DNA of 64,000 bases from Fibrobacter sp. (lineage in GTDB: Bacteria; Fibrobacterota; Fibrobacteria; Fibrobacterales; Fibrobacteraceae), in contig JAILDK010000037.1 in the NCBI GenBank assembly GCA_024689485.1, positions 1 through 64,000 on the forward strand. Reading direction: 5' to 3'. Positions within the stretch are counted from its first letter, which is position 1; every line of letters begins with the position of its first letter. Under the pieces are notes generated by a model that saw only the letters and a program-made list of their open reading frames with translations, was not told where the DNA came from and did not search any database. This document shows, piece after piece, positions 1 to 64,000 of this stretch. The position numbers were made by a program, and so were the translations under genes.

Positions 1-1148
1 AACACGACGAACTTCGCGAGGAAACCGGAAAGCGGCGGAAGGCCAGCCAAGCTTGCAAGGCAAACCACAGCGGCAATCCCTTCGAGCGGCTGACGGCGGC
101 CAAGGCCACGCACATCGTCCAGGTTTTCCTTTTCATCGTTCTTGCCGCTAAAGGCAGAGATCGCAGCGAGTGCGCCTGCAGAACCCAGAGCGTAAGTGAT
201 GAGGAAGTAGTACATCGCGCTCAAATCCTTGCTCACAAGGCCAAGCACAATGAAACCCGCATTCATCACGGCAGAGAAAGCGATAATGCGACGGATGGAC
301 TTTTGAGTGATACCCGAAAGCGCACCGATCACAATCGAAAGCACGGCAACCGTAATGATCACCGGAGTCAGCTTGTCCACGCCGGAACGCACCCAGAGAG
401 ATCCGAGAGCAGCGAGCGCCCCGACCTTCACGACAGCCGCCATGAAGCCCGTCACCGCAACGGAAGCACCGGTGTAAACGTCTGCCACCCAGAAGTGAAT
501 CGGGGCCGCACCCGCCTTAAAGAGGAGCGCGAAAGCAGACAGAAGGACGCCAGCCGTGTAAAGAATTTCGCGACCAGCGAGAGCCTTAGCACCGAACTGA
601 ATCGTACCCGTTGCACCGTAGACCAAAGCCATACCGTACAGGAACATCACGCTAAAGACAGCGCCCGTTACAAAGTACTTGAACGTCGCTTCGTTCGCAT
701 TGCGATCCTTGCGGCGCAAACCGACAAGACCGTAAATCGGGTAAGCGGCAAGTTCCATACCGATAAAGAGCGGAAGGAAGTTCACCGACTGAATCATGAT
801 CATCACGCCCACCGTAGCGAGGAGCGCAAGACCGTAAGGTTCACCTGCCGGGAACTTTTCACGGGAAAGCGTCACCTGCAAGCCGCCAATTCCGAGGAAC
901 GTGCAGAGGATCACGGCGAGGCTCAGGAGCATACGAACGAGATCCATTTCAAGGAAGCCGTAAAGCGGAGCCGCTCCAATCTGGACTGCGCCAAAGGAAA
1001 GGGCAGAGAGGAGCAGGAACGCGCTTGCCACCCAGGGAAGAACCTTTTGCTTGTTCTTATCTGCGATGAACGGTTCCGTAGCGATGCAAACCATGGCGCC
1101 AAGCGCAACGATTGCCATCGGAAGGAGATTCAAAAAACTAGCGGACAT
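1..1148 (-). CDS. nuoN: NADH-quinone oxidoreductase subunit N (partial, C-terminus beyond left edge)
   Basis: Reverse-strand translation from ATG at 1148 (MSASFLNLLPMAIVALGAMVCIATEPF...LPLFIGMELAAYPIYGLVGLRR...) stays open to base 1; it lies just after nuoM. Missing from the ORF track because it has no stop in the window. Confidence 0.9.
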   Translation of the reverse strand, partial: MSASFLNLLPMAIVALGAMVCIATEPFIADKNKQKVLPWVASAFLLLSALSFGAVQIGAAPLYGFLEMDLVRMLLSLAVILCTFLGIGGLQVTLSREKFPAGEPYGLALLATVGVMIMIQSVNFLPLFIGMELAAYPIYGLVGLRRKDRNANEATFKYFVTGAVFSVMFLYGMALVYGATGTIQFGAKALAGREILYTAGVLLSAFALLFKAGAAPIHFWVADVYTGASVAVTGFMAAVVKVGALAALGSLWVRSGVDKLTPVIITVAVLSIVIGALSGITQKSIRRIIAFSAVMNAGFIVLGLVSKDLSAMYYFLITYALGSAGALAAISAFSGKNDEKENLDDVRGLGRRQPLEGIAAVVCLASLAGLPPLSGFLAKFVV

Positions 1149-2844
1149 TTTCAGCCTCCACTTGTTTTACATCTTGTTCGGCAGTAGCCGTTTCAGCTAC
1201 AGCCTTTTGTTCGGCTTCCGTCACAGCCTTTGCTTCGACAGCGGCCGTATCCGCAGAAACAGGTTCTGCAGCAACAGAGTCTGCAACGGCCGGTTCTGCA
1301 ACAGCGGAATCCGCGACTGGAGCTTCAGCCGAATACTGCTTTGACATTTCGGCAACAGCGGCCGGCTGGGAAGCGGCTTCGATTGCAGCTTCAAGTTCTG
1401 CCTGCTGATCTTCCGACACGCGGGTATAATCGAGCGAGCTTGTGATCGGCAGCGGGAACACGCCGAAAACGATCAAGAGAATCAGAAGCGGAGCCGTCGC
1501 CACCGCGTCCGCAATCGGGAAGCGGAGCTTCTTTTGGTCTTCCGAGATTTCACCCGGTTCGCCGAAGAGCACCTTCTGAATCAAGCGCAACATGTAAACA
1601 CCGGTCAAGATGATGCAAAGACCCGCGACAACCGCCGCGACCTTGCTCACACCCCAAAGACCGAGGAGTACAAGGAATTCACCGACAAAGCCAGCCGTAC
1701 CCGGGATTGCAATCGCGAGAACGCTTGCCACGCCAAAGAAGAATCCGAACATCGGATAACGGGAAGCAAAGCCGCCCATCTTGTCGAGGAAGCGGTGACC
1801 GGCGAAACGTTCCGCCGAGCCCGCCAAAATGAAGAGGGCAGAAGCCGAAAGTCCGTGGCCAACGAGCATCACGAGCACCGCCGGGAAAACTTCCACGTTA
1901 AGCGTAAAGATACCTGCAACCGCAAGGCCCAAGTGACCCATGGAGCTGAAGGCGAGGAGCTTCTTGATGTCCTTGGCACGCATCGCCATGAAGGCGCCGT
2001 ACACAGCCGTCAAAAGGCCGAATCCAAGAAGGAGCATGCCGTTCTTGAAAGCGACTTCCGGGAAGATCGCAATCACCCAGAAGTAGAATCCGTAAACGCC
2101 CGCCTTCGACATCGAACCCGTCAAAACGGCGCTCAAGCCAGCCGGAGCTTCCGCATAGGTCTGAGCCTGCCAACCGTGCAACGGGAAGAGCGGAGTCTTG
2201 ACCCAGAATGCGGCGGCAAAGCACCAGAAGAGAATCGTCTGCGTGGATTCCGGAAGGGACTGAGCCGCCTGTGCCACCGGGAGAACGTAAGAAGAACCCG
2301 CGATGGAAATCAAGTACCAGAGAGCGACCGCCATCGGAGCAGAACCGATGAGCGTGTAAAGGGCAAAGTTCAAAGCCGCTTCACGACGTTCCTGTCCACC
2401 GTAGGAACCGATGAGGATTGCCGCCGGGAGAACGAGAGCTTCGAAGAAGAAGAAGAACAGAACCGCGTCGCTTGCGAGGAACGTACCGTTCAACGCACCG
2501 AGCAAGGCGAACATTCCGATGGCGAAGTTGCGGTAGTTACCGCCCATCGTCTTACGGGCGCTCACCAAGGCGGCGAGGGTAATGATACAGGCGAGGAACA
2601 CCATCCAAGCGGAGAATCCGTTCACCGCAAAGGAAAGCGTCACCGAGATGCCGGCACCCGGGATCGTAAACCATTCCATCGGAGTGGTGTTGTAGTCTCC
2701 TGCAAGAAGAAGCGTCAAGCTTCCGCAGAAGAGCGTCGCCGCAAGAATCGTCGCAAGGCGAGATGCCGAACGGGCATCCTTACCAGAAGCGGCGACCATC
2801 AAAAGGGCGGCGAGGAACGGAGCAAAAACCAGTGCGTATAACAT
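1138..2844 (-). CDS. nuoM: NADH-quinone oxidoreductase subunit M with Ala/Glu/Val-rich C-terminal tail
   Basis: 568 aa proton-pumping subunit (AEAPAGLSAVLTGSMSKAGVYGFYFW, FSSMGHLGLAVAGIF); low-complexity tail of about 85 aa; overlaps nuoN start. Confidence 0.95.
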   Translation of the reverse strand: MLYALVFAPFLAALLMVAASGKDARSASRLATILAATLFCGSLTLLLAGDYNTTPMEWFTIPGAGISVTLSFAVNGFSAWMVFLACIITLAALVSARKTMGGNYRNFAIGMFALLGALNGTFLASDAVLFFFFFEALVLPAAILIGSYGGQERREAALNFALYTLIGSAPMAVALWYLISIAGSSYVLPVAQAAQSLPESTQTILFWCFAAAFWVKTPLFPLHGWQAQTYAEAPAGLSAVLTGSMSKAGVYGFYFWVIAIFPEVAFKNGMLLLGFGLLTAVYGAFMAMRAKDIKKLLAFSSMGHLGLAVAGIFTLNVEVFPAVLVMLVGHGLSASALFILAGSAERFAGHRFLDKMGGFASRYPMFGFFFGVASVLAIAIPGTAGFVGEFLVLLGLWGVSKVAAVVAGLCIILTGVYMLRLIQKVLFGEPGEISEDQKKLRFPIADAVATAPLLILLIVFGVFPLPITSSLDYTRVSEDQQAELEAAIEAASQPAAVAEMSKQYSAEAPVADSAVAEPAVADSVAAEPVSADTAAVEAKAVTEAEQKAVAETATAEQDVKQVEAENVR

Positions 2845-4802
2845 TAGGAAAGCCCTCCGCAGAGATAGACCACAATGCCGATGATCGCAACACCTGCGAT
2901 GCTCAAAGCGACCTGCAGGCGAACCTTGCGAACCTGAAGAGAACGCAGACCATCACCCACAATGAACACGAGCGAGCAAACCATCCATTGCAGAATCTGA
3001 ACGAACTTGTCGATGACCATATCCGTCACCAGGGCAAGGAAGTTAAAGACCTTGATCACGATATTGTGGATATAGTCGAAGAAGAACGTCCAATCGCGAG
3101 CGCCGCCGACCGGAGTCGTATCCGCATTCTTTTTCAGCTGCGGGATGCGCTTGTTCTTGAAGATCTTATAGCCGATAGCCGCACCGACAATCGCCGCAGC
3201 CGTACCGAGAGCGGCAAAGAAAAGTGCAGACGGCATGAACGCCGGAGCCTTTTCCATGAAGTGAGCCATCTTCTGAGCATAACCGACAGCCGGAGTGAGC
3301 CACTGTTCAAACCAGTTGGCACCGCTCACGAACACGTTCCAGAGGTAGCCGGAGAAAGCCGAGCCAATCGCAAGAACGATCATCGGGAAGGTCATGGAGA
3401 ACGGAGCTTCATGAATCTGATCGTCACGCAGTTCGCCACGGTACTTGCCGAGGAACACGAGAACCATCAGACGGGTCATGTACACAGCCGTAATCACCGC
3501 GGTCAAAAGGCCGACACCGTAAAGGACCGGGCCGAGAACCGGGGAGAATTCGAAGACGCGTTCGAGAATCAAATCCTTCGAGAAGAAGCCGGAGAATCCC
3601 GGGAAGCCGATAATTGCGAGGTATGCAAAGAGCATCGTAATCGCGGTAATCGGAGTCTTCTTCAAAAGACCGCCCATCTTGCGCATATCCTGTTCGCCGG
3701 CAAGAGCGTGCATCACAGCACCTGCGCCGAGGAAGAGCGTCGCCTTGAAGAAGGCGTGGGTGAACACGTGGAAGATCGAAACGTCAAACGCCGAAGCGCC
3801 TGCCGCCATAAACATGTAACCGAGCTGGGAAATCGTCGAGTAGGCGAGAACCTTCTTGATGTCGTTCTGGAGAAGACCTGCGACAGCTGCCCAGAAAGCG
3901 GTCAGCATACCGACAAGTGCAATCACCGGAAGCACGCCCGGAAGAATCACAAACAGCTGAGAGAGACGAGCCACGAGATAAACGCCAGCCGTCACCATCG
4001 TTGCAGCATGGATCAACGCAGAAACCGGAGTAGGACCCGCCATCGCATCCGGGAGCCAGGTGAGGAGCGGAACCTGAGCGCTCTTCGCCGTGCAAGCCCA
4101 GAAGAAGAGAAGTCCAGCAGCCGTGAGGAGCGGAAGGGCCGACACGATCATTTCTGCCGAAGCCGGATTCACGATCCAAGCGATGAGATCCGTGTAGTTC
4201 AAAAGGCTCGAACCGCCGACCGTCACGAGAGCGGCCATACCGAGGAGGAAGCCGACGTCACCGACACGGTTCACGAGGAATGCCTTGTTAGCAGCCTTGC
4301 AGTTCTTGAGATCCTTGTTCCAGAAACCGATGAGGAGGTAAGAGCAAAGGCCCACGCCTTCCCAACCGAGGAACGTCAAAAGCAGGGAGTCCGAAAGAAC
4401 GAGCACGATCATGCTGAACACGAACAGGTTGATGTAGGCAAAGAACTTGGCAAAGCCGCGATCCTTGTGCATGTAACCCGTCGAATACATCGTGATGAGC
4501 GTCGCAATGCCCGTCACAAAGAGGAGCATCGTGCGGGTCAGCCCGTCAAAGAGGAATCCGAAGTGCGCCTGGAACAACGGAGTGTCGATCCAGTTGCAGA
4601 GCGTTTCGTGAATGCCTTCCGCCGGCATGTTCCAGCCGATGAACGCAGTCGAAACAAAGGCGAGGAGCGGGAAGATCACAGAGATCGTGCCCACAAGACC
4701 TTCATCAGGGCCCTTTTCACTTTCAGAAGAAGCGAGGGCGATGAGCGTAAGCACCACCACGCCAACGAGAGGGAAAAGAGGGATTAACCAAAGAGGAATC
4801 AT
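2844..4802 (-). CDS. nuoL: NADH-quinone oxidoreductase subunit L
   Basis: 652 aa, LTFLGWEGVGLCSYLLIGFW, WLPDAMAGPTPVSALIHAATMVTAGVYL. Confidence 0.97.
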   Translation of the reverse strand: MIPLWLIPLFPLVGVVVLTLIALASSESEKGPDEGLVGTISVIFPLLAFVSTAFIGWNMPAEGIHETLCNWIDTPLFQAHFGFLFDGLTRTMLLFVTGIATLITMYSTGYMHKDRGFAKFFAYINLFVFSMIVLVLSDSLLLTFLGWEGVGLCSYLLIGFWNKDLKNCKAANKAFLVNRVGDVGFLLGMAALVTVGGSSLLNYTDLIAWIVNPASAEMIVSALPLLTAAGLLFFWACTAKSAQVPLLTWLPDAMAGPTPVSALIHAATMVTAGVYLVARLSQLFVILPGVLPVIALVGMLTAFWAAVAGLLQNDIKKVLAYSTISQLGYMFMAAGASAFDVSIFHVFTHAFFKATLFLGAGAVMHALAGEQDMRKMGGLLKKTPITAITMLFAYLAIIGFPGFSGFFSKDLILERVFEFSPVLGPVLYGVGLLTAVITAVYMTRLMVLVFLGKYRGELRDDQIHEAPFSMTFPMIVLAIGSAFSGYLWNVFVSGANWFEQWLTPAVGYAQKMAHFMEKAPAFMPSALFFAALGTAAAIVGAAIGYKIFKNKRIPQLKKNADTTPVGGARDWTFFFDYIHNIVIKVFNFLALVTDMVIDKFVQILQWMVCSLVFIVGDGLRSLQVRKVRLQVALSIAGVAIIGIVVYLCGGLS

Positions 4803-4808
4803 TTTCTG

Positions 4809-5117
4809 TTACCCCCTCATATTGGAATAGTTATCGACATCCGCGCTATCCTGATTTCTAAAGATCAAGATGATGATCGCAAGGCCGACGCAAGCTTCTG
4901 CCGCAGCGACCGCAATCGTAAAGAGCGGGATAATCTGACCAGTAACGCTTGCCACTTCGGCAAACGTCTTGGAGAATCCGATAATGCTCAGGTTCACCGC
5001 GTTCAGCGCAAGTTCCACGCCCATCAGAACGAAGAACACGTTACGACGGCAAAGAGCCGTGGCGATACCGAGGGACATGAGGATCAACGCCAAAACTTGA
5101 ACGTAAATCGCTTGCAT
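4809..5117 (-). CDS. nuoK: NADH-quinone oxidoreductase subunit K
   Basis: 102 aa, FVLMGVELALNAVNL motif and AAEACVGLAIIILIFR. Confidence 0.95.
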   Translation of the reverse strand: MQAIYVQVLALILMSLGIATALCRRNVFFVLMGVELALNAVNLSIIGFSKTFAEVASVTGQIIPLFTIAVAAAEACVGLAIIILIFRNQDSADVDNYSNMRG

Positions 5118-5662
5118 TAGTGAACCTCCTCAAGCTTCGCATTCTCCGGATCCGAAGCAATGCGCTTGCGGGCGAGAATGACCGCAGTCGCCATCGCGGA
5201 AAGCAGCACAAGGCCGACCGCAAGGACGAGCAGGTAGTAACCGTTACCGCTTGCGCTCACGTCAAAGAGCGTATGCGCCGTGACATCAACACCGCCACGC
5301 ACCGTATCCGGGTTAAAGTCGAACGAAGCATGGCAAAGCACGATCGAAGTGAGAGCCGCCACCGCCAAAACGGAGAGCAGCACAAAAATCGAAACCTTGT
5401 CAAAGCGTTTTGTGCGCGTGTCACGCGAACCGTTCAACACGAGAATGATGAACATGAGAAGCGTCATGACTGCGCCGGCGTAAACCATGATCTGAACGAC
5501 ACCCACGAACGGGCTGCCCAAAAGACCGTAGATACCGGCCAAGGAGAGCATCGTCGTGACCATCGCGATCGAAGCGTAGAGCGGGTGCTTCGTGAAGAAG
5601 ATGCAAAGGGAGCATCCCACCGCGACCACCGCCAAGATAATGAAGTAAATGAGAGCTAGCAT
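5117..5662 (-). CDS. nuoJ: NADH-quinone oxidoreductase subunit J
   Basis: 181 aa, GSPFVGVVQIMVYAGAVMTLLMFIILVLN. Confidence 0.95.
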   Translation of the reverse strand: MLALIYFIILAVVAVGCSLCIFFTKHPLYASIAMVTTMLSLAGIYGLLGSPFVGVVQIMVYAGAVMTLLMFIILVLNGSRDTRTKRFDKVSIFVLLSVLAVAALTSIVLCHASFDFNPDTVRGGVDVTAHTLFDVSASGNGYYLLVLAVGLVLLSAMATAVILARKRIASDPENAKLEEVH

Positions 5663-6225
5663 TTGACTTCTCCCCAGACTTCGAGAGCCTGCTTATTTTG
5701 CGTTCCGCCCGGAGCCACCTGGCTCTGCGGATCATCTGGATAATCCTTCGGATTCCAGCTTGTCAAATCCGTGAGATTGACGATGAAGTCTTTGCGCTTC
5801 GGATGGACAAAGCTCGTTTCGCAGGTATCCATGCGAAGAGCGTCAACCGGGCAAGCTTCCACGCAAAGGCCGCAGAAGATGCACACGGAATGGTCGATTT
5901 CAAAGCGAGAAGCCTTCTTTTCGATACGTCCGTCCGCAGACTGAGCCGCTTCGATAAAGATGCAGTGAGCCGGGCAAGCCGATGCGCACATAAAGCATGC
6001 GACGCAACGCGGAGAACCGTCCGGACGCACCATCATACGGTGCTTGGCACGGTAATCACGCGGAATGTAAGGCTTGACTTCCGGGTAACCGGTCGTCGGG
6101 AGCGTTTCATAGCGGAAGAAGCCGCGCAAAAAGTGCTTGATCGTCGTGTAGAGACCGCGGAACGCTTCAAAGATGTAGAGGCGTTCGATCAAGTTCATTT
6201 CTTTGTGTTTAACAACGCGAACCAT
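5656..6225 (-). CDS. nuoI: NADH-quinone oxidoreductase subunit I (2x[4Fe-4S])
   Basis: Two ferredoxin motifs: CVACFMCASACP and CIFCGLCVEACP. Confidence 0.96.
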   Translation of the reverse strand: MVRVVKHKEMNLIERLYIFEAFRGLYTTIKHFLRGFFRYETLPTTGYPEVKPYIPRDYRAKHRMMVRPDGSPRCVACFMCASACPAHCIFIEAAQSADGRIEKKASRFEIDHSVCIFCGLCVEACPVDALRMDTCETSFVHPKRKDFIVNLTDLTSWNPKDYPDDPQSQVAPGGTQNKQALEVWGEVKC

Positions 6226-7586
6226 TAGTTGCCTCCCATGACGAGTTTAGCGATAACAGCCGTCACCACCAAGTTCAGAAGGGCGATGTTCAACAGGATC
6301 TTCCAGCCGAGATGCATGATCTGGTCATAGCGGAAGCGCGGGAGCGTCCAGCGGACCCAAATCCAGACCCAGCAGAAGAACACGGTCTTGACCATCAAAA
6401 CGAGGAACTGGACCGCTGCGGTACCGAGAGCCGTTCCAATGCCGTACACCGGAGCGCCATTCACCATGGTTGCTTCCGGATGCAGGAAGAGGCCGCTTGC
6501 AATCGCCAGTGCGATGAACACAGGGACAGCCACCCAAGCGATGATCTTGTAAAGGAGATATTCCTTATTGATTTCATCCTTGTTCGAAGCCTTGCCCTTG
6601 TTGAATTCACGGAGCCAGCGATAAACCATGTGGAGGAAGGCGAGAGCGAGGAAGGCGCAAATGCCGAAGAGTGCTGCAAGCACACCGCCGAAATTCGCCT
6701 GCACATCCGCAGTCGTCATGAACGGAATCGAGTAACCACCGAGGAAGAGGGTCGCCATGAGAATACTGTTGATTCCCACGTGGCCATATTCACCCATGTA
6801 GAACATACCGAACTGCATAGCGCCGTATTCCAAATGGTAACCGGCGACGAGTTCCGGGTCACCTTCCGAAACGTCAAACGGAGGACGTCCCGTTTCGGCA
6901 ATCGCAGAAAGAAGGAAGCAGAAGAATGCAACCGGCTGGACGAAAATACCCCAGACGTGATTTTCCTGCCAGCTCACGATCCCTTCGACATTGAAAGTCC
7001 CTGCGAGAAGGACCATGCCCATCATCGAAAGACCGAGGCAGACTTCATAACTGATGCTCGTAGCCGTTGCACGGAGAGCGCCGAGGAGCGGGAACTTCGA
7101 CTTGGATGCCCAACCCGAAAGAACCGTACCAAAAACAGAGAGGGAAGAAAGGCCGAACATGAGCAAGATGCCGATGTCCGTATCCACGTTTGCCGCCGGA
7201 ATGTGCACCACCGTATCGCCGAACGTAAAGTTCAAGGAAGCGAAATACGGAAGAACGCAAGGCGTGAGCAGCGTAAGGCCAAACGGAATTGCCGGAGCGA
7301 GCGAGAAGAGAACCTTATGAACATTCTTCGGTTCATAGAGTTCCTTGAAGAACAGCTTCAAGCCGTCGCAGCAGTTCTGAATCCAGCCAAAGGCGCGGAT
7401 CTTTCCGAAGAACGGAATCTTGATGTAGGAGCGGTTCGGACCCTGACGGTCCTGAATGAAACCTGCACCACGGCGTTCCATCGGAATCAAGAGAAGAATG
7501 AAGAGCACTGGGATGAATGCGAGCGCAAGCTTCGCAATCGTCAGAAGCCATTCAATCCAGGTTTTGGATTCAATAAATTCCATCAT
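6225..7586 (-). CDS. nuoH: NADH-quinone oxidoreductase subunit H, long form
   Basis: 453 aa; ERRGAGFIQDRQGPNRS, AETGRPPFDVSEGDPELVAGYHLEYGAMQF. Confidence 0.96.
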   Translation of the reverse strand: MMEFIESKTWIEWLLTIAKLALAFIPVLFILLLIPMERRGAGFIQDRQGPNRSYIKIPFFGKIRAFGWIQNCCDGLKLFFKELYEPKNVHKVLFSLAPAIPFGLTLLTPCVLPYFASLNFTFGDTVVHIPAANVDTDIGILLMFGLSSLSVFGTVLSGWASKSKFPLLGALRATATSISYEVCLGLSMMGMVLLAGTFNVEGIVSWQENHVWGIFVQPVAFFCFLLSAIAETGRPPFDVSEGDPELVAGYHLEYGAMQFGMFYMGEYGHVGINSILMATLFLGGYSIPFMTTADVQANFGGVLAALFGICAFLALAFLHMVYRWLREFNKGKASNKDEINKEYLLYKIIAWVAVPVFIALAIASGLFLHPEATMVNGAPVYGIGTALGTAAVQFLVLMVKTVFFCWVWIWVRWTLPRFRYDQIMHLGWKILLNIALLNLVVTAVIAKLVMGGN

Positions 7587-9190
7587 ACAGCAGCATCTCC
7601 ATCGAGCAATTCGCCCGTGCTATGGATGGCATCAAAAGAGAGCTTCGCAAGCTTCGGAGCGAACTCGCCCGCTTTCTTGAAAGCGATCGCCGCGCTCGTC
7701 ACATCTTCACCGGCGAGGGCAAAGAGCACCGAGAACAACGGAGCAAGTTCCGCATCCGGAGAAGTCGGAGCGGCGTTCAACTTTTGAAGGATCGAATTCA
7801 CGTTCACCATGGTACCGCTGACTTCGGACCAGTGGTTCACGCCGTAAACCGTCGAAGACTTCTTCGCGGTTTCGTCATTCTTTGCCGAAATCGAAATGCG
7901 GTCCGAAATCACTTCGAGAGCCTTTGCCTTCGAAGCGTCGCTGCCCCACAGGTCTGCAGAGAGCGAAACGAGCGTCTTGAATTCGGAAGCGCGCTTGGCG
8001 AGGTCTTCTGCCGTCTGGGTAAATCCAAACAGGGCAAAGCCTGCGCGGTTCGCCACCGGGTCACCGCTCTTCGAAAGTCCGTCCGGAGTTCCCACCGGAG
8101 CGAAGGTTCCCACAAAGACTTCTGCGCGGTTGCCGAGCTTGTTCACAAGCGTCTTCAAAGCGGCAGCGTCTTCGTTCGTCGCACTTCCACCGAGGACGAA
8201 TGCGATCTTGCCTTCGCCTTCGAGAGCCTTCTTCAAAGCGTCCAGGTTACCGACCGGCAAACGGTCCTTGGTAAACTGCTGGAATGCGAGACGGCTCGTA
8301 TTCGAAATCCAGGTGCGGTTCACTTCCGGATTGCAGCGCGGCATCACGCGCCAAATGTATCCGTTGTTGTGATCGAGCCAGATGTTCGCGCCGAGGGAAT
8401 CATCCATGGAGATGGTCGCCGTGCGGGAGAGCATCCAGACGCGCTGCTGGAAGCGGAAATACTTTGCAGTCATTGCGCCGGTCGGGCAAACGTCCGTGAC
8501 GCAAAGGTCGTATTCGTGATCGAGCTTACGGCCCGGGAAGGTCGTAATGTAAGTCTTGTCGGCACGGAGTGCGAGCTGCAACTGTTCATCGCCTGCGACA
8601 TCGCGCATAAAGCGAACGCAACGGTCGCACTGCACGCAGCGTTCTTCGTCGAGGAAGATACGCGGGCCAATGTCCACGCGCTTACCGCCGCGGAGCTGAC
8701 CCTTGGTGTCGTAGAACTGATGATCCGGATTGCCGTGGTAGTTCTTACCGACTTCCGGGAAGAGACGGCTCGTATCCTTGCCCGCTTCCACGTAGTTTTC
8801 CTGGAGCGTGCATTCGCCCGCCTTGTCGCAGATCGGGCAATCAAGCGGGTGGTTCAGCAGCATGAATTCAGAGACTGCTGCACGAGCGTTCTTCACGCGT
8901 TCGCTCGAACGCGGTGTCGAAATTTTCATTCCTTCCTTCACCGGGGTGAAGCAGGAAATGATCAGAGCCTTTCCGCGCGGGCCTTCCGTTTCGACGAGGC
9001 ACTGGCGACAGTTACCAGAGACCGGCAAATACGGATGATAGCAGACATGCGGAGTTTCAATGCCGACAGCTTTCAAAGCTTCGAGCAGGTTAGTATCGCC
9101 CGGCACTTCCACATTCTGACCATCGACCTCGATTGTGACTCGAGGACTTTTGGCAGTCGGAAGATGAGGCATGTTATAATGATTGCTCAT
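7583..9190 (-). CDS. nuoG: NADH-quinone oxidoreductase subunit G, short form
   Basis: 535 aa; 2Fe-2S (CYHPYLPVSGNCRQC), HPLDCPICDKAGEC, ERCVQCDRCVRFMRDVAG, then a shortened molybdopterin-like region. Confidence 0.93.
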   Translation of the reverse strand: MSNHYNMPHLPTAKSPRVTIEVDGQNVEVPGDTNLLEALKAVGIETPHVCYHPYLPVSGNCRQCLVETEGPRGKALIISCFTPVKEGMKISTPRSSERVKNARAAVSEFMLLNHPLDCPICDKAGECTLQENYVEAGKDTSRLFPEVGKNYHGNPDHQFYDTKGQLRGGKRVDIGPRIFLDEERCVQCDRCVRFMRDVAGDEQLQLALRADKTYITTFPGRKLDHEYDLCVTDVCPTGAMTAKYFRFQQRVWMLSRTATISMDDSLGANIWLDHNNGYIWRVMPRCNPEVNRTWISNTSRLAFQQFTKDRLPVGNLDALKKALEGEGKIAFVLGGSATNEDAAALKTLVNKLGNRAEVFVGTFAPVGTPDGLSKSGDPVANRAGFALFGFTQTAEDLAKRASEFKTLVSLSADLWGSDASKAKALEVISDRISISAKNDETAKKSSTVYGVNHWSEVSGTMVNVNSILQKLNAAPTSPDAELAPLFSVLFALAGEDVTSAAIAFKKAGEFAPKLAKLSFDAIHSTGELLDGDAAV

Positions 9191-9194
9191 AAGA

Positions 9195-10505
9195 TTACCA
9201 GTATGCTCCCAGACGAACGGTCGGTCTCAAGCGGGGTTCCGCATGATTCGGGTTCTTCGCGATATATTCCTCAAAGTCAGCACGATACTTTCTCGTGTAA
9301 ACGTTCAGCGGGCCGCCGAGAGAAATCGAAAGCGGGCAGATCGTCGTTCCGCCGAAACCAGCGGAAATTCCCTGCAACAGTTCGATATCCCCATCGTGAC
9401 CTTCGCCGCGCATGATCGAATCGAGAACGCGCTTGGCAAAGCCCGTACCTTCACGGCACGGCGTGCACTGACCACAGGATTCATGTGAATAGAAGTGACC
9501 GAGGACATCCAGAATGTCGACCGCATTATGCGTATCGTTGAACACGATGATTGCACCCGAACCGAACATGGTCTTCAACGAAGCCATGCATTCGTAGTCG
9601 AGCGTTGCATTCTGGCATTCTTCGGGAAGGAGCGGCGGGCAGGAAGAACCACCCGGAATCACACCCTTCAGGTTACCGATAATACCCTGACAGTATTCTT
9701 CGCTCGTGAGCATTTCCATGAGCGGCGTACCGAGAGGCGCTTCATAAAGGCCCGGACGCTTCACGTCACCGGAAACGCAGAAGACCTTCGTACCGTGCGC
9801 ACGCGGAGTACCCATCTTCGTGTATTCTTCCACCGGATGGGAGAAGATCCACGGAAGCGACATGATCGTTTCCACGTTGTTCACGCAGGTCGGAGAAGCC
9901 CAGGCGCCAGCGACCGCCGGGAAAGGCGGCTTCAAACGCGGCTGGCCCTTCTGGCCTTCGAGCGAGTTGATAAGAGCGGTTTCTTCACCGCAGATGTAAG
10001 CGCCAGCGCCACGGTGCACAAAGATATCGAAGCTGAACTTCGTACCCATGATGTTTTCACCGAGATAGCCAGCCGCATAAGCTTCATTCAAAGCCTTGTT
10101 CACGCTTTCGATGCACGGCAAAAATTCGCCACGTGCATAGATGTAAGCCGTGCGAGCGCCGAGAGCCCAGCCCGCAATGATCAAACCTTCGATCAAGCGG
10201 TGCGGATCTTCCAACAGAAGGAAGTGATCCTTGTACGTACCGCCTTCGCCTTCGTCAGCGTTCACCACGATATACACAGGCTTACCCGTGTTACGCGGAA
10301 CGAAGCTCCACTTCATGCCGGTCGGGAATCCCGCACCGCCACGTCCGCGGAGACCGGCGCGCTGAACGCGATCGATCACTTCGAACTGAGACATTTCGAA
10401 CAGAGACTTGGAAATGGTGGAATAGCCGCCGAGCTTCTTGTAAGCTTCGATGCTCTGAGCGTGCTTTCCAAAGTTTCCTGTGCAAACCTTCATCGAATCT
10501 TGCAT
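9195..10505 (-). CDS. nuoF: NADH-quinone oxidoreductase subunit F
   Basis: GLRGRGGAGFPTGMKW, NADEGEGGTYKDH, ESCGQCTPCREGTGF. Confidence 0.97.
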   Translation of the reverse strand: MQDSMKVCTGNFGKHAQSIEAYKKLGGYSTISKSLFEMSQFEVIDRVQRAGLRGRGGAGFPTGMKWSFVPRNTGKPVYIVVNADEGEGGTYKDHFLLLEDPHRLIEGLIIAGWALGARTAYIYARGEFLPCIESVNKALNEAYAAGYLGENIMGTKFSFDIFVHRGAGAYICGEETALINSLEGQKGQPRLKPPFPAVAGAWASPTCVNNVETIMSLPWIFSHPVEEYTKMGTPRAHGTKVFCVSGDVKRPGLYEAPLGTPLMEMLTSEEYCQGIIGNLKGVIPGGSSCPPLLPEECQNATLDYECMASLKTMFGSGAIIVFNDTHNAVDILDVLGHFYSHESCGQCTPCREGTGFAKRVLDSIMRGEGHDGDIELLQGISAGFGGTTICPLSISLGGPLNVYTRKYRADFEEYIAKNPNHAEPRLRPTVRLGAYW

Positions 10506-10507
10506 CG

Positions 10508-11614
10508 TTAACCCGCCTTCTTTGCTGTTGCAGGAGCTGCTGCAGGAGCTTCAGGTGGAGGAGGGGGAGGAGGCGCAGCCTTCGCCTTGCAAACCTGGGA
10601 CGGTTTTGCCGTGCGAGTTCCGCTGACCGCGATCATGCGGTATTCATCCCCGATCTTACCTTCGGGATCCACGAACTGTTTGTCTTTGACACCCGGCTTA
10701 CCCACTTCGGTCCAGGTTCCGTTCGTATTCTTTTCTACGGTGATTTCCGTAAATTCAGGAGCGCCCTTCCAAGTGAGGGTTGCGCCATTGTCGTCGACGA
10801 GAGCGTTTACGCCGAGCACCGGAGAAGGCGGAGCGTAATCCGAGACCTGCGGCTTTGCCGTTGCGCCCGGAGCACCCGGGTGGCCGCCGTGGCCCTTCAC
10901 CATGCCGCCGAGAACTTCACGCGGAGGTTCCTTCGGATACTTGGCGGCGCGATCTCTGCACCACTGCAGAATCTTGTCGAGACGTTCCGGAGTGAGGCAT
11001 TCACCCGGCTTCAAAGTCAGTTCGCCATTTTCGACGTTCGTAGCAAAGTCGTCGTTCACGATCATCGCCGGAGCGTTACCGCAAGCGGCAAGGCATTCGA
11101 CTTCGACGATCGTAAAGAGACCGTCCTTGGTCGTTTCACCCGGCTTCAAATCGAGCACGCGGCGTGCATACTGGAGCATGCTTTCGGCACCGCGCAAGTG
11201 ACAGCTGATGTTGTGGCAGAACTGCAACAGGAATCTTCCCGTCGGAGCGTGCTTGTACATTGTATAGAACGTGGAAACACCGTAAGCGTGAGGCGCAGAG
11301 CACTGGCAAATATCAGCCGCCCAGCGGATCGCTTCGTGCGGAAGCCAGCCGATCGCATCCTGGGCGACCCAGAGCACTTCGAGAAGAGCGCCCTGTGCAA
11401 CCGGATAACGGGAAAGCAAATCCGCGACACGGATCTTGACGTCTGCCGTTTCAAGCAGCGGAGCGATTTCGCCCCAAGTCGGCTGCTTCTGAATCTTGTT
11501 CGCATGACCGCACTGGTCCACTGCGCCCGGAAGAACTTCAACAGGGGACGGACCTTTGGAATAAGAAAGAATGTTATTCGCAACGTCCTGAATTGCACCG
11601 GTAATATGACTCAT
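10508..11614 (-). CDS. nuoE: NADH-quinone oxidoreductase subunit E with C-terminal Fn3-like domain and polyproline tail
   Basis: Start MSHITGAIQD at 11614 (ATGA overlap with nuoD stop; ORF track starts at 11656). 2Fe-2S thioredoxin-like core CHNISCHLRGAE...VECLAACGNAP; C-terminal YAPPSPVLGVNALVDDNGATLTWKG...GDEYRMIAVSG then APPPPPPPEAPAAAPATAKKAG. Confidence 0.92.
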   Translation of the reverse strand: MSHITGAIQDVANNILSYSKGPSPVEVLPGAVDQCGHANKIQKQPTWGEIAPLLETADVKIRVADLLSRYPVAQGALLEVLWVAQDAIGWLPHEAIRWAADICQCSAPHAYGVSTFYTMYKHAPTGRFLLQFCHNISCHLRGAESMLQYARRVLDLKPGETTKDGLFTIVEVECLAACGNAPAMIVNDDFATNVENGELTLKPGECLTPERLDKILQWCRDRAAKYPKEPPREVLGGMVKGHGGHPGAPGATAKPQVSDYAPPSPVLGVNALVDDNGATLTWKGAPEFTEITVEKNTNGTWTEVGKPGVKDKQFVDPEGKIGDEYRMIAVSGTRTAKPSQVCKAKAAPPPPPPPEAPAAAPATAKKAG

Positions 11615-12804
11615 CTGTCCAATTCTCCCGCGATAATGTTGATGCTCGAAAGGCAAGCGATCGAGTCTGCAATCATACCGCCTTCCACAAGTTCATGGAA
11701 CGCAGCGAACTGCGTAAAGCAAGGCGGACGGACCTTCACGCGCCAAGGATGACCCGAGCCATCCGAAACGAGGGTGAAGCCGAGTTCGCCGTTAGCCGTT
11801 TCCGTTCCGCAGTAATATTCACCTGCCGGAACGCGAATGCCTTCGAAGACGCTCTTGAAGCGGCCAGCCAAAGCTTCCATGTCCTGATAAACACGTTCAT
11901 GAGACGGAACGCGCACGCGCGGATCTTCGACGCTCACAGGACCCGGAGCAAGACGCTTCAGAGCCTGGCGAATGATCTTCAAAGATTCTTCCGCTTCGGC
12001 GAGACGGACCATGAGGCGGTCAAAGACGTCGCCACGGGTACCGGTCACCACGTTCCAGTCATAAGTTTCATAATCCCAATACGGTTCGTCCTTGCGAACG
12101 TCACTTGCGACGCCCGTTGCACGGAGGCACGGACCCGTCCAGCCGTAGCTGATCGCCTTTTCCGGCGTCATGCAGCCGACGTTCACCGTACGATCGAGGA
12201 AGATACGGTTGCGGTCAAAGCAAGCGTGCACATCGTGCAAGTTCTTTTCGACCGTTTTGCAAACCGCGAGAACATCTTCTTCGAAGCCTTCGTAAGTATC
12301 GCGGTAAAGACCGCCGATACGGCCGTAGCTGTTCGTCAGACGGGCGCCGGTCAACTTTTCCCAAATGCGCATCGTCTGTTCACGGGAATCGAACAAATAG
12401 AAGAAGCCCGTCGTCGAGCCCAAGTCCTGGGCCGCAGCGGCGTCACAAATAAAGTGGTCCGCGATACGGGAAAGTTCGTTCACGATCACGCGGATGACCT
12501 TTGCACGTTCCGGGATTTCGATGCCGAGCATCTTTTCCACAGCGCGGCAGTACGCGAAGTTGTTCATCATCGCGGAGCAGTAGTCCAAACGGTCGGTCAG
12601 CGGCAAAACCTGCTGCCAGGTTCCGCGTTCCGCCATCTTTTCAAAGCCGCGGTGGAGGTAACCGATTTCGCCGACAGAAGCAGCGATGTTTTCACCGTCC
12701 AAGGCCGTGATGTAGCGCAAGCATCCGTGCGTCGCACCATGCGACGGACCGATGTTCAACACCATCAAATTCTTTTCTTCGCCTTCAGGAGTCAGAACTT
12801 TCAT
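11611..12804 (-). CDS. nuoD: NADH-quinone oxidoreductase subunit D
   Basis: NIGPSHGATHGCLRY, GYLHRGFEK, YGWTGPCLRATGVASDVRKDEPY. Confidence 0.96.
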   Translation of the reverse strand: MKVLTPEGEEKNLMVLNIGPSHGATHGCLRYITALDGENIAASVGEIGYLHRGFEKMAERGTWQQVLPLTDRLDYCSAMMNNFAYCRAVEKMLGIEIPERAKVIRVIVNELSRIADHFICDAAAAQDLGSTTGFFYLFDSREQTMRIWEKLTGARLTNSYGRIGGLYRDTYEGFEEDVLAVCKTVEKNLHDVHACFDRNRIFLDRTVNVGCMTPEKAISYGWTGPCLRATGVASDVRKDEPYWDYETYDWNVVTGTRGDVFDRLMVRLAEAEESLKIIRQALKRLAPGPVSVEDPRVRVPSHERVYQDMEALAGRFKSVFEGIRVPAGEYYCGTETANGELGFTLVSDGSGHPWRVKVRPPCFTQFAAFHELVEGGMIADSIACLSSINIIAGELDR

Positions 12805-13454
12805 TTTTTAATACTCCCTTGCAGATATTCTTCTTCAGACGGATTGATTTCTTCCGGGCGTTCGAGGATGCGGTAGCCCTTGGATTCCAAGCGCTTTTCC
12901 AATGCCGGATACAGGTAGTCGTTCGTCGAGAGCCACTGACGACGGTGAGCCGGGTAGTCCTTGCGGAGCGGATGGCCCACGAATTCCACGTGGTTCAAGA
13001 TGCGGCGCAGGTCCGGATGACCTTCAAAAATCACGCCGTACTGGTCATAGACTTCACGTTCCTGCCAGTTGGCGATGCCGTAAAGATCCGAAATCGTCGG
13101 GACCTTCAGGTCGGCTTCTTCGACAAGAACCTTGACCATCATGCGCTTGGCCGGTTCGTAAACGCTCTTGAAAACGTATTCGACCGCAAAGCGAGGTCCG
13201 ACATAATCCTTAAAACCGAGATAGTCGATGCCGACGATATCCATCAGCATGTCAAGTCCGAGTTCGTCACGCATAGCAAGAACCGTCGCATGCAAATTGC
13301 AACGGTCCACCACCACCGTCAGTCCCCACGGATTCTTTTCAGACCGAACGGCTCCGAACTTTTCGAGAGCCTTGAGCGCAGCTTCTTCGAAAGCCTTGGC
13401 AGCTTCCGGAGTCGCGACGATCGGCTCTTTCACATTGTCTCCAGATGTGGCCAT
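12801..13454 (-). CDS. nuoC: NADH-quinone oxidoreductase subunit C
   Basis: Start MATSGDNVKEP at 13454, overlapping the nuoB stop by 1 nt (ORF track start 13601 is too far upstream). EREVYDQYGVIFEGHPDLRRIL...GHPLRKDYP. Confidence 0.93.
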   Translation of the reverse strand: MATSGDNVKEPIVATPEAAKAFEEAALKALEKFGAVRSEKNPWGLTVVVDRCNLHATVLAMRDELGLDMLMDIVGIDYLGFKDYVGPRFAVEYVFKSVYEPAKRMMVKVLVEEADLKVPTISDLYGIANWQEREVYDQYGVIFEGHPDLRRILNHVEFVGHPLRKDYPAHRRQWLSTNDYLYPALEKRLESKGYRILERPEEINPSEEEYLQGSIKK

Positions 13455-14095
13455 TACGGATTCTCCTTCCAAAATTCCGCTTTGCGGATGGCGGTATTCT
13501 TTAAGCATTCCGCCTTTTCCTTGAGTTCCTGTGCCTTTGCACGGGAGTATTCCGAGAGCTCCTGCTTTGCCTGAGCGGTCTTCGCCTGAAGCAGTTCCCA
13601 CTGTTCCTTCAAGCGTTCCTTGCGCTGAGCCATGTAGGATTCGTCGGAGACCTTCTTCTGGATTTCGAACATCGCGTCGAAGAAGGCTTCCGGACGGCTC
13701 GGGCAGCCGCCGATGTAAACATCGACCGGAATAATGTTATCGATACCCGGGACTGTGCAGTAGCAGTCATAAACACCGCCGGACGTTGCACAGGCGCCCA
13801 TCGCAATCACCCACTTCGGTTCGGCGAGCTGTTCGTAAATACGCTTCAGAATCGGAGCCTGTTTGTAGGTGATTGTCCCCTGAACGGCCAAAACGTCAGA
13901 CTGACGCGGCGTAAAGCGGACGTATTCAGAGCCGATACGCGAAAGGTCGTAGGGGCTTGTTTCTGTACTCATGAATTCAATAGCACAACAAGCTGTTCCG
14001 TAAGGGAACGGCCACAGGGAATTTTTACGTCCCCAGTTGACTATGAAGTCAAGTTTCGTTGTGAAGAAATTGGCTTCTTGGGCTTCAACTGCCAT
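13454..14095 (-). CDS. nuoB: NADH-quinone oxidoreductase subunit B with charged helical C-terminal extension
   Basis: Start MAVEAQEANFF at 14095; PFPYGTACCAIEFM, GACATSGGVYDCYCTVPGIDNIIPVDVYIGGCPSRPEAF. Confidence 0.95.
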   Translation of the reverse strand: MAVEAQEANFFTTKLDFIVNWGRKNSLWPFPYGTACCAIEFMSTETSPYDLSRIGSEYVRFTPRQSDVLAVQGTITYKQAPILKRIYEQLAEPKWVIAMGACATSGGVYDCYCTVPGIDNIIPVDVYIGGCPSRPEAFFDAMFEIQKKVSDESYMAQRKERLKEQWELLQAKTAQAKQELSEYSRAKAQELKEKAECLKNTAIRKAEFWKENP

Positions 14096-14243
14096 AGAAC
14101 GATACCTCGTAAATGTCGGTTTGAAAGATAGAAATAGAATGAGGGGGGAGCACCGATTGCCCTCCAAAAGCACAAAAATGAAAGTTTAACACCCCGTTTT
14201 ACCCCCCAAAAAAGCCCTTTTTCTTGTATTTTAAGTAAAATAG

Positions 14244-14335
14244 TCGGAATTAACCGAACCCAGATGACCCATTTCTCGGCCCCCAAAAGACGAGCGTTTT
14301 AGTCGGAATTGAACGACCGTTCAAACATATTCCGA
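14244..14335. promoter_or_regulatory. Three TCGGAAT boxes (two direct, one inverted) in the nuoB/patatin divergent intergenic region
   Basis: TAGTCGGAATTAACCGAACC at 14241 and TAGTCGGAATTGAACGACCG at 14300, plus inverted ATTCCGA at 14329-14335. Confidence 0.35.
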
Positions 14336-14458
14336 GTTTTTTCACTCGACTCCCTTGACGCTTTTATTAGCCTTACCTAACTTTGTTTTAGTCAAAGCTA
14401 ACTTTTATCCTCGTAAATGTGGCTATGACTCATTCAAGTTTAGGCATCCAGAAAAAAG

Positions 14459-14491
14459 CAGACTTCGGACTTGTCCGGGGTCTGTTTTTTT
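14459..14491. terminator. Rho-independent-terminator-like hairpin upstream of the patatin gene
   Basis: CAGACttCGGACttGTCCGggGTCTG followed by T7; the other side is also flanked by an A-run, so it could act in both directions. Confidence 0.7.
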
Positions 14492-14528
14492 ACTTTTCCC
14501 CAAAACAAAACCTTTCAAGGAGTATGGA

Positions 14529-15440
14529 ATGGCGGAAAAAGAATTTCGCACCGGTCTTTCGATTTGCGGCGGGGGTATGCTCGGCATCGGACCTTTGACC
14601 CTTTTAAAATGCATCGAATCCGACCTTAGGGAAATCAGCGGCAACAAGACGCTCCAAATCCAGGACTTTTTCGACTGCTACGCGGGAACCTCCACAGGTT
14701 CGATCATCACCGCGCTTCTCGTTAAAGGCATTAGCGCAAACGACGCCTTCCAAATTTTTAAAGAAAATGTGGCGAGCATTTTTACCAAGTATCCGCTGTA
14801 CAAGCGCTTGAATCCCAAATGCCCGACTTATGACCACACGAACCTTCTCCGTCTTTTAAAAGAGAAGATCGGCGACGTGAAAATGAAAGAACTTCCCAGC
14901 CCCACGTTCATTCCGACGACCCGCATGAACGGCAAGAAGGCCGTGGAAAAGGTCTGGGACGACCGTGACGAAGAACTGCTCCGTTTTGCAGTCGCTACGT
15001 CTGCGGCAGCGCCGACTTATTTTGACGTGATTGAAAAGGACGGTCAGAGTTACTGCGACGGCGGTCTTTGGGCAAACGACGCGACGATGGTCCTCGAATC
15101 CGGCATGAAGCTCCGATTCCCGGAAACCAAACTCCGCGTGATGGTTTTAAATACAGGCATGAGCGTTCCGAACAATGCCTACGGCAACATGAGCCTTCTC
15201 GGCTGGGCGAAGTATTTGATCAGCGACTGGATCGCGCGCACCGGAAACTCCAACTGCTTTGAAGCGATGGCGAACCTCGGCAAGGAAAACTTCATTCGCA
15301 TTTCTCCGATTATCGACCAGGCAATCGAGCTCGACAAAGTGGAACGCTTGGACGAAGTGATCGACCTTTGGGAAAAGGAATACGTGAAGAAAAAAGAAGA
15401 ACTTCTCGCCTTTATTCTGAACGAGAAAAAAGAGGCTTAG
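14529..15440 (+). CDS. Patatin-like phospholipase
   Basis: Start MAEKEFRTGLS at 14529; GGGMLGIGPL oxyanion region, GTSTG serine nucleophile, DGGLWAND. Confidence 0.85.
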   Translation: MAEKEFRTGLSICGGGMLGIGPLTLLKCIESDLREISGNKTLQIQDFFDCYAGTSTGSIITALLVKGISANDAFQIFKENVASIFTKYPLYKRLNPKCPTYDHTNLLRLLKEKIGDVKMKELPSPTFIPTTRMNGKKAVEKVWDDRDEELLRFAVATSAAAPTYFDVIEKDGQSYCDGGLWANDATMVLESGMKLRFPETKLRVMVLNTGMSVPNNAYGNMSLLGWAKYLISDWIARTGNSNCFEAMANLGKENFIRISPIIDQAIELDKVERLDEVIDLWEKEYVKKKEELLAFILNEKKEA

Positions 15441-15442
15441 GT

Positions 15443-16888
15443 TTACCTCGGAGGATTGTACGGAAACTCTTCCGAAATTTCCTGATGCCCAATCATGGAC
15501 GCTCTCACGCGTCCTTTTTCTTTCGTCGAAAACTGAAATTCCGGGCCACGGGAAATCACGTTTTGCACGTTCGCAAGGCCCGAGCCTTGGACGCTCAAAT
15601 GTTCAAAAGTCCGGGCGTCGTAACGGCTCGTGTCGGGAAGTGCAAAGACCGTGTTGCTGAGCTGTAAAATGCCGCGGACGTTAAAGATTTTTCCGCGCCA
15701 CGGAGCCTCTTTTGAAACGCCCTCCGGAAAGTTCAGAACCTCGGAATTCACAATCTGAAGCGTCGCCTGCTTCCCTACCGTGAACTGGTCGTTTTCCACA
15801 TCCGACGCGGTCACGCCGAAGCTAAAGAATGCATTTGTAAAGCGGAGCGATCCGTAACAGCTGTCGCCGAGAATCACGCGTCCGAGCAAGTTGCTGTTCG
15901 AAAAATTCACCCCGACGCCCGTGTTCACATAGTTCGCTTCGACCGCCACACGGCAAAGGTCACAGCCGCTGTTCGAAATGTCGAACGAGGGCAGCGCACG
16001 CGTGCCGAATTCCCACTGCGAAGAATCCGCCGCGGTCATGGATTTTTCAAAGACAAAACCTTTGTTCGCATAAATGATGAACACCTGGTTTAGCCAACCC
16101 CAATCGGCCCGGTGAAATTCTATCCCCGTCAAATTTTCAAGGTTCTGTTTTGCCAAGCGAGATGTCGCCTCGCGATCCGAAGCTTTGATGCCGTAAAAAG
16201 GCCAGCAGTACTGATTGTGAATGTTCACATTCTGAATCACCCCGAGGGACGTGATGCCGTCGAGAACCATTCCCTTTTTAAATACAGACATGTTCACGCC
16301 GCTGATAAAATGGTCGTTCGCACTCCAGCGCATAAAGATGCCCGCGTAAGAATTCACCAGGGTCGTGTTCACGACTGCGCAACGGGACACTTCCCGCACC
16401 GCGTGATTTTCATCGTAATCATTGTTGCAAAAAACAGTCCACGCATACGGTACCGGATTCCAGACGTCTGCCTGTTCCGGGTAAACGAGGTTCACCCCTT
16501 CGAGAGTTGCCGAGCCTAAAAGGGTCACGCAGGACTTATAATTCCAAGGTTCCTTATCGATATCGGCGCCTCGCCCCACGTAACATTCGATGGTCGTCCC
16601 GGCGCCTTCCAAGTCCGCACGTTCCGCGATATGCGGGCGCGTATAAGTTCCCTTGAGCGTTAAACCGCGCGGCACATAAATGGGCTGTTCAAATTGCCAA
16701 CGGCCCGCCGGCAAAAAGACCCCCTGCGCATTCTGTTTAGAAGCTTCTTCTAACGCGCTTTGCAACGCGGCATCATCCGGAGCGCCGTCGTTCGGAAACC
16801 CGCCAAAATCCTGCACGTTCAAAAACACTTGAGCAAAAGCACTCGAAGTCCAAATCCAAAACAGGGCAAAGGTCAAAAAGGCGCGCAT
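15443..16888 (-). CDS. Secreted right-handed beta-helix / pectate-lyase-superfamily-like protein
   Basis: Signal peptide MRAFLTFALFWIWTSSAFA; FLNVQDFGGFPNDGAPDDAALQSALEEA...GVFLPAGRWQFEQPIYVP is typical of the Pectate_lyase_3 N-terminus. Confidence 0.7.
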   Translation of the reverse strand: MRAFLTFALFWIWTSSAFAQVFLNVQDFGGFPNDGAPDDAALQSALEEASKQNAQGVFLPAGRWQFEQPIYVPRGLTLKGTYTRPHIAERADLEGAGTTIECYVGRGADIDKEPWNYKSCVTLLGSATLEGVNLVYPEQADVWNPVPYAWTVFCNNDYDENHAVREVSRCAVVNTTLVNSYAGIFMRWSANDHFISGVNMSVFKKGMVLDGITSLGVIQNVNIHNQYCWPFYGIKASDREATSRLAKQNLENLTGIEFHRADWGWLNQVFIIYANKGFVFEKSMTAADSSQWEFGTRALPSFDISNSGCDLCRVAVEANYVNTGVGVNFSNSNLLGRVILGDSCYGSLRFTNAFFSFGVTASDVENDQFTVGKQATLQIVNSEVLNFPEGVSKEAPWRGKIFNVRGILQLSNTVFALPDTSRYDARTFEHLSVQGSGLANVQNVISRGPEFQFSTKEKGRVRASMIGHQEISEEFPYNPPR

Positions 16889-16932
16889 AACCCTCCGAAA
16901 GGCGATTCAAAATAAATGTATATTAAACGGCG

Positions 16933-18234
16933 ATGAACGACCCCAATACAAGACCGCTCGCCGAACGTTTACGCCCGACATCCCTCGATGAATTCCTGGG
17001 ACAGAATAAGATTTTGGGCGAAAGCAGCATGCTCCGCCAGAGCATCGAAGCGGACACGGTTCCGAGCATGATCTTTTGGGGACCTCCGGGCTGTGGAAAG
17101 ACAAGCCTTGCAAACGTCATCCATCTGAACACTCAAAAGCGGTTCGTCGCCCTTTCCGCGGTGGAATCCGGCGTAAAAGATGTGAAGGCGGTTCTTGCAG
17201 AAGCGAAAACTTACCAAGACCTCGGCAAGGGAACGATTCTTTTTATCGATGAAATTCACCGTTTCAACAAGAGCCAGCAGGACGCTTTGCTGAAAGCGGT
17301 GGAAGACGGTACGGTCACCCTGATCGGTGCGACGACCGAAAATCCGGGATTCGAAGTGAATTCCGCTCTGCTTTCCCGCTGCCAGCTGATTCTTTTTGGG
17401 CCTCTTTCGACGGAAGATCTTTCGCACTTGGCAAAGCTCGCCCTCAAGGAGCATCCCCGCGGAATGCAGCTTTCGGATGTGGAAATTTCGGACGAAACGC
17501 TTTTGAAGCTCGTTTCGCAGGCAGATGGCGACGCCCGCTTTTTGCTGAACCAGGTCGAATGGATCGCGAAGAACCTGAACGGTAAAAAGGTCATCGACGA
17601 CAAGCTTTTGGACGCGATCCAGTACAAGAAGCCGCTCCGCTACGACAAGTCGAACGAAGAACATTACAACCTGATTTCCGCGTTGCACAAGTCGGTCCGC
17701 GGAAGCGATCCCGACGCCGCCGTATACTGGCTGCACCGCATGATCCAGGGCGGCGAAGACCCGCGGTTTATCATTCGCCGTTTAATGCGCATGGCAATGG
17801 AAGACATTGGACTTGCCGATCCGAACGCCCTGCTCCTTGCGACCGCCGCCCGACAGGCCTTTGACTTTATGGGCGTCCCGGAAGGCTTGATCGGCCTCGA
17901 CGAAGTCGCGATCTACCTCGCGCTCGCTCCCAAGAGCAACAGCGTGGAACTCGCCGGCATGAAGGCGGACGCGATTATCAAAAAGACAGGCACGCTGCCC
18001 GTTCCCCGCGCCTTCCGCAACTCCGTGACCAAAGTCGGCGAACAGCTCGGCTACGGAAACGGCTACCAGTACGATCACGACAGCCCAGGCGCCTATTCCG
18101 CCCAGGAACATTTGCCAAAAGAACTCGTCGGCACAGAAATCTACAGCCCGACCGAATACGGCAGGGAAAAGAAGCTCGCCGAACGCCTCGCGGAACTGAA
18201 AGCGATCAAGGCGGCGAAGGGCTCCAATCCGTAG
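16933..18234 (+). CDS. rarA: Replication-associated recombination protein A (RarA/MgsA AAA ATPase)
   Basis: RPTSLDEFLGQNKILGE, GPPGCGKTSLA, DEIHRFNKSQQDALL, C-terminal YQYDHDSPGAYSAQEHLPKEL. Confidence 0.95.
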   Translation: MNDPNTRPLAERLRPTSLDEFLGQNKILGESSMLRQSIEADTVPSMIFWGPPGCGKTSLANVIHLNTQKRFVALSAVESGVKDVKAVLAEAKTYQDLGKGTILFIDEIHRFNKSQQDALLKAVEDGTVTLIGATTENPGFEVNSALLSRCQLILFGPLSTEDLSHLAKLALKEHPRGMQLSDVEISDETLLKLVSQADGDARFLLNQVEWIAKNLNGKKVIDDKLLDAIQYKKPLRYDKSNEEHYNLISALHKSVRGSDPDAAVYWLHRMIQGGEDPRFIIRRLMRMAMEDIGLADPNALLLATAARQAFDFMGVPEGLIGLDEVAIYLALAPKSNSVELAGMKADAIIKKTGTLPVPRAFRNSVTKVGEQLGYGNGYQYDHDSPGAYSAQEHLPKELVGTEIYSPTEYGREKKLAERLAELKAIKAAKGSNP

Positions 18235-18410
18235 CTAGAACTTACATTCAACTTACAACATTCGTTTTTTGAAGAAAGACGCCCCGTTTGGAGCGTCTCG
18301 CCCGTGCTATTTCGTTGATTTTGAAGCATTTAGGGCAAAAGCGTATAAAAAAACATATCCGTTTTAAGGCTTTTTAATATAGTTTGGGGGAAAACTGAAG
18401 GAGTCCTTTC

Positions 18411-19205
18411 ATGAATTTCAAATTGCTCGCCGCAGCGGCTGCTTTGTGCATTTCGCCGTCTTTTGCTATCCTCGGCATTGGCGTCCACTACGCCCCGAAC
18501 TTTGGAACCAGTCTCGACAAGACTTCGAATGAAGAAATCGCCGGTTTAAGCTCGGGCGATCTTCAGCTCGGCAAGGTGGAATACCGCCATGGTTCTTTCA
18601 GCGGCATGCAGGGCTTCGGTCTTAAGCTTTGGGTCGACATTCTTCCGATTATCGATATCGAAGCGACTTACAACCTTCAGTGGGGTTCTTACTCTTCGAC
18701 CTTGACCGTTACCGGTCTCGATGGCCAGGCGATCGAACGCGACATCGAACTCGAATTCAACGGTGTTCCGTTCGGCAAAACGACTCCGAAGTTTGTCGCC
18801 ATGAACGGTGACCTTTCCATCACCTATCCGATTACTTCCCTTCCGATTATCCGTCCGTATATCGGCGGTGGTCTCACCTACTACTTGAGCACTCCGGTGA
18901 TGAGCGCCAAGTTCATCAACAGCTACATGGAAGTTCTCGAAGGCGAACTCAAGGAAGCTCTCGTCTCCGGCACGATGACCGAAGAACAGGCGAAGGAACT
19001 CGCGAACAAGCTTTCCGAAAAATTGCAGGATGACGGCCTGAACACGAACATCGGCGGTCATATCATTTTGGGTCTTCGCGCCAAGTTGCCGATCATCCCG
19101 ATTGCAGCCTATGTGAACGGCAAGTATTACTTCGGCATCGACTATGACGACGAAATCGACGCTTCCCCGTTCGTTTTGGAAGCCGGTGTCGGCTTTGCTC
19201 TTTAA
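18411..19205 (+). CDS. Predicted outer-membrane beta-barrel protein
   Basis: Signal peptide, alternating amphipathic strands, GVGFAL C-terminus. Confidence 0.6.
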   Translation: MNFKLLAAAAALCISPSFAILGIGVHYAPNFGTSLDKTSNEEIAGLSSGDLQLGKVEYRHGSFSGMQGFGLKLWVDILPIIDIEATYNLQWGSYSSTLTVTGLDGQAIERDIELEFNGVPFGKTTPKFVAMNGDLSITYPITSLPIIRPYIGGGLTYYLSTPVMSAKFINSYMEVLEGELKEALVSGTMTEEQAKELANKLSEKLQDDGLNTNIGGHIILGLRAKLPIIPIAAYVNGKYYFGIDYDDEIDASPFVLEAGVGFAL

Positions 19206-19231
19206 TTTGATCTGATTTGGGAGTTTTTCGC

Positions 19232-19945
19232 ATGGATAAGAAAAACACGAACATTACAATTCTCGTCATCGAAGACGAAATTGCAATTGCAGAAGGTCTT
19301 GTCGATCTTCTGGAATTCCAAGGTTATCACGTAAAGCATGTCGCGGACGGCATTTCGGGTCTTTCCGAAGGACTCAGCGGCAAGTACGGTTTGATTCTTC
19401 TCGACCTGATGCTCCCGGGCATGGACGGTTTTACCGTTTGCGATAAGATCCGTGAAAAGGACAAGGACGTTCCTATCATTATCCTTTCGGCCAAGAATAC
19501 CGACAAGGACATCATTGACGGTTTGAAGTACGGCGCAGACGATTACGTTCCGAAGCCGTTCGCCGTTCCGATGCTCCTCGCCCGTATCGAAGCTGTCCTT
19601 CGCCGTTCCCGTCAGTCGATGGAAGGCGACGGCAAGCTCGCCGCAGGCAATCTGCGTGTGAACTTCCGCGAATACAGCGGCTTCCGTGGCACCGAAAAGC
19701 TTTCCTTCACCCGTAAGGAAATCGAAATTCTCGAATACCTGTGGAACAATCGTGACCGCGCCGTTCCACGCGCAGAACTTTTGAACAAAGTCTGGGGTTA
19801 CGAAAACGCCGAAACCGTCGATACCCGCACGGTGGACATCCACATTACCAAGCTCCGCAAAAAGATCGAAGACGACCCGTCGCATCCGTGCCTGCTCGTC
19901 ACGTTCCGCGGTGAAGGTTACCAGCTCAGAGAAACACCGGACTGA
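19232..19945 (+). CDS. OmpR/PhoB-family response regulator
   Basis: Receiver domain VIEDE...LLDLMLPGMDG...KPF and winged-helix VDTRTVDIHITKLRKKI; ATG at 19232 preferred over upstream TTG. Confidence 0.92.
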   Translation: MDKKNTNITILVIEDEIAIAEGLVDLLEFQGYHVKHVADGISGLSEGLSGKYGLILLDLMLPGMDGFTVCDKIREKDKDVPIIILSAKNTDKDIIDGLKYGADDYVPKPFAVPMLLARIEAVLRRSRQSMEGDGKLAAGNLRVNFREYSGFRGTEKLSFTRKEIEILEYLWNNRDRAVPRAELLNKVWGYENAETVDTRTVDIHITKLRKKIEDDPSHPCLLVTFRGEGYQLRETPD

Positions 19946-21750
19946 TGAATCGGCTCAAGCTGATTTTCACGTTTCTTTTCTTAGTGATCGCGATTCCCGT
20001 CGCGATCCTTTTAGTCAATTCCTATAAACATTTCCAAACGGAGTCGCAGTACGCTTACAAGGAACAGGCGTACTTTATTCTGCAGATGCTGAACCAGCGC
20101 ATCTACGACGACCTTGCCGTCGAAGAACAACGCTCCTATTCGGAATACAGATTTATCCGCGCCGTGCCTATTATCGGCGGTGAAGAAGTCACCATTTCCA
20201 AGCTCGCCGAACTTCCGATACGCAGCCATTACGGTGGAATGATCGGCTACTTTCAGCTGGATCCGGACGGAGGCATGCACACGCCGGTACTTCCCGATGG
20301 CATTCTTGAAAAGATCCCGGTGGAAGACCGTTCCAAGCGCGAAGTCATCCGTGACAGCATCCAGAACGTACTCAAGCAGCTAGACATTCACAACGAAGGT
20401 TTGAGCCGTAACCAAGTTCAGGCAAGCACCCAAGACAGCTTGGACAGACTCTACGGCAAAAACTTAAAACTCGCGGTGAAGCTGAACGACAATAAAAAGT
20501 TCCAGCGCCGTTACGAACAAAGTTCCAAAACCGAAAGTTTCCTCTTTGACGTGGAATCGGCCCGCATCCGTCGCATTTCGGAAAACGGCAGCGAAGACGA
20601 AAACTTAGACGATTCGATCGAAGTGCCGAACCTGCTCGAAGTGGAAATCGATCCGTTCCAGGCGAAGTTCGACAACAATTACATCGTTTACTACCGCAAC
20701 GTTTGGCGTAACAACGAGCAGTTCATTCAGGGTTACGCGGTGCGCCTGCGCAACTACTTAGAAAACCTCGTCTTAAACGAATTGCAGTTCAACCCGGTGG
20801 AACAGGGCATTACGCTCGCCTTCGGTACAAAGTCCAACGAATACGTCACCTTTGGAAGCCTTGCGAATTCGAAGGGCGAGCTTTTGAACATTCCGCTGCA
20901 GTTCCCGTTGAACGATATGATTTTGACCGTCTATTTGACGGAAGAAGAATCCAGTTCGAACCACATGATTCTTTTGCTGATTGCCTTTATCATGTTCGTC
21001 GCTCTCACCGGTGGATTCTTTGCCGTTTACCGTTCGACGAAGAGCCAGATTCTTTTGGCGAACAAACGCCAGGACTTTGTTTCGGCAGTGAGCCATGAGC
21101 TGAAAACGCCTTTGACCGCGATTCGCATGTACGCGGAGCTGCTCCAGAATTCCTGGGTGGCGAGCGAGACGAAACGGCAAAAGTATTACGGGCTGATTGT
21201 GAACGAAACCGAGCGCCTTTCCCGCTTGATCCAGAACGTGCTGAATCTTTCGAAGCTGGAACGCGGCAACTGGAACGTGCAATTCAGCAAGGAAAATCCG
21301 AAGACGATTCTCGACACTTTTGTTGCCACGTACACGCAGAACATTGAAAAGCACGGTTTTGATTTGACGGTCACCAGTGACATTTGCAATCTGCAGCTGA
21401 CTCTCGACAAGGATGCGGTGATGCAGATTCTGACAAACGTCGTAGACAACTCGCTCAAATTCGCGAGAGATTCGGCGTACAAGATGATCGCCCTGGAGCT
21501 GCGCGTTTCGGAAAACGACGTGTACTTTGTGGTGCGCGACTACGGTCCGGGCATTCCGCAAAAGGAAATCAGCCACGTCTTCGAAGAATTCTACCGCGTG
21601 GGCAACGAAATGACCCGCACGACCGCGGGCACGGGCATTGGCCTTTCCATGGTCAAAAAGCTCTGCGATATGACAAATATGAAGATCGAAATCGAAAACG
21701 CGAATCCGGGTCTTCGCACCAAGTTGCATTTGCCACTGCTAAATATCTAA
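19945..21750 (+). CDS. Membrane sensor histidine kinase
   Basis: Two TM segments, HELKTPLTAIRMYAELL (H-box), NVVDNSLKFA (N-box), DYGPGIPQ (G1), GTGIGLSMVKK (G2); TGATG overlap with the response regulator. Confidence 0.93.
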   Translation: MNRLKLIFTFLFLVIAIPVAILLVNSYKHFQTESQYAYKEQAYFILQMLNQRIYDDLAVEEQRSYSEYRFIRAVPIIGGEEVTISKLAELPIRSHYGGMIGYFQLDPDGGMHTPVLPDGILEKIPVEDRSKREVIRDSIQNVLKQLDIHNEGLSRNQVQASTQDSLDRLYGKNLKLAVKLNDNKKFQRRYEQSSKTESFLFDVESARIRRISENGSEDENLDDSIEVPNLLEVEIDPFQAKFDNNYIVYYRNVWRNNEQFIQGYAVRLRNYLENLVLNELQFNPVEQGITLAFGTKSNEYVTFGSLANSKGELLNIPLQFPLNDMILTVYLTEEESSSNHMILLLIAFIMFVALTGGFFAVYRSTKSQILLANKRQDFVSAVSHELKTPLTAIRMYAELLQNSWVASETKRQKYYGLIVNETERLSRLIQNVLNLSKLERGNWNVQFSKENPKTILDTFVATYTQNIEKHGFDLTVTSDICNLQLTLDKDAVMQILTNVVDNSLKFARDSAYKMIALELRVSENDVYFVVRDYGPGIPQKEISHVFEEFYRVGNEMTRTTAGTGIGLSMVKKLCDMTNMKIEIENANPGLRTKLHLPLLNI

Positions 21751-21815
21751 AAAGTACTTTCCCATACTCGGCTTCGTTTTCTAAATTCTTAAGTGTAACT
21801 TAAGGCGAGGCCCAT

Positions 21816-23168
21816 ATGACTAGAGAAGACATTCTTGAAAATCCGGACAACTACGATCTGACGATTGAAACCGTTGGCAAGTGCACTTTGGTTTCTCCGA
21901 TGAAGGGCTTGAAGTTTGTCAATGACACCAAGCAGATCAGTTTGACGACAGACGTCGCCACCGTCGAAAAGTTTGCCAAAGCCGGCAAGCCGATTCCCGC
22001 TCTCGAAGCGGCTGGTCCGCGTGAAATGATTTACCACGATCCGTCTTGGACGCGTGCGGCAATCGTCACCTGTGGCGGTCTTTGCCCGGGTCTGAACAAC
22101 GTCATTAAGAGCCTTGTCCGCGTGCTGTGGTTTGACTACGGCGTACGCAATATCTTCGGTATTCCGTATGGCTACCGCGGACTGAATCCGGATTACGGCT
22201 ACGCGCCGAAAATTCTCGATCCGGATTATGTGGATAACATTCAGGAAGATGGCGGTACGATCCTCGGAAGTTCTCGCGGTCAGCAGTCCGCCGAAACGAT
22301 GGTCGATACGCTCATGCGTTTGAACATCAACATTTTGTTCTGCATCGGCGGTGACGGTACACTCCGCGGCGCCCGTGACATTGCAAACGAAATCAAGCGT
22401 CGCCATCAGCCGATTTCTGTGATCGGCATTCCGAAGACGATCGATAACGATTTGAACCTCGTCGACAGAACCTTCGGTTTTGAAACGGCTGTGCTTGCCG
22501 CTTGCGACGTGATTACGAGCGCCCACTGCGAAGCGAACGGTGCTTATAACGGTCTTGGCCTTGTGAAGCTCATGGGCCGCGACTCGGGCTTTATCGCTGC
22601 GGACGCTGCTCTTGCAACGACCGTGGCAAACTTCTGCCTCATTCCGGAAGTTCCGTTTGAACTTGAAGGCGAAGGCGGTCTCTTTAGCGCTCTCGAAAGC
22701 CGTTATGCAATCGGAAAGAAGCACGCGGTGATGGTGGTTGCCGAAGGCGCCGGACAGCATCTGTTCAAGGACCTTCCGGAACGCAGAGACGCTTCGGGCA
22801 ACATTCTCAAGTATGATATCGGCGATTACCTCGTCGAAAAAATCAACGAGCACTTTAAGAAGATCGGCATGGAAATCAACATCAAGTATTTCGATCCGAG
22901 CTATACCGTGCGCAGCATCCCGGCAAAGGGTACGGACGCGATCTTCTGCTACCAGCTCGCTGAAAATGCGGTTCACGCCGCCATGGCCGGCAAAACGAAC
23001 ATGGTCGTCGGCAGCATGAACGGTAAGTTTACCCATGTTCCAATTGATTTTGCAGTTAGCGAACGTCGTAAGATCAAGCCGGATAGCCCGCTGTGGCACG
23101 CCGTGCTCGGTTCGACTCGCCAGATGGATTACTTCTCTGGTAAGTATGCTAAACGCAAAAAGCAATAA
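21816..23168 (+). CDS. 6-phosphofructokinase (trypanosomatid/plant-like long clade)
   Basis: CGGLCPGLNNVI, GGDGTLRGA, GIPKTIDNDL, MGRDSGFIA. Confidence 0.9.
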   Translation: MTREDILENPDNYDLTIETVGKCTLVSPMKGLKFVNDTKQISLTTDVATVEKFAKAGKPIPALEAAGPREMIYHDPSWTRAAIVTCGGLCPGLNNVIKSLVRVLWFDYGVRNIFGIPYGYRGLNPDYGYAPKILDPDYVDNIQEDGGTILGSSRGQQSAETMVDTLMRLNINILFCIGGDGTLRGARDIANEIKRRHQPISVIGIPKTIDNDLNLVDRTFGFETAVLAACDVITSAHCEANGAYNGLGLVKLMGRDSGFIAADAALATTVANFCLIPEVPFELEGEGGLFSALESRYAIGKKHAVMVVAEGAGQHLFKDLPERRDASGNILKYDIGDYLVEKINEHFKKIGMEINIKYFDPSYTVRSIPAKGTDAIFCYQLAENAVHAAMAGKTNMVVGSMNGKFTHVPIDFAVSERRKIKPDSPLWHAVLGSTRQMDYFSGKYAKRKKQ

Positions 23169-23215
23169 TTACAAAAGTAAATCCTGGAATTTTTTAATCT
23201 AGGTTTAGGATAGTT

Positions 23216-23359
23216 ATGCTGAAAAAAGAAGAAAAAGTCATTATTCGCACCGCTTTGATGGAATATCGCAACCTTCTTTTCAAGGCATTCCATGGAACAG
23301 ACGAAGAAAAAGAAAGAATTGCAACGGTGAACAAACTCCTTCAGACTTGGAAAATCTAA
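23216..23359 (+). CDS. Small 47-aa charged hypothetical protein
   Basis: ATG at 23216 with AGGA upstream; MLKKEEKVIIRTALMEYRNLLFKAFHGTDEEKERIATVNKLLQTWKI stop at 23359. Below the ORF-track length cutoff. Confidence 0.55.
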   Translation: MLKKEEKVIIRTALMEYRNLLFKAFHGTDEEKERIATVNKLLQTWKI

Positions 23360-23371
23360 TTTGATGGAGTG

Positions 23372-24124
23372 ATGTTCCGCATTCTGATTTTACTTCTTTT
23401 GTTGGGAAGTTTAAGCTTTGCCAACAAAGACTTGGACGAGGGAGAGTACTGGTTTAAGAACCGTGCCCGGAATTCCAAGAATGACCATGCGGATTCCTTG
23501 ATTGTCGAAAAGATGATCCATGCGTACAAACGTGCGCTTAAAGACTCTACAGTCGAAGAAAAGGCTGCGGAGCGTCTTTTGTATGCCTATTACTTTAAAG
23601 GCTGCTACGTCATCGATTACAAGAATCACGATGCGCGTTTAAAGCTTTTTGCCGTTTCCAAGGATTTCGGTGAAAAGATGCATGAGAAGTTCCCGAAGAA
23701 CCGTCAGATTTCTTCGCTTTACGCTCAAAATCTTTCCCTGTGGTCCCGCGAATATGGAGCCCTGCAAGCGGTCAAGGAAGGCGTCGCCCAAAAGATTCAC
23801 GACCTTTCGACCGAAGCCGAAAACTGGCAGTTCCTGGGACGCGCCCATCAGCTGCTCCCCTACATTCCCATTATTTTAAGCTGGCCCGACAAGGACCTCG
23901 CCGACAAGTATTTGACGATGGCCCACAAGCAGGATCCCGCCGACTTAAACACGATCCTCTTTTTAGCGGAACTTCGCCTGGACCAGAAGCGTTACAAAGA
24001 AGCGCTCAAGCTCGTCGAGGACGGTTTAAGCCGTGGAGTCCGCAGCACTTACACCGTCGAAGATAAGCGTTCCCGTTGGAAGCTGAAAGACCTGAAAAAG
24101 AAGATCAAGAAAGAGATGGAGTGA
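23372..24124 (+). CDS. Secreted TPR-like protein of unknown function
   Basis: Signal peptide MFRILILLLLLGSLSFA; helical repeats (DPADLNTILFLAELRLDQKRYKEALKLVEDGL). Confidence 0.6.
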   Translation: MFRILILLLLLGSLSFANKDLDEGEYWFKNRARNSKNDHADSLIVEKMIHAYKRALKDSTVEEKAAERLLYAYYFKGCYVIDYKNHDARLKLFAVSKDFGEKMHEKFPKNRQISSLYAQNLSLWSREYGALQAVKEGVAQKIHDLSTEAENWQFLGRAHQLLPYIPIILSWPDKDLADKYLTMAHKQDPADLNTILFLAELRLDQKRYKEALKLVEDGLSRGVRSTYTVEDKRSRWKLKDLKKKIKKEME

Positions 24125-25049
24125 GTTTAGAGCTCAACTCCTGAATGATGCCGTCCGCAAGTCCAATCGTTGGAACGATGATTTCCGAAGCTCGTGTCGC
24201 CCGTGCAATCGAAAGAAAGATCTGGGCTGCGGGAACGATGACGTCGGCACGATTCGGTCGCAGATTAAACTTTTCCATGCGTTCCGCGTAATCGATGGAC
24301 GAAAGTTGGCGGTAAAGCCCTTCCAACTGTGACACGGTAAGACGATTGGTGCGGCGCGCTTTTTTCGGCACCAAGCGGTAAAGCTTGTTGATGTTTCCGC
24401 CCGAGCCGATAATCGTTACACGGCTCTTGGTACCGACCATCTGACGGATTTCATCGCTCATATCATCGACGGAATCCAAGTCGACAAGACCGCTCAACAG
24501 TCGAAGCGTCCCCACGTTAAAACTGCGACTTCCCATAAATTTGTTTTGGGCGATAACGCTGATCTCCGTAGAACCTCCACCGACATCCACACATAAAAAG
24601 GTACCCTCCGGCTTGCCTTTCTTTTCGGAAGACGAGAGGAACTTTTCGGTATGATTGTCGTAGATGACACGGGCTTCTTCGTCCCCGGAAATCAGTTCGA
24701 TATCGATCCCTGTGCGACGACAAATGCGACGTAACACCTTACGCCCATTCTTGGCGTCACGCAGGGCAGAAGTCGCACAGGCACGGTATTTGGAAACTCC
24801 GTAAATAATCATGAGCTGTTTAAAAGCTTTGATCATTCGAAGGAAGAGCTCTTCGCGTTCTTCACTGATTTTTCCATTTTGGAAAACATCCATTCCAAGG
24901 CGAAGCGGAAAACGGATAAACTGTTCCTTTTGAAGATTCAACGAACCGTCACTTTGGAACGTTGCCGTTTTAATGAGCAGGCGGGCGGCATTGGAACCGA
25001 TGTCGATAGCGGCCAAACGGACTGGATTTTTGGGTGTCTTATTTTTCAT
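24105..25049 (-). CDS. ppx: Ppx/GppA family exopolyphosphatase/guanosine pentaphosphatase
   Basis: AAIDIGSNAARLLI, ATSALRDAKNG, VDVGGGSTEI, IGSGGNI; start at MKNKTPKNPV overlapping the ppk end. Confidence 0.88.
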   Translation of the reverse strand: MKNKTPKNPVRLAAIDIGSNAARLLIKTATFQSDGSLNLQKEQFIRFPLRLGMDVFQNGKISEEREELFLRMIKAFKQLMIIYGVSKYRACATSALRDAKNGRKVLRRICRRTGIDIELISGDEEARVIYDNHTEKFLSSSEKKGKPEGTFLCVDVGGGSTEISVIAQNKFMGSRSFNVGTLRLLSGLVDLDSVDDMSDEIRQMVGTKSRVTIIGSGGNINKLYRLVPKKARRTNRLTVSQLEGLYRQLSSIDYAERMEKFNLRPNRADVIVPAAQIFLSIARATRASEIIVPTIGLADGIIQELSSKLTPSLS

Positions 25050-27120
25050 TCTTGTTTTCCAGAGCCTTGTAGTGTTTATAAAGTTCTTCCTGCGATCTAA
25101 AGGTTCCATAGCGATTGCGCATGCCCTGCTCGACGATTAGGCGCGCCTCCCGCTTGATCGCGATATCGTAAACCGGAGAATAGACTTCTATCCGATGATC
25201 CAAATTTCGCGGCATCCAGTCGGCAGATCCGACAAAGACTTTGTAATTGTGATAGCTGCCGTCTTCTTCACCGATATCTAAATGTTCCAAGTCCACGCCA
25301 TTGGCAAAAATCAAGATACGGGAATGTTCTAGGTAGCGGTCGATGATCGCATTCACGCGCAGATTTCCGCCGAGTTCCGAGAGCGAAGGGACAAGCGAGC
25401 AGTTGCCACGTACCAAAAGATCCACTTTAACACCGGACGCGGCCGCTTCGTAAATCTTTTTCACCATCTTTTCATCGGTCACATGGTTGAGCTTGCAAAG
25501 GATATATGCGGGGTATCCCAACTGGTGATTGCGAATTTCTTGCTGGATAAGCCGCGTCAATTCTCGGCGCATATCGTTCGGCGAGACCAGTAGTTCCTTG
25601 AACTTGACCGACATATAAGGCTTTTCGATAAATCCAAACAAACGTTCGACATCCTTGACGATCGGCAAGCGTGCCGTGAACTGCAAAAAGTCCGTATAAG
25701 CGCAAGCGTTCCCTTCGTGGAAATTCCCGGTAGAAATGCAAGCGACGTTTCCTTTTTTTGCGGTAATCAGTGTAACCTTGGAATGGATTTTTAAGCCTTC
25801 CACTCCCATGATCACGTGGATGCCCGCGTCCGCCATTTTTTTGCACCAGTCGATATTCGATTCTTCATCGAAGCGAGCAAGCAGTTCTATAACGACCGTC
25901 ACCTTTTTTCCGTTGCGAGCCGCGGCGATCAATGCGCCGATCACCTTCGAATCCTTGGCGAGCCTATAAAGGGTCGTTTTGATTCCTTTGACTTCCGGGT
26001 GTATGGCGGCTTCGCACAAAAGGTTGATGTAGGCATCAAAAGATTGATACGGTACATGAAGGAATCGGTCTCTTTCGCGGACCGCATTCAACAAGACCGG
26101 TTGCATCGCCCAGGCGGGCATGACCGAAGGCCAGGGAGAATATTCAAGTTTTGCGCCTTTCAAAGATCCAAAACGGGGGAACTTCATCAGGTCTTTGTGA
26201 TTTTGATGACGGCCAGAAGGAAGCATCGCATCTACGGAAGAAAGCTTCAAGTGCACCAAGAGTTTTTTCAGCACATCGCGAGGCATCTGTTCTTCATAAA
26301 TGAATCGCACCGGTAGGCCGTTCTTGCGGTTCTTCACTCCGCGAGCAATCTTTTGCAAGGTGCTGCCTTGAATGTTGCTGTCGAGTTCCATTTCTGCATC
26401 TTTCGTCACCTTAAACGACCAAGCTTCCACCTGGTCAAAATCCGAACCCGGGAAAAGATACGGCAACGCGCAGCGGACAACATCGTCCAAGTACATCACG
26501 GAATGTTCCGTCGTCGTTCCGGATTTTGCATCGGGGAGCGTCACAAAACGTCCAAACTTTTTGACCGGGATTTCCACGATGGCGTAATTTTTACGGCAAG
26601 CCTGACTTCTCTTGGATTTTTTCATCAGTCGGATGACAAAATGGATGGCATCTTCCGATAAGGAATTGACGCCTTTGACAGAAGAAAGCCATATCGGGAA
26701 AAGGCTGCCGGCGAGTTTAGAGAGGCAGTATGTTTTCACCGACTCTTGTTGGGATTCATTCAGTTCTTTTTCGGAAAGAAGGTGAATGTGCTTTTGGCGA
26801 AGCCCTTCGAAAACATCCGAAACCGTCTTCTTGAAAACCTGAGAATATTTCGCGTTGAGTTCGGCGATTGTATGAAGAGTCTGTTTGCTACGTTGTCGCA
26901 GTTCTTTCGAATTTTTACCCGTAAGATCCGTGATGCGGTTGAGCGTCGCGACACGGACTCGGTAAAATTCATCCAAGTTGTTGCTGTAGATTCCCAAAAA
27001 TTGCAGACGTTCCATCAGCGGAATTTCAGAGCGTTCCGCTTCGGCGAGGATACGCCTGTTAAAAAGCATCCACGACACATCTCTTTCGATATAGTTTTCT
27101 TCCGTTAATTTCATGTCCAC
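25039..27120 (-). CDS. ppk: Polyphosphate kinase 1
   Basis: ERDVSWMLFNRRILAEAE, IHPEVKGIKTTLYRLAKDSKVI, GLKIHSKVTLI, STGNFHEGNA. Confidence 0.95.
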   Translation of the reverse strand: MDMKLTEENYIERDVSWMLFNRRILAEAERSEIPLMERLQFLGIYSNNLDEFYRVRVATLNRITDLTGKNSKELRQRSKQTLHTIAELNAKYSQVFKKTVSDVFEGLRQKHIHLLSEKELNESQQESVKTYCLSKLAGSLFPIWLSSVKGVNSLSEDAIHFVIRLMKKSKRSQACRKNYAIVEIPVKKFGRFVTLPDAKSGTTTEHSVMYLDDVVRCALPYLFPGSDFDQVEAWSFKVTKDAEMELDSNIQGSTLQKIARGVKNRKNGLPVRFIYEEQMPRDVLKKLLVHLKLSSVDAMLPSGRHQNHKDLMKFPRFGSLKGAKLEYSPWPSVMPAWAMQPVLLNAVRERDRFLHVPYQSFDAYINLLCEAAIHPEVKGIKTTLYRLAKDSKVIGALIAAARNGKKVTVVIELLARFDEESNIDWCKKMADAGIHVIMGVEGLKIHSKVTLITAKKGNVACISTGNFHEGNACAYTDFLQFTARLPIVKDVERLFGFIEKPYMSVKFKELLVSPNDMRRELTRLIQQEIRNHQLGYPAYILCKLNHVTDEKMVKKIYEAAASGVKVDLLVRGNCSLVPSLSELGGNLRVNAIIDRYLEHSRILIFANGVDLEHLDIGEEDGSYHNYKVFVGSADWMPRNLDHRIEVYSPVYDIAIKREARLIVEQGMRNRYGTFRSQEELYKHYKALENKNEK

Positions 27121-27138
27121 TCCTGATTTACTTTTGAA

Positions 27139-27957
27139 TTAACAAGCCCGCTGTTTGGATTTGATCCAGATAAAAGCGCGTTCGATGCAGAACGCAATGG
27201 CGAATACGCAAAAGATAGCGAGGCCCGCTGTTCCGTATTCATAGCCTTCGATATGAGTCGAGATTACATATCCGATACCACCCGCACCGACCATGCCGAG
27301 AATGGCGCATTCCGAAAAATTGATTTCAAAGCGCATACCCGTCCAAGCGACAAGTTCAGGGGTTGCCGAAGGCAAGACCGCATTCAAGAAAACAGAAACC
27401 TTGCTTGCACCCGCCGACTGCAACGCTTCTATCGTTTCGGAAGGAACCGCTTCAAAGCTCTGAGCGAATGCCCGTGTAAAGAATGCGGTGGTATGGACGC
27501 AAAGCCCCGCAATGCCCGCCGAAGGCCCCATTCCAATGCAGATCATCATCAAGAGGACCCACACCGGAGTGGGAACCGCACGGAGAAATGTGAAAAAAGC
27601 CTTGACCGCAGACGAAAGGACCCGGCATTTGAAAATATTTTCCGCCGCAAGCATCCCAAAAAAGAGGGAAAGAATCAAACTGTAGATTGTCGAAAGCACT
27701 GCGATGGAAATCGTTTCCAAAAGCGCCGATCCTATCAAGTCAAAATTCGAAAAGTCAAAATGGCCGAGCTTCCAAAACACAATTCCCATTTGCGGAACTC
27801 GGGCAAGCATCTTGGACCATGGAATATCCAAATAGAGAAAGCCGAGAGTCGAAAGTACCGCTATCCCTATTAGAAAGAAGCCCGCCGAACGGTTCTTATC
27901 GACACAATCGATCCGCATTTTTCCCGAAGCGGTCCTGCGAATTACAGCTTCCGTCAT
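27139..27957 (-). CDS. phnE: Phosphonate ABC transporter permease
   Basis: Start MTEAVIRRTASGK at 27957; FLRAVPTPVWVLLM, EALQSAGASKVSVFLNAVLPSATPELVAWTGMRFEINF. Confidence 0.88.
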   Translation of the reverse strand: MTEAVIRRTASGKMRIDCVDKNRSAGFFLIGIAVLSTLGFLYLDIPWSKMLARVPQMGIVFWKLGHFDFSNFDLIGSALLETISIAVLSTIYSLILSLFFGMLAAENIFKCRVLSSAVKAFFTFLRAVPTPVWVLLMMICIGMGPSAGIAGLCVHTTAFFTRAFAQSFEAVPSETIEALQSAGASKVSVFLNAVLPSATPELVAWTGMRFEINFSECAILGMVGAGGIGYVISTHIEGYEYGTAGLAIFCVFAIAFCIERAFIWIKSKQRAC

Positions 27958-28733
27958 TCTAAATCCAACTCCTTTCGCAAATAATTGGTGAGAGCATCCA
28001 CCAACAAAACCATCACAGCGATGGCGAGGATGATCGTAAAAGACATGTTGTACTTGAATCCTTTCAAGTACGAAAGCAAAACAAGGCCGATTCCCCCGCC
28101 GCCGACCATGCCGACCACCGTCGAAGAGCGCAAATTCACCTCGATGCAGTACAAGAACCAGGAAATAAACCCGCGCAAGCAAGACGGCAGAATTCCGTGA
28201 AACACAACCTGGATAAACGAAGCTCCTGCCGCTTGCAAGCTTTCCAAATTATCTTGGGAAATATCATCGATCGTTTCGGCAAAGGCACGCACCATAAAAG
28301 CGTAACTGCTAATGCAAAGGGCGATAAAACCCACTCCCGTGCCGATGCCCAAAGACGAAAACAGAATAAAGGCCCAGACGAGCGCCGGAATATTTCGAAG
28401 GAACGTCGCAAAGCCTCGCACAAACTTCGGAGACTTTTGAATCGGGGAAACGCGCTTGCTCGCAAAAAGGGCAGTCACAAAAGCGAGTACGGCAGCGACC
28501 GATGTCGCGGAAAGCGCCATGCAGATCGTTGTCAAGATTCCCTGAAAAATCGCTTTCAGCTTTAAGCCGGTCGGGATTGCGGGCGGAAAGAAATCGTCCA
28601 CAATAAACGCCTGAAAATTTTCCAGGTTGAAGAAAATTTCAAAGGGGTTGTAGCGCGCAAAACAAGTGCTCGCCACAAAAAGGCCCACGATGCAGAAGAA
28701 GAGAATGGAATACAAACGTTTTTCAGACTGCAT
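27954..28733 (-). CDS. phnE: Phosphonate ABC transporter permease (second copy)
   Basis: Start MQSEKRLYS at 28733; FLRNIPALVWAFIL, ESLQAAGASFIQVVFHGILPSCLRGFISWFLYCIEVNLRSSTVVGMVGGGGIG. Confidence 0.88.
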   Translation of the reverse strand: MQSEKRLYSILFFCIVGLFVASTCFARYNPFEIFFNLENFQAFIVDDFFPPAIPTGLKLKAIFQGILTTICMALSATSVAAVLAFVTALFASKRVSPIQKSPKFVRGFATFLRNIPALVWAFILFSSLGIGTGVGFIALCISSYAFMVRAFAETIDDISQDNLESLQAAGASFIQVVFHGILPSCLRGFISWFLYCIEVNLRSSTVVGMVGGGGIGLVLLSYLKGFKYNMSFTIILAIAVMVLLVDALTNYLRKELDLE

Positions 28734-29529
28734 AGGCCTGCTGCCAATCCTTTTCATCGGAAGTTCCTGCAACCAAATTCGTAACCGATGTACCGTAGAT
28801 ACGTTCCAAAACCGAATCCGAAAGGGATTCCGGTTCTCCGTCAAAGACGATTTCCCCGGCATGCAGCCCGATGATTCTTGTGGAATAACGCATGGCGACG
28901 TCCACCTGATGCAAATTGACAAGGCATGGAATGCCCCGCTTTTGCGCAGTCGATTTCAAAAGATCCATGATGACTTTTGCACTGGACGGATCGAGGGAAG
29001 CAATCGGTTCGTCGCACAAAAGGATCTTCGGATCCTGAATGATCGCACGGGCGATTCCCACGCGCTGCTTTTGTCCACCGGAAAGGCTTCCCGCTTTGTT
29101 GTAGCAGAATTTTTCAAGGCCCATTTCTTCCAAAAGAGTCCAAGCCTTTTCCTTGTCCTCTTCCGGATACAGTCCTAAAATTCCGCGTATACCGCTCATG
29201 TGTCCCAAGCGTCCGTGAAGCACATTCTGCAAAACGGAAAGATTGTAAACCAGATTGTAATTCTGAAAGATCATTCCGATTTTAGAACGGTTCTTGCGAA
29301 GCCTGCCGCCACGAAGCGCAGAAACATTTTCGCCATCAAAAAAGATGTTCCCTTCGGTCGTCGAAATCAGCTTGTTAATGGACCTCAAAAGGGTGGACTT
29401 TCCCGATCCCGAAGGCCCGATGATGGAGATAAATTCTCCCGGGCGAACGGAAAGGGAAACGTCTTTCAAGGCGCAAACTCCATTCCCATAGCGTTTCGTC
29501 ACATGGTCAAAGGTTAAAATCGGTTCCAT
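28723..29529 (-). CDS. phnC: Phosphonate ABC transporter ATP-binding protein
   Basis: Walker A GPSGSGKST, LSGGQKQRVGIARAI, Walker B ILLCDEPIASLD. Confidence 0.92.
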   Translation of the reverse strand: MEPILTFDHVTKRYGNGVCALKDVSLSVRPGEFISIIGPSGSGKSTLLRSINKLISTTEGNIFFDGENVSALRGGRLRKNRSKIGMIFQNYNLVYNLSVLQNVLHGRLGHMSGIRGILGLYPEEDKEKAWTLLEEMGLEKFCYNKAGSLSGGQKQRVGIARAIIQDPKILLCDEPIASLDPSSAKVIMDLLKSTAQKRGIPCLVNLHQVDVAMRYSTRIIGLHAGEIVFDGEPESLSDSVLERIYGTSVTNLVAGTSDEKDWQQAYAV

Positions 29530-29546
29530 CTGATTTTCCAAAAGCA

Positions 29547-30479
29547 CTATTGATTGATATTGTGATTGAGCGTCACGATGGCTTCGTAATCTTCCTTGGA
29601 AGCCGAGACAAATCTTGCGCTCGGGACCTTGATGACCTTCGCAAAGTAAGACGCGTTATCGTACGTCGTCAAAAAGCGGACAAGCTTCGTTTTGAGTTCC
29701 GGAGAGACTGTCTTGCCGATGGTCATCGCCTCTGCAGGAATCGGTGCCGAGGAGTGGATGATTTTGACAGAGCCTTCTTTCGCATTGCCGTTTGCAATTT
29801 CCGAAGCGAGAATCTGGTCGGAAATCGGAACGACATCGACGTCCCCCTTGATAACCGCCTGCAGACCTGCCTGGTGTTTACCGGAGAAGCTGACCGCTTC
29901 AAAGAATTCCCCATTCGTATGGATGATATCGGAATTCAACTTTTCTGCGGGGAACGCGTTCATGATTTCCGATGTCGGCACCAAGTTTCCCGATGTCGAG
30001 TTTGGATCGACAAAGGCGATCTTTTTGCCCTTGGCATCGCGGAGGGTGTTGATTCTTTCATTGTCGCTTTTCGCGATAAAGACGGAGCGGTACGTGGCGA
30101 GCTTTTTGTCTCCGTTCGGAGCCTTCATCACGATCGGTTCCGCGTTCGCGCGTTCCATGGCAAGGGCGACGGAAAGCGCTCCGAGATAAGCCATGTCGGC
30201 CTTGCCCGTGCGCAGCGCTTCGATGATTGCGTTATAGTCCGAAGCCTGGATTTCCTTTACTTCCATTCCGAGGGCCATGCCGAGGTCTTTCGCAAGACCG
30301 TTGCGCGCATCGGTACTCTGTTCCGTGGATTCGTTCGGAGCATAAGCGATGGTGAACGTCTTTTTCGCGGACGTTTCACTGCAACCGTAAATGGAGAAAA
30401 GGCAGGCCGCCAAAATGATTGCCGATTTCAGCAGAAAGATGGCGAACAGTTTTAATTGGGTAATAGAATTCGAATTCAT
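29547..30479 (-). CDS. phnD: Phosphonate ABC transporter substrate-binding lipoprotein
   Basis: Lipobox-like FSIYGC; ADMAYLGALSVALAMERANAEPIV, FVDPNSTSGNLVP typical of PhnD/PtxB. Confidence 0.9.
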   Translation of the reverse strand: MNSNSITQLKLFAIFLLKSAIILAACLFSIYGCSETSAKKTFTIAYAPNESTEQSTDARNGLAKDLGMALGMEVKEIQASDYNAIIEALRTGKADMAYLGALSVALAMERANAEPIVMKAPNGDKKLATYRSVFIAKSDNERINTLRDAKGKKIAFVDPNSTSGNLVPTSEIMNAFPAEKLNSDIIHTNGEFFEAVSFSGKHQAGLQAVIKGDVDVVPISDQILASEIANGNAKEGSVKIIHSSAPIPAEAMTIGKTVSPELKTKLVRFLTTYDNASYFAKVIKVPSARFVSASKEDYEAIVTLNHNINQ

Positions 30480-30482
30480 GAT

Positions 30483-31619
30483 TTAATCCTTTATCCTGTT
30501 GAGGATCTGTAAAACGTTTTCTTTGGTCAGCGGAATGGGATTGTTGTCCGCACGCCCCTTGGTCATACTCTTTTCTACGACTTCCATTAAAGAGTCGTCT
30601 GTCGCGCCCCATTTGGAAAGTCGCGTTTCGAAGCCCGCCGCGGCGAGATACTTTTCGATCAAAGATTGAACTTCATCGATCGATTCGACGCCAAAACTTT
30701 CCAAAAGACGGGGAAGGTTGGAAATCATCGGTTCGTTCAATTTGAAGACTCCGCCGAGAAGCAGCGCCACGGCGACTCCATGCGGAATGTGATAAAGCAT
30801 CGTCAGCGGATACGAAATAGAATGGCAAGCCGTCGTGTGCGTATTGCTAAAGGCAAGCCCTGCGAAAAGGCTGCCTCGGCTTAATATTTCTGCCGCAATT
30901 TTCAGATTTCTCTTTTCAATCACCGCCGGAAGAGCCGTAAACACGGCCCGAATTGCGTCTAACGCGTATATCTTGGAAATATCGTTTGTCGATTTCGCCC
31001 AGTAACTTTCGACGGCGTGGCAGACAGCGTCCAAGGCAGAAGAGACGGCGAGCTTCGTCGGCAGTTTTTCTGTCAGTTTCGAATCCGCAAAGGCGGCGTA
31101 AGCATAATTATCCGTCGTTTCGATCGAGAACTTTTTCAGATTTTCCGAATCCCAGATGGTCGCCCAGCAGGTCACTTCGCTGCCCGTTCCCGAAGTCGTC
31201 GGAACGCCGATCCAGCGGAGAACGCCTTTTTTGTAATCCTTCTCGGCAATTTTCTTGCGCAAATCTTCGACCGTCGCAATTTCTTCGTCACGGATCATGC
31301 AAAGCGACTTTCCAAGATCCAAAACGCTCCCGCCACCTACGGCGATGACCAATTCTACATGGAATCGAAGCGTCTTCTGGTAAAGCGCAAAAAGGTCTTC
31401 GATTTCCGGATTCGAAACGGAACATTCTTCCACCACGGTATTCGGAAAATCTTCCAACAGTTTCTGAAAGCCCTTCTGTTCCAGAACCGACTTGTCCCAG
31501 ACAAGGAGCAGAATGCCGGAATTCAAATCTTTTCGCAAAGCCTCTTTGCAAACATCCGAGAGTTCCGAAAGGCAACCTCGCCCTTGGTAAACGCGTACCG
31601 AATTGTAAAAGTAATTCAT
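30483..31619 (-). CDS. Iron-containing alcohol dehydrogenase, phosphonate-associated type (phosphonoacetaldehyde reductase-like)
   Basis: VIAVGGGSVLDLGK, TSGTGSEVT, HTTACHSISYPLTMLYHIPHGVAVALLLG; located between phnX and phnD. Confidence 0.8.
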   Translation of the reverse strand: MNYFYNSVRVYQGRGCLSELSDVCKEALRKDLNSGILLLVWDKSVLEQKGFQKLLEDFPNTVVEECSVSNPEIEDLFALYQKTLRFHVELVIAVGGGSVLDLGKSLCMIRDEEIATVEDLRKKIAEKDYKKGVLRWIGVPTTSGTGSEVTCWATIWDSENLKKFSIETTDNYAYAAFADSKLTEKLPTKLAVSSALDAVCHAVESYWAKSTNDISKIYALDAIRAVFTALPAVIEKRNLKIAAEILSRGSLFAGLAFSNTHTTACHSISYPLTMLYHIPHGVAVALLLGGVFKLNEPMISNLPRLLESFGVESIDEVQSLIEKYLAAAGFETRLSKWGATDDSLMEVVEKSMTKGRADNNPIPLTKENVLQILNRIKD

Positions 31620-31623
31620 ATCA

Positions 31624-32451
31624 CTACCTCAACTTTTCATCGATTTTTTTCACCAATTCCGGAAGATCCGCAATGGAATCGATCACGAAATCGGCTCCCG
31701 CTTCCAAAAACTTTTGCTGCGCCGACTGTTTTGCATACCAACGTTCACCGCTCGAAAGCTTGTCGTACTGTTCCTTTGAAAAGCCGAGAACGCTCGAACC
31801 GGTCAAAACACCCACCGACCAGGCTCCCGCATTTTTTCCTTCCGCAATATCGACAAGCGTATCGCCCACCTTGATAACGCACTTCGGCGGATACACCTGC
31901 AAACGTTTCATGCATTCAAAAACCATAAAAGGCTTGGGACGGCTAAAGCCACAGACATCAGGCGTTACGCAGCAATCCACCTCATAACCTTCCTGTTTTG
32001 CCTGCTCGAGAATCGGCTTCATGATTTCCGACGAATATCCCGTAGTACTTCCGATTTTAATGCCTCTGTCTCGAAGTTTTTGAATCGTTTCCGGGACTCC
32101 TTCCATCACATGGCTGTAATTCTGAACGACCGTTTTCAGGTTCGCTTCAAAGAGGTCGTAAATCCTTTCCACATCGGTTTCATTCCAATCTCGATTCTGT
32201 GCATTTTTCCAAAACCTTTTTCCCTGCTCTGTAGAAAGCAGAGTGCGGATGTGGTCCATTTTTTCCATTCCCATCGGACCCGCGATTTCCTCTAAGGTGA
32301 ATTCGATTCCGAATTCACGAAAGGTCTTGTCAAAAATTTGCAGCGGAGCCTGGGAGCCAAAGTCGACAGTGGTTCCGGCCCAATCAAAAACGACCATTTG
32401 TACGGAGTGAACTTTTGTATTCATCATAGCCTCTACATTTTCTCTTTTCAC
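31624..32451 (-). CDS. phnX: Phosphonoacetaldehyde hydrolase (phosphonatase)
   Basis: HAD motif VVFDWAGTTVDFGS, IKIGSTTGYS, CVIKVGDTLVDIAEGKNAG. Confidence 0.92.
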   Translation of the reverse strand: MKRENVEAMMNTKVHSVQMVVFDWAGTTVDFGSQAPLQIFDKTFREFGIEFTLEEIAGPMGMEKMDHIRTLLSTEQGKRFWKNAQNRDWNETDVERIYDLFEANLKTVVQNYSHVMEGVPETIQKLRDRGIKIGSTTGYSSEIMKPILEQAKQEGYEVDCCVTPDVCGFSRPKPFMVFECMKRLQVYPPKCVIKVGDTLVDIAEGKNAGAWSVGVLTGSSVLGFSKEQYDKLSSGERWYAKQSAQQKFLEAGADFVIDSIADLPELVKKIDEKLR

Positions 32452-32556
32452 GGCTTAATGTAGGTTGCGAATGTAAAGTTCCCATGATTCTGCAGTACGC
32501 TCTCTGTAAAATCGTTTTTCCCCGGTATGGACTGTATTTTTTGAGGATTTAAAACA

Positions 32557-32589
32557 AAAAAGGTTCCCTTCCGCTGGAAGAGAACCTTT
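32557..32589 (-). terminator. Rho-independent terminator after pta
   Basis: On the minus strand AAAGGTTCTCTTCCAGCGGAAGGGAACCTTTTTTGTTTT. Confidence 0.85.
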
Positions 32590-32627
32590 CATTTTCACGA
32601 AGCGCGCCGGGTGGCGCGCGAAACGTT

Positions 32628-34067
32628 TTACTTGGCAGCCTGAGCCTGGATAGACGTCAAAGCGATCGTGTAAACGATGTCTTCGACGAGAGCGCCGCGG
32701 GACAGGTCGTTCACCGGCTTTGCAAGGCCCTGGAGCATCGGACCGACAGCGATCACGCCCTGAGCGGAACGCTGGACAGCCTTGTAGCAGATGTTACCGG
32801 CGCAAAGGTCCGGGAACACGCAAACGGTAGCCTTGCCAGCGACAGCACTACCCGGAGCCTTGAGCTTTGCCACGCTTTCGGTCGTTGCAGCATCGTACTG
32901 CAGCGGGCCATCGATTGTGATGTCCGGACGTGCGTCACGCACAGCCTGCGTAGCGGCCATGCAAAGTTCCACGTCGTCGCCCTTGCCGCTCTTGCCGGTG
33001 CCGTAGCTGAGCATAGCCACGCGAGCCGGAAGATCGAAAGCCTTTGCGGTATCGTAGCTCTGGATGGCGATGCCTGCGAGTTCTTCTGCAGTCGGGTTCA
33101 GGTTGATGGCGCAGTCGCCAAACACAAAGACCTGAGACGGGAGGCAAACAAAGAAGACCGAGCTAATAGACTTCACGCCCGGAGCGCACTTGATCACCTG
33201 CAGAGCCGGACGCACCGTGTCTGCGGTAGAGTGGACAGCGCCCGAAACGAGACCGTCGACTTCATCCTTCTTGAGCATCATCGTGCCGAGGAATACCGGG
33301 TCCTTCAAAACTTCGCGAGCCTTTTCTTCGGTCATGCCCTTAGCCTTGCGGAGTTCCACGAGGAGCGGGACATACTTTTCGGCGAGTTCTGCGGTCGGTT
33401 CGATGATTTCAAAGCCTGCCGGAACCGTGAGGTTCTGACGAGCGGCTTCGGCTTCGACGTCGGACTTTTTCGCGATAAGGACCGGGATTGCAATCTTGCG
33501 TTCGTAGGCTTCGATAGCGGCCTTGAGCGTACGCGGTTCTGCGCCTTCCGGGAGAACGATGCGCTTTAAGTTGCGAGAAGCGAGCTTGATCAAATTGCGG
33601 CGGAATTCCGCCTGGGAAATGCGATGTTCGCATTCTGCGGAAAGGATCTTCCGGACCGCTTCTTCGTTAGCGGTGTCGCCGTCGGCGAGCACAAAGGCAA
33701 CGCGGGTCTTTGCAGCAGCAAAGTCTGCAGCGACGATTGCACCGTTTTCATCGGAATCGGCAACGAGAATCACGTCGGCATCGAGAGCGGCAGCGATCTG
33801 GATATTCAAAGTTTCGCTGCGAACGGACTGTTCGAGCGCCACACCGGTAACGACAAAAGCTTCTGCAGCGGAATCCTGCACAGCGCCCACGAGAGCTTCC
33901 ATCGAAGCGTCTGCGCCCTGGGACTGCAAAACGGTCGGCACCTTTTCCGTGGCGACGAAAGATTCTGCGGAAGCGACATTCTTTTTCACAACACTCAGGA
34001 CAGATTCAGCAGCCTGGGCAAGATTCACACCGGCGGAAGCCGGGACAACGAGAAATACGTGTTTCAT
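32628..34067 (-). CDS. pta: Phosphate acetyltransferase
   Basis: [19 protein letters not shown]-terminal DRTGG-type region; C-terminal PTA domain [40 protein letters not shown]. Confidence 0.93.
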
Positions 34068-34107
34068 AACTAACTCCATTTCGTATTCTTGCCGTAAAAA
34101 ATAGCAT

Positions 34108-35013
34108 TTACGAGGGCTTTGGACGAGCGGAATTCTTCTTTAATTGGTAGCAGAGAGATCCCCGGCTGATTCCCAGGATTCTCGCCGCACGGCTCTTGTT
34201 GTTGTGACATTCTTGTAACGCTTCAAGAATGGATTTCCACGACGGCGTATTGCCGGTTCGGTAAACCGTTCGCGACTCCCGCGCATAGGCTCCATACAGG
34301 GAATGTAAATCCCAAGGCTCCCCGGCGAGGATTTCTTCCAAGGAATCCCCCAGGTTCTGTAACAGTTGGTACCGCTCCAAGACATTCTTTAACTGGCGCA
34401 CATTTCCCGGCCACGGAAAGCGGCAAAGGCTCTTCAGTTCGTCCGCGGAAAGCGGCCTTGCAGAAAGTCCCTGCCAAATTTCTAGCGCGATCGTTTTGAG
34501 ATCGTCCAAGCGTTCCCGCAGCGGCAAAAGGCGTATCGGGAAAACGTTCAGACGAAAGAAGAGGTCTTCGCGAAAGCGGCCCTGTTTGACCGCCGCCTGT
34601 AAGTTTCGGTGCGTCGCACAGACAAGCCTAAAGTCCACGGGAATGCTCTGTTGCGTTCCCACGGGCGTCACCGCACGTTCCTGCAGAATGCGGAGCAGCC
34701 GCGTTTGGCTTTCCATGGGAAGCTCCCCGATTTCATCTAAAAAAAGCGTCCCATGGTCTGCGGCACGGACAAATCCAAGCTGATTTGCAACCGCTCCCGT
34801 GTACGCTCCGCGGCAAGAGCCTTCGAACAAGCTCTCGACGAGCCCTGGACTGATCGCGCCGCAGTTCACCGCGACAAACGGTCCCTTGGAGCGGTCGCTC
34901 ATCGTATGCAGTTTTCGAGCCATGACCTCTTTACCCGTTCCCGATTCCCCGCAGACAAGAACCGGAACCGAAGACCTGGAAGCGATTTCCAAAAGATGAT
35001 TTGCGTCTGTCAT
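34108..35013 (-). CDS. Sigma54-dependent transcriptional activator, AAA+ and HTH only
   Basis: Walker [15 protein letters not shown] loop, [10 protein letters not shown], Fis-type [26 protein letters not shown]; no N-terminal sensor domain. Confidence 0.9.
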
Positions 35014-35142
35014 TCAACCTCCCAAAACCAATGTTTTTAAAATGACGCGAATGCAACTAATAAGACGTTTGAAACCTTAAAAAATCCACCGCGGTTTGCT
35101 ATTTTTTACAAAAAACTTCTTTTTTTACAAAAGGACTCTCAG

Positions 35143-36465
35143 ATGGCTGAACGTATTGTGTGCAAATTCGGCGGAAGTTCCGTTGCAGAAGCCAAGCAGT
35201 TTCAAAAGGTAAAGGCGATTGTCGAAGGCGACAAGCGCCGCAAAGTCGTGGTCGTTTCCGCTCCGGGCAAACGCAACCCGAAAGAAACGAAGCTCACCGA
35301 CCTTCTCTACACCACATACGATCTCGCATCCAAGCATCTCGATTTTTCCACTCCGTGGAAGATGATCTGCGACCGCTATCTGGACATTGCCAAGGATTTG
35401 AATCTGGCCACAAAGATCGGTGACGACCTCGCCGCTCTCGAAAACAAGCTCAAGAACGAAATCGACACGGTCACGACGGACTTCCTCGTTTCCCGTGGCG
35501 AATTCCTCTGCGCCCGTTTGATGGCGGAATATCTCGGTGCCCAGTTCGTCGATTCCTACGATTTGATCGCCTTCGATGAACGTTACCGCATTACCCCGAA
35601 GAGCTATGAAACGATCGCTCAGAAGCTCTCTGACGAGAATCAGCTGTTCGTCGTCCCGGGCTTCTACGGCGAAGGTCCGCGCAAGCAGGTGAAGACATTC
35701 TCCCGCGGCGGTTCGGACATTTCCGGCGCAGTCCTCGCAAACGGCATCAACGCGATCGTCTATGAAAACTGGACAGACGTTTCCGGCATGCTCATGACGG
35801 ACCCGCGCATCGTCGAAAATCCGAAGCCGATCAGCTACGTCAGCTACCGCGAAATCCGCGAACTTTCTTACTCGGGCGCAAGCGTTCTCCACGACGAATC
35901 CATCGCACCGTGCCGCGCAAAGAACATTCCGATCAACATCCGCAACACGAACCGTCCGGAAGACGCCGGCACGATCATCGGCCCGACTCCGGAAAAGACC
36001 GACTACCCGATCACCGGCATTGCTGGTCGTAAGGGCTTCTCGATGATCTACATCGAAAAGAGCATGATGAACAAGGAAGTCGGTTTCGGTCGCCGCGTTC
36101 TCGCGATTCTCGAAGGCGAAGGCCTTTCTTATGAACTGAGCCCGAGCGGCATCGACTCCATGTCCATCGTGGTGGATACGAAGTCCTTGGAAGCTGTGCA
36201 GGAAGCCGTTCTCGAAGACATTCTCCTGCAGATGCATCCGGACCGCGTGAAGGTCTTCCCGGGCATCAGCCTTGTCGCTACCGTGGGTCACGGCATGACG
36301 AACAAGGTCGGTATCGCAGCGAAGCTTTTCAACGCGCTCGCCGAAAAGGAAATCAACATCCGCATCATCGACCAGGGATCTTCGCAGATCAACATTCTCG
36401 TTGGCGTGGATGAATCGAATATGGAAAATGCAATTCGTTCCATTTACGATGCCTTTGTCAAATAA
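35143..36465 (+). CDS. Aspartate kinase
   Basis: VCKFGGSSVAEAKQF, FSRGGSDISGAVLANGI, C-terminal ACT domains. Confidence 0.93.
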   Translation: MAERIVCKFGGSSVAEAKQFQKVKAIVEGDKRRKVVVVSAPGKRNPKETKLTDLLYTTYDLASKHLDFSTPWKMICDRYLDIAKDLNLATKIGDDLAALENKLKNEIDTVTTDFLVSRGEFLCARLMAEYLGAQFVDSYDLIAFDERYRITPKSYETIAQKLSDENQLFVVPGFYGEGPRKQVKTFSRGGSDISGAVLANGINAIVYENWTDVSGMLMTDPRIVENPKPISYVSYREIRELSYSGASVLHDESIAPCRAKNIPINIRNTNRPEDAGTIIGPTPEKTDYPITGIAGRKGFSMIYIEKSMMNKEVGFGRRVLAILEGEGLSYELSPSGIDSMSIVVDTKSLEAVQEAVLEDILLQMHPDRVKVFPGISLVATVGHGMTNKVGIAAKLFNALAEKEINIRIIDQGSSQINILVGVDESNMENAIRSIYDAFVK

Positions 36466-36482
36466 TTAATTTATATTCAATC

Positions 36483-36511
36483 AGGCCTGTCGGGTATGGC
36501 GGGCCTTTTTT
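36483..36511 (+). terminator. Rho-independent terminator after aspartate kinase
   Basis: AGGCCTGtcgggtatggCGGGCCT followed by T-run. Confidence 0.8.
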
Positions 36512-36533
36512 CCTACATTGGGGACTTATTTTT

Positions 36534-37625
36534 ATGTTTGAATCTTATTATCAGGATGATATCGACGCAGTCAATGCGAAATTCGAAGCGCAGAAGATTG
36601 CATTCGCGCCGCTTTCTTTCCAAGCTGCCCGCGCCCTCCGCGACTTTGGCATTTTGGAACTTGTGAGCAAATCTCGCCGCAAGGGCATTACCGTTAAAGA
36701 AATTTCCGAAAAGACCGGCCTCTCCGAATACGGCGTCGGCGTTCTGATGGAAATGGGCCTTGGCATGGGCATGCTCAAGCTGAAAAAAGATTCTCCAGAA
36801 GATAATCTCCTTTACACGCTCAGCAAGGTCGGCTTCTTTGTGATGACCGACGACATGACCCGTGTGAACATGGACTTTTCGGAAGACGTCTGCTACGCAG
36901 GTGCAGATGACCTCGCCGATTCCATCAAGAACGGCAAGCCGGAAGGCTTGAAGCATTTCGGCAAATGGACGACCGTTTACGAAGGCCTTTCCCAGTGCAG
37001 CGACCAGTTCAAAAAGAGCTGGTTCGGATTCGACCATTTCTATTCCGACCTCGCTTTCCCGGAAGCCCTTCCGATCGTTTATTCGAAGCCGGTCAAGCGC
37101 CTGTTTGACATCGGCGGTAACACGGCAAAGTGGGCCATTCAGTGCTGCAAGTACAATCCGGACGTTCAGGTTTCAATCATCGACCTTCCGGGTCAAACGG
37201 CTGTGGCCGAAAAGAATGCGAAGGCTGCCGGCTTTGAAGATCGCATTTCCACGATCCCGTGCAACGTTCTCGACAGCACCACGGAATTCCCGAAGGGTGC
37301 CAACGCCATTTGGATGAGCCAGTTCCTCGACTGCTTCTCCCTGCATCAGATTACAAAGATCTTGAAGAAGATCCACCCGGCAGCGAGTGCCGAAACTGAC
37401 ATTTACGTTCTCGAACCGATCTGGGACAAGCAACGTTTTGAAGCCGCAGCCTATTCGCTCCAGGCGACTTCGCTGTACTTCACCTGCATCGCAAACGGCA
37501 ACAGCAAAATGTACCGCTTCGATGAATTGAAGAACGCCATTGAAGAAGGCGGCTTTGAACTGAAGGAAGCCCATCACAACTTGGGCATCAACTGCTACAC
37601 CCTTTTCCGTTTCCGTAAAAAATGA
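36534..37625 (+). CDS. SAM-dependent methyltransferase (aryl polyene cluster)
   Basis: N-terminal wHTH-like dimerisation region, KRLFDIGGNTAKWAIQCCKYNPDVQVSIIDLPGQ; translationally coupled to the next APE-type gene. Confidence 0.8.
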   Translation: MFESYYQDDIDAVNAKFEAQKIAFAPLSFQAARALRDFGILELVSKSRRKGITVKEISEKTGLSEYGVGVLMEMGLGMGMLKLKKDSPEDNLLYTLSKVGFFVMTDDMTRVNMDFSEDVCYAGADDLADSIKNGKPEGLKHFGKWTTVYEGLSQCSDQFKKSWFGFDHFYSDLAFPEALPIVYSKPVKRLFDIGGNTAKWAIQCCKYNPDVQVSIIDLPGQTAVAEKNAKAAGFEDRISTIPCNVLDSTTEFPKGANAIWMSQFLDCFSLHQITKILKKIHPAASAETDIYVLEPIWDKQRFEAAAYSLQATSLYFTCIANGNSKMYRFDELKNAIEEGGFELKEAHHNLGINCYTLFRFRKK

Positions 37626-38227
37626 GTATCTACGTCAAAAAATTCTCCGCATGGACTGATGCAGAAAATCTGCCAAAGCTCGCCTTTGTGCCGATGCTCT
37701 TCCGCAGGCGTTTGAGCGGAGCGACCAAGATGGTCGTTTATACGGTTCACGAAGTCTCGGAAGGACTTCCTCCTGTACACATGACGTTCGCCTCCGAGTT
37801 CGGAGAAATTGAACGTCAGTACAAGATTTCGGAAGGCATTCTCGCCACGGGTGAAGTTTCCCCGGCGCAGTTCAGCCTTTCGGTTTTTAACGCCCCGGTT
37901 TCTGCGGCGTCGATTACCGAAAAGAACATGGCGGGCTACAGCGCGGTCTTCGCAGGCAAAAAGTCCTTTGAAAACGGTTTGAAGGAAGCGGCAGCGCCTC
38001 TTCTTTCGGGTCGTGAAAAGGAACGCATTTTTGTTTTTGCCGACGAACGTTTGCCGGAAGCCTATGCCTCCATTTCGAACTATCCGAATACCGTATGCGC
38101 TCTTGCATTACGTCTTTCGACGGATGCGCAAGATGCGATTTGCGAACTCGATTTGTCGCCCCTCCCTGAAGGAAATTCTGCAGCAGACCAAGCGTTGACT
38201 TTTTTGAAGACTCGCCTGCCGCAATGA
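37622..38227 (+). CDS. Beta-ketoacyl synthase N-terminal-like protein (Ketoacyl-synt_2 type)
   Basis: 201 aa; IYVKKFSAW...LAFVPMLFRRRLSGATKMVVYTVHEV, SVFNAPVSAASI; 4-nt overlaps with both neighbours. Confidence 0.65.
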   Translation: MSIYVKKFSAWTDAENLPKLAFVPMLFRRRLSGATKMVVYTVHEVSEGLPPVHMTFASEFGEIERQYKISEGILATGEVSPAQFSLSVFNAPVSAASITEKNMAGYSAVFAGKKSFENGLKEAAAPLLSGREKERIFVFADERLPEAYASISNYPNTVCALALRLSTDAQDAICELDLSPLPEGNSAADQALTFLKTRLPQ

Positions 38228-39033
38228 AACCTATTCAAAGACTCGTCTATGTTTGGCGACTGTTCGCCAAGGTAATTTCGTATGCTTCGTTTGGCGGAGC
38301 CAGCGCCCTGTTCTCTTGCTTATTCCCGATCATCTTTGTGCTTTCGGGCTTTAACAAGGAACGATTCAAAAAGATGTCCCGCGCGGTGAACTTGCGCTGG
38401 TTCAAACTGTTCGTTTGGGAAATGACCGTTCTCGGCATTTTAAAGCTGAACGTGAAACATGCGGAACGCATTCAGGATATCCATTCCTGCGTCGTCGTGG
38501 CCAATCACCCGTCGCTGTTAGATGTCGTGATGCTCTTTTCGATCGTGCCAAACGTGAACTGTATCGTCAAAGGTTCACTCGGGAAAACGCCGTTCATTCA
38601 CAACGTGGTGAACACGCTCTTTATTCCGAATTCGTATTCCTTTGAAGAACAGATGGCTCGTGCCTCGGAAGGAATGAAGCGCGGAGAATCGCTGATCATT
38701 TTCCCCGAAGGAACGCGTACACGTCCGGGTGAACCGTTGCAATTGAAAAAGGGCGCAGCCCGATTCGCCTTGCACGGTTACCACAACGTGCAACCGATCT
38801 ACATCGGCGGAAACGAAAAGATCGGGCTTCGGAAGCATGATAAATACTTTAGCTTCCACCCGACCGAACGTTACCACTACAATCTCGACATTCTCGAACA
38901 GATCGATACCAAAAAATATAGCTCTCATCCGGAACCCGCAGCGGTCAATCTCTTGACCGAAGAACTGCGAAAAACCTTTGAGAGCTATCGAGAGAACGAT
39001 CCGGAAAATCCGGCGAATCTTACACGCGCTTAA
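38224..39033 (+). CDS. 1-acyl-sn-glycerol-3-phosphate acyltransferase-like (PlsC)
   Basis: VVVANHPSLLDVVML (HX4D-like, NHPSLLD) and IIFPEGTRTRPGEP. Confidence 0.88.
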   Translation: MKPIQRLVYVWRLFAKVISYASFGGASALFSCLFPIIFVLSGFNKERFKKMSRAVNLRWFKLFVWEMTVLGILKLNVKHAERIQDIHSCVVVANHPSLLDVVMLFSIVPNVNCIVKGSLGKTPFIHNVVNTLFIPNSYSFEEQMARASEGMKRGESLIIFPEGTRTRPGEPLQLKKGAARFALHGYHNVQPIYIGGNEKIGLRKHDKYFSFHPTERYHYNLDILEQIDTKKYSSHPEPAAVNLLTEELRKTFESYRENDPENPANLTRA

Positions 39034-40246
39034 AGATCAGCGACGTGTTGATTCCGCCGAACGCGAAATTATTCGACATCACATATTCGGTGTCGATTTC
39101 GCGACCTTCGCCCACAATGTAATCGAGCGGAGCGCAAGCCGGATCCACATTGTTCAAGTTCAAGTTCGGAGCAAACCACTTGCGATTCATCATCATGATG
39201 GAAAGCCAAGCTTCGATACCGCCGCACGCGCCGAGCGAATGGCCGATGTAAGACTTTAAGGTGCTGAGCGGAACCGCACGGCCCTTGAAAGCTCCGAATG
39301 TCGCCTGGGATTCTGCAATGTCGCCGCTCTTCGTCGCCGTACCGTGGCCATTCACATAGCCGACCTGTTCCGGGCCGATTCCCGCTTTTTTCAAAGCAAG
39401 TTCGAGAGCGATCTGCATCGTTTCCTTCTTCGGATTCGTCAGATGGTTGCCATCCGTATTCGTGCCGAAGCCGACGAGTTCTGCGTAGATGTGAGCGCCG
39501 CGAGCCTTCGCGTGTTCATATTCTTCCAAGATCACGGTACCTGCGCCTTCGCCGACCACAAGGCCGTCACGGTCGCGGTCATAAGAAGCCGGGGTAATCT
39601 TCGGCGTATCATTCTTGACGCTCGTGGCAAAGAGAACGTCGAACACGGCAGAACCTGTCGGGTTCAATTCTTCTGCGCCGCCAGCGATCATCACATCCTG
39701 TTCGCCACTTGCAATCGCTTCTGCGGCGTAACCGATGGAAAGGCTTCCCGCGGTGCAAGCGGTGTTCGTCGTAATCAAACGGCCCGTTAAGCCGAGCAGC
39801 ACGCTGATGTTCACCGCGCAAGTCTGCGGCATGCAGCGGATGTAAGACGTTGCCGTGATCTTGCTCGAATCATTTTCCATGATCATGGACATGAATTCTT
39901 TGATCGCTTCGAAGTTACCCATGGAAGAACCGTAGGCAACACCCACACGGCCCGCTTTGAGTTCCGGGTCGTTCAGGTCGTAACCGGACTTGATCAAAGC
40001 CTGTTCCGCAGTCGCATAAGCCATCTGCGCAACGCGGCCCATACCGCGCATCATCTTACGCGGGAATTCCGGAATGTCGAAAGGAATCGGGGCCGCAAGA
40101 CGCGTATTGATCTGTTCGTATTTGTCCCAATCCGGCATGCGGACAACGCAGTTTTCATACTTATGCAATCTTTCGAAGATGGCATCATCATCCATGCCGA
40201 GAGGAGAAAGAGTCGAGCCACCAGTAATCACAACACGACGGGTCAT
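39020..40246 (-). CDS. Beta-ketoacyl-ACP synthase (aryl polyene cluster)
   Basis: NTACTAGSLSIGYAA active-site Cys, NGHGTATKSGD, IGHSLGACGGIEA. Confidence 0.92.
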   Translation of the reverse strand: MTRRVVITGGSTLSPLGMDDDAIFERLHKYENCVVRMPDWDKYEQINTRLAAPIPFDIPEFPRKMMRGMGRVAQMAYATAEQALIKSGYDLNDPELKAGRVGVAYGSSMGNFEAIKEFMSMIMENDSSKITATSYIRCMPQTCAVNISVLLGLTGRLITTNTACTAGSLSIGYAAEAIASGEQDVMIAGGAEELNPTGSAVFDVLFATSVKNDTPKITPASYDRDRDGLVVGEGAGTVILEEYEHAKARGAHIYAELVGFGTNTDGNHLTNPKKETMQIALELALKKAGIGPEQVGYVNGHGTATKSGDIAESQATFGAFKGRAVPLSTLKSYIGHSLGACGGIEAWLSIMMMNRKWFAPNLNLNNVDPACAPLDYIVGEGREIDTEYVMSNNFAFGGINTSLIFKRV

Positions 40247-40962
40247 GCGAGACCTCCATTCACAGAAATAACCTGGCGCGTAATGTAAGCCGCGCCTTCC
40301 GAGAGCAAGAACACAACAGTTGCAGCCACTTCTTCCGGCTTACCGACGCGGTGCATCGGAATCGACGGCAAGATCATATCAACCGGAGCGTCCTTGATCA
40401 TTTCCGTTTCAATCACGCCCGGAGCGATGCTGTTCACGGTAATGCTGCGGCTGCCGAGTTCCACGGCAAGAGCCTTGCTCGCCGCGATAATGCCGCCCTT
40501 ACTTGCGCTGTAGTTGACCTGGCCACGGTTGCCGATCACGCCCGAGACAGAAGCGATCGTAATGATGCGACCTTTGCGCTTGCGGCACATCGGCATCACG
40601 AGCGGATGCAAAACATTGTAGAAGCCGTTCAGGTTCACATCGAGAACCTTGTCCCAGTATTCATCCGTCATCGCCGGGAATGCAGCGTCACGGCAAATGC
40701 CCGAAGAAAGGACCACGCCGTAGAAGGCGCCGTTTTCTTTGACGTCATTTTCGAGGATCGTCTTGCAGTTTTCACGATCCGCAACGTTAAACTGAATCAG
40801 CTGAATCTTGTCACCGTATTCCGCCTGAAGTTCCTTCAGGGAATCGGCATGGCTGTTGTAATGCGCCACAACCTGATATCCCGCAGCGAGAACCGCTTTG
40901 ACAATCGCAAGTCCAATTCCACCGCTTGCGCCGGTGACGAGAACGCGTTTTACATCATCCAT
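40243..40962 (-). CDS. 3-oxoacyl-ACP reductase (FabG-like)
   Basis: VTGASGGIGLAIV, YSASKGG, SDR fold. Confidence 0.93.
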   Translation of the reverse strand: MDDVKRVLVTGASGGIGLAIVKAVLAAGYQVVAHYNSHADSLKELQAEYGDKIQLIQFNVADRENCKTILENDVKENGAFYGVVLSSGICRDAAFPAMTDEYWDKVLDVNLNGFYNVLHPLVMPMCRKRKGRIITIASVSGVIGNRGQVNYSASKGGIIAASKALAVELGSRSITVNSIAPGVIETEMIKDAPVDMILPSIPMHRVGKPEEVAATVVFLLSEGAAYITRQVISVNGGLA

Positions 40963-40964
40963 TC

Positions 40965-41429
40965 TTATACTCCTAAAGTCTTTTTCGGATCGTCCACTTC
41001 GATCGTGTTCATCGTAGCGGTGACGACCAGTTGATTATTCACAAAAATCTTTCCTTCAAACGTGACCGCCATATCCATGCGGACCGTCTGATGCACCCAA
41101 ATGTGGGCCGTCGAACCTGCCGGGAAAACGTTTGCTTCCGACTTGAAGTTCGTGACGCTCAAAATGAAGCCCATCTTCGGCGGGGTATTCGTTTTGAGTC
41201 CGACAAGGCCCGTCATCACGGAAACGCTCTGAGCCATGTATTCAAAGCCGATCCAGACCGGAACTCCGCCGTAGGATTCTTCAAAGAACATGCTCTTTTC
41301 GGTAATGTCCACTTCCGTTTCAACTTCCGTATTTTCAAGGCTGTAAGAAATCACGCGATCAAGCAAGTGCATGTGTCCCTTGTGCGGAACAAGCGCTGCA
41401 ACTTTTTCATGGGTATCAAATTCAGTCAT
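40965..41429 (-). CDS. Hotdog-fold 3-hydroxyacyl-ACP dehydratase (aryl polyene cluster)
   Basis: Start MTEFDTHEKVAALVPHKGHMHLLDRV at 41429. Confidence 0.82.
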   Translation of the reverse strand: MTEFDTHEKVAALVPHKGHMHLLDRVISYSLENTEVETEVDITEKSMFFEESYGGVPVWIGFEYMAQSVSVMTGLVGLKTNTPPKMGFILSVTNFKSEANVFPAGSTAHIWVHQTVRMDMAVTFEGKIFVNNQLVVTATMNTIEVDDPKKTLGV

Positions 41430-42613
41430 TAGACATTCCTCGAAAGGATGAGCGAGACATTGCAACCGCCGAAGCCAAAGGAATTGCTCATGCAGGTCTG
41501 CAGGCGTTCCACGGTTTCACCGGTCTTCACAAGGCGAATCTGCGGGAGCGCCGGATCGCGTTCACCGTCAAAGAAGTGCATCGGGAGAACGTGTTCCGCA
41601 TTTTCATCCGAAAGGGTGAGGCAGCAGAAAGCGGCTTCAAGAGCGCCAGCGGCACCGAGCGTGTGACCGGTCAGGCCCTTTGTGGAGCTCGCCGGAGTGT
41701 CGTTACCAAAGACGCGGTTCACGGCGACGCTTTCCATCGCATCGTTCAGCTTGGTACCGGTTCCGTGCAAATTGATGTAGTCGATATCGGCTGCGGAAAT
41801 GCCCGCATCCTTCAAAGCCTTGTCGATTGCCTGCACAGCGCCTTCGCCGTCGGCACGCGGAGCCGTCACGTGATCTGCATCTGCACTTTCGCCGATGCCG
41901 ACGACTTTGAACTTTGCCTGCCCCGGCTTTTGAGAAATGAGGAAGTAGGCCGCGCCATCGCCAATCGTGAGACCGGTTCTGTTCTTGCTAAAAGGAATCG
42001 TCGGGGAAAGCGAAACCGCTTCCAAGGAATCAAATCCGAGAACGACCGTTTCCGTCGCAATGTCCACACCGCCGACAATCGCCGCGTCGCAGAAACCCGC
42101 TTCGAGCCAATTTCTTGCCGAAGCAAAGGCGCTCGCACTCGAAGCGCAAGCCGACGAATGGGTAAAAATCGGGCCCGTCAAACCGAAACGTTTGGCGATG
42201 TATTCCGCAGCAAAATCTGCCTGCTGCATTTTCAGTTCGTAATTTTCCGGATAAGCGCCCGTCTTTTGAAAAGAATCGAGGCCCGCGAGAGAAGCTTCCG
42301 AACCGTTATCGCTTGAACCGATAAACACACCGATGCGGTCTGCGCCGTATTCCTTTACCGCTTCGCAAACCGAAGTTTCGATCTGCGCAAGAACCACTTC
42401 CGAAAGACGGTTCACATGGTTGTCGTAATAAGCGTCCTTTACCTGCGGCAAGGAGCTCTGCGGAATTTCGACGACATAACGTTCCTTTTCGCGGAACTTC
42501 TTCTGTACAAATTCCGGGCGGGTGCCATTCTTCAAAGCCTGCCAAATGGTCTTTTTGTCAGAACCTAAAGCAGAGCAAAGTGCAAAGTCATGAATGTACA
42601 AGGGAGCGTTCAT
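41429..42613 (-). CDS. Beta-ketoacyl-ACP synthase (second, aryl polyene cluster)
   Basis: THSSACASSASAFASA active-site Cys, NLHGTGTKLNDAMES, LTGHTLGAAGALEAA. Confidence 0.92.
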   Translation of the reverse strand: MNAPLYIHDFALCSALGSDKKTIWQALKNGTRPEFVQKKFREKERYVVEIPQSSLPQVKDAYYDNHVNRLSEVVLAQIETSVCEAVKEYGADRIGVFIGSSDNGSEASLAGLDSFQKTGAYPENYELKMQQADFAAEYIAKRFGLTGPIFTHSSACASSASAFASARNWLEAGFCDAAIVGGVDIATETVVLGFDSLEAVSLSPTIPFSKNRTGLTIGDGAAYFLISQKPGQAKFKVVGIGESADADHVTAPRADGEGAVQAIDKALKDAGISAADIDYINLHGTGTKLNDAMESVAVNRVFGNDTPASSTKGLTGHTLGAAGALEAAFCCLTLSDENAEHVLPMHFFDGERDPALPQIRLVKTGETVERLQTCMSNSFGFGGCNVSLILSRNV

Positions 42614-43206
42614 TCTTTTATCTCGGATTCAATTTGGTAGCTGTAATGGCGAAGCAGATTCTGCAACACGATCTTATTTTCGTTCTTTTCCATTTTGAGG
42701 ATTGCCGTTTGACCGTCAAAAAGGGTGCGCACCAAAACGTTCCCTTCCTGAGATTCGGCAAACGTGAATCCCGCGGCATCAAAATTTTTTTGCAAGACCG
42801 AAGCGGGATAGTAGCAGAACTGAATATCTGCAATCACATATTCGGGCTTCATCTTTTCCGCGTTCATCCATTTGCTGTTGAACGCAAGAGAATCTTTCGT
42901 GTAAACGAGTTCCGCGATCGTATTTCCCATGGAGCTGAAAAGCATCATGTGCACGGTCGTGTCGTTCAAGAGCATCCAGGATTCACCGGAGAATTTCTTT
43001 TCGCCGTAAGAGCCTGTCATCAGCTGGTTTTCTTCGATGGAAATTCCGCTGTTTTGCGGCTCGATCAGCTGAATGTAGCGGGCGTCCGAGTAGTAGATTT
43101 TAGCAGAATTCCCCGCCACCGCAGAATGCGACGTGCACGCCGTCAGGGCAATAGCTCCCAACGCAGCCAAGGCTTTTACGAAATTCTGAATCTTACCTAC
43201 CCACAT
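42610..43206 (-). CDS. DUF3261-like lipoprotein (aryl polyene cluster)
   Basis: Lipobox ALTACTS; position between KS and MMPL exporter as in APE clusters. Confidence 0.7.
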   Translation of the reverse strand: MWVGKIQNFVKALAALGAIALTACTSHSAVAGNSAKIYYSDARYIQLIEPQNSGISIEENQLMTGSYGEKKFSGESWMLLNDTTVHMMLFSSMGNTIAELVYTKDSLAFNSKWMNAEKMKPEYVIADIQFCYYPASVLQKNFDAAGFTFAESQEGNVLVRTLFDGQTAILKMEKNENKIVLQNLLRHYSYQIESEIKE

Positions 43207-43230
43207 TTTTGTAGCAATATAGAAAGTGAA

Positions 43231-45546
43231 TTAATCTCGTGTGAACGGTGAAAGGAGGAAGCACGCGGAAATGCCGAGCAACACGGCCAAGCCCAAAACC
43301 GACACAGGGGCAAATCCGCTGAGCGAAAGAGTCCCGAACGAAATCAAGGTCGTCGCTGCGGAAAGCATCACGGCAAAAGCCGTTGAATCCGTGTGATTTC
43401 GCGCATCCTTAAAGAAAAGCGCGTAGTCGATTCCAATGCCGAGAACGAGAATCAAGCCGGTAATTGCAAAGAAATTAACCGGAATTTGCAGATAACCGAA
43501 CATCGACAGCGTAAAGAGGCAGGCGAGCACCGGAGCGCGCACAATTCGCAAGGAATTTCGCCAAGAAAACACGAACGAAAGAATAAAGCAGACCGCAAAA
43601 TACGCAAAGGCGACGAGCGAAAGCGCCGTGAGCGAAAGTTCCGTCAAAGCGGAGTTCACTTCCTGCATCTTGTTCACCGCGTAGATGCCGTTCGACGGAT
43701 CTGCGTAATCCTTCGGGTTGAACATTTCGGACGCGTGCATCGGAAGGACGGCGCTGTAATACTTGCCCGAAATTTCTCCGATCCAGAGCATGTCGCGGAC
43801 GCTCGCCAGCTGTTCCGGAAGAGCTTCGAATTCCGCAGTGTTTTCATCCATTTCCACGGCGGCAAAGAGCTTTTTGCGCGGATTTTTGACAGGCTTGATC
43901 TGGAGCTGTTTGCAAAGGTCCTTGTAGCGGAGAGGAAGCGCTCTTGAAAGCAGAGAATCCAGAGCGGTCCGTTTTGCCGAAGACGGTGAAAAATCCGAGA
44001 AGGCGAGGTGCGACTTCAAAAGGGTGTCCCGTTCCGCTTCCCGGAGCTTTTCCGTCAGCGTTTCTTCCTTTTGCAGCACTTCTTCGACCGAGCTTCCGCT
44101 GACGATGAAATACGTCGGAGCGATGCCCGAATTCATCCACTTCGCAACCTTCATTTCCGAAGCGCCGAGTTCCGGGGCGACCGTGTACATGGAGCGGATA
44201 TCCGTCTGCACGTTCAGCTGAACAAAGCCCGGAACAAGAGCACCAGCCGCTACCACAAAAATGATGTAACGGGCGATCTTCGGAATGCGTTCGAGCTTGG
44301 AGTACCCCGCAAGAATCACCTGGGCGATCTTCAGCGGGAACTTCTTTTCGTTTTGCAACTTTTCCGACACGACCGGGAACACGAGCAAAACAGAAAGGAG
44401 CGCACTGGCAAGACCCACCATCGAGAAGAACGCCATCTGACGGAGAATCGGAAAGTCCACAATCACGAGGGCGATGTAGCTGAGTTCCGTCGTCATAAAG
44501 CCGAGGAGCATGCTCTTGACCTGAGCTTCCTTATCGGCAAAATGGTGCAGGGCGTAGTCGATGCTCACACCGATCACGCTCGTTCCAAAGATAAACGTAA
44601 AGATGTGAATTTCATGGAAAGTCGCAAGCGTTGCGCCTGTCGCCGCAAGAATCGCCACCGCAATCGAACTGAGGGTCGTTACAATGGGAATCGCCGAACG
44701 GAAAACAAGCAGCAACAACAAAAGAACCGCCGCCGTCGAAATCCCCGAAATCCAACCGATTTCAACCTGAGCCTGTTTGGAACTCGAATAGCTGTGGAAC
44801 GGAACGCCGGATTTTTCTACGCGCAAGTTGGGGAATTCTTCCTGCAATTCTTCGATCGTATCATCCAAAATGCCAAGAATGTGATCACCCGAAGCAAACG
44901 CCGAAGCGTCTTGGGAAAGTTCCGCATTGATGAACACATAGGTTCTGCCGGAATCCTGCACGGTCAGCCTATCATCGCGGAGCGTCAAAGCGCTCGAAGA
45001 CATCGGCGTCATCGAAAGCAAACGTTCCTGCGCCGACTGTGAAAGCAAATACGGATCTTCTTCGAGGCGCGAAAGATCGCTCATCGGGAATGCCCCGTAA
45101 ACACGGGACAGCGCCTTGTTGTAAAAATGGTCCGCGACTTCAGCGTCTTCCATCGCAAGGATCGCCGGATCCTGCATCGAAAAACGACGGTCAAAAAGGA
45201 ACTTGGAAATTTCGTCCATCGACAAAGCGTCCACCATCCAAGAGGCGGAACGGATCTGCTTATTCGCTAAAAGCGTGTGACCGATGCGGTCCGCCGCCGT
45301 CTTTGCCACCGTGAAATCCGAGTCTCCGACAAAGAGCATCATCCGGGAAGAAGTTCGAGCCGTCAGGACATTTTCCGCCGCATGGATTTCCGGAGTCATT
45401 TCAGATTCCGGAACGATCGAATACAAATTCTTATCGATCTTCCACGGGTACGCAATCACCACCGCGACAATCAGCGCGATGTGCAAAAACGCCCAAAGGC
45501 CCACGTTAAAGTAACGCTTCTTACTTTCCGGACTGTTTAAATTCAT
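43231..45546 (-). CDS. MMPL/RND-family exporter (aryl polyene cluster)
   Basis: 771 aa with two TM bundles, FIFGTSVIGVSIDYALHHF and LVLGIGIDYALFFKD. Confidence 0.9.
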   Translation of the reverse strand: MNLNSPESKKRYFNVGLWAFLHIALIVAVVIAYPWKIDKNLYSIVPESEMTPEIHAAENVLTARTSSRMMLFVGDSDFTVAKTAADRIGHTLLANKQIRSASWMVDALSMDEISKFLFDRRFSMQDPAILAMEDAEVADHFYNKALSRVYGAFPMSDLSRLEEDPYLLSQSAQERLLSMTPMSSSALTLRDDRLTVQDSGRTYVFINAELSQDASAFASGDHILGILDDTIEELQEEFPNLRVEKSGVPFHSYSSSKQAQVEIGWISGISTAAVLLLLLLVFRSAIPIVTTLSSIAVAILAATGATLATFHEIHIFTFIFGTSVIGVSIDYALHHFADKEAQVKSMLLGFMTTELSYIALVIVDFPILRQMAFFSMVGLASALLSVLLVFPVVSEKLQNEKKFPLKIAQVILAGYSKLERIPKIARYIIFVVAAGALVPGFVQLNVQTDIRSMYTVAPELGASEMKVAKWMNSGIAPTYFIVSGSSVEEVLQKEETLTEKLREAERDTLLKSHLAFSDFSPSSAKRTALDSLLSRALPLRYKDLCKQLQIKPVKNPRKKLFAAVEMDENTAEFEALPEQLASVRDMLWIGEISGKYYSAVLPMHASEMFNPKDYADPSNGIYAVNKMQEVNSALTELSLTALSLVAFAYFAVCFILSFVFSWRNSLRIVRAPVLACLFTLSMFGYLQIPVNFFAITGLILVLGIGIDYALFFKDARNHTDSTAFAVMLSAATTLISFGTLSLSGFAPVSVLGLAVLLGISACFLLSPFTRD

Positions 45547-46120
45547 AAGTCAGAATGTTTCCTTCACCGTCGACGAGTTCCACCTTTTTCAAATCCTTGT
45601 CCCCTTCGAGGACAATCGAGGCAATGGCTTTTTGAATGGTCTTTTCCTTGGGAACAAGGCCCACCTTCCAGCCTTTTTTCTGCTGCAGAAAATACAGTTC
45701 AAAGCGATTCTGCAAAACGGCGATGTTTCCACCGAGAACGGCGCGCATCGAAGTCGCAATTTCGCGGAAGATCACATTGTCCGCAGAAGCCATTTCCGTT
45801 TTGGAACCGTCCGGATTTGTCTGCACAACGCCCGAATCCGAAATCACGAGTTTGGACGCAAAAGGTTTTTCCATGTCCCACGTGATTCCGTTCTTCTGCG
45901 AAATTTCAAACTTGCCCGAAGAGGTAAACGTGCGTTTGATCTTGACCACGGTACGCTTTTGCGTAAAGGTTCCGCTGACCGTTTCCGAAGCGGAAAGGAC
46001 CTGCATCACCTTTTGGACTTCCGGAGATTCCAAATTCGCCGGAGACTTCCAAATCGCTGCGTCCGCGGCAAAGAGTGTCGCTCCGCAAATCAAGAGTGCC
46101 GTTAAAAAAGACTTATGCAT
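45521..46120 (-). CDS. LolA-like outer-membrane lipoprotein carrier
   Basis: Signal peptide MHKSFLTALLICGATLFA; GTFTQKRTVVKIKRTFTSSGKFEISQKNGITWDMEKPF. Confidence 0.85.
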   Translation of the reverse strand: MHKSFLTALLICGATLFAADAAIWKSPANLESPEVQKVMQVLSASETVSGTFTQKRTVVKIKRTFTSSGKFEISQKNGITWDMEKPFASKLVISDSGVVQTNPDGSKTEMASADNVIFREIATSMRAVLGGNIAVLQNRFELYFLQQKKGWKVGLVPKEKTIQKAIASIVLEGDKDLKKVELVDGEGNILTYEFKQSGK

Positions 46121-46550
46121 TTTCTTCCTTTGCCAAAGCCGCCTTGACCTTTTCCACAAAATCCGGCGGCGTCGAGAACATCGATTCCTTTGTCGAAATC
46201 TTGACCGCCATCTGCGTGCTTTCTGCCTTGGTAATCACCTTGCCCGTTTCAAGGTCGATGAATCTGTACTTGAGCTTCATGCAAACATCATATTCGATGA
46301 GAGAAACTTCCACGCGTACCTTCTGCATAAAGCGGAGCGGTCGAATGTACTTGAGGCTCATTTCGACGACAGGCCAAGCGTAGCCCGCCTTTTCCATTTC
46401 GTAGTAGTCGTACTTGATTTTGGTCAGCAAAGCACAGCGGGCGGTTTCCATGTACTTCACATAGTTTCCATGCCAAACAACATTCATCGGATCCAAGTCA
46501 TAAAATTGGACTTCGATATCCGCGTAGGCTTTCAAGATTTTTTCGCTCAT
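46113..46550 (-). CDS. Acyl-CoA/ACP thioesterase (4-hydroxybenzoyl-CoA thioesterase-like)
   Basis: VQFYDLDPMNVVWHGNYVKYMETAR. Confidence 0.88.
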   Translation of the reverse strand: MSEKILKAYADIEVQFYDLDPMNVVWHGNYVKYMETARCALLTKIKYDYYEMEKAGYAWPVVEMSLKYIRPLRFMQKVRVEVSLIEYDVCMKLKYRFIDLETGKVITKAESTQMAVKISTKESMFSTPPDFVEKVKAALAKEENA

Positions 46551-47509
46551 GTCGATTCTCCTTTCTGCCAGAAGTTGTAGAAATTATACCACTGATACGG
46601 ATGTTCCAAGCAGAACTTTTCCAAGTGCGAAGCGTATTCCACGGCGAGATTTGCCATCTGCTGTTTTTGTTCGGAACGTTTTCCCCCGAGTTCTGTCTTG
46701 GAGCGGATAATGTGGAATTCATAGGGCGACGTGATGTCTAAATCTTTTTTGCGGAACGCAAAAATGAAATAGACAGGCGCCTTCAAAATGTTGGCGAGGG
46801 CAAAGGAACCTTCCGGGAACTCGGCGGCGTCGCCTAAAAAGTTCAACGGAATAAAACGGTTCTGCGAATTCGCCGAAGTTCTGTCGCCCGCGATCGCGAC
46901 GAGGTTTCCCGCCTGGATTTTTTCGCGCATGTCGATTGCCGTATCGACGCCGATCGAATTCGCGTCAAAGCTGTTCGTCATCAGCTCGGGATTCAGTTCG
47001 CGGAGAAGAGCGTTAAAGCACTTTGTTCCCGAAAAATCGACGACCGGGAAAACCTGAAAATCGCGTTTTGTATGCTCTTTGTGATAGCCCGTCAGGGAAC
47101 GCATCGCTTCGATGTTTCCCAGGTGCGAGCAAAGGATAAAAGCGCCTTTACCGCTGTCGAGCAAGTTCACCAAATCGTCGATGTCATCGTTCTGCGTTTC
47201 GAGTTCTGAAAGAGACATCTTCCCAGCCCAGCCTCGAATCTTTTCGATCATCGAAAGGGCAAAGGCGAGAATGTGACGGTACACGGCAAAAGGCGGAATC
47301 TTTTTGCCCTTCATCTTCGACACATGTTCCAGGAACAGGCGCGAACGTTTGCGTACCGGAGCGGCCCCCAAGTAAAAGAAGAACACGACAACGGCGACAA
47401 TCAATTCTACGAGTTTACGCGGCAGGTGAATCGTCACCCACAGCATAAAACGGAATTCCCACGCCGTCTTCGAGGCTTCTTCAATTTGAGACCAGTGTTC
47501 TTCAGCCAT
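46547..47509 (-). CDS. Lysophospholipid acyltransferase (LpxL/HtrB-like)
   Basis: LCSHLGNIEAMRS, NLVAIAGDRTSANSQNR; EEHWSQIEEASKTAWEFRFMLW N-terminus. Confidence 0.82.
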   Translation of the reverse strand: MAEEHWSQIEEASKTAWEFRFMLWVTIHLPRKLVELIVAVVVFFFYLGAAPVRKRSRLFLEHVSKMKGKKIPPFAVYRHILAFALSMIEKIRGWAGKMSLSELETQNDDIDDLVNLLDSGKGAFILCSHLGNIEAMRSLTGYHKEHTKRDFQVFPVVDFSGTKCFNALLRELNPELMTNSFDANSIGVDTAIDMREKIQAGNLVAIAGDRTSANSQNRFIPLNFLGDAAEFPEGSFALANILKAPVYFIFAFRKKDLDITSPYEFHIIRSKTELGGKRSEQKQQMANLAVEYASHLEKFCLEHPYQWYNFYNFWQKGEST

Positions 47510-48242
47510 GTTTTCTCTTCTGCAATAAAAGCTTGGGAAGACGCAAAAGCATGCCGCAGCAAAGGCGTGTGTGCAGCAGCGAAATTTCCACGTTATCGTG
47601 CAACAGGCGGAAGTTCGAAACGCCGTTTTCCGGGTAAATCACCTTGACCGGGTAGAAGAACATCTTGACGTTTGCCCAGGAAAGGCGCACGAGGATTTCA
47701 ATGTCAAAGCCCATGCGGAGCGTCTTCAAATTTTTCAGCACCGGCACCGTCGCCTGCAGCGGGTAAACGCGAAAACCGCACATCGCATCCGGAATCTGCT
47801 TTGAAAGCGTTTCGATTGCAACCCAGAAGTTCGTAATCTTACGGCCCATTTCGCGTTCCTTGGGAACGCTTGCGTCGTACTGCGGAAAGCCTCCGATAAG
47901 ACCTTCCGGATGTTTACGCGCCGCCTTCAGCAAGAACGGTATCATCGAAGGATCGTGCTGGCCATCGGCATCGATTTGCAGAGCGTGGGTAAAGCCCGCC
48001 TTCAGAGCTTCGGTACAGGCGGTGCGAACAGCGCCGCCCTTTCCCATGTTCACACTGTGCGAAACAACCATCACGTTCGGAATTTCTTGACCGACTCTCT
48101 GCAGCACCTGCAAAGCTTCGGGCGTGTTACCGTCATCGACAATGATCACCGGCAAATTCTGAGCGTGCAAACTTTGAACAACCGCACGGACCGTGTTTTC
48201 GTGGCGGTAAACGGGGACAATAGCGCAGGGTTTGAATTCCAT
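47502..48242 (-). CDS. Family 2 glycosyltransferase
   Basis: CAIVPVYRHENTVRAVVQSL, VIIVDDGNTPEA, ALQIDADGQHDPSMI. Confidence 0.9.
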   Translation of the reverse strand: MEFKPCAIVPVYRHENTVRAVVQSLHAQNLPVIIVDDGNTPEALQVLQRVGQEIPNVMVVSHSVNMGKGGAVRTACTEALKAGFTHALQIDADGQHDPSMIPFLLKAARKHPEGLIGGFPQYDASVPKEREMGRKITNFWVAIETLSKQIPDAMCGFRVYPLQATVPVLKNLKTLRMGFDIEILVRLSWANVKMFFYPVKVIYPENGVSNFRLLHDNVEISLLHTRLCCGMLLRLPKLLLQKRKHG

Positions 48243-50551
48243 TATGCGTTTTCCTTTTTCAGCACAATCGTGCCGCCGGAACAGGTTTTACCATCTTCTC
48301 CCGTAATCTTGAATGCGAGCTTTCCCGTATCCGGGGAATAAGTCTCTTCGATCGTCACCGGGTGTTCCGGGAAAATCGGATTCGAGAATTTGACGCGCTG
48401 CATTTTTTCGATTGTCGTCGGGAGCTTCATAAAGCCTCGGAAGAAACGCAGAATCAAATCGATCTGGACTACAGCCGGGAGCAACTTGAATTCCGGGAAG
48501 TGACCATCGTAATAATCGCTCGTCGAGGGGATTACCATTTTGACGGTCAGCACGTTGCCTTCCAAGTGATACTTGAGAATTTTGAAATTCGGGGATTCGG
48601 GAATTTCGAACAAAGCCTGTACCTCGCGCGTTTTGATTTTTCCCATGCCATCTTGCGGAAGCTCTTCCAGGTAGCGCCATTTTTTCGGCTGCACCGTGTT
48701 TTCGAGGAATCCCGAAAGATGCTGCTTAAAGAAAGCGTTGATGTCTTTTTTCTCCTCGCCCTTAAACCGAGCGTTACCTTCGTCGTTCAGCACAATCGCC
48801 GCAGCGAGGAACTGGCGCTTGCCCGTCATCGGCACCACGCGCACATCGCGCACGACTCCGGTCTGACGCAAACGGTTTTCCACTTCCGGAAGGGAAATGC
48901 GCTTTTCTTCGATCTTCACAATCGAATCGGCACGGCCCATCAGCTGGAACGTTCCGTCGTCTTCAATCTTTCCCAGGTCACCCGTCACAAAGCCGCCGAT
49001 ATCCGTGTAAGAGGAATCGATTTTCAGGCAACCGTTTTCCGCAAACGAAATCTTGTTCGGCGGAACGGGCGTCCACAGCTTCTTTTCCCGAATACGGCGG
49101 GTCGCAATCGCACCGGCTTCCGTGCAGCCGTAAATTTCCTGCACGCCGTTGCCCGAAAGTTCTTCGACTCTGTTCGCCACTTCATCTGGCAAGAGTCCAC
49201 CGGCAGAAAGCCAGAAAGGCGGCTTCTTGAACGGCAAAGGTTCTTTGCGGTTGGCGGCAAGGCGTTTTAAGAAGGCAGGGCTCGCCACGATCACAGCGGG
49301 TTCCTTCACAATCTGTTCCAGTTCTTCCGGGAATTCAAAACGCACGCGACGAATCGGAAGCCCCGCAGAAATCGGCACAAAGATCGAGAACGCCATGCCG
49401 TAAATGTGGTGATGGTTCACCGTCATGTAAAAGTTGCGGTTCGCAAATCCAGCGGCAAAACGTTCCGCGAGAGCGTTCGCTTCGTTTTCATATTGCCAGC
49501 CTTCCTTCGGGATTTCCTTTGGAATGCCGGTCGTGCCAGACGTGTACATCGCAGCCTTCGCCGCGTTGATGTCAAACGGCGTCCACGTATTTTTGGCCGT
49601 GTAGGTTTCGATGATCTTCGGAATCTGCAAAGCGCCTTCGGCTCCGGTATCGTTCAAGAAGCCGACGTCCGGCTTGCGAATTTCACGGATGAATTCCGGC
49701 TGGCGATTCGCGGAGAACAAAATCTTTTTTTGACTCTGGAAAAGCGCAAAGATCGCGACGAGGAAGTAGTAGACGTCGTCCGCGTTCAAGATCCAAGCGG
49801 TGTAAGGTTCCGCTTCGACCGCCTGGCGAACCTTGGAAACGTCCGCCTTGAAGTCTGCCCACGTTTTGACGTCGCCAGAAAGTCCCGCGCCGCTGAAGCA
49901 GACGACGGAATCGTCCGGGCGAGAGTCCGCTTCAATTTTCGAAAATGGAATGTAAGATTGTAATTGACTTTGTTTCATTTTACGAACTCCAATTTCAGCT
50001 ACAAAAAGAATTCCCATCAAGATGTATGAAATCAGACCGTTGTACAGCGACCAGATCTTCTCGTCTGCACACAGTACCGTCCACAGCGCAACGGATCCGT
50101 TCAGAATAAAAAAGATGCACCAGGTGAGCGTCACCCGGTCGCAGTAGCGTTCGACAGAACTCCTGTCCGCAGTCTGCAAAATTCGCTTGTCGGCAAAAGT
50201 CGCCAAGCGAAAAACAAAGCTCGGCTTTCGAAAGAGAGTCGCGCCAAAAAAGAAAAGCATCCCGACGTTCACAAGAACCGGATAGAACTTGAGAACGAGG
50301 GCGTTATCCAGCGCAAAAGCGGCTACACCACAAGCCAAAAGAAAGGCTACAAAGCAGCCTTCCTTCAGTCGCGATGCCGCTCCCGGCTGTTTTTTTCGCG
50401 AAGCTGATATTAAATGAAACGCCGCGAGAAGAAGCAACAAAATGCTCAACTTGCGCGGCGAAAGTCCCCAGAAGCGGAGACCGCAGAATACCAGAATCGG
50501 ATAAAGAACAGAAAGAACGGCGAAGAGGATCTTCCCCGCTACAGCCTTCAT
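48242..50551 (-). CDS. Fusion: COG4648-like membrane region + AMP-dependent acyl ligase + hotdog dehydratase (aryl polyene cluster)
   Basis: N-terminal ~200 aa TM helices; ligase AAMYTSGTTGIPKEIPKEG, GRADSIVKIEEKRISLPEVE; C-terminal YYDGHFPEFKLLPAVVQIDLILRFF hotdog. Confidence 0.85.
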   Translation of the reverse strand: MKAVAGKILFAVLSVLYPILVFCGLRFWGLSPRKLSILLLLLAAFHLISASRKKQPGAASRLKEGCFVAFLLACGVAAFALDNALVLKFYPVLVNVGMLFFFGATLFRKPSFVFRLATFADKRILQTADRSSVERYCDRVTLTWCIFFILNGSVALWTVLCADEKIWSLYNGLISYILMGILFVAEIGVRKMKQSQLQSYIPFSKIEADSRPDDSVVCFSGAGLSGDVKTWADFKADVSKVRQAVEAEPYTAWILNADDVYYFLVAIFALFQSQKKILFSANRQPEFIREIRKPDVGFLNDTGAEGALQIPKIIETYTAKNTWTPFDINAAKAAMYTSGTTGIPKEIPKEGWQYENEANALAERFAAGFANRNFYMTVNHHHIYGMAFSIFVPISAGLPIRRVRFEFPEELEQIVKEPAVIVASPAFLKRLAANRKEPLPFKKPPFWLSAGGLLPDEVANRVEELSGNGVQEIYGCTEAGAIATRRIREKKLWTPVPPNKISFAENGCLKIDSSYTDIGGFVTGDLGKIEDDGTFQLMGRADSIVKIEEKRISLPEVENRLRQTGVVRDVRVVPMTGKRQFLAAAIVLNDEGNARFKGEEKKDINAFFKQHLSGFLENTVQPKKWRYLEELPQDGMGKIKTREVQALFEIPESPNFKILKYHLEGNVLTVKMVIPSTSDYYDGHFPEFKLLPAVVQIDLILRFFRGFMKLPTTIEKMQRVKFSNPIFPEHPVTIEETYSPDTGKLAFKITGEDGKTCSGGTIVLKKENA

Positions 50552-50808
50552 TTCTTTTCTTCAGTACCCTGAGCGATATCGTAGATTCCGTCCACCACGT
50601 CCTGCAGCGTACGCATGCTCTTGAACACATCCGGGTCAATGTTGCGCGGAATGAACGTCTTGAGCTTCACGATCAGGTCTACGGCGTCGATGCTGTCGAG
50701 GTTCAGGTCTTCGTAAAGACGAGCTTCCGGGACAACCTTTTCCGGTTTCAGTTCAAAATCTTCGATGAGGGCTTCACGGATTTTGTCGTAAATCTGTTGC
50801 TTTTCCAT
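50548..50808 (-). CDS. Acyl carrier protein (aryl polyene cluster)
   Basis: DLNLDSIDAVDLIVKL phosphopantetheine site. Confidence 0.92.
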   Translation of the reverse strand: MEKQQIYDKIREALIEDFELKPEKVVPEARLYEDLNLDSIDAVDLIVKLKTFIPRNIDPDVFKSMRTLQDVVDGIYDIAQGTEEKK

Positions 50809-50811
50809 GAC

Positions 50812-51087
50812 TTAGTCCTTTTTGTTGGCAGAGATGTATGCGGCAAGAGCGTCGATCGAAGCAAAGTGCTTACGCGTTTCTTCGTTCACCGTCGAGAAGG
50901 AGACACCAAAGTTGTCCTTGATGGCGATACCGAGTTCGAGAGCGTCAATGCTATCGAGTCCGAGACCGCGACCTTCCTTATTCTGGCCAAACAACGGGGC
51001 ATCGTCTTCGATGTCAGCCGGTGTGATATCCTCAAGTTCCAGTGCCTTGATCAGCACTTCCTTAATTTGTGTGTTCAATTCAGACAT
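50812..51087 (-). CDS. Acyl carrier protein (aryl polyene cluster)
   Basis: GLGLDSIDALELGIAIKDNFG phosphopantetheine site. Confidence 0.92.
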   Translation of the reverse strand: MSELNTQIKEVLIKALELEDITPADIEDDAPLFGQNKEGRGLGLDSIDALELGIAIKDNFGVSFSTVNEETRKHFASIDALAAYISANKKD

Positions 51088-51137
51088 ATTGTTTTCCGTC
51101 CCAATAAAAAATGTGGACTCAAATATAAATAAAAAAA

Positions 51138-51788
51138 TTAAGAAACTGTTTCAACAAACTTACGACAAGTTAATTCAGGCGAATTTGTCTTAAAAATCGC
51201 GCTGCCGACGACAAAAATATTGGCGCCAGCCTTCTTCGCTTCCAGAATATTGTCGAGTTTGACACCGCCATCGATTTCGATATCGAGTTCCGGTTTCATT
51301 TCGCGCAAGGCACGGATTTTATCCAAACAATACGGGATCAGGCTCTGTCCACCAAATCCCGGATTCACAGACATGACAAGGACCATGTCCACAGAGTCGA
51401 GTACCCACTTGATGCTTTCAATCGGAGTCGCCGGGTTGATGCTCACGGCGGGCTTTGCACCGAGTTCGCGAATGCGGTTCAAAAGGCGGTCCAAATGAAT
51501 CGTCGATTCCGCCTGCACCGTCACATAACGCGCTCCGATTTTGACAAATTCGTCTACAAAAAGCTCAGGATTGTCAATCATCAAATGGCAGTCGAGGGGA
51601 AGCTTTGTCGCCTTACCGATCAAGCCCGAAATTCCCGGGCCAAAACTGATGTTCGGCACAAAGTGACCGTCCATGATGTCGAGGTGAACAAGTCCCGCGC
51701 CGCCGTTTTCAATAGCGGTGAGTTCGGACTGCAGGTTGAGGAAGTTTGCGTTCAAGACGCTCGGGGCAATGATTTGAGCTTGTTTCAT
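51138..51788 (-). CDS. rpe: Ribulose-phosphate 3-epimerase
   Basis: APSVLNANFLNL, HLDIMDGHFVPNISFGP, MSVNPGFGGQ, VDGGVK-like IDGGVKLDN. Confidence 0.95.
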   Translation of the reverse strand: MKQAQIIAPSVLNANFLNLQSELTAIENGGAGLVHLDIMDGHFVPNISFGPGISGLIGKATKLPLDCHLMIDNPELFVDEFVKIGARYVTVQAESTIHLDRLLNRIRELGAKPAVSINPATPIESIKWVLDSVDMVLVMSVNPGFGGQSLIPYCLDKIRALREMKPELDIEIDGGVKLDNILEAKKAGANIFVVGSAIFKTNSPELTCRKFVETVS

Positions 51789-51834
51789 AATTCCAAATAT
51801 AGGTATTGAGTGAAAATTATTTTTTTGTTATTAT

Positions 51835-51851
51835 TTGTTCACAACGAACAA
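51835..51851. promoter_or_regulatory. Inverted repeat next to the Shine-Dalgarno of the histone-like/CBM48 gene
   Basis: TTGTTC-acaac-GAACAA directly followed by AGGAGG and ATG at 51864. Confidence 0.35.
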
Positions 51852-51863
51852 GGAGGTTGATTT

Positions 51864-52397
51864 ATGTCAACACCAAAGAAAACCACAACAAAAGTGACGA
51901 AGGGTACACAGTGCGCAAAGTGCGCTCCGAAGGCGAGCACGAGCACCAAGACCACCGCAAAAACCGCCACCAAGACTGCAGAAAAGACTGTTTCGGCTAA
52001 GAAGACCGCTGCAAAGGTTGCTCCGGCCAAGAAGACCGCTGAAAAAGCGACTGCAAAGAGCACTGTCAAGAGCTCCGCTAAGAGCGCTGTCAAGGCTTCC
52101 GCAAAGGCAACCGTGAAGAAGACCGCTCCGAAGGCTTCCAAAAAGGCTCTCGAAGAAGTCGTGTTCAACGTCTACTCCCCGGATTCCAAGTCCGTCGAAG
52201 TCGCTGGTGAATTCAACAACTGGACCCCGGCCAAAATGAAGAAGGGCGAACAGGGCGTGTGGAGCATCAAGCTGAAGCTCGCCGCAGGTACTTACCAGTA
52301 CAAGTTCGTTTTCGATGGCAGCTGGGAAATCGACCAGGCTAACCCGAACCGTGTTCCTGACGGTCAGGGTGGCGAAAACAGCGTCAAAAATGTCTAA
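51864..52397 (+). CDS. Histone H1-like Lys/Ala/Thr-rich tail fused to AMPK-beta/CBM48-like domain
   Basis: First ~95 aa KKTAAKVAPAKKTAEKATAKSTVKSSAKSAVKASAKATVKK; C-terminal VVFNVYSPDSKSVEVAGEFNNWTPAKMKKGEQGVWSIKLKLAAGTYQYKFVFDGSWEIDQANP. Confidence 0.85.
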   Translation: MSTPKKTTTKVTKGTQCAKCAPKASTSTKTTAKTATKTAEKTVSAKKTAAKVAPAKKTAEKATAKSTVKSSAKSAVKASAKATVKKTAPKASKKALEEVVFNVYSPDSKSVEVAGEFNNWTPAKMKKGEQGVWSIKLKLAAGTYQYKFVFDGSWEIDQANPNRVPDGQGGENSVKNV

Positions 52398-53652
52398 TCC
52401 GATCTTTACGGAAAAAACAATTCGAGAGGGTGTCGCAAACTACGGCACCCCTTTTTGGCTTTATGACCGAGCAACGATCGAAAAGCGCGTTCAGGAACTC
52501 AAGTGCTTCGATACCGTTCGTTTCGCTCAAAAGGCTTGCCCGAACCTTTCCATCATTTCGATTGTCCGCAAAGCCGGTGCAGTCGTAGACGCCGTCAGCG
52601 CGGGAGAAATTGTTCGTGCTCTCCGTGCGGGCTATAAAGGTGGCGAAAGCGATAAGCAGGTCCCGCAGATCGTTTATTCTGCAGACATTTTCGACCACGA
52701 TGCGATTGAGCTCGTGAAAAAGTACAACATCCATGTGAACGTCGGTTCTGCGGATATGATCCAGCAGCTCGCCGACGCAGGCGTTCGTTCGAACCTGACT
52801 CTCCGCGTGAACCCGGGCTTTGGCCACGGTCATTCGAAGAAGACGAATACGGGCGGACCGCTTTCGAAGCACGGCGTTTGGCATTCCCAGTTGAAGGACT
52901 GCGTGAAGCTCGCCCAGGCAAACGGCATGTGGATTACCGGTCTGCACATGCACATCGGCAGCGGTACGGATTTTGAACACCTCGCCACGGTCTGCGACGC
53001 CATGCGCGACGCCTCCCGTCGTCTCGGTTCCCATATCCGCATGATTTCTGCCGGCGGCGGCCTTCCGATTCCGTACAAGGAAGAAGAAAAGGGCAACCGC
53101 ATCGATGTTCAGGCCTATTACGACCTTTGGGACAAGACCCGCAAGGACATCGCCCAGTCCGTCGGTCACGACGTGGCTCTCGAAGTCGAACCGGGCCGCT
53201 ACATTGTCGCCGAAAGCGCCGTTCTCGTCGCTGAAATCCGCGCCGTGAAGAAGCAAGAAGACAAGCTCTTCTACCTCGTCGACGCAGGCTTTAACGATCT
53301 CGTCCGCCCGTCCTTCTACGGATCTTACCACGGCATTTCGATCGTCTCCAAGGACGGTCGTGAACTCGGCCCGGAACAGGATGTGATCGTCGCAGGCCCG
53401 CTCTGCGAATCCGGTGACGTCTTTACGCAGGAAGAAGGCGGCTACGTGGTCACACGTAAGCTCCCGACCGCCCAGGTTGGCGACTTCCTCGTTCTGCACG
53501 ACGCAGGTGCTTATGGCAGCGCCATGTCCAGCAACTACAACAGCCGCCGTTTTGCTCCGGAAATTCTCCAGAACAACGGCAAGCTGGAAGTCATCCGCGA
53601 ACGTCAAACGTTCGACCAATTGATGGAAAACGAAAAGATCGTGACCCTTTAA
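52390..53652 (+). CDS. lysA: Diaminopimelate decarboxylase
   Basis: Start MSNPIFTEKTI at 52390, 8-nt overlap with the previous CDS; FAQKACPNLSI, HMHIGSGTDF, EPGRYIVAESAVLVAEI, HDAGAYGSAMSSNYNSR. Confidence 0.9.
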   Translation: MSNPIFTEKTIREGVANYGTPFWLYDRATIEKRVQELKCFDTVRFAQKACPNLSIISIVRKAGAVVDAVSAGEIVRALRAGYKGGESDKQVPQIVYSADIFDHDAIELVKKYNIHVNVGSADMIQQLADAGVRSNLTLRVNPGFGHGHSKKTNTGGPLSKHGVWHSQLKDCVKLAQANGMWITGLHMHIGSGTDFEHLATVCDAMRDASRRLGSHIRMISAGGGLPIPYKEEEKGNRIDVQAYYDLWDKTRKDIAQSVGHDVALEVEPGRYIVAESAVLVAEIRAVKKQEDKLFYLVDAGFNDLVRPSFYGSYHGISIVSKDGRELGPEQDVIVAGPLCESGDVFTQEEGGYVVTRKLPTAQVGDFLVLHDAGAYGSAMSSNYNSRRFAPEILQNNGKLEVIRERQTFDQLMENEKIVTL

Positions 53653-53683
53653 TTGCGGATACAGTTGTTAAGCTTATCACACA

Positions 53684-53721
53684 CCCCGCTTCAAAGCCTT
53701 TCTTTGGAGCGGGGCTTTTTT
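53684..53721 (+). terminator. Rho-independent terminator after lysA
   Basis: CCCCGCTtcaaagcctttctttggAGCGGGGC followed by T6. Confidence 0.88.
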
Positions 53722-53759
53722 ATATTTCACGCATCCATTAACACACAAGGAAGGAATTT

Positions 53760-54524
53760 ATGACTCTTCTCAAAAGATCTATTGCAGAAGCGATTGGTAC
53801 GTTCTGGCTCGTGTTCGGCGGTTGCGGTGCAGCTGTCCTCGCTTGCGGCGTTCCGAACACCGGTATCGGCTACGTGGGCGTTTCCCTCGCCTTCGGTCTC
53901 ACGGTCCTCACCATGGCTTATGCTATCGGTCACATTTCCGGTTGCCACCTGAACCCGGCTGTCACTCTCGGCCAGGTCGCTGGCGGTCGCTTCCCGGCGA
54001 AGGAAGCTCCGGCCTACATCATCGCTCAGGTGATCGGCGGCATCATCGCTGCAGCTGTTCTTTACGCGATCGCTTGCCCGGATCTTTCCGCTGGCATTGG
54101 CGCTTTTGCAACGAACGGTTGGTCTGACATGGCGAATGCAAACGGCTTGAACGCTTTCGGCGGTAAGGTCTTCGGTATGGGTTCTGCATTCCTCATCGAA
54201 ATGGTTCTTACGGCTGTGTTCCTCTTTGTGATCATGGGCGCAACGGATGGCCGCGCTCCGGCTGGTTTTGGCCCGATCGCCATCGGCCTCTGCCTCACTT
54301 TGATTCACCTCATCAGCATTCCGGCAACGAACACCTCTGTGAACCCGGCCCGTTCTACGGCTGTCGCTGTGTTCGTCGGCGGTATGGCTCTGAAGCAGCT
54401 TTGGCTCTTCTGGGTCGCTCCGATTCTCGGCGGTGTGATCGGCGGTGTGGCTTACAAGTTCCTCGCCGAAAAGAAGTGCTGCTGCGGCGACAAGTGCTGC
54501 TGCGAAAAGAAGGAAGAAGCTTAA
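53760..54524 (+). CDS. aqpZ: MIP-family aquaporin with Cys-rich C-terminal tail
   Basis: [14 protein letters not shown] and [16 protein letters not shown] (two NPA motifs); tail [19 protein letters not shown]. Confidence 0.92.
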
Positions 54525-54551
54525 GCTTTTCTCTCAGATAGAATGCACAAG

Positions 54552-54579
54552 AGCTCTGCGGAAACGCAGAGCTTTTTTT
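54552..54579 (+). terminator. Rho-independent terminator with GAAA tetraloop after aquaporin
   Basis: AGCTCTGCG-GAAA-CGCAGAGCT followed by T-run. Confidence 0.9.
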
Positions 54580-54630
54580 GTAAGCACGATAGAACTAATC
54601 CGCACCTCACGACTTATCTATATTTTTCCT

Positions 54631-55590
54631 ATGCTCAACACGTCCCTTTGCTACATCGAACAAAACGGTTCTTACCTTCTTCTGCACCGCATCAAAAAGA
54701 AGAACGACATCAATCACGACAAGTGGATTGGAATCGGCGGAAAGTTTGAAGAGGGCGAAAGCCCGGAAGACTGCATTCGACGCGAAGCCCGTGAAGAAAC
54801 AGGCTTAGAGCTCACAAACCTCAAGTACTGCGGCATCGTCACGTTCATCAGTGACGGTATGAACGAAGTCGAATTCATGCACCTTTTCAAGGCGACGGAA
54901 TTCACCGGCAAAATCAAGGAATGCGACGAAGGCACCCTCGAATGGATTCCCAAGGAAAAGTTCGCAGAGCTTCCCCATTGGGACGGCGACCGCATCTTTT
55001 TAACGCTCCTCGACCGCGAACTGCCCTTCTTCTCATTAAAGCTCACCTACAAGGGCGACGTACTCCAAGAAGCGCTTTTGAACGAAAAACCGGTGGACCA
55101 TCACGACTTCGCCTACGGCACGCTCGCCGCGTTCCCGCCGATGCGCCGCAAGGACCGTGAAATGTCTGTAGAAGCGGCTTCGGACATTTTGAAGACCGGC
55201 GAATACGGCATCTTAGCCACGCAAAATTCCCTCGGCTACCCCTACGGAATTCCGCTGAATTACGCATTCGACGGAAAGCACATCTGGTTCCACGGGGCAA
55301 AAGGCGCGGGCGAAAAAGTCCAGGACTTTGCAAAAGATTCCAAGGTGAGTTTTACCGTCGTCCGCGGCACGGAGCTTCACCCAGAAAAATTCAGTACCGC
55401 ATTCGAAAGCTGCATCGTCTTTGGGCGCGTTCACCCGGCAGAAGATCCGAAGGTCGGCTTGCGCCTTTTGATCGACAAGTACAGCCCGGAATACAAGGAT
55501 GCGGGCGAAGCCTATATCGAACGCGCCGTTTCGCATACGGGCGTTTACCGCATCGAAATCGAACATATCAGTGGAAAAAAGCACCTTTAA
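54631..55590 (+). CDS. NUDIX hydrolase fused to pyridoxamine 5'-phosphate oxidase-like (NimA-like) flavin domain
   Basis: Start MLNTSLCYIEQNG at 54631; Nudix box GKFEEGESPEDCIRREAREETGLEL; C-terminal ILKTGEYGILATQNSLGYPYGIPLNYAFDGKHIWFHGAKGAGEKVQDFAKDSKVSFTVV. Confidence 0.85.
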   Translation: MLNTSLCYIEQNGSYLLLHRIKKKNDINHDKWIGIGGKFEEGESPEDCIRREAREETGLELTNLKYCGIVTFISDGMNEVEFMHLFKATEFTGKIKECDEGTLEWIPKEKFAELPHWDGDRIFLTLLDRELPFFSLKLTYKGDVLQEALLNEKPVDHHDFAYGTLAAFPPMRRKDREMSVEAASDILKTGEYGILATQNSLGYPYGIPLNYAFDGKHIWFHGAKGAGEKVQDFAKDSKVSFTVVRGTELHPEKFSTAFESCIVFGRVHPAEDPKVGLRLLIDKYSPEYKDAGEAYIERAVSHTGVYRIEIEHISGKKHL

Positions 55591-55608
55591 CAGGCTATAT
55601 TTAGCCGC

Positions 55609-56208
55609 ATGGGTTTAAAACTTTTTATCTCGATTTTAACACTGCTGACGGTGGGGGCTTTTGCCCAAAATTCCATTTGGAATCAGCCGATTTCTTCGAC
55701 GAAGCATCCAGCGGAAACTCCGATCGAACAGCCGACCGAAAACGGTTCCTGTTCAGCCGACACCGCGGAAGCCGAACCGGAAGAAACTTTCATCATCTTC
55801 ACCAAAAATAAACGTGTGGAAAAAATGTCTGTCGCAGAATATTTCGCCGTCGACAGCGTCGAAATTTACGACAAAAGAATTGCCCGTACCGAAAGAACGC
55901 AAGATAGACTTTCCACGATGGGAACCGTTTTTATTTCCATTGGGGTCGTCGCGATCGGCTCAAGCATTTATTTTTTCAGCTCGGATGAAGACGAAAGAGG
56001 CGCTATAGCCTTGCTGGTTGCAGGTTACTCGATTACACCGGGCATTATCCTTGGCTGCATCAGTCGAAGTAAAGGGACTCGGTTAGATCAGCTCCGTCAA
56101 AGTCGGGACGCCTACATTCGAAAGAAGGAAGCGTATCAAATTTCCATTGCACCGACATTCCAATTGCAAAACCAGTCAGCGGGCGCACGCCTTTCTTTGA
56201 ACTTCTAA
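55609..56208 (+). CDS. Secreted/membrane hypothetical protein
   Basis: Signal peptide MGLKLFISILTLLTVGAFA and central TM segments; no family recognised. Confidence 0.55.
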   Translation: MGLKLFISILTLLTVGAFAQNSIWNQPISSTKHPAETPIEQPTENGSCSADTAEAEPEETFIIFTKNKRVEKMSVAEYFAVDSVEIYDKRIARTERTQDRLSTMGTVFISIGVVAIGSSIYFFSSDEDERGAIALLVAGYSITPGIILGCISRSKGTRLDQLRQSRDAYIRKKEAYQISIAPTFQLQNQSAGARLSLNF

Positions 56209-56217
56209 TTGGGAATT

Positions 56218-57957
56218 TTAACGTTTCGCATTTTCACGTACAACGCGGTCATACGTGTTCATGATGGTCGAAGACGGAAGAATGCCGAGGATCTTTCCTT
56301 CGGTATTTTTCACATAGACTTCACTCAGCGAATGTTTGAGCATGAACTTCATCGCCGTGTGCAGATCCGCACTGGCCGGGAGCAGCGGAGAATATGTAAC
56401 GCAGTCGGCGACGAGCAGAACCGTTTTGCCGCCTTCGATCGAGACGATGTTGCGAAGGACCAGGTTCCAGTCTAAAATGCCGACGTAGCTGCCCTTTTCA
56501 AAGACCGGGTACGAGTGTACCAGTGCGGAATCCGGATGTTCCACGTTGAAGGTGTTGATGTCCCGTTCCGCTTCGTGAATCGTTCGGGAAGAATCGAGTT
56601 CGAGCACGAGGGACTTTTGCATCACCGATTCCACAGGAATGGTGCGGAGAAGGTCCGGATCCATTTCCAGGCGATGCGCCGGCGAAGAGAACTTGTTCAG
56701 CACCTGACTCCGGTATATGCTCCACTTGCGGCTAAAAGCCACGTGCATCACCGCCGCAATCATGATTCCCGGCAAAAGCTGATAGCTGCCCGTCATTTCG
56801 CAAACCATCACAACGCCCGCAAGCGGCGCCTTCGCCGAACCCGCAAAGAACGCTCCCATGCCCACCAGCGCCATCGCACCGGGCGCCGCCAAGGTTCCAG
56901 GCGCCACCGTTTCAATCGCAACCGCAAACGCGGCGCCGATTACACCGCCCAAAAAGAGCGACGGGCCAAAAACGCCACCGGCGCCACCGCTACCGACCGT
57001 AAACGACGTCGCCAAAATTTTTGCAATCACAAGGCCAAGCAAAAAGAGAACCGAAGGCGCACTCGCCGGATCTGCAAGGCGCGTCATGCTTTCCACGTAA
57101 TCCCAAGTACCGCCCATCGCCTGCGGAATCAAAAGCGCAACGGCTCCGCACAAAAGTCCGCCGATCGCAGGCTTTGCCCAGTTCGGAATTTTCCACGCCG
57201 TAAAAAAGTCTTCGACCTTATAATAGCACTTCACATACAAAAACGAGAACGGCACACACAAAAGTCCCAGCACCGCGCAAAAGAAGAGTTCCGTCGCATC
57301 GGCAAAGTAAAACTTCGGCACATCAAAAGCAGGCGCCGTTCCAAAGACTCCCGTGTAAACCGTAAAGCCGACGACCGAAGCGATAATCGACGTACCAAAG
57401 GAACTGCTTTCAAAATCTTCGCGGTAAAGGATTTCAACAGATGTCAGCGCACCCGCGAGCGGCGCCTTAAAAATCGAGCCTAAACCCGCTGCCATGCCCG
57501 CAAGGCCAAATTGGCGACGCACCGCACGCGTCATCTTAAAGAAGCGGCAAATCGTCGAAGCGATTCCCGAACCGATCTGCGAAACGGGGCCTTCATAACC
57601 CGCACTACCGCCACTGCCGAGCGTAATCGAACTCGCGAGCAGCTTCACAGGCGCCACGCGTTTGCGGAGCGCTCCCCCGTGATGATGAAAATTATAAATG
57701 GACCGGTCGGTTCCCTGCCCCGCCGCTTCCGGAGTCTTTGCAATCACAAACAGCAAAAGCCCCACCACAAGGCCGCCGAGCGCCGGCGCCAAAAAAATCA
57801 CAGGCCCCGAAAAGGTCTTTTGCGTAAACTCCGAAATGGATTCCAGGCACAGGCGAAAAACGACGGCGACGCAGCCCGTCACAAGCCCGATAAATGCCGC
57901 AAGCAGCATTTTCGGCATGTAAGAATTGATAATGAAGATTCGGGACAGCTTTCTCAT
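56218..57957 (-). CDS. ClC-family chloride channel/antiporter with CBS-like C-terminus
   Basis: GSGGSAGYEGPVSQIGSGIAS, GSGGAGGVFGPSLFLGG, CBS-like PVESVMQKSLVLELDSSRTI. Confidence 0.92.
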   Translation of the reverse strand: MRKLSRIFIINSYMPKMLLAAFIGLVTGCVAVVFRLCLESISEFTQKTFSGPVIFLAPALGGLVVGLLLFVIAKTPEAAGQGTDRSIYNFHHHGGALRKRVAPVKLLASSITLGSGGSAGYEGPVSQIGSGIASTICRFFKMTRAVRRQFGLAGMAAGLGSIFKAPLAGALTSVEILYREDFESSSFGTSIIASVVGFTVYTGVFGTAPAFDVPKFYFADATELFFCAVLGLLCVPFSFLYVKCYYKVEDFFTAWKIPNWAKPAIGGLLCGAVALLIPQAMGGTWDYVESMTRLADPASAPSVLFLLGLVIAKILATSFTVGSGGAGGVFGPSLFLGGVIGAAFAVAIETVAPGTLAAPGAMALVGMGAFFAGSAKAPLAGVVMVCEMTGSYQLLPGIMIAAVMHVAFSRKWSIYRSQVLNKFSSPAHRLEMDPDLLRTIPVESVMQKSLVLELDSSRTIHEAERDINTFNVEHPDSALVHSYPVFEKGSYVGILDWNLVLRNIVSIEGGKTVLLVADCVTYSPLLPASADLHTAMKFMLKHSLSEVYVKNTEGKILGILPSSTIMNTYDRVVRENAKR

Positions 57958-57963
57958 TGGGCG

Positions 57964-58884
57964 TTACTTGCGTTTACGCCAAACAAGGAGAACACCAGCC
58001 ACAGAAAGCACAAAGATCGCGACAATGATCCAGAACGAGAACGGATTTCCTTCGCCAAGGCCAAAGGGGAACTTCACGTTCATACCGAAGATACTCGCCA
58101 CAAAAGTCGGGATCGTAATAGCGATCGTGACAATATTCAAGGTTCGCATCAACTCGTTCATGTTGTTGTTCACGACACTCGCACGCGCGTCCATCAAGGA
58201 TGCAAGAATGTTTGCGTAGATTTCAGCCTGCTGCAGACTCTGACGGTTTTCAATCACGACGTCATCGAGAAGTTCTCTTTCGTTTTCGTCGAACTGCATG
58301 CCGCGTCCCATTTGGAGTTTTTTCAAAAGGGCTTCGTTCGAGTTCAACGCGCTCACATAGTAAATCAAGCCCTTGTTCAAGGTGAACATGTAGAGCAGGT
58401 ACTTGTTGTCGAGCGTGTTCTGCAACTTGTCTTCGAGTTCTTCACTGATCCGGTTGATGATCTTCAAATGTTCATTGAAGTGGTACACGGAATAGTTCAA
58501 GAGCTTAACGACAAACGTATTCAGGCTGTCGATCTTCGAAAAGCGACGGCTGTCCATCAGCGGAATTTCCGAGTCCGAAAGAAGCAGGACCCAGTCTTCA
58601 AAAACAAAGATTCCGAAAGATTCCACGCGGAATTCAAAATTATCTTCCGCCGTATAATTGCGAGGTTTCTTAAACACGATCGTCGTAAAATCGTCGTCGT
58701 ATTCCACACGCGAAAGTTCGTCATTATCGAATGCAGAGGCAATCGTGTGTTCCGCAATTTCGTACTTCTTAACAAGGGCGCCCCGCTGTTCCTGGCTGGG
58801 GCTATCCATCAACACGATGTCTGCGGAATCTTCATCCGGGGCCTTCGTGATGCGACCGTTTTCGATTTTGTAGTACTTAAGCAT
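57964..58884 (-). CDS. corA: CorA-family Mg2+/divalent cation transporter
   Basis: C-terminal TM1 ending in FGMNVKFPF (GMN motif) and a second TM. Confidence 0.9.
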   Translation of the reverse strand: MLKYYKIENGRITKAPDEDSADIVLMDSPSQEQRGALVKKYEIAEHTIASAFDNDELSRVEYDDDFTTIVFKKPRNYTAEDNFEFRVESFGIFVFEDWVLLLSDSEIPLMDSRRFSKIDSLNTFVVKLLNYSVYHFNEHLKIINRISEELEDKLQNTLDNKYLLYMFTLNKGLIYYVSALNSNEALLKKLQMGRGMQFDENERELLDDVVIENRQSLQQAEIYANILASLMDARASVVNNNMNELMRTLNIVTIAITIPTFVASIFGMNVKFPFGLGEGNPFSFWIIVAIFVLSVAGVLLVWRKRK

Positions 58885-58929
58885 ACAAGCCTCTCTTGTA
58901 TGGTGGACGCCAACGAGTCCAAAAATAAA

Positions 58930-58957
58930 AAAGACCTAGGGCTATGCCTAGGTCTTT
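58930..58957 (-). terminator. Rho-independent terminator after secDF
   Basis: AAAGACCTAGG-catagc-CCTAGGTCTTTTTTATTTTT on the minus strand. Confidence 0.88.
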
Positions 58958-58977
58958 CGTTCGATTTGTTCGAAAAA

Positions 58978-61596
58978 TTACACGACGTGACGCACGTGAC
59001 GGTTGAACCAGGAGACGAACGGAGAGCAGATGCACATGGACGAATACGTACCGATGAGCACGCCGAAGGTCATCACCAAGCCGAAGTCACGGATCGAGGA
59101 ACCACCCATCACAGCGAGGATCACGCACACGAAGAGAGTCGTGAGAGACGTGATGATCGTACGGCTGACGCACTGGGAAATGGATTCATCAATCGTGTTG
59201 TCGAAGTCCGCAGTGCCCTTGAGACGGACGTTTTCACGGATACGGTCGAAGTTCACGATAGTATCGTTCACCGAGTAACCGATCATCGTGAGGAGTGCTG
59301 CTACGAGAGCGCCGTCCACCGAGAGACCGAGGAGAGAAATAAAGCCGATCGTAATTGCCGTATCGTGGACAAGGCCAACCACAGCGCCAAGACCGAAGCC
59401 AAGGCCGAGCTTGCCAAAGCGGAACCACACGTACAAGCAGATTGCGAGCCATGCGAAGAGAACGGAGAGGATTGCATTGAAACGGAGTTCGTCACCGATC
59501 GTCGCACCCACTTCATCCTGGGAAAGAATCGTAACGCGGTCATCGGAATCGATAGCCTTGATCACGTCTGCACCCTGTTCGCTCTTCACGGAAACTTCAT
59601 AAGCGTTAGCAAGAGAAGTACCGCCGACGACACGCACCGTACCGTCCTTCACGTTGAACTTGGCGAGAACATCGTTCAAGTCCTGAATGTGATCCTGTGT
59701 ATCGTTGTACTGAACACGGAACACGGTACCACCGGTGAAGTCGATGCTGAAGTTGAAGCCCTTCGTCAAAGCGAGAGCGACAGAAGCAATGATCAAGATG
59801 ATCGAGACAATGCGGAACTTGCCAGCGTGCTTCATCACGGAGAACTTGGCGTTGTTCAGAGCAGCCACACCGCTACCGATCGAGATCGTGTTGGAATCCT
59901 GCTTAGCGAGCTTGATATCGAAGATAGCGTGGGTCACCGTGAGAGCGGTGAACATGGAAGCGGCGATACCGATCATCAAGGTGAGACCGAAGCCCTTCAC
60001 CGAGCCCGTACCGATCTTGTAAAGGATGAGAGCGGTGAGGAACGTCGTCAAGTTGGAGTCGAAGATCGCGCTGAAAGCACGTTCATAACCCTTCGAGATC
60101 GCAGCGCGAGCCTTGTTGCCAGCGCGGAGTTCTTCACGGATACGTTCGAAAATAATCACGTTGGCGTCGATCGACATACCGATCGTCAAGACCATACCAG
60201 CGATGCCCGGAAGAGTCAGCGTTGCATTGAATGCCGAAAGAACTGCAGCCGTGATCAGAGCGTTGCAGATAAGACCGGCACTAGCGACGAGACCACCGAA
60301 GCGGTAGTACATAATCATGAAGATAACCGTGATCAGAATACCGATCAAAGCGGAACCGAAACCAGACTTGATGTTGTCTTCACCGAGAGTTGCACCGATC
60401 GTGCGGCTTTCAATGATGTTCATCGGAGCCTTGAGAGCGCCAGAACGGAGAACGACTGCGAGGCGGTTTGCTTCAGCCATGTCGTCGAGACCCGTAATCT
60501 GAGCTTCGCCGTTCGGGATGCGGTCGCGGATCACCGGAGCGCTGATCACCTGTTCGTCGAGGACGATGGCCATCTGCTTGCCGATGTTTGCAGCGGTCAC
60601 AGCGCCAAAGCGCTTCGGGCCGATGCCAGAGAACTTGAGGCTCACAGCCACTTCGCCGGAGTTCGTACCATCGCTAACGCGGTACGGGCGAGCGTCGGAG
60701 ACATATTCACCGCTCATTTCAGCGCGGCGCTTCAAGAGATAAAGACGCTTTGCCTTGATCACGGAGCCGTTCGGGGTTTCAAAGCCCGAGCCCCATGCGA
60801 AGACCACGTCGTGCGGAATGAGGCTCTGGACGGTGCGGTCGTTCAAGATGCGCTTGATGACTTCCACCTGTTCCTGAGCGACGAAGCCGCCATTGCCGAA
60901 CGAAAGGTAGAGAGCGGAAAGAGCCGTGCCTTGGGTTGCGGTCGGAGCTGCAGCGGAGTCCACCTTTGCGGAATCAGCCTTGGCAACCGTGTCGGTCTTC
61001 ACAGCGTTACCGGCGAAGAGTTCTGCGTCGGAAAGCGTGTCTGCCTTAGCCGGAGCTGCGGCAGCCTTTACCGTATCCGCCACAGTGCTGTCTGCCTTCG
61101 TCGAATCTTCGATGGCGCCGCGACCGAGGAGGTAGTTGTCGATCATCGAAATGACCTGGCCGAACTTTTCCTGTTCTGCAAGAATCTTGAATTCAAGCTT
61201 TGCCGTAGAACCGACGAGAGCCTTTGCCGTGGAATCATCCACACCCGCCAGTTCGACATTGATGCGGTCGTTGCCGGACGGAGAAATCTGCGGTTCGGAA
61301 AGACCGAACTGGTCAACGCGGTTACGGACGATTTCAAGCGACTGAGCCTGGATGTCCTTGATGTCTTCGTCCTTGAGACCCTTGCCGTCGATCTGGAGCG
61401 TGATGCTCGTACCGCCAGCGAGGTCGAGGCCGAAGTTCATCGCCTTACCGGCAACCTTCGGGTTTTGCTTGATGTATTCCTTCTTTGCGTCACCCGATTT
61501 AGAGTGAACTCGAATGGACGGGATAATCGACCATGCGGCAATAAGGATGACTGCGAGAATGATGATCTCGCGCATTCCAAATAATTTTTTCTTCAT
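58978..61596 (-). CDS. secDF: Fused SecD-SecF protein translocase subunit
   Basis: MNFGLDLAGGTSITLQIDGKG (SecD), GMSIDANVIIFERIREELR, then FNFSIDFTGGTVFRVQY (SecF), GYSVNDTIVNFDRIREN. Confidence 0.95.
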   Translation of the reverse strand: MKKKLFGMREIIILAVILIAAWSIIPSIRVHSKSGDAKKEYIKQNPKVAGKAMNFGLDLAGGTSITLQIDGKGLKDEDIKDIQAQSLEIVRNRVDQFGLSEPQISPSGNDRINVELAGVDDSTAKALVGSTAKLEFKILAEQEKFGQVISMIDNYLLGRGAIEDSTKADSTVADTVKAAAAPAKADTLSDAELFAGNAVKTDTVAKADSAKVDSAAAPTATQGTALSALYLSFGNGGFVAQEQVEVIKRILNDRTVQSLIPHDVVFAWGSGFETPNGSVIKAKRLYLLKRRAEMSGEYVSDARPYRVSDGTNSGEVAVSLKFSGIGPKRFGAVTAANIGKQMAIVLDEQVISAPVIRDRIPNGEAQITGLDDMAEANRLAVVLRSGALKAPMNIIESRTIGATLGEDNIKSGFGSALIGILITVIFMIMYYRFGGLVASAGLICNALITAAVLSAFNATLTLPGIAGMVLTIGMSIDANVIIFERIREELRAGNKARAAISKGYERAFSAIFDSNLTTFLTALILYKIGTGSVKGFGLTLMIGIAASMFTALTVTHAIFDIKLAKQDSNTISIGSGVAALNNAKFSVMKHAGKFRIVSIILIIASVALALTKGFNFSIDFTGGTVFRVQYNDTQDHIQDLNDVLAKFNVKDGTVRVVGGTSLANAYEVSVKSEQGADVIKAIDSDDRVTILSQDEVGATIGDELRFNAILSVLFAWLAICLYVWFRFGKLGLGFGLGAVVGLVHDTAITIGFISLLGLSVDGALVAALLTMIGYSVNDTIVNFDRIRENVRLKGTADFDNTIDESISQCVSRTIITSLTTLFVCVILAVMGGSSIRDFGLVMTFGVLIGTYSSMCICSPFVSWFNRHVRHVV

Positions 61597-61644
61597 CTGA
61601 TCATTTTCCTTAAAGGCGTAAGAAACCTAAAGTTGCGCTCAAAT

Positions 61645-63084
61645 TTAGTAAGTGACAGTTTTTTTTGTGAGGACGATGCCGCCTTTTGCCACGAAATAGC
61701 CTGCAACTCCGTCAATCGGAGTACGTCCGCGTTCATAAACGATCTCGGTTCTTGCCGAAATTCCCGGCAGAGGGACAGGACCCGGGTATCCCAGGCGCAG
61801 TTCCACAAGGGAATTTCCCTTGCGACGGCAAAGCAGAATTCCTTGGCCTTCCGGGCGAATGGAAAGCGTTCCACTGTTCATCGCAGGTTCCCGCTTGCGG
61901 AACGCAAGGATGGTCTTTACCATACGGAAGGTTTCCGAATCTTCGGCATCGGGCATATCCTGCCACGGGAAACAGCGACGGTTATCCGGATCCTTACCGC
62001 CTTCGAGACCGATTTCGTCACCATAATAGATAGAGAGGGCTCCCGGCAGGCACAAAAGAAGTGCCCATGCGAGCAGCGAACGTTCCGGAGTCTTGCCCGA
62101 GAGCGTGCGCATACGTGCGGTATCGTGGCTGCCGAACAGGTTCATCTGCACCCCGAACAGTTTTCGGTTGAACAGGCCCTGGAAATCCCGACAGAATGCG
62201 AACAGGTCCTTTTCCGCCCCCGCCGACGTCGTATCGCCCGTCGAAACCGCATCTTTAGAACGCATGCCTTCGGGGAACAAAAATTCCAAGGCGAGCTTTC
62301 GCACAGGATAGTTCATGACGCCGTCAAACTGGTCGCCCTGCAGCCAACGCGAAGGATCTTCCCAGATTTCGCCCACAATGTAGGCTTCCGGATTCACCTT
62401 TCTCACGCGGCGGCGGAATTCCTGCCAAAAACTGTCGTCGTTGATTTCATTCGGAACGTCCAGGCGCCAGCCGTCAATGCCGCGCTTGGTCCAATATTCA
62501 GCCACATGCAGCAGGTATTCGCGGACTTCGGGATTGTCCGTGTTGAATTTCGGAAGCGGAGCCATTCCCCACCAGCATTCATAATTCGGCTTACCGCTGT
62601 AAGCCTTGACCGGAAACGAATGGATGTGGAACCAGTTCTTGTACGGCGAAGCTTCGCCTTCTTCCATCACGCTTAAAAACGGGAAAAATCCTCGGGAACA
62701 GTGATTGAAGACGCCGTCCAAAATAATGCGCATTCCGCGTTCATGGACTTCGGAAACAAGTTCGTCAAAATCTTTGAGCGTACCGAGAACCGGGTCGATC
62801 TGCTGATAATCGACTGTATGGTAGCGGTGGTTTGCCGCACTCTTAAAAATCGGGCAAAGGTACAGGGCATTCGCCCCGAGCTTTTGAATGTAATCGAGCT
62901 TTTCGATGATACCGCGCAGGTTTCCGCCGCAAAATCCGCTCGTCGCAGGCTTTGCGCCCCAGTTTTCGAAATTTCCCGGACATTCGTAATGCGTACTCCG
63001 AGCAAAGCGATCCGGGAAAATCTGGTAGAAGACCGCGGACTTCGCCCATTCCGGGTATTCATTCAAAGATAGATGTTCTGCCAT
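61645..63084 (-). CDS. GH13 alpha-amylase family enzyme (neopullulanase/cyclomaltodextrinase-like)
   Basis: AVFYQIFPDRFARS, DGVFNHCSRGF, GWRLDVPNEI, VGEIWEDP, FGSHDTAR. Confidence 0.9.
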   Translation of the reverse strand: MAEHLSLNEYPEWAKSAVFYQIFPDRFARSTHYECPGNFENWGAKPATSGFCGGNLRGIIEKLDYIQKLGANALYLCPIFKSAANHRYHTVDYQQIDPVLGTLKDFDELVSEVHERGMRIILDGVFNHCSRGFFPFLSVMEEGEASPYKNWFHIHSFPVKAYSGKPNYECWWGMAPLPKFNTDNPEVREYLLHVAEYWTKRGIDGWRLDVPNEINDDSFWQEFRRRVRKVNPEAYIVGEIWEDPSRWLQGDQFDGVMNYPVRKLALEFLFPEGMRSKDAVSTGDTTSAGAEKDLFAFCRDFQGLFNRKLFGVQMNLFGSHDTARMRTLSGKTPERSLLAWALLLCLPGALSIYYGDEIGLEGGKDPDNRRCFPWQDMPDAEDSETFRMVKTILAFRKREPAMNSGTLSIRPEGQGILLCRRKGNSLVELRLGYPGPVPLPGISARTEIVYERGRTPIDGVAGYFVAKGGIVLTKKTVTY

Positions 63085-63153
63085 AATGCCCCAATTCTAG
63101 ATTTTTTACGCACCAAACATTCATTTGGTAGTGAAAAACAAGTAAGGCACCAA

Positions 63154-63182
63154 AAAAGGCCCCGGAAAACCGGAGCCTTTTG
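63154..63182 (-). terminator. Rho-independent terminator after malQ
   Basis: Minus strand AAAAGGCTCCGG-TTTT-CCGGGGCCTTTTTT. Confidence 0.85.
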
Positions 63183-63202
63183 TAAAAAATAAGAGAGAAA
63201 TT

Positions 63203-64000
63203 TTAACGGAGCGGACGGCGGGCGCGTTCATCCGTGAGCTTTGCAATCGTCGCCGAAAGAGCCGTATTCGCATCGAGCTCTTCCAAGGAACAAGGAAGCT
63301 TGTAAGCCCAGTTCTGCGGACCGACCGTTCCCGGCGTATTCACACGTTCGTCGCCCGGATCCTTCGGCGTCCAGCTTGAACTGAGCGCAAGGTAATCCTG
63401 CATCGACGGGATCACAAAGAGGCTGTTCGCATTATAGATGTTGCGCATGACCGCTTCGACCATATCCGGGGTGAGCGTCTGCGGCGCTTCGCTCGCCATG
63501 TGCATGTGATTCTTCCAGAAGAAGTTTCTGTCAAAACCGTCTTCCTGCCAAAGGCCGAGAATCGTCGAAGAATCGTGAACGCTTGTCGTTGCCACGGAAA
63601 GGCGCGGGTATTCCGAGACTTCAAAGTACGGCTGACCCGGAGCGTCCCAATTACGAGCCCAACGTTCCACGCGGAGCGAGTTAATCGAAAGTTCCCCGAG
63701 AACGCTCGGAACGCAGTGCGGAACCGCGCCCAAGTCTTCGGCGCAAACGACCATATCCGTTTCGTTCGCAAGCACCGAGAGGAGCTTTTTGCCGTTCGCA
63801 TACCAGAGACCGTCCTGGGCGGCTTCGTTCGCATGCAAAATTTCGCCGAGCTTTCTCTGTTCTTCTGGCGGAAGGGTACCGAGGACCTGGGTGTTGTACC
63901 AGTACCAATACGGATAATATTCGCCTTCCGGAGTTCCCGGCACAAAGATGCGGTTCCAGAGAACCTTGAGAAGACCGTCCTTGATCCACTGTTCTTCGGC
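63203..64000 (-). CDS. malQ: 4-alpha-glucanotransferase (GH77), partial; N-terminus beyond right edge
   Basis: Frame stays open to base 64000 (AEEQWIKDGLLKVLWNRIFVPGTPEGEYYPYWYWYNTQVLGTLPPEEQRKLGEILHANEAAQDGLWYANGKKLL...CAEDLGAVPHCVPSVLGELSINSLRVERWAR). Confidence 0.9.
   Translation of the reverse strand, partial: AEEQWIKDGLLKVLWNRIFVPGTPEGEYYPYWYWYNTQVLGTLPPEEQRKLGEILHANEAAQDGLWYANGKKLLSVLANETDMVVCAEDLGAVPHCVPSVLGELSINSLRVERWARNWDAPGQPYFEVSEYPRLSVATTSVHDSSTILGLWQEDGFDRNFFWKNHMHMASEAPQTLTPDMVEAVMRNIYNANSLFVIPSMQDYLALSSSWTPKDPGDERVNTPGTVGPQNWAYKLPCSLEELDANTALSATIAKLTDERARRPLR

What the first reader, a model, noticed from the sequence alone, without database searches (positions are those of the whole stretch)
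51864..52397. Histone H1-like basic tail fused to a glycogen-binding (AMPK-beta/CBM48-like) domain
The 177-aa protein has about 95 N-terminal residues made almost entirely of K, A, T, S and V (AKKTAAKVAPAKKTAEKATAK...), as in bacterial H1-like/HctB-type DNA-binding tails, and a CxxC near the N-terminus (QCAKCAPK). The C-terminus resembles a compact AMPK-beta/CBM48 E-set (VEVAGEFNNWTPAKMKKGEQGVWSIKLKLAAGTYQYKFVFDG). A polycation tail on a glucan-binding module could tether glycogen to the nucleoid, to polyphosphate or to the envelope. I do not know of a described system with this architecture.
Basis: partly seen in the sequence, partly recalled or inferred. Interest (0 to 1): 0.78.

Follow-up and report, generated by a model that had tools for sequence, protein, structure and literature searches.

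The report
Likely glycogen-to-chromosome tether in Fibrobacter
This small Fibrobacter protein joins a glycogen-binding domain to a long lysine-rich, histone-H1-like tail, a pairing kept across the whole bacterial family, and it may tie the cell's glycogen particles to its DNA, a job for which we found no described bacterial protein.

Summary
The ORF is real: 51864-52397, + strand, 177 aa, with a strong ribosome-binding site. Residues ~96-177 are an AMPK-beta/CBM48 module (PF16561 E 1.6e-13; best structural match is the AMPK beta-1 glycogen-binding domain, 1z0n). Four glucan-contact residues are invariant or nearly so. Residues 1-95 are a predicted-disordered lysine/alanine tail.

The architecture is not a one-off. 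It is present in 102 of 111 Fibrobacteraceae genomes, and the nine without a hit are incomplete. It sits between divergent rpe and downstream lysA across the order. Over 36 orthologs the tail varies in sequence and length (32-133 aa) but keeps 723 Lys against 4 Arg. In this genome only GlgB and this protein carry CBM48.

Polyphosphate kinases are missing from many genomes that have the protein, so polyphosphate is unlikely to be the conserved partner. AlgP, PhaF and PhaM position polyP and PHA granules with similar tails. The best reading is therefore a glycogen-granule protein tethering glycogen to the nucleoid. Glucan binding is supported by homology; DNA as the tail's ligand is inferred. 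No glycogen counterpart was found in the literature searched.

The parts
51864..52397 (+). Complete gene: H1-like tail + AMPK-beta/CBM48 module, 177 aa
   Evidence: orthologs at the same place in relatives
51864..52148 (+). Lysine/alanine-rich disordered tail (aa 1-95), net about +24, no arginine
   Evidence: AlphaFold pLDDT mostly below 50; short DNA repeats of 12-30 bp inside
52149..52394 (+). AMPK1_CBM/CBM48 glucan-binding module (aa 96-177); W120, K147, W154 and N172 align with AMPK beta-1 W100, K126, W133 and N150
51806..51834 (+). Candidate sigma-70-type promoter (TTGAGT-17-TATTAT, TG before the -10); weak evidence
   Evidence: 2 found, 0.9 expected by chance
51850..51856 (+). Ribosome-binding site AAGGAGG (approximate coordinates), kept in same-genus orthologs
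51138..51788 (-). rpe, ribulose-phosphate 3-epimerase, divergent neighbour, order-wide synteny
52390..53652 (+). lysA, diaminopimelate decarboxylase; start codon overlaps the end of the CBM gene by 8 bp; order-wide synteny

Best explanation
The protein is a cytoplasmic glycogen-granule-associated tether. The C-terminal AMPK-beta-type CBM48 module grips branched alpha-glucan on the glycogen particle. The long, disordered, lysine-only tail binds DNA without sequence specificity, as the KPAA/H1-like tails of AlgP, PhaF and PhaM do, and so spreads glycogen particles over the nucleoid. This would prevent clumping and give each daughter cell a share. Shown here: gene, domains, conservation, synteny and predicted disorder. 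Supported by homology: glucan binding. Inferred: DNA as the tail's ligand, and the positioning or segregation role.
For: Domain: PF16561 E 1.6e-13; AlphaFold pLDDT about 95 over the module; Foldseek best hit 1z0n, TM-score 0.90 on the target; four of six AMPK glucan-contact residues conserved. Tail: disordered, 723 K against 4 R over 36 orthologs with the background near 55:45, and even lysine spacing in four of five tails tested. It is a rare feature: no other convincing tail match in this genome. Core gene: 102 of 111 family genomes, same locus across the order. Glycogen context: GlgC and GlgA in nearly all these genomes; GlgB is the only other CBM48 protein in this genome; the untailed single-domain relative in Pseudoalteromonas sits just before malQ and glgB; F. 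succinogenes stores glycogen up to 70% of dry weight (PMC10308913). Precedent for the mechanism: AlgP, PhaF, PhaM (PMC9239181, PMC13052382). No signal peptide is evident at the N-terminus (read from the sequence).
Against: There is no binding or localisation data. A polycationic tail could equally bind RNA, ribosomes or membranes. The gene is not in a glycogen operon. In the largest relative genus the module has lost a loop of about 13 residues near the glucan site, so affinity may differ there. AMPK contacts L146 and T148 are not conserved. Tails in one genus are only 32-52 residues long, short for a DNA tether.
Confidence: 0.45

Rival explanations
1. Glycogen-particle coat or assembly factor: the module coats the particle and the cationic tail acts as a charged brush or glue that sets particle spacing or clusters beta particles into rosettes, without DNA.
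For: Rosette-like alpha particles are reported in F. succinogenes (PMC8116748). Tail length varies freely while charge is kept, as expected for a brush.
Against: Like-charged tails do not glue by themselves. H1-like tails of known granule proteins are thought to act through DNA.
Confidence: 0.22
2. The tail binds RNA or ribosomes (or another anionic surface such as the inner membrane), keeping glycogen near translation or the envelope.
For: Lysine-rich disordered tails can bind many polyanions; nothing in the sequence selects DNA.
Against: No precedent found among granule proteins with this architecture; no amphipathic or hydrophobic anchor in the tail (few hydrophobic residues).
Confidence: 0.15
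3. Glycogen-sensing nucleoid protein or regulator: glucan binding at the module changes how the tail condenses DNA or affects gene expression, or the module delivers the protein to GlgA/GlgB and tunes them.
For: The AMPK beta module acts as a glycogen sensor (abstract of PMC2642990, listed); C. necator PhaM also activates PHB synthase (PMC13052382).
Against: No additional regulatory domain; the tail has no predicted sequence-specific DNA-binding fold.
Confidence: 0.1
4. Tether between glycogen and polyphosphate granules.
For: PPK1 lies in this same window (25039-27120), and AlgP shows that a protein with such a tail can associate with polyP granules (PMC9239181).
Against: PPK1 is absent from many near-complete genomes with the protein (G006, G007, G008, G009, G011, G016, G021, G037, G038), PPK2 is absent from all of these too, and f3 genomes with PPK1 lack the tailed protein.
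Confidence: 0.04
5. The tail is a non-functional low-complexity expansion on an ordinary glycogen-binding module.
For: Short tandem repeats in the tail DNA; tail sequence drifts quickly (41-59% identity in the genus against 84-99% for the module).
Against: Charge, near-absence of arginine and a length of at least 32 aa are kept in every family member read; free drift would turn lysines into arginine and acidic residues.
Confidence: 0.04

Closest known systems
AlgP of Pseudomonas aeruginosa (polyP granule spacing, PMC9239181)
   Same: Disordered K/A/P-rich H1-like tail with DNA binding, in a protein that associates with a storage granule; tail needed for even granule spacing
   Different: Tail is C-terminal and the helical N-domain is unrelated; granule is polyphosphate; no glucan module
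PhaF (Pseudomonas putida) and PhaM (Cupriavidus necator), nucleoid-tethered PHA granule proteins (PMC13052382)
   Same: One protein binds the carbon-storage granule with one end and DNA with a histone-like end
   Different: Granule binding on PHA by phasin-type parts, not by a carbohydrate-binding module; opposite order of domains
AMPK beta subunit glycogen-binding domain (PF16561; PDB 1z0n, 4yef)
   Same: Same fold; W100, K126, W133 and N150 equivalents kept
   Different: AMPK beta scaffolds a kinase; no kinase partner here and no polycation tail there; L146 and T148 equivalents differ
Bacterial stand-alone 'isoamylase early set domain' proteins, e.g. Pseudoalteromonas WP_118844851.1 next to malQ-glgB
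   Same: Small single-module CBM48 protein, in a glycogen-metabolism setting
   Different: 99 aa, no tail
Chlamydial Hc2/HctB H1-like protein (PMC2848022)
   Same: Lysine-rich tail varying in length between strains
   Different: No detectable homology (no such Pfam hit in the tail), no glucan module

Membership tests
AMPK1_CBM / CBM48 glucan-binding modules | Significant profile match and E-set beta-sandwich fold | tested here: met
AMPK1_CBM / CBM48 glucan-binding modules | Conserved glucan-contact residues (W100, K126, W133, N150 of AMPK beta-1) | tested here: met
   W120, K147, W154, N172; W120, K147 and N172 invariant in 36, W154 at least 90%. L146 and T148 not kept
AMPK1_CBM / CBM48 glucan-binding modules | Binds glycogen or alpha-glucan | not testable with these tools
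   Needs a binding assay
Nucleoid-tethered storage-granule proteins (PhaF/PhaM/AlgP type) | One protein with a granule-binding part and an H1-like K/A-rich disordered tail | tested here: met
   granule binding by homology only
Nucleoid-tethered storage-granule proteins (PhaF/PhaM/AlgP type) | Tail binds DNA; loss disturbs granule position | not testable with these tools
   No experimental data
Nucleoid-tethered storage-granule proteins (PhaF/PhaM/AlgP type) | Sequence homology with the phasin family | tested here: not met
   No phasin hit in Pfam; a resemblance in architecture only, so not filed as a phasin
HctB/Hc2 histone-H1-like family | Profile match of the basic tail | tested here: not met
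   No such hit at E<=1
Polyphosphate-associated protein | Co-occurs with polyphosphate synthesis | tested here: not met
GlgB or other GH13 enzyme | Catalytic (beta/alpha)8 barrel | tested here: not met
   177 aa, only the N-terminal module of these enzymes matches

The most novel reading that the evidence does not exclude
First protein known to tether glycogen to a bacterial chromosome: a 'glycogen phasin' that spaces and partitions glycogen particles in Fibrobacteraceae, evolved independently of PhaF, PhaM and AlgP by joining an H1-like tail to a carbohydrate-binding module.
Probability: 0.42. Interest if true: 0.8.

Novelty: new variant of a known kind. Interest (0 to 1): 0.62.

Why it matters
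Positioning proteins are known for PHA and polyP granules, carboxysomes and magnetosomes; a 2025 review of the subject does not mention glycogen (PMC13052382), and a 2021 review says proteins on prokaryotic glycogen are essentially unstudied (PMC8116748). Fibrobacter can hold up to 70% of its dry weight as glycogen (PMC10308913). A conserved, single-copy protein with a glucan module and an H1-like tail makes the question of whether and how bacteria organise glycogen directly testable, and would show a third storage polymer handled by the same trick.

Tried and rejected
CxxC as a metal or redox motif: rejected, not conserved. Polyphosphate partner: rejected as the conserved function. Other proteins with this tail in the genome: the only second BLAST hit (E 0.042) lies in an apparent efflux-adaptor lipoprotein, a chance match. 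Glycogen operon: none here; neighbours are rpe and lysA. Plasmid and phage collections gave only untailed or otherwise different architectures in the hits inspected. A tree of the 80-residue module is too weak at depth to say whether the tail arose once; in it L032 was labelled 'no tail' only because of an upstream start codon (one search shows its tail). Negative literature searches cover open-licence PMC papers only.

Full report
What is there. The window lies in a Fibrobacter-type genome: the nearest named records with the same gene are Fibrobacter sp. and F. intestinalis. The reported ORF is real, 51864-52397 on the + strand, 177 aa, preceded by AAGGAGG. It starts 75 bp from the divergent rpe gene, and its end overlaps the start of lysA by 8 bp.

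The C-terminal module. Residues 96-177 match AMPK1_CBM (E 1.6e-13) and CBM_48 (E 2.7e-11), both over the curated cut-offs. AlphaFold gives pLDDT about 95 there and a beta sandwich. Foldseek's best hit is the AMPK beta-1 glycogen-binding domain 1z0n, TM-score 0.90 on the target, rmsd 1.5. A profile alignment places W120, K147, W154 and N172 on AMPK W100, K126, W133 and N150 (that these contact glucan in AMPK, and their numbering, is from my own knowledge of the 1z0n/4yef structures). W120, K147 and N172 are invariant in 36 family members and W154 at least 90%. AMPK L146 and T148 are not kept. In the largest relative genus about 13 residues between W154 and N172 are missing, so the site may be altered there.

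The tail. The first 96 residues hold 26 K, 0 R and 2 acidic residues, and 92% are K/A/T/S/P/V; pLDDT is mostly below 50. In 36 orthologs the tail is 32-133 aa and holds 723 K against 4 R, while nearby genes have K and R about 55:45. Within the genus, tail identity to this protein is 41-59% where the module has 84-99%, so charge and composition are kept while sequence drifts. Lysines are more evenly spread than in shuffles for four of five tails tested. Short tandem repeats in the DNA suggest length change by slippage, as reported for Hc2 (PMC2848022, abstract). The CxxC is a local accident.

Distribution. A phylum-wide search found the module in 118 of 168 genomes; my count from that table is 102 of 111 Fibrobacteraceae genomes, and all nine without it are at most 84% complete. 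Every family member that I read in full has the tail, and so do the two genomes of the sister family and two of a more distant family in the class. More distant relatives carry other N-terminal parts: almost none (G055), a helical mixed-charge stretch (G051), or an apparent membrane anchor (G086, G089). The rpe / gene / lysA order holds across the family and in the sister family, so these are orthologs. The place in the f4 genome examined differs, and the tree cannot say whether the tail arose once.

Context. This genome has GlgC, a divergent full-length GlgA and a GlgB-like 805-aa frame with two CBM48 matches; that frame and the present protein are the only CBM48 carriers (GlgB is my reading of the 805-aa frame, not separately scanned). 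F. succinogenes stores glycogen up to 70% of dry weight (PMC10308913). In Pseudoalteromonas an untailed single-module relative lies just upstream of malQ and glgB. PPK1 is absent from many near-complete genomes with the protein and PPK2 from almost all, whereas f3 genomes with PPK1 lack the tailed protein. The conserved partner is therefore more likely glycogen plus something universal than polyphosphate.

Mechanism. The same design, a granule-binding part plus an H1-like tail, is known for PhaF and PhaM on PHA and AlgP on polyP: the tail binds DNA non-specifically and is thought to space granules along the nucleoid (PMC9239181; PMC13052382). I therefore propose that this protein attaches glycogen particles to the nucleoid. 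What is shown: gene, domains, disorder, conservation, synteny, co-occurrence. Homology-supported: glucan binding. Inferred: DNA as the tail's ligand and the positioning role. The main rivals are a coat or assembly factor that sets particle spacing without DNA, and binding of RNA or another polyanion.

Novelty. It would work like a phasin-type tether but is not a member of the phasins (no homology). It is an AMPK-type CBM protein by membership. I found no described glycogen tether in the searchable literature, which lacks most subscription journals, so I call it a new variant of a known kind.

Noticed in passing
window 42000-51100 (-): Gene cluster with MMPL-type exporter, LolA-like carrier, glycosyltransferase, acyltransferase, AMP-ligase fusion and two acyl carrier proteins: resembles an aryl-polyene/flexirubin pigment cluster (that name is from memory, only some domains checked).
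   Followed up: partly
window 25039-27120 (-): Full polyphosphate kinase PPK1, patchily present among close relatives.
   Followed up: partly
window 58978-61596 (-): SecD and SecF fused in one 872-aa protein.
   Followed up: no
L058 1126-1746; L064 1489-2100: Distant Fibrobacterota relatives with a cysteine-rich, zinc-finger/anti-sigma-like N-terminus and an apparent membrane helix in front of the same CBM48 module: glucan module possibly tied to signalling.
   Followed up: no
L007 1006-1734: CBM48 module behind a long helical mixed-charge N-terminal stretch, a different kind of extension; the gene lies near a glycosyltransferase-like ORF.
   Followed up: no
L028, L030, L031 and other large-genus orthologs: The module has lost about 13 residues between the second tryptophan and the final asparagine, unusual for a CBM48.
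   Followed up: partly
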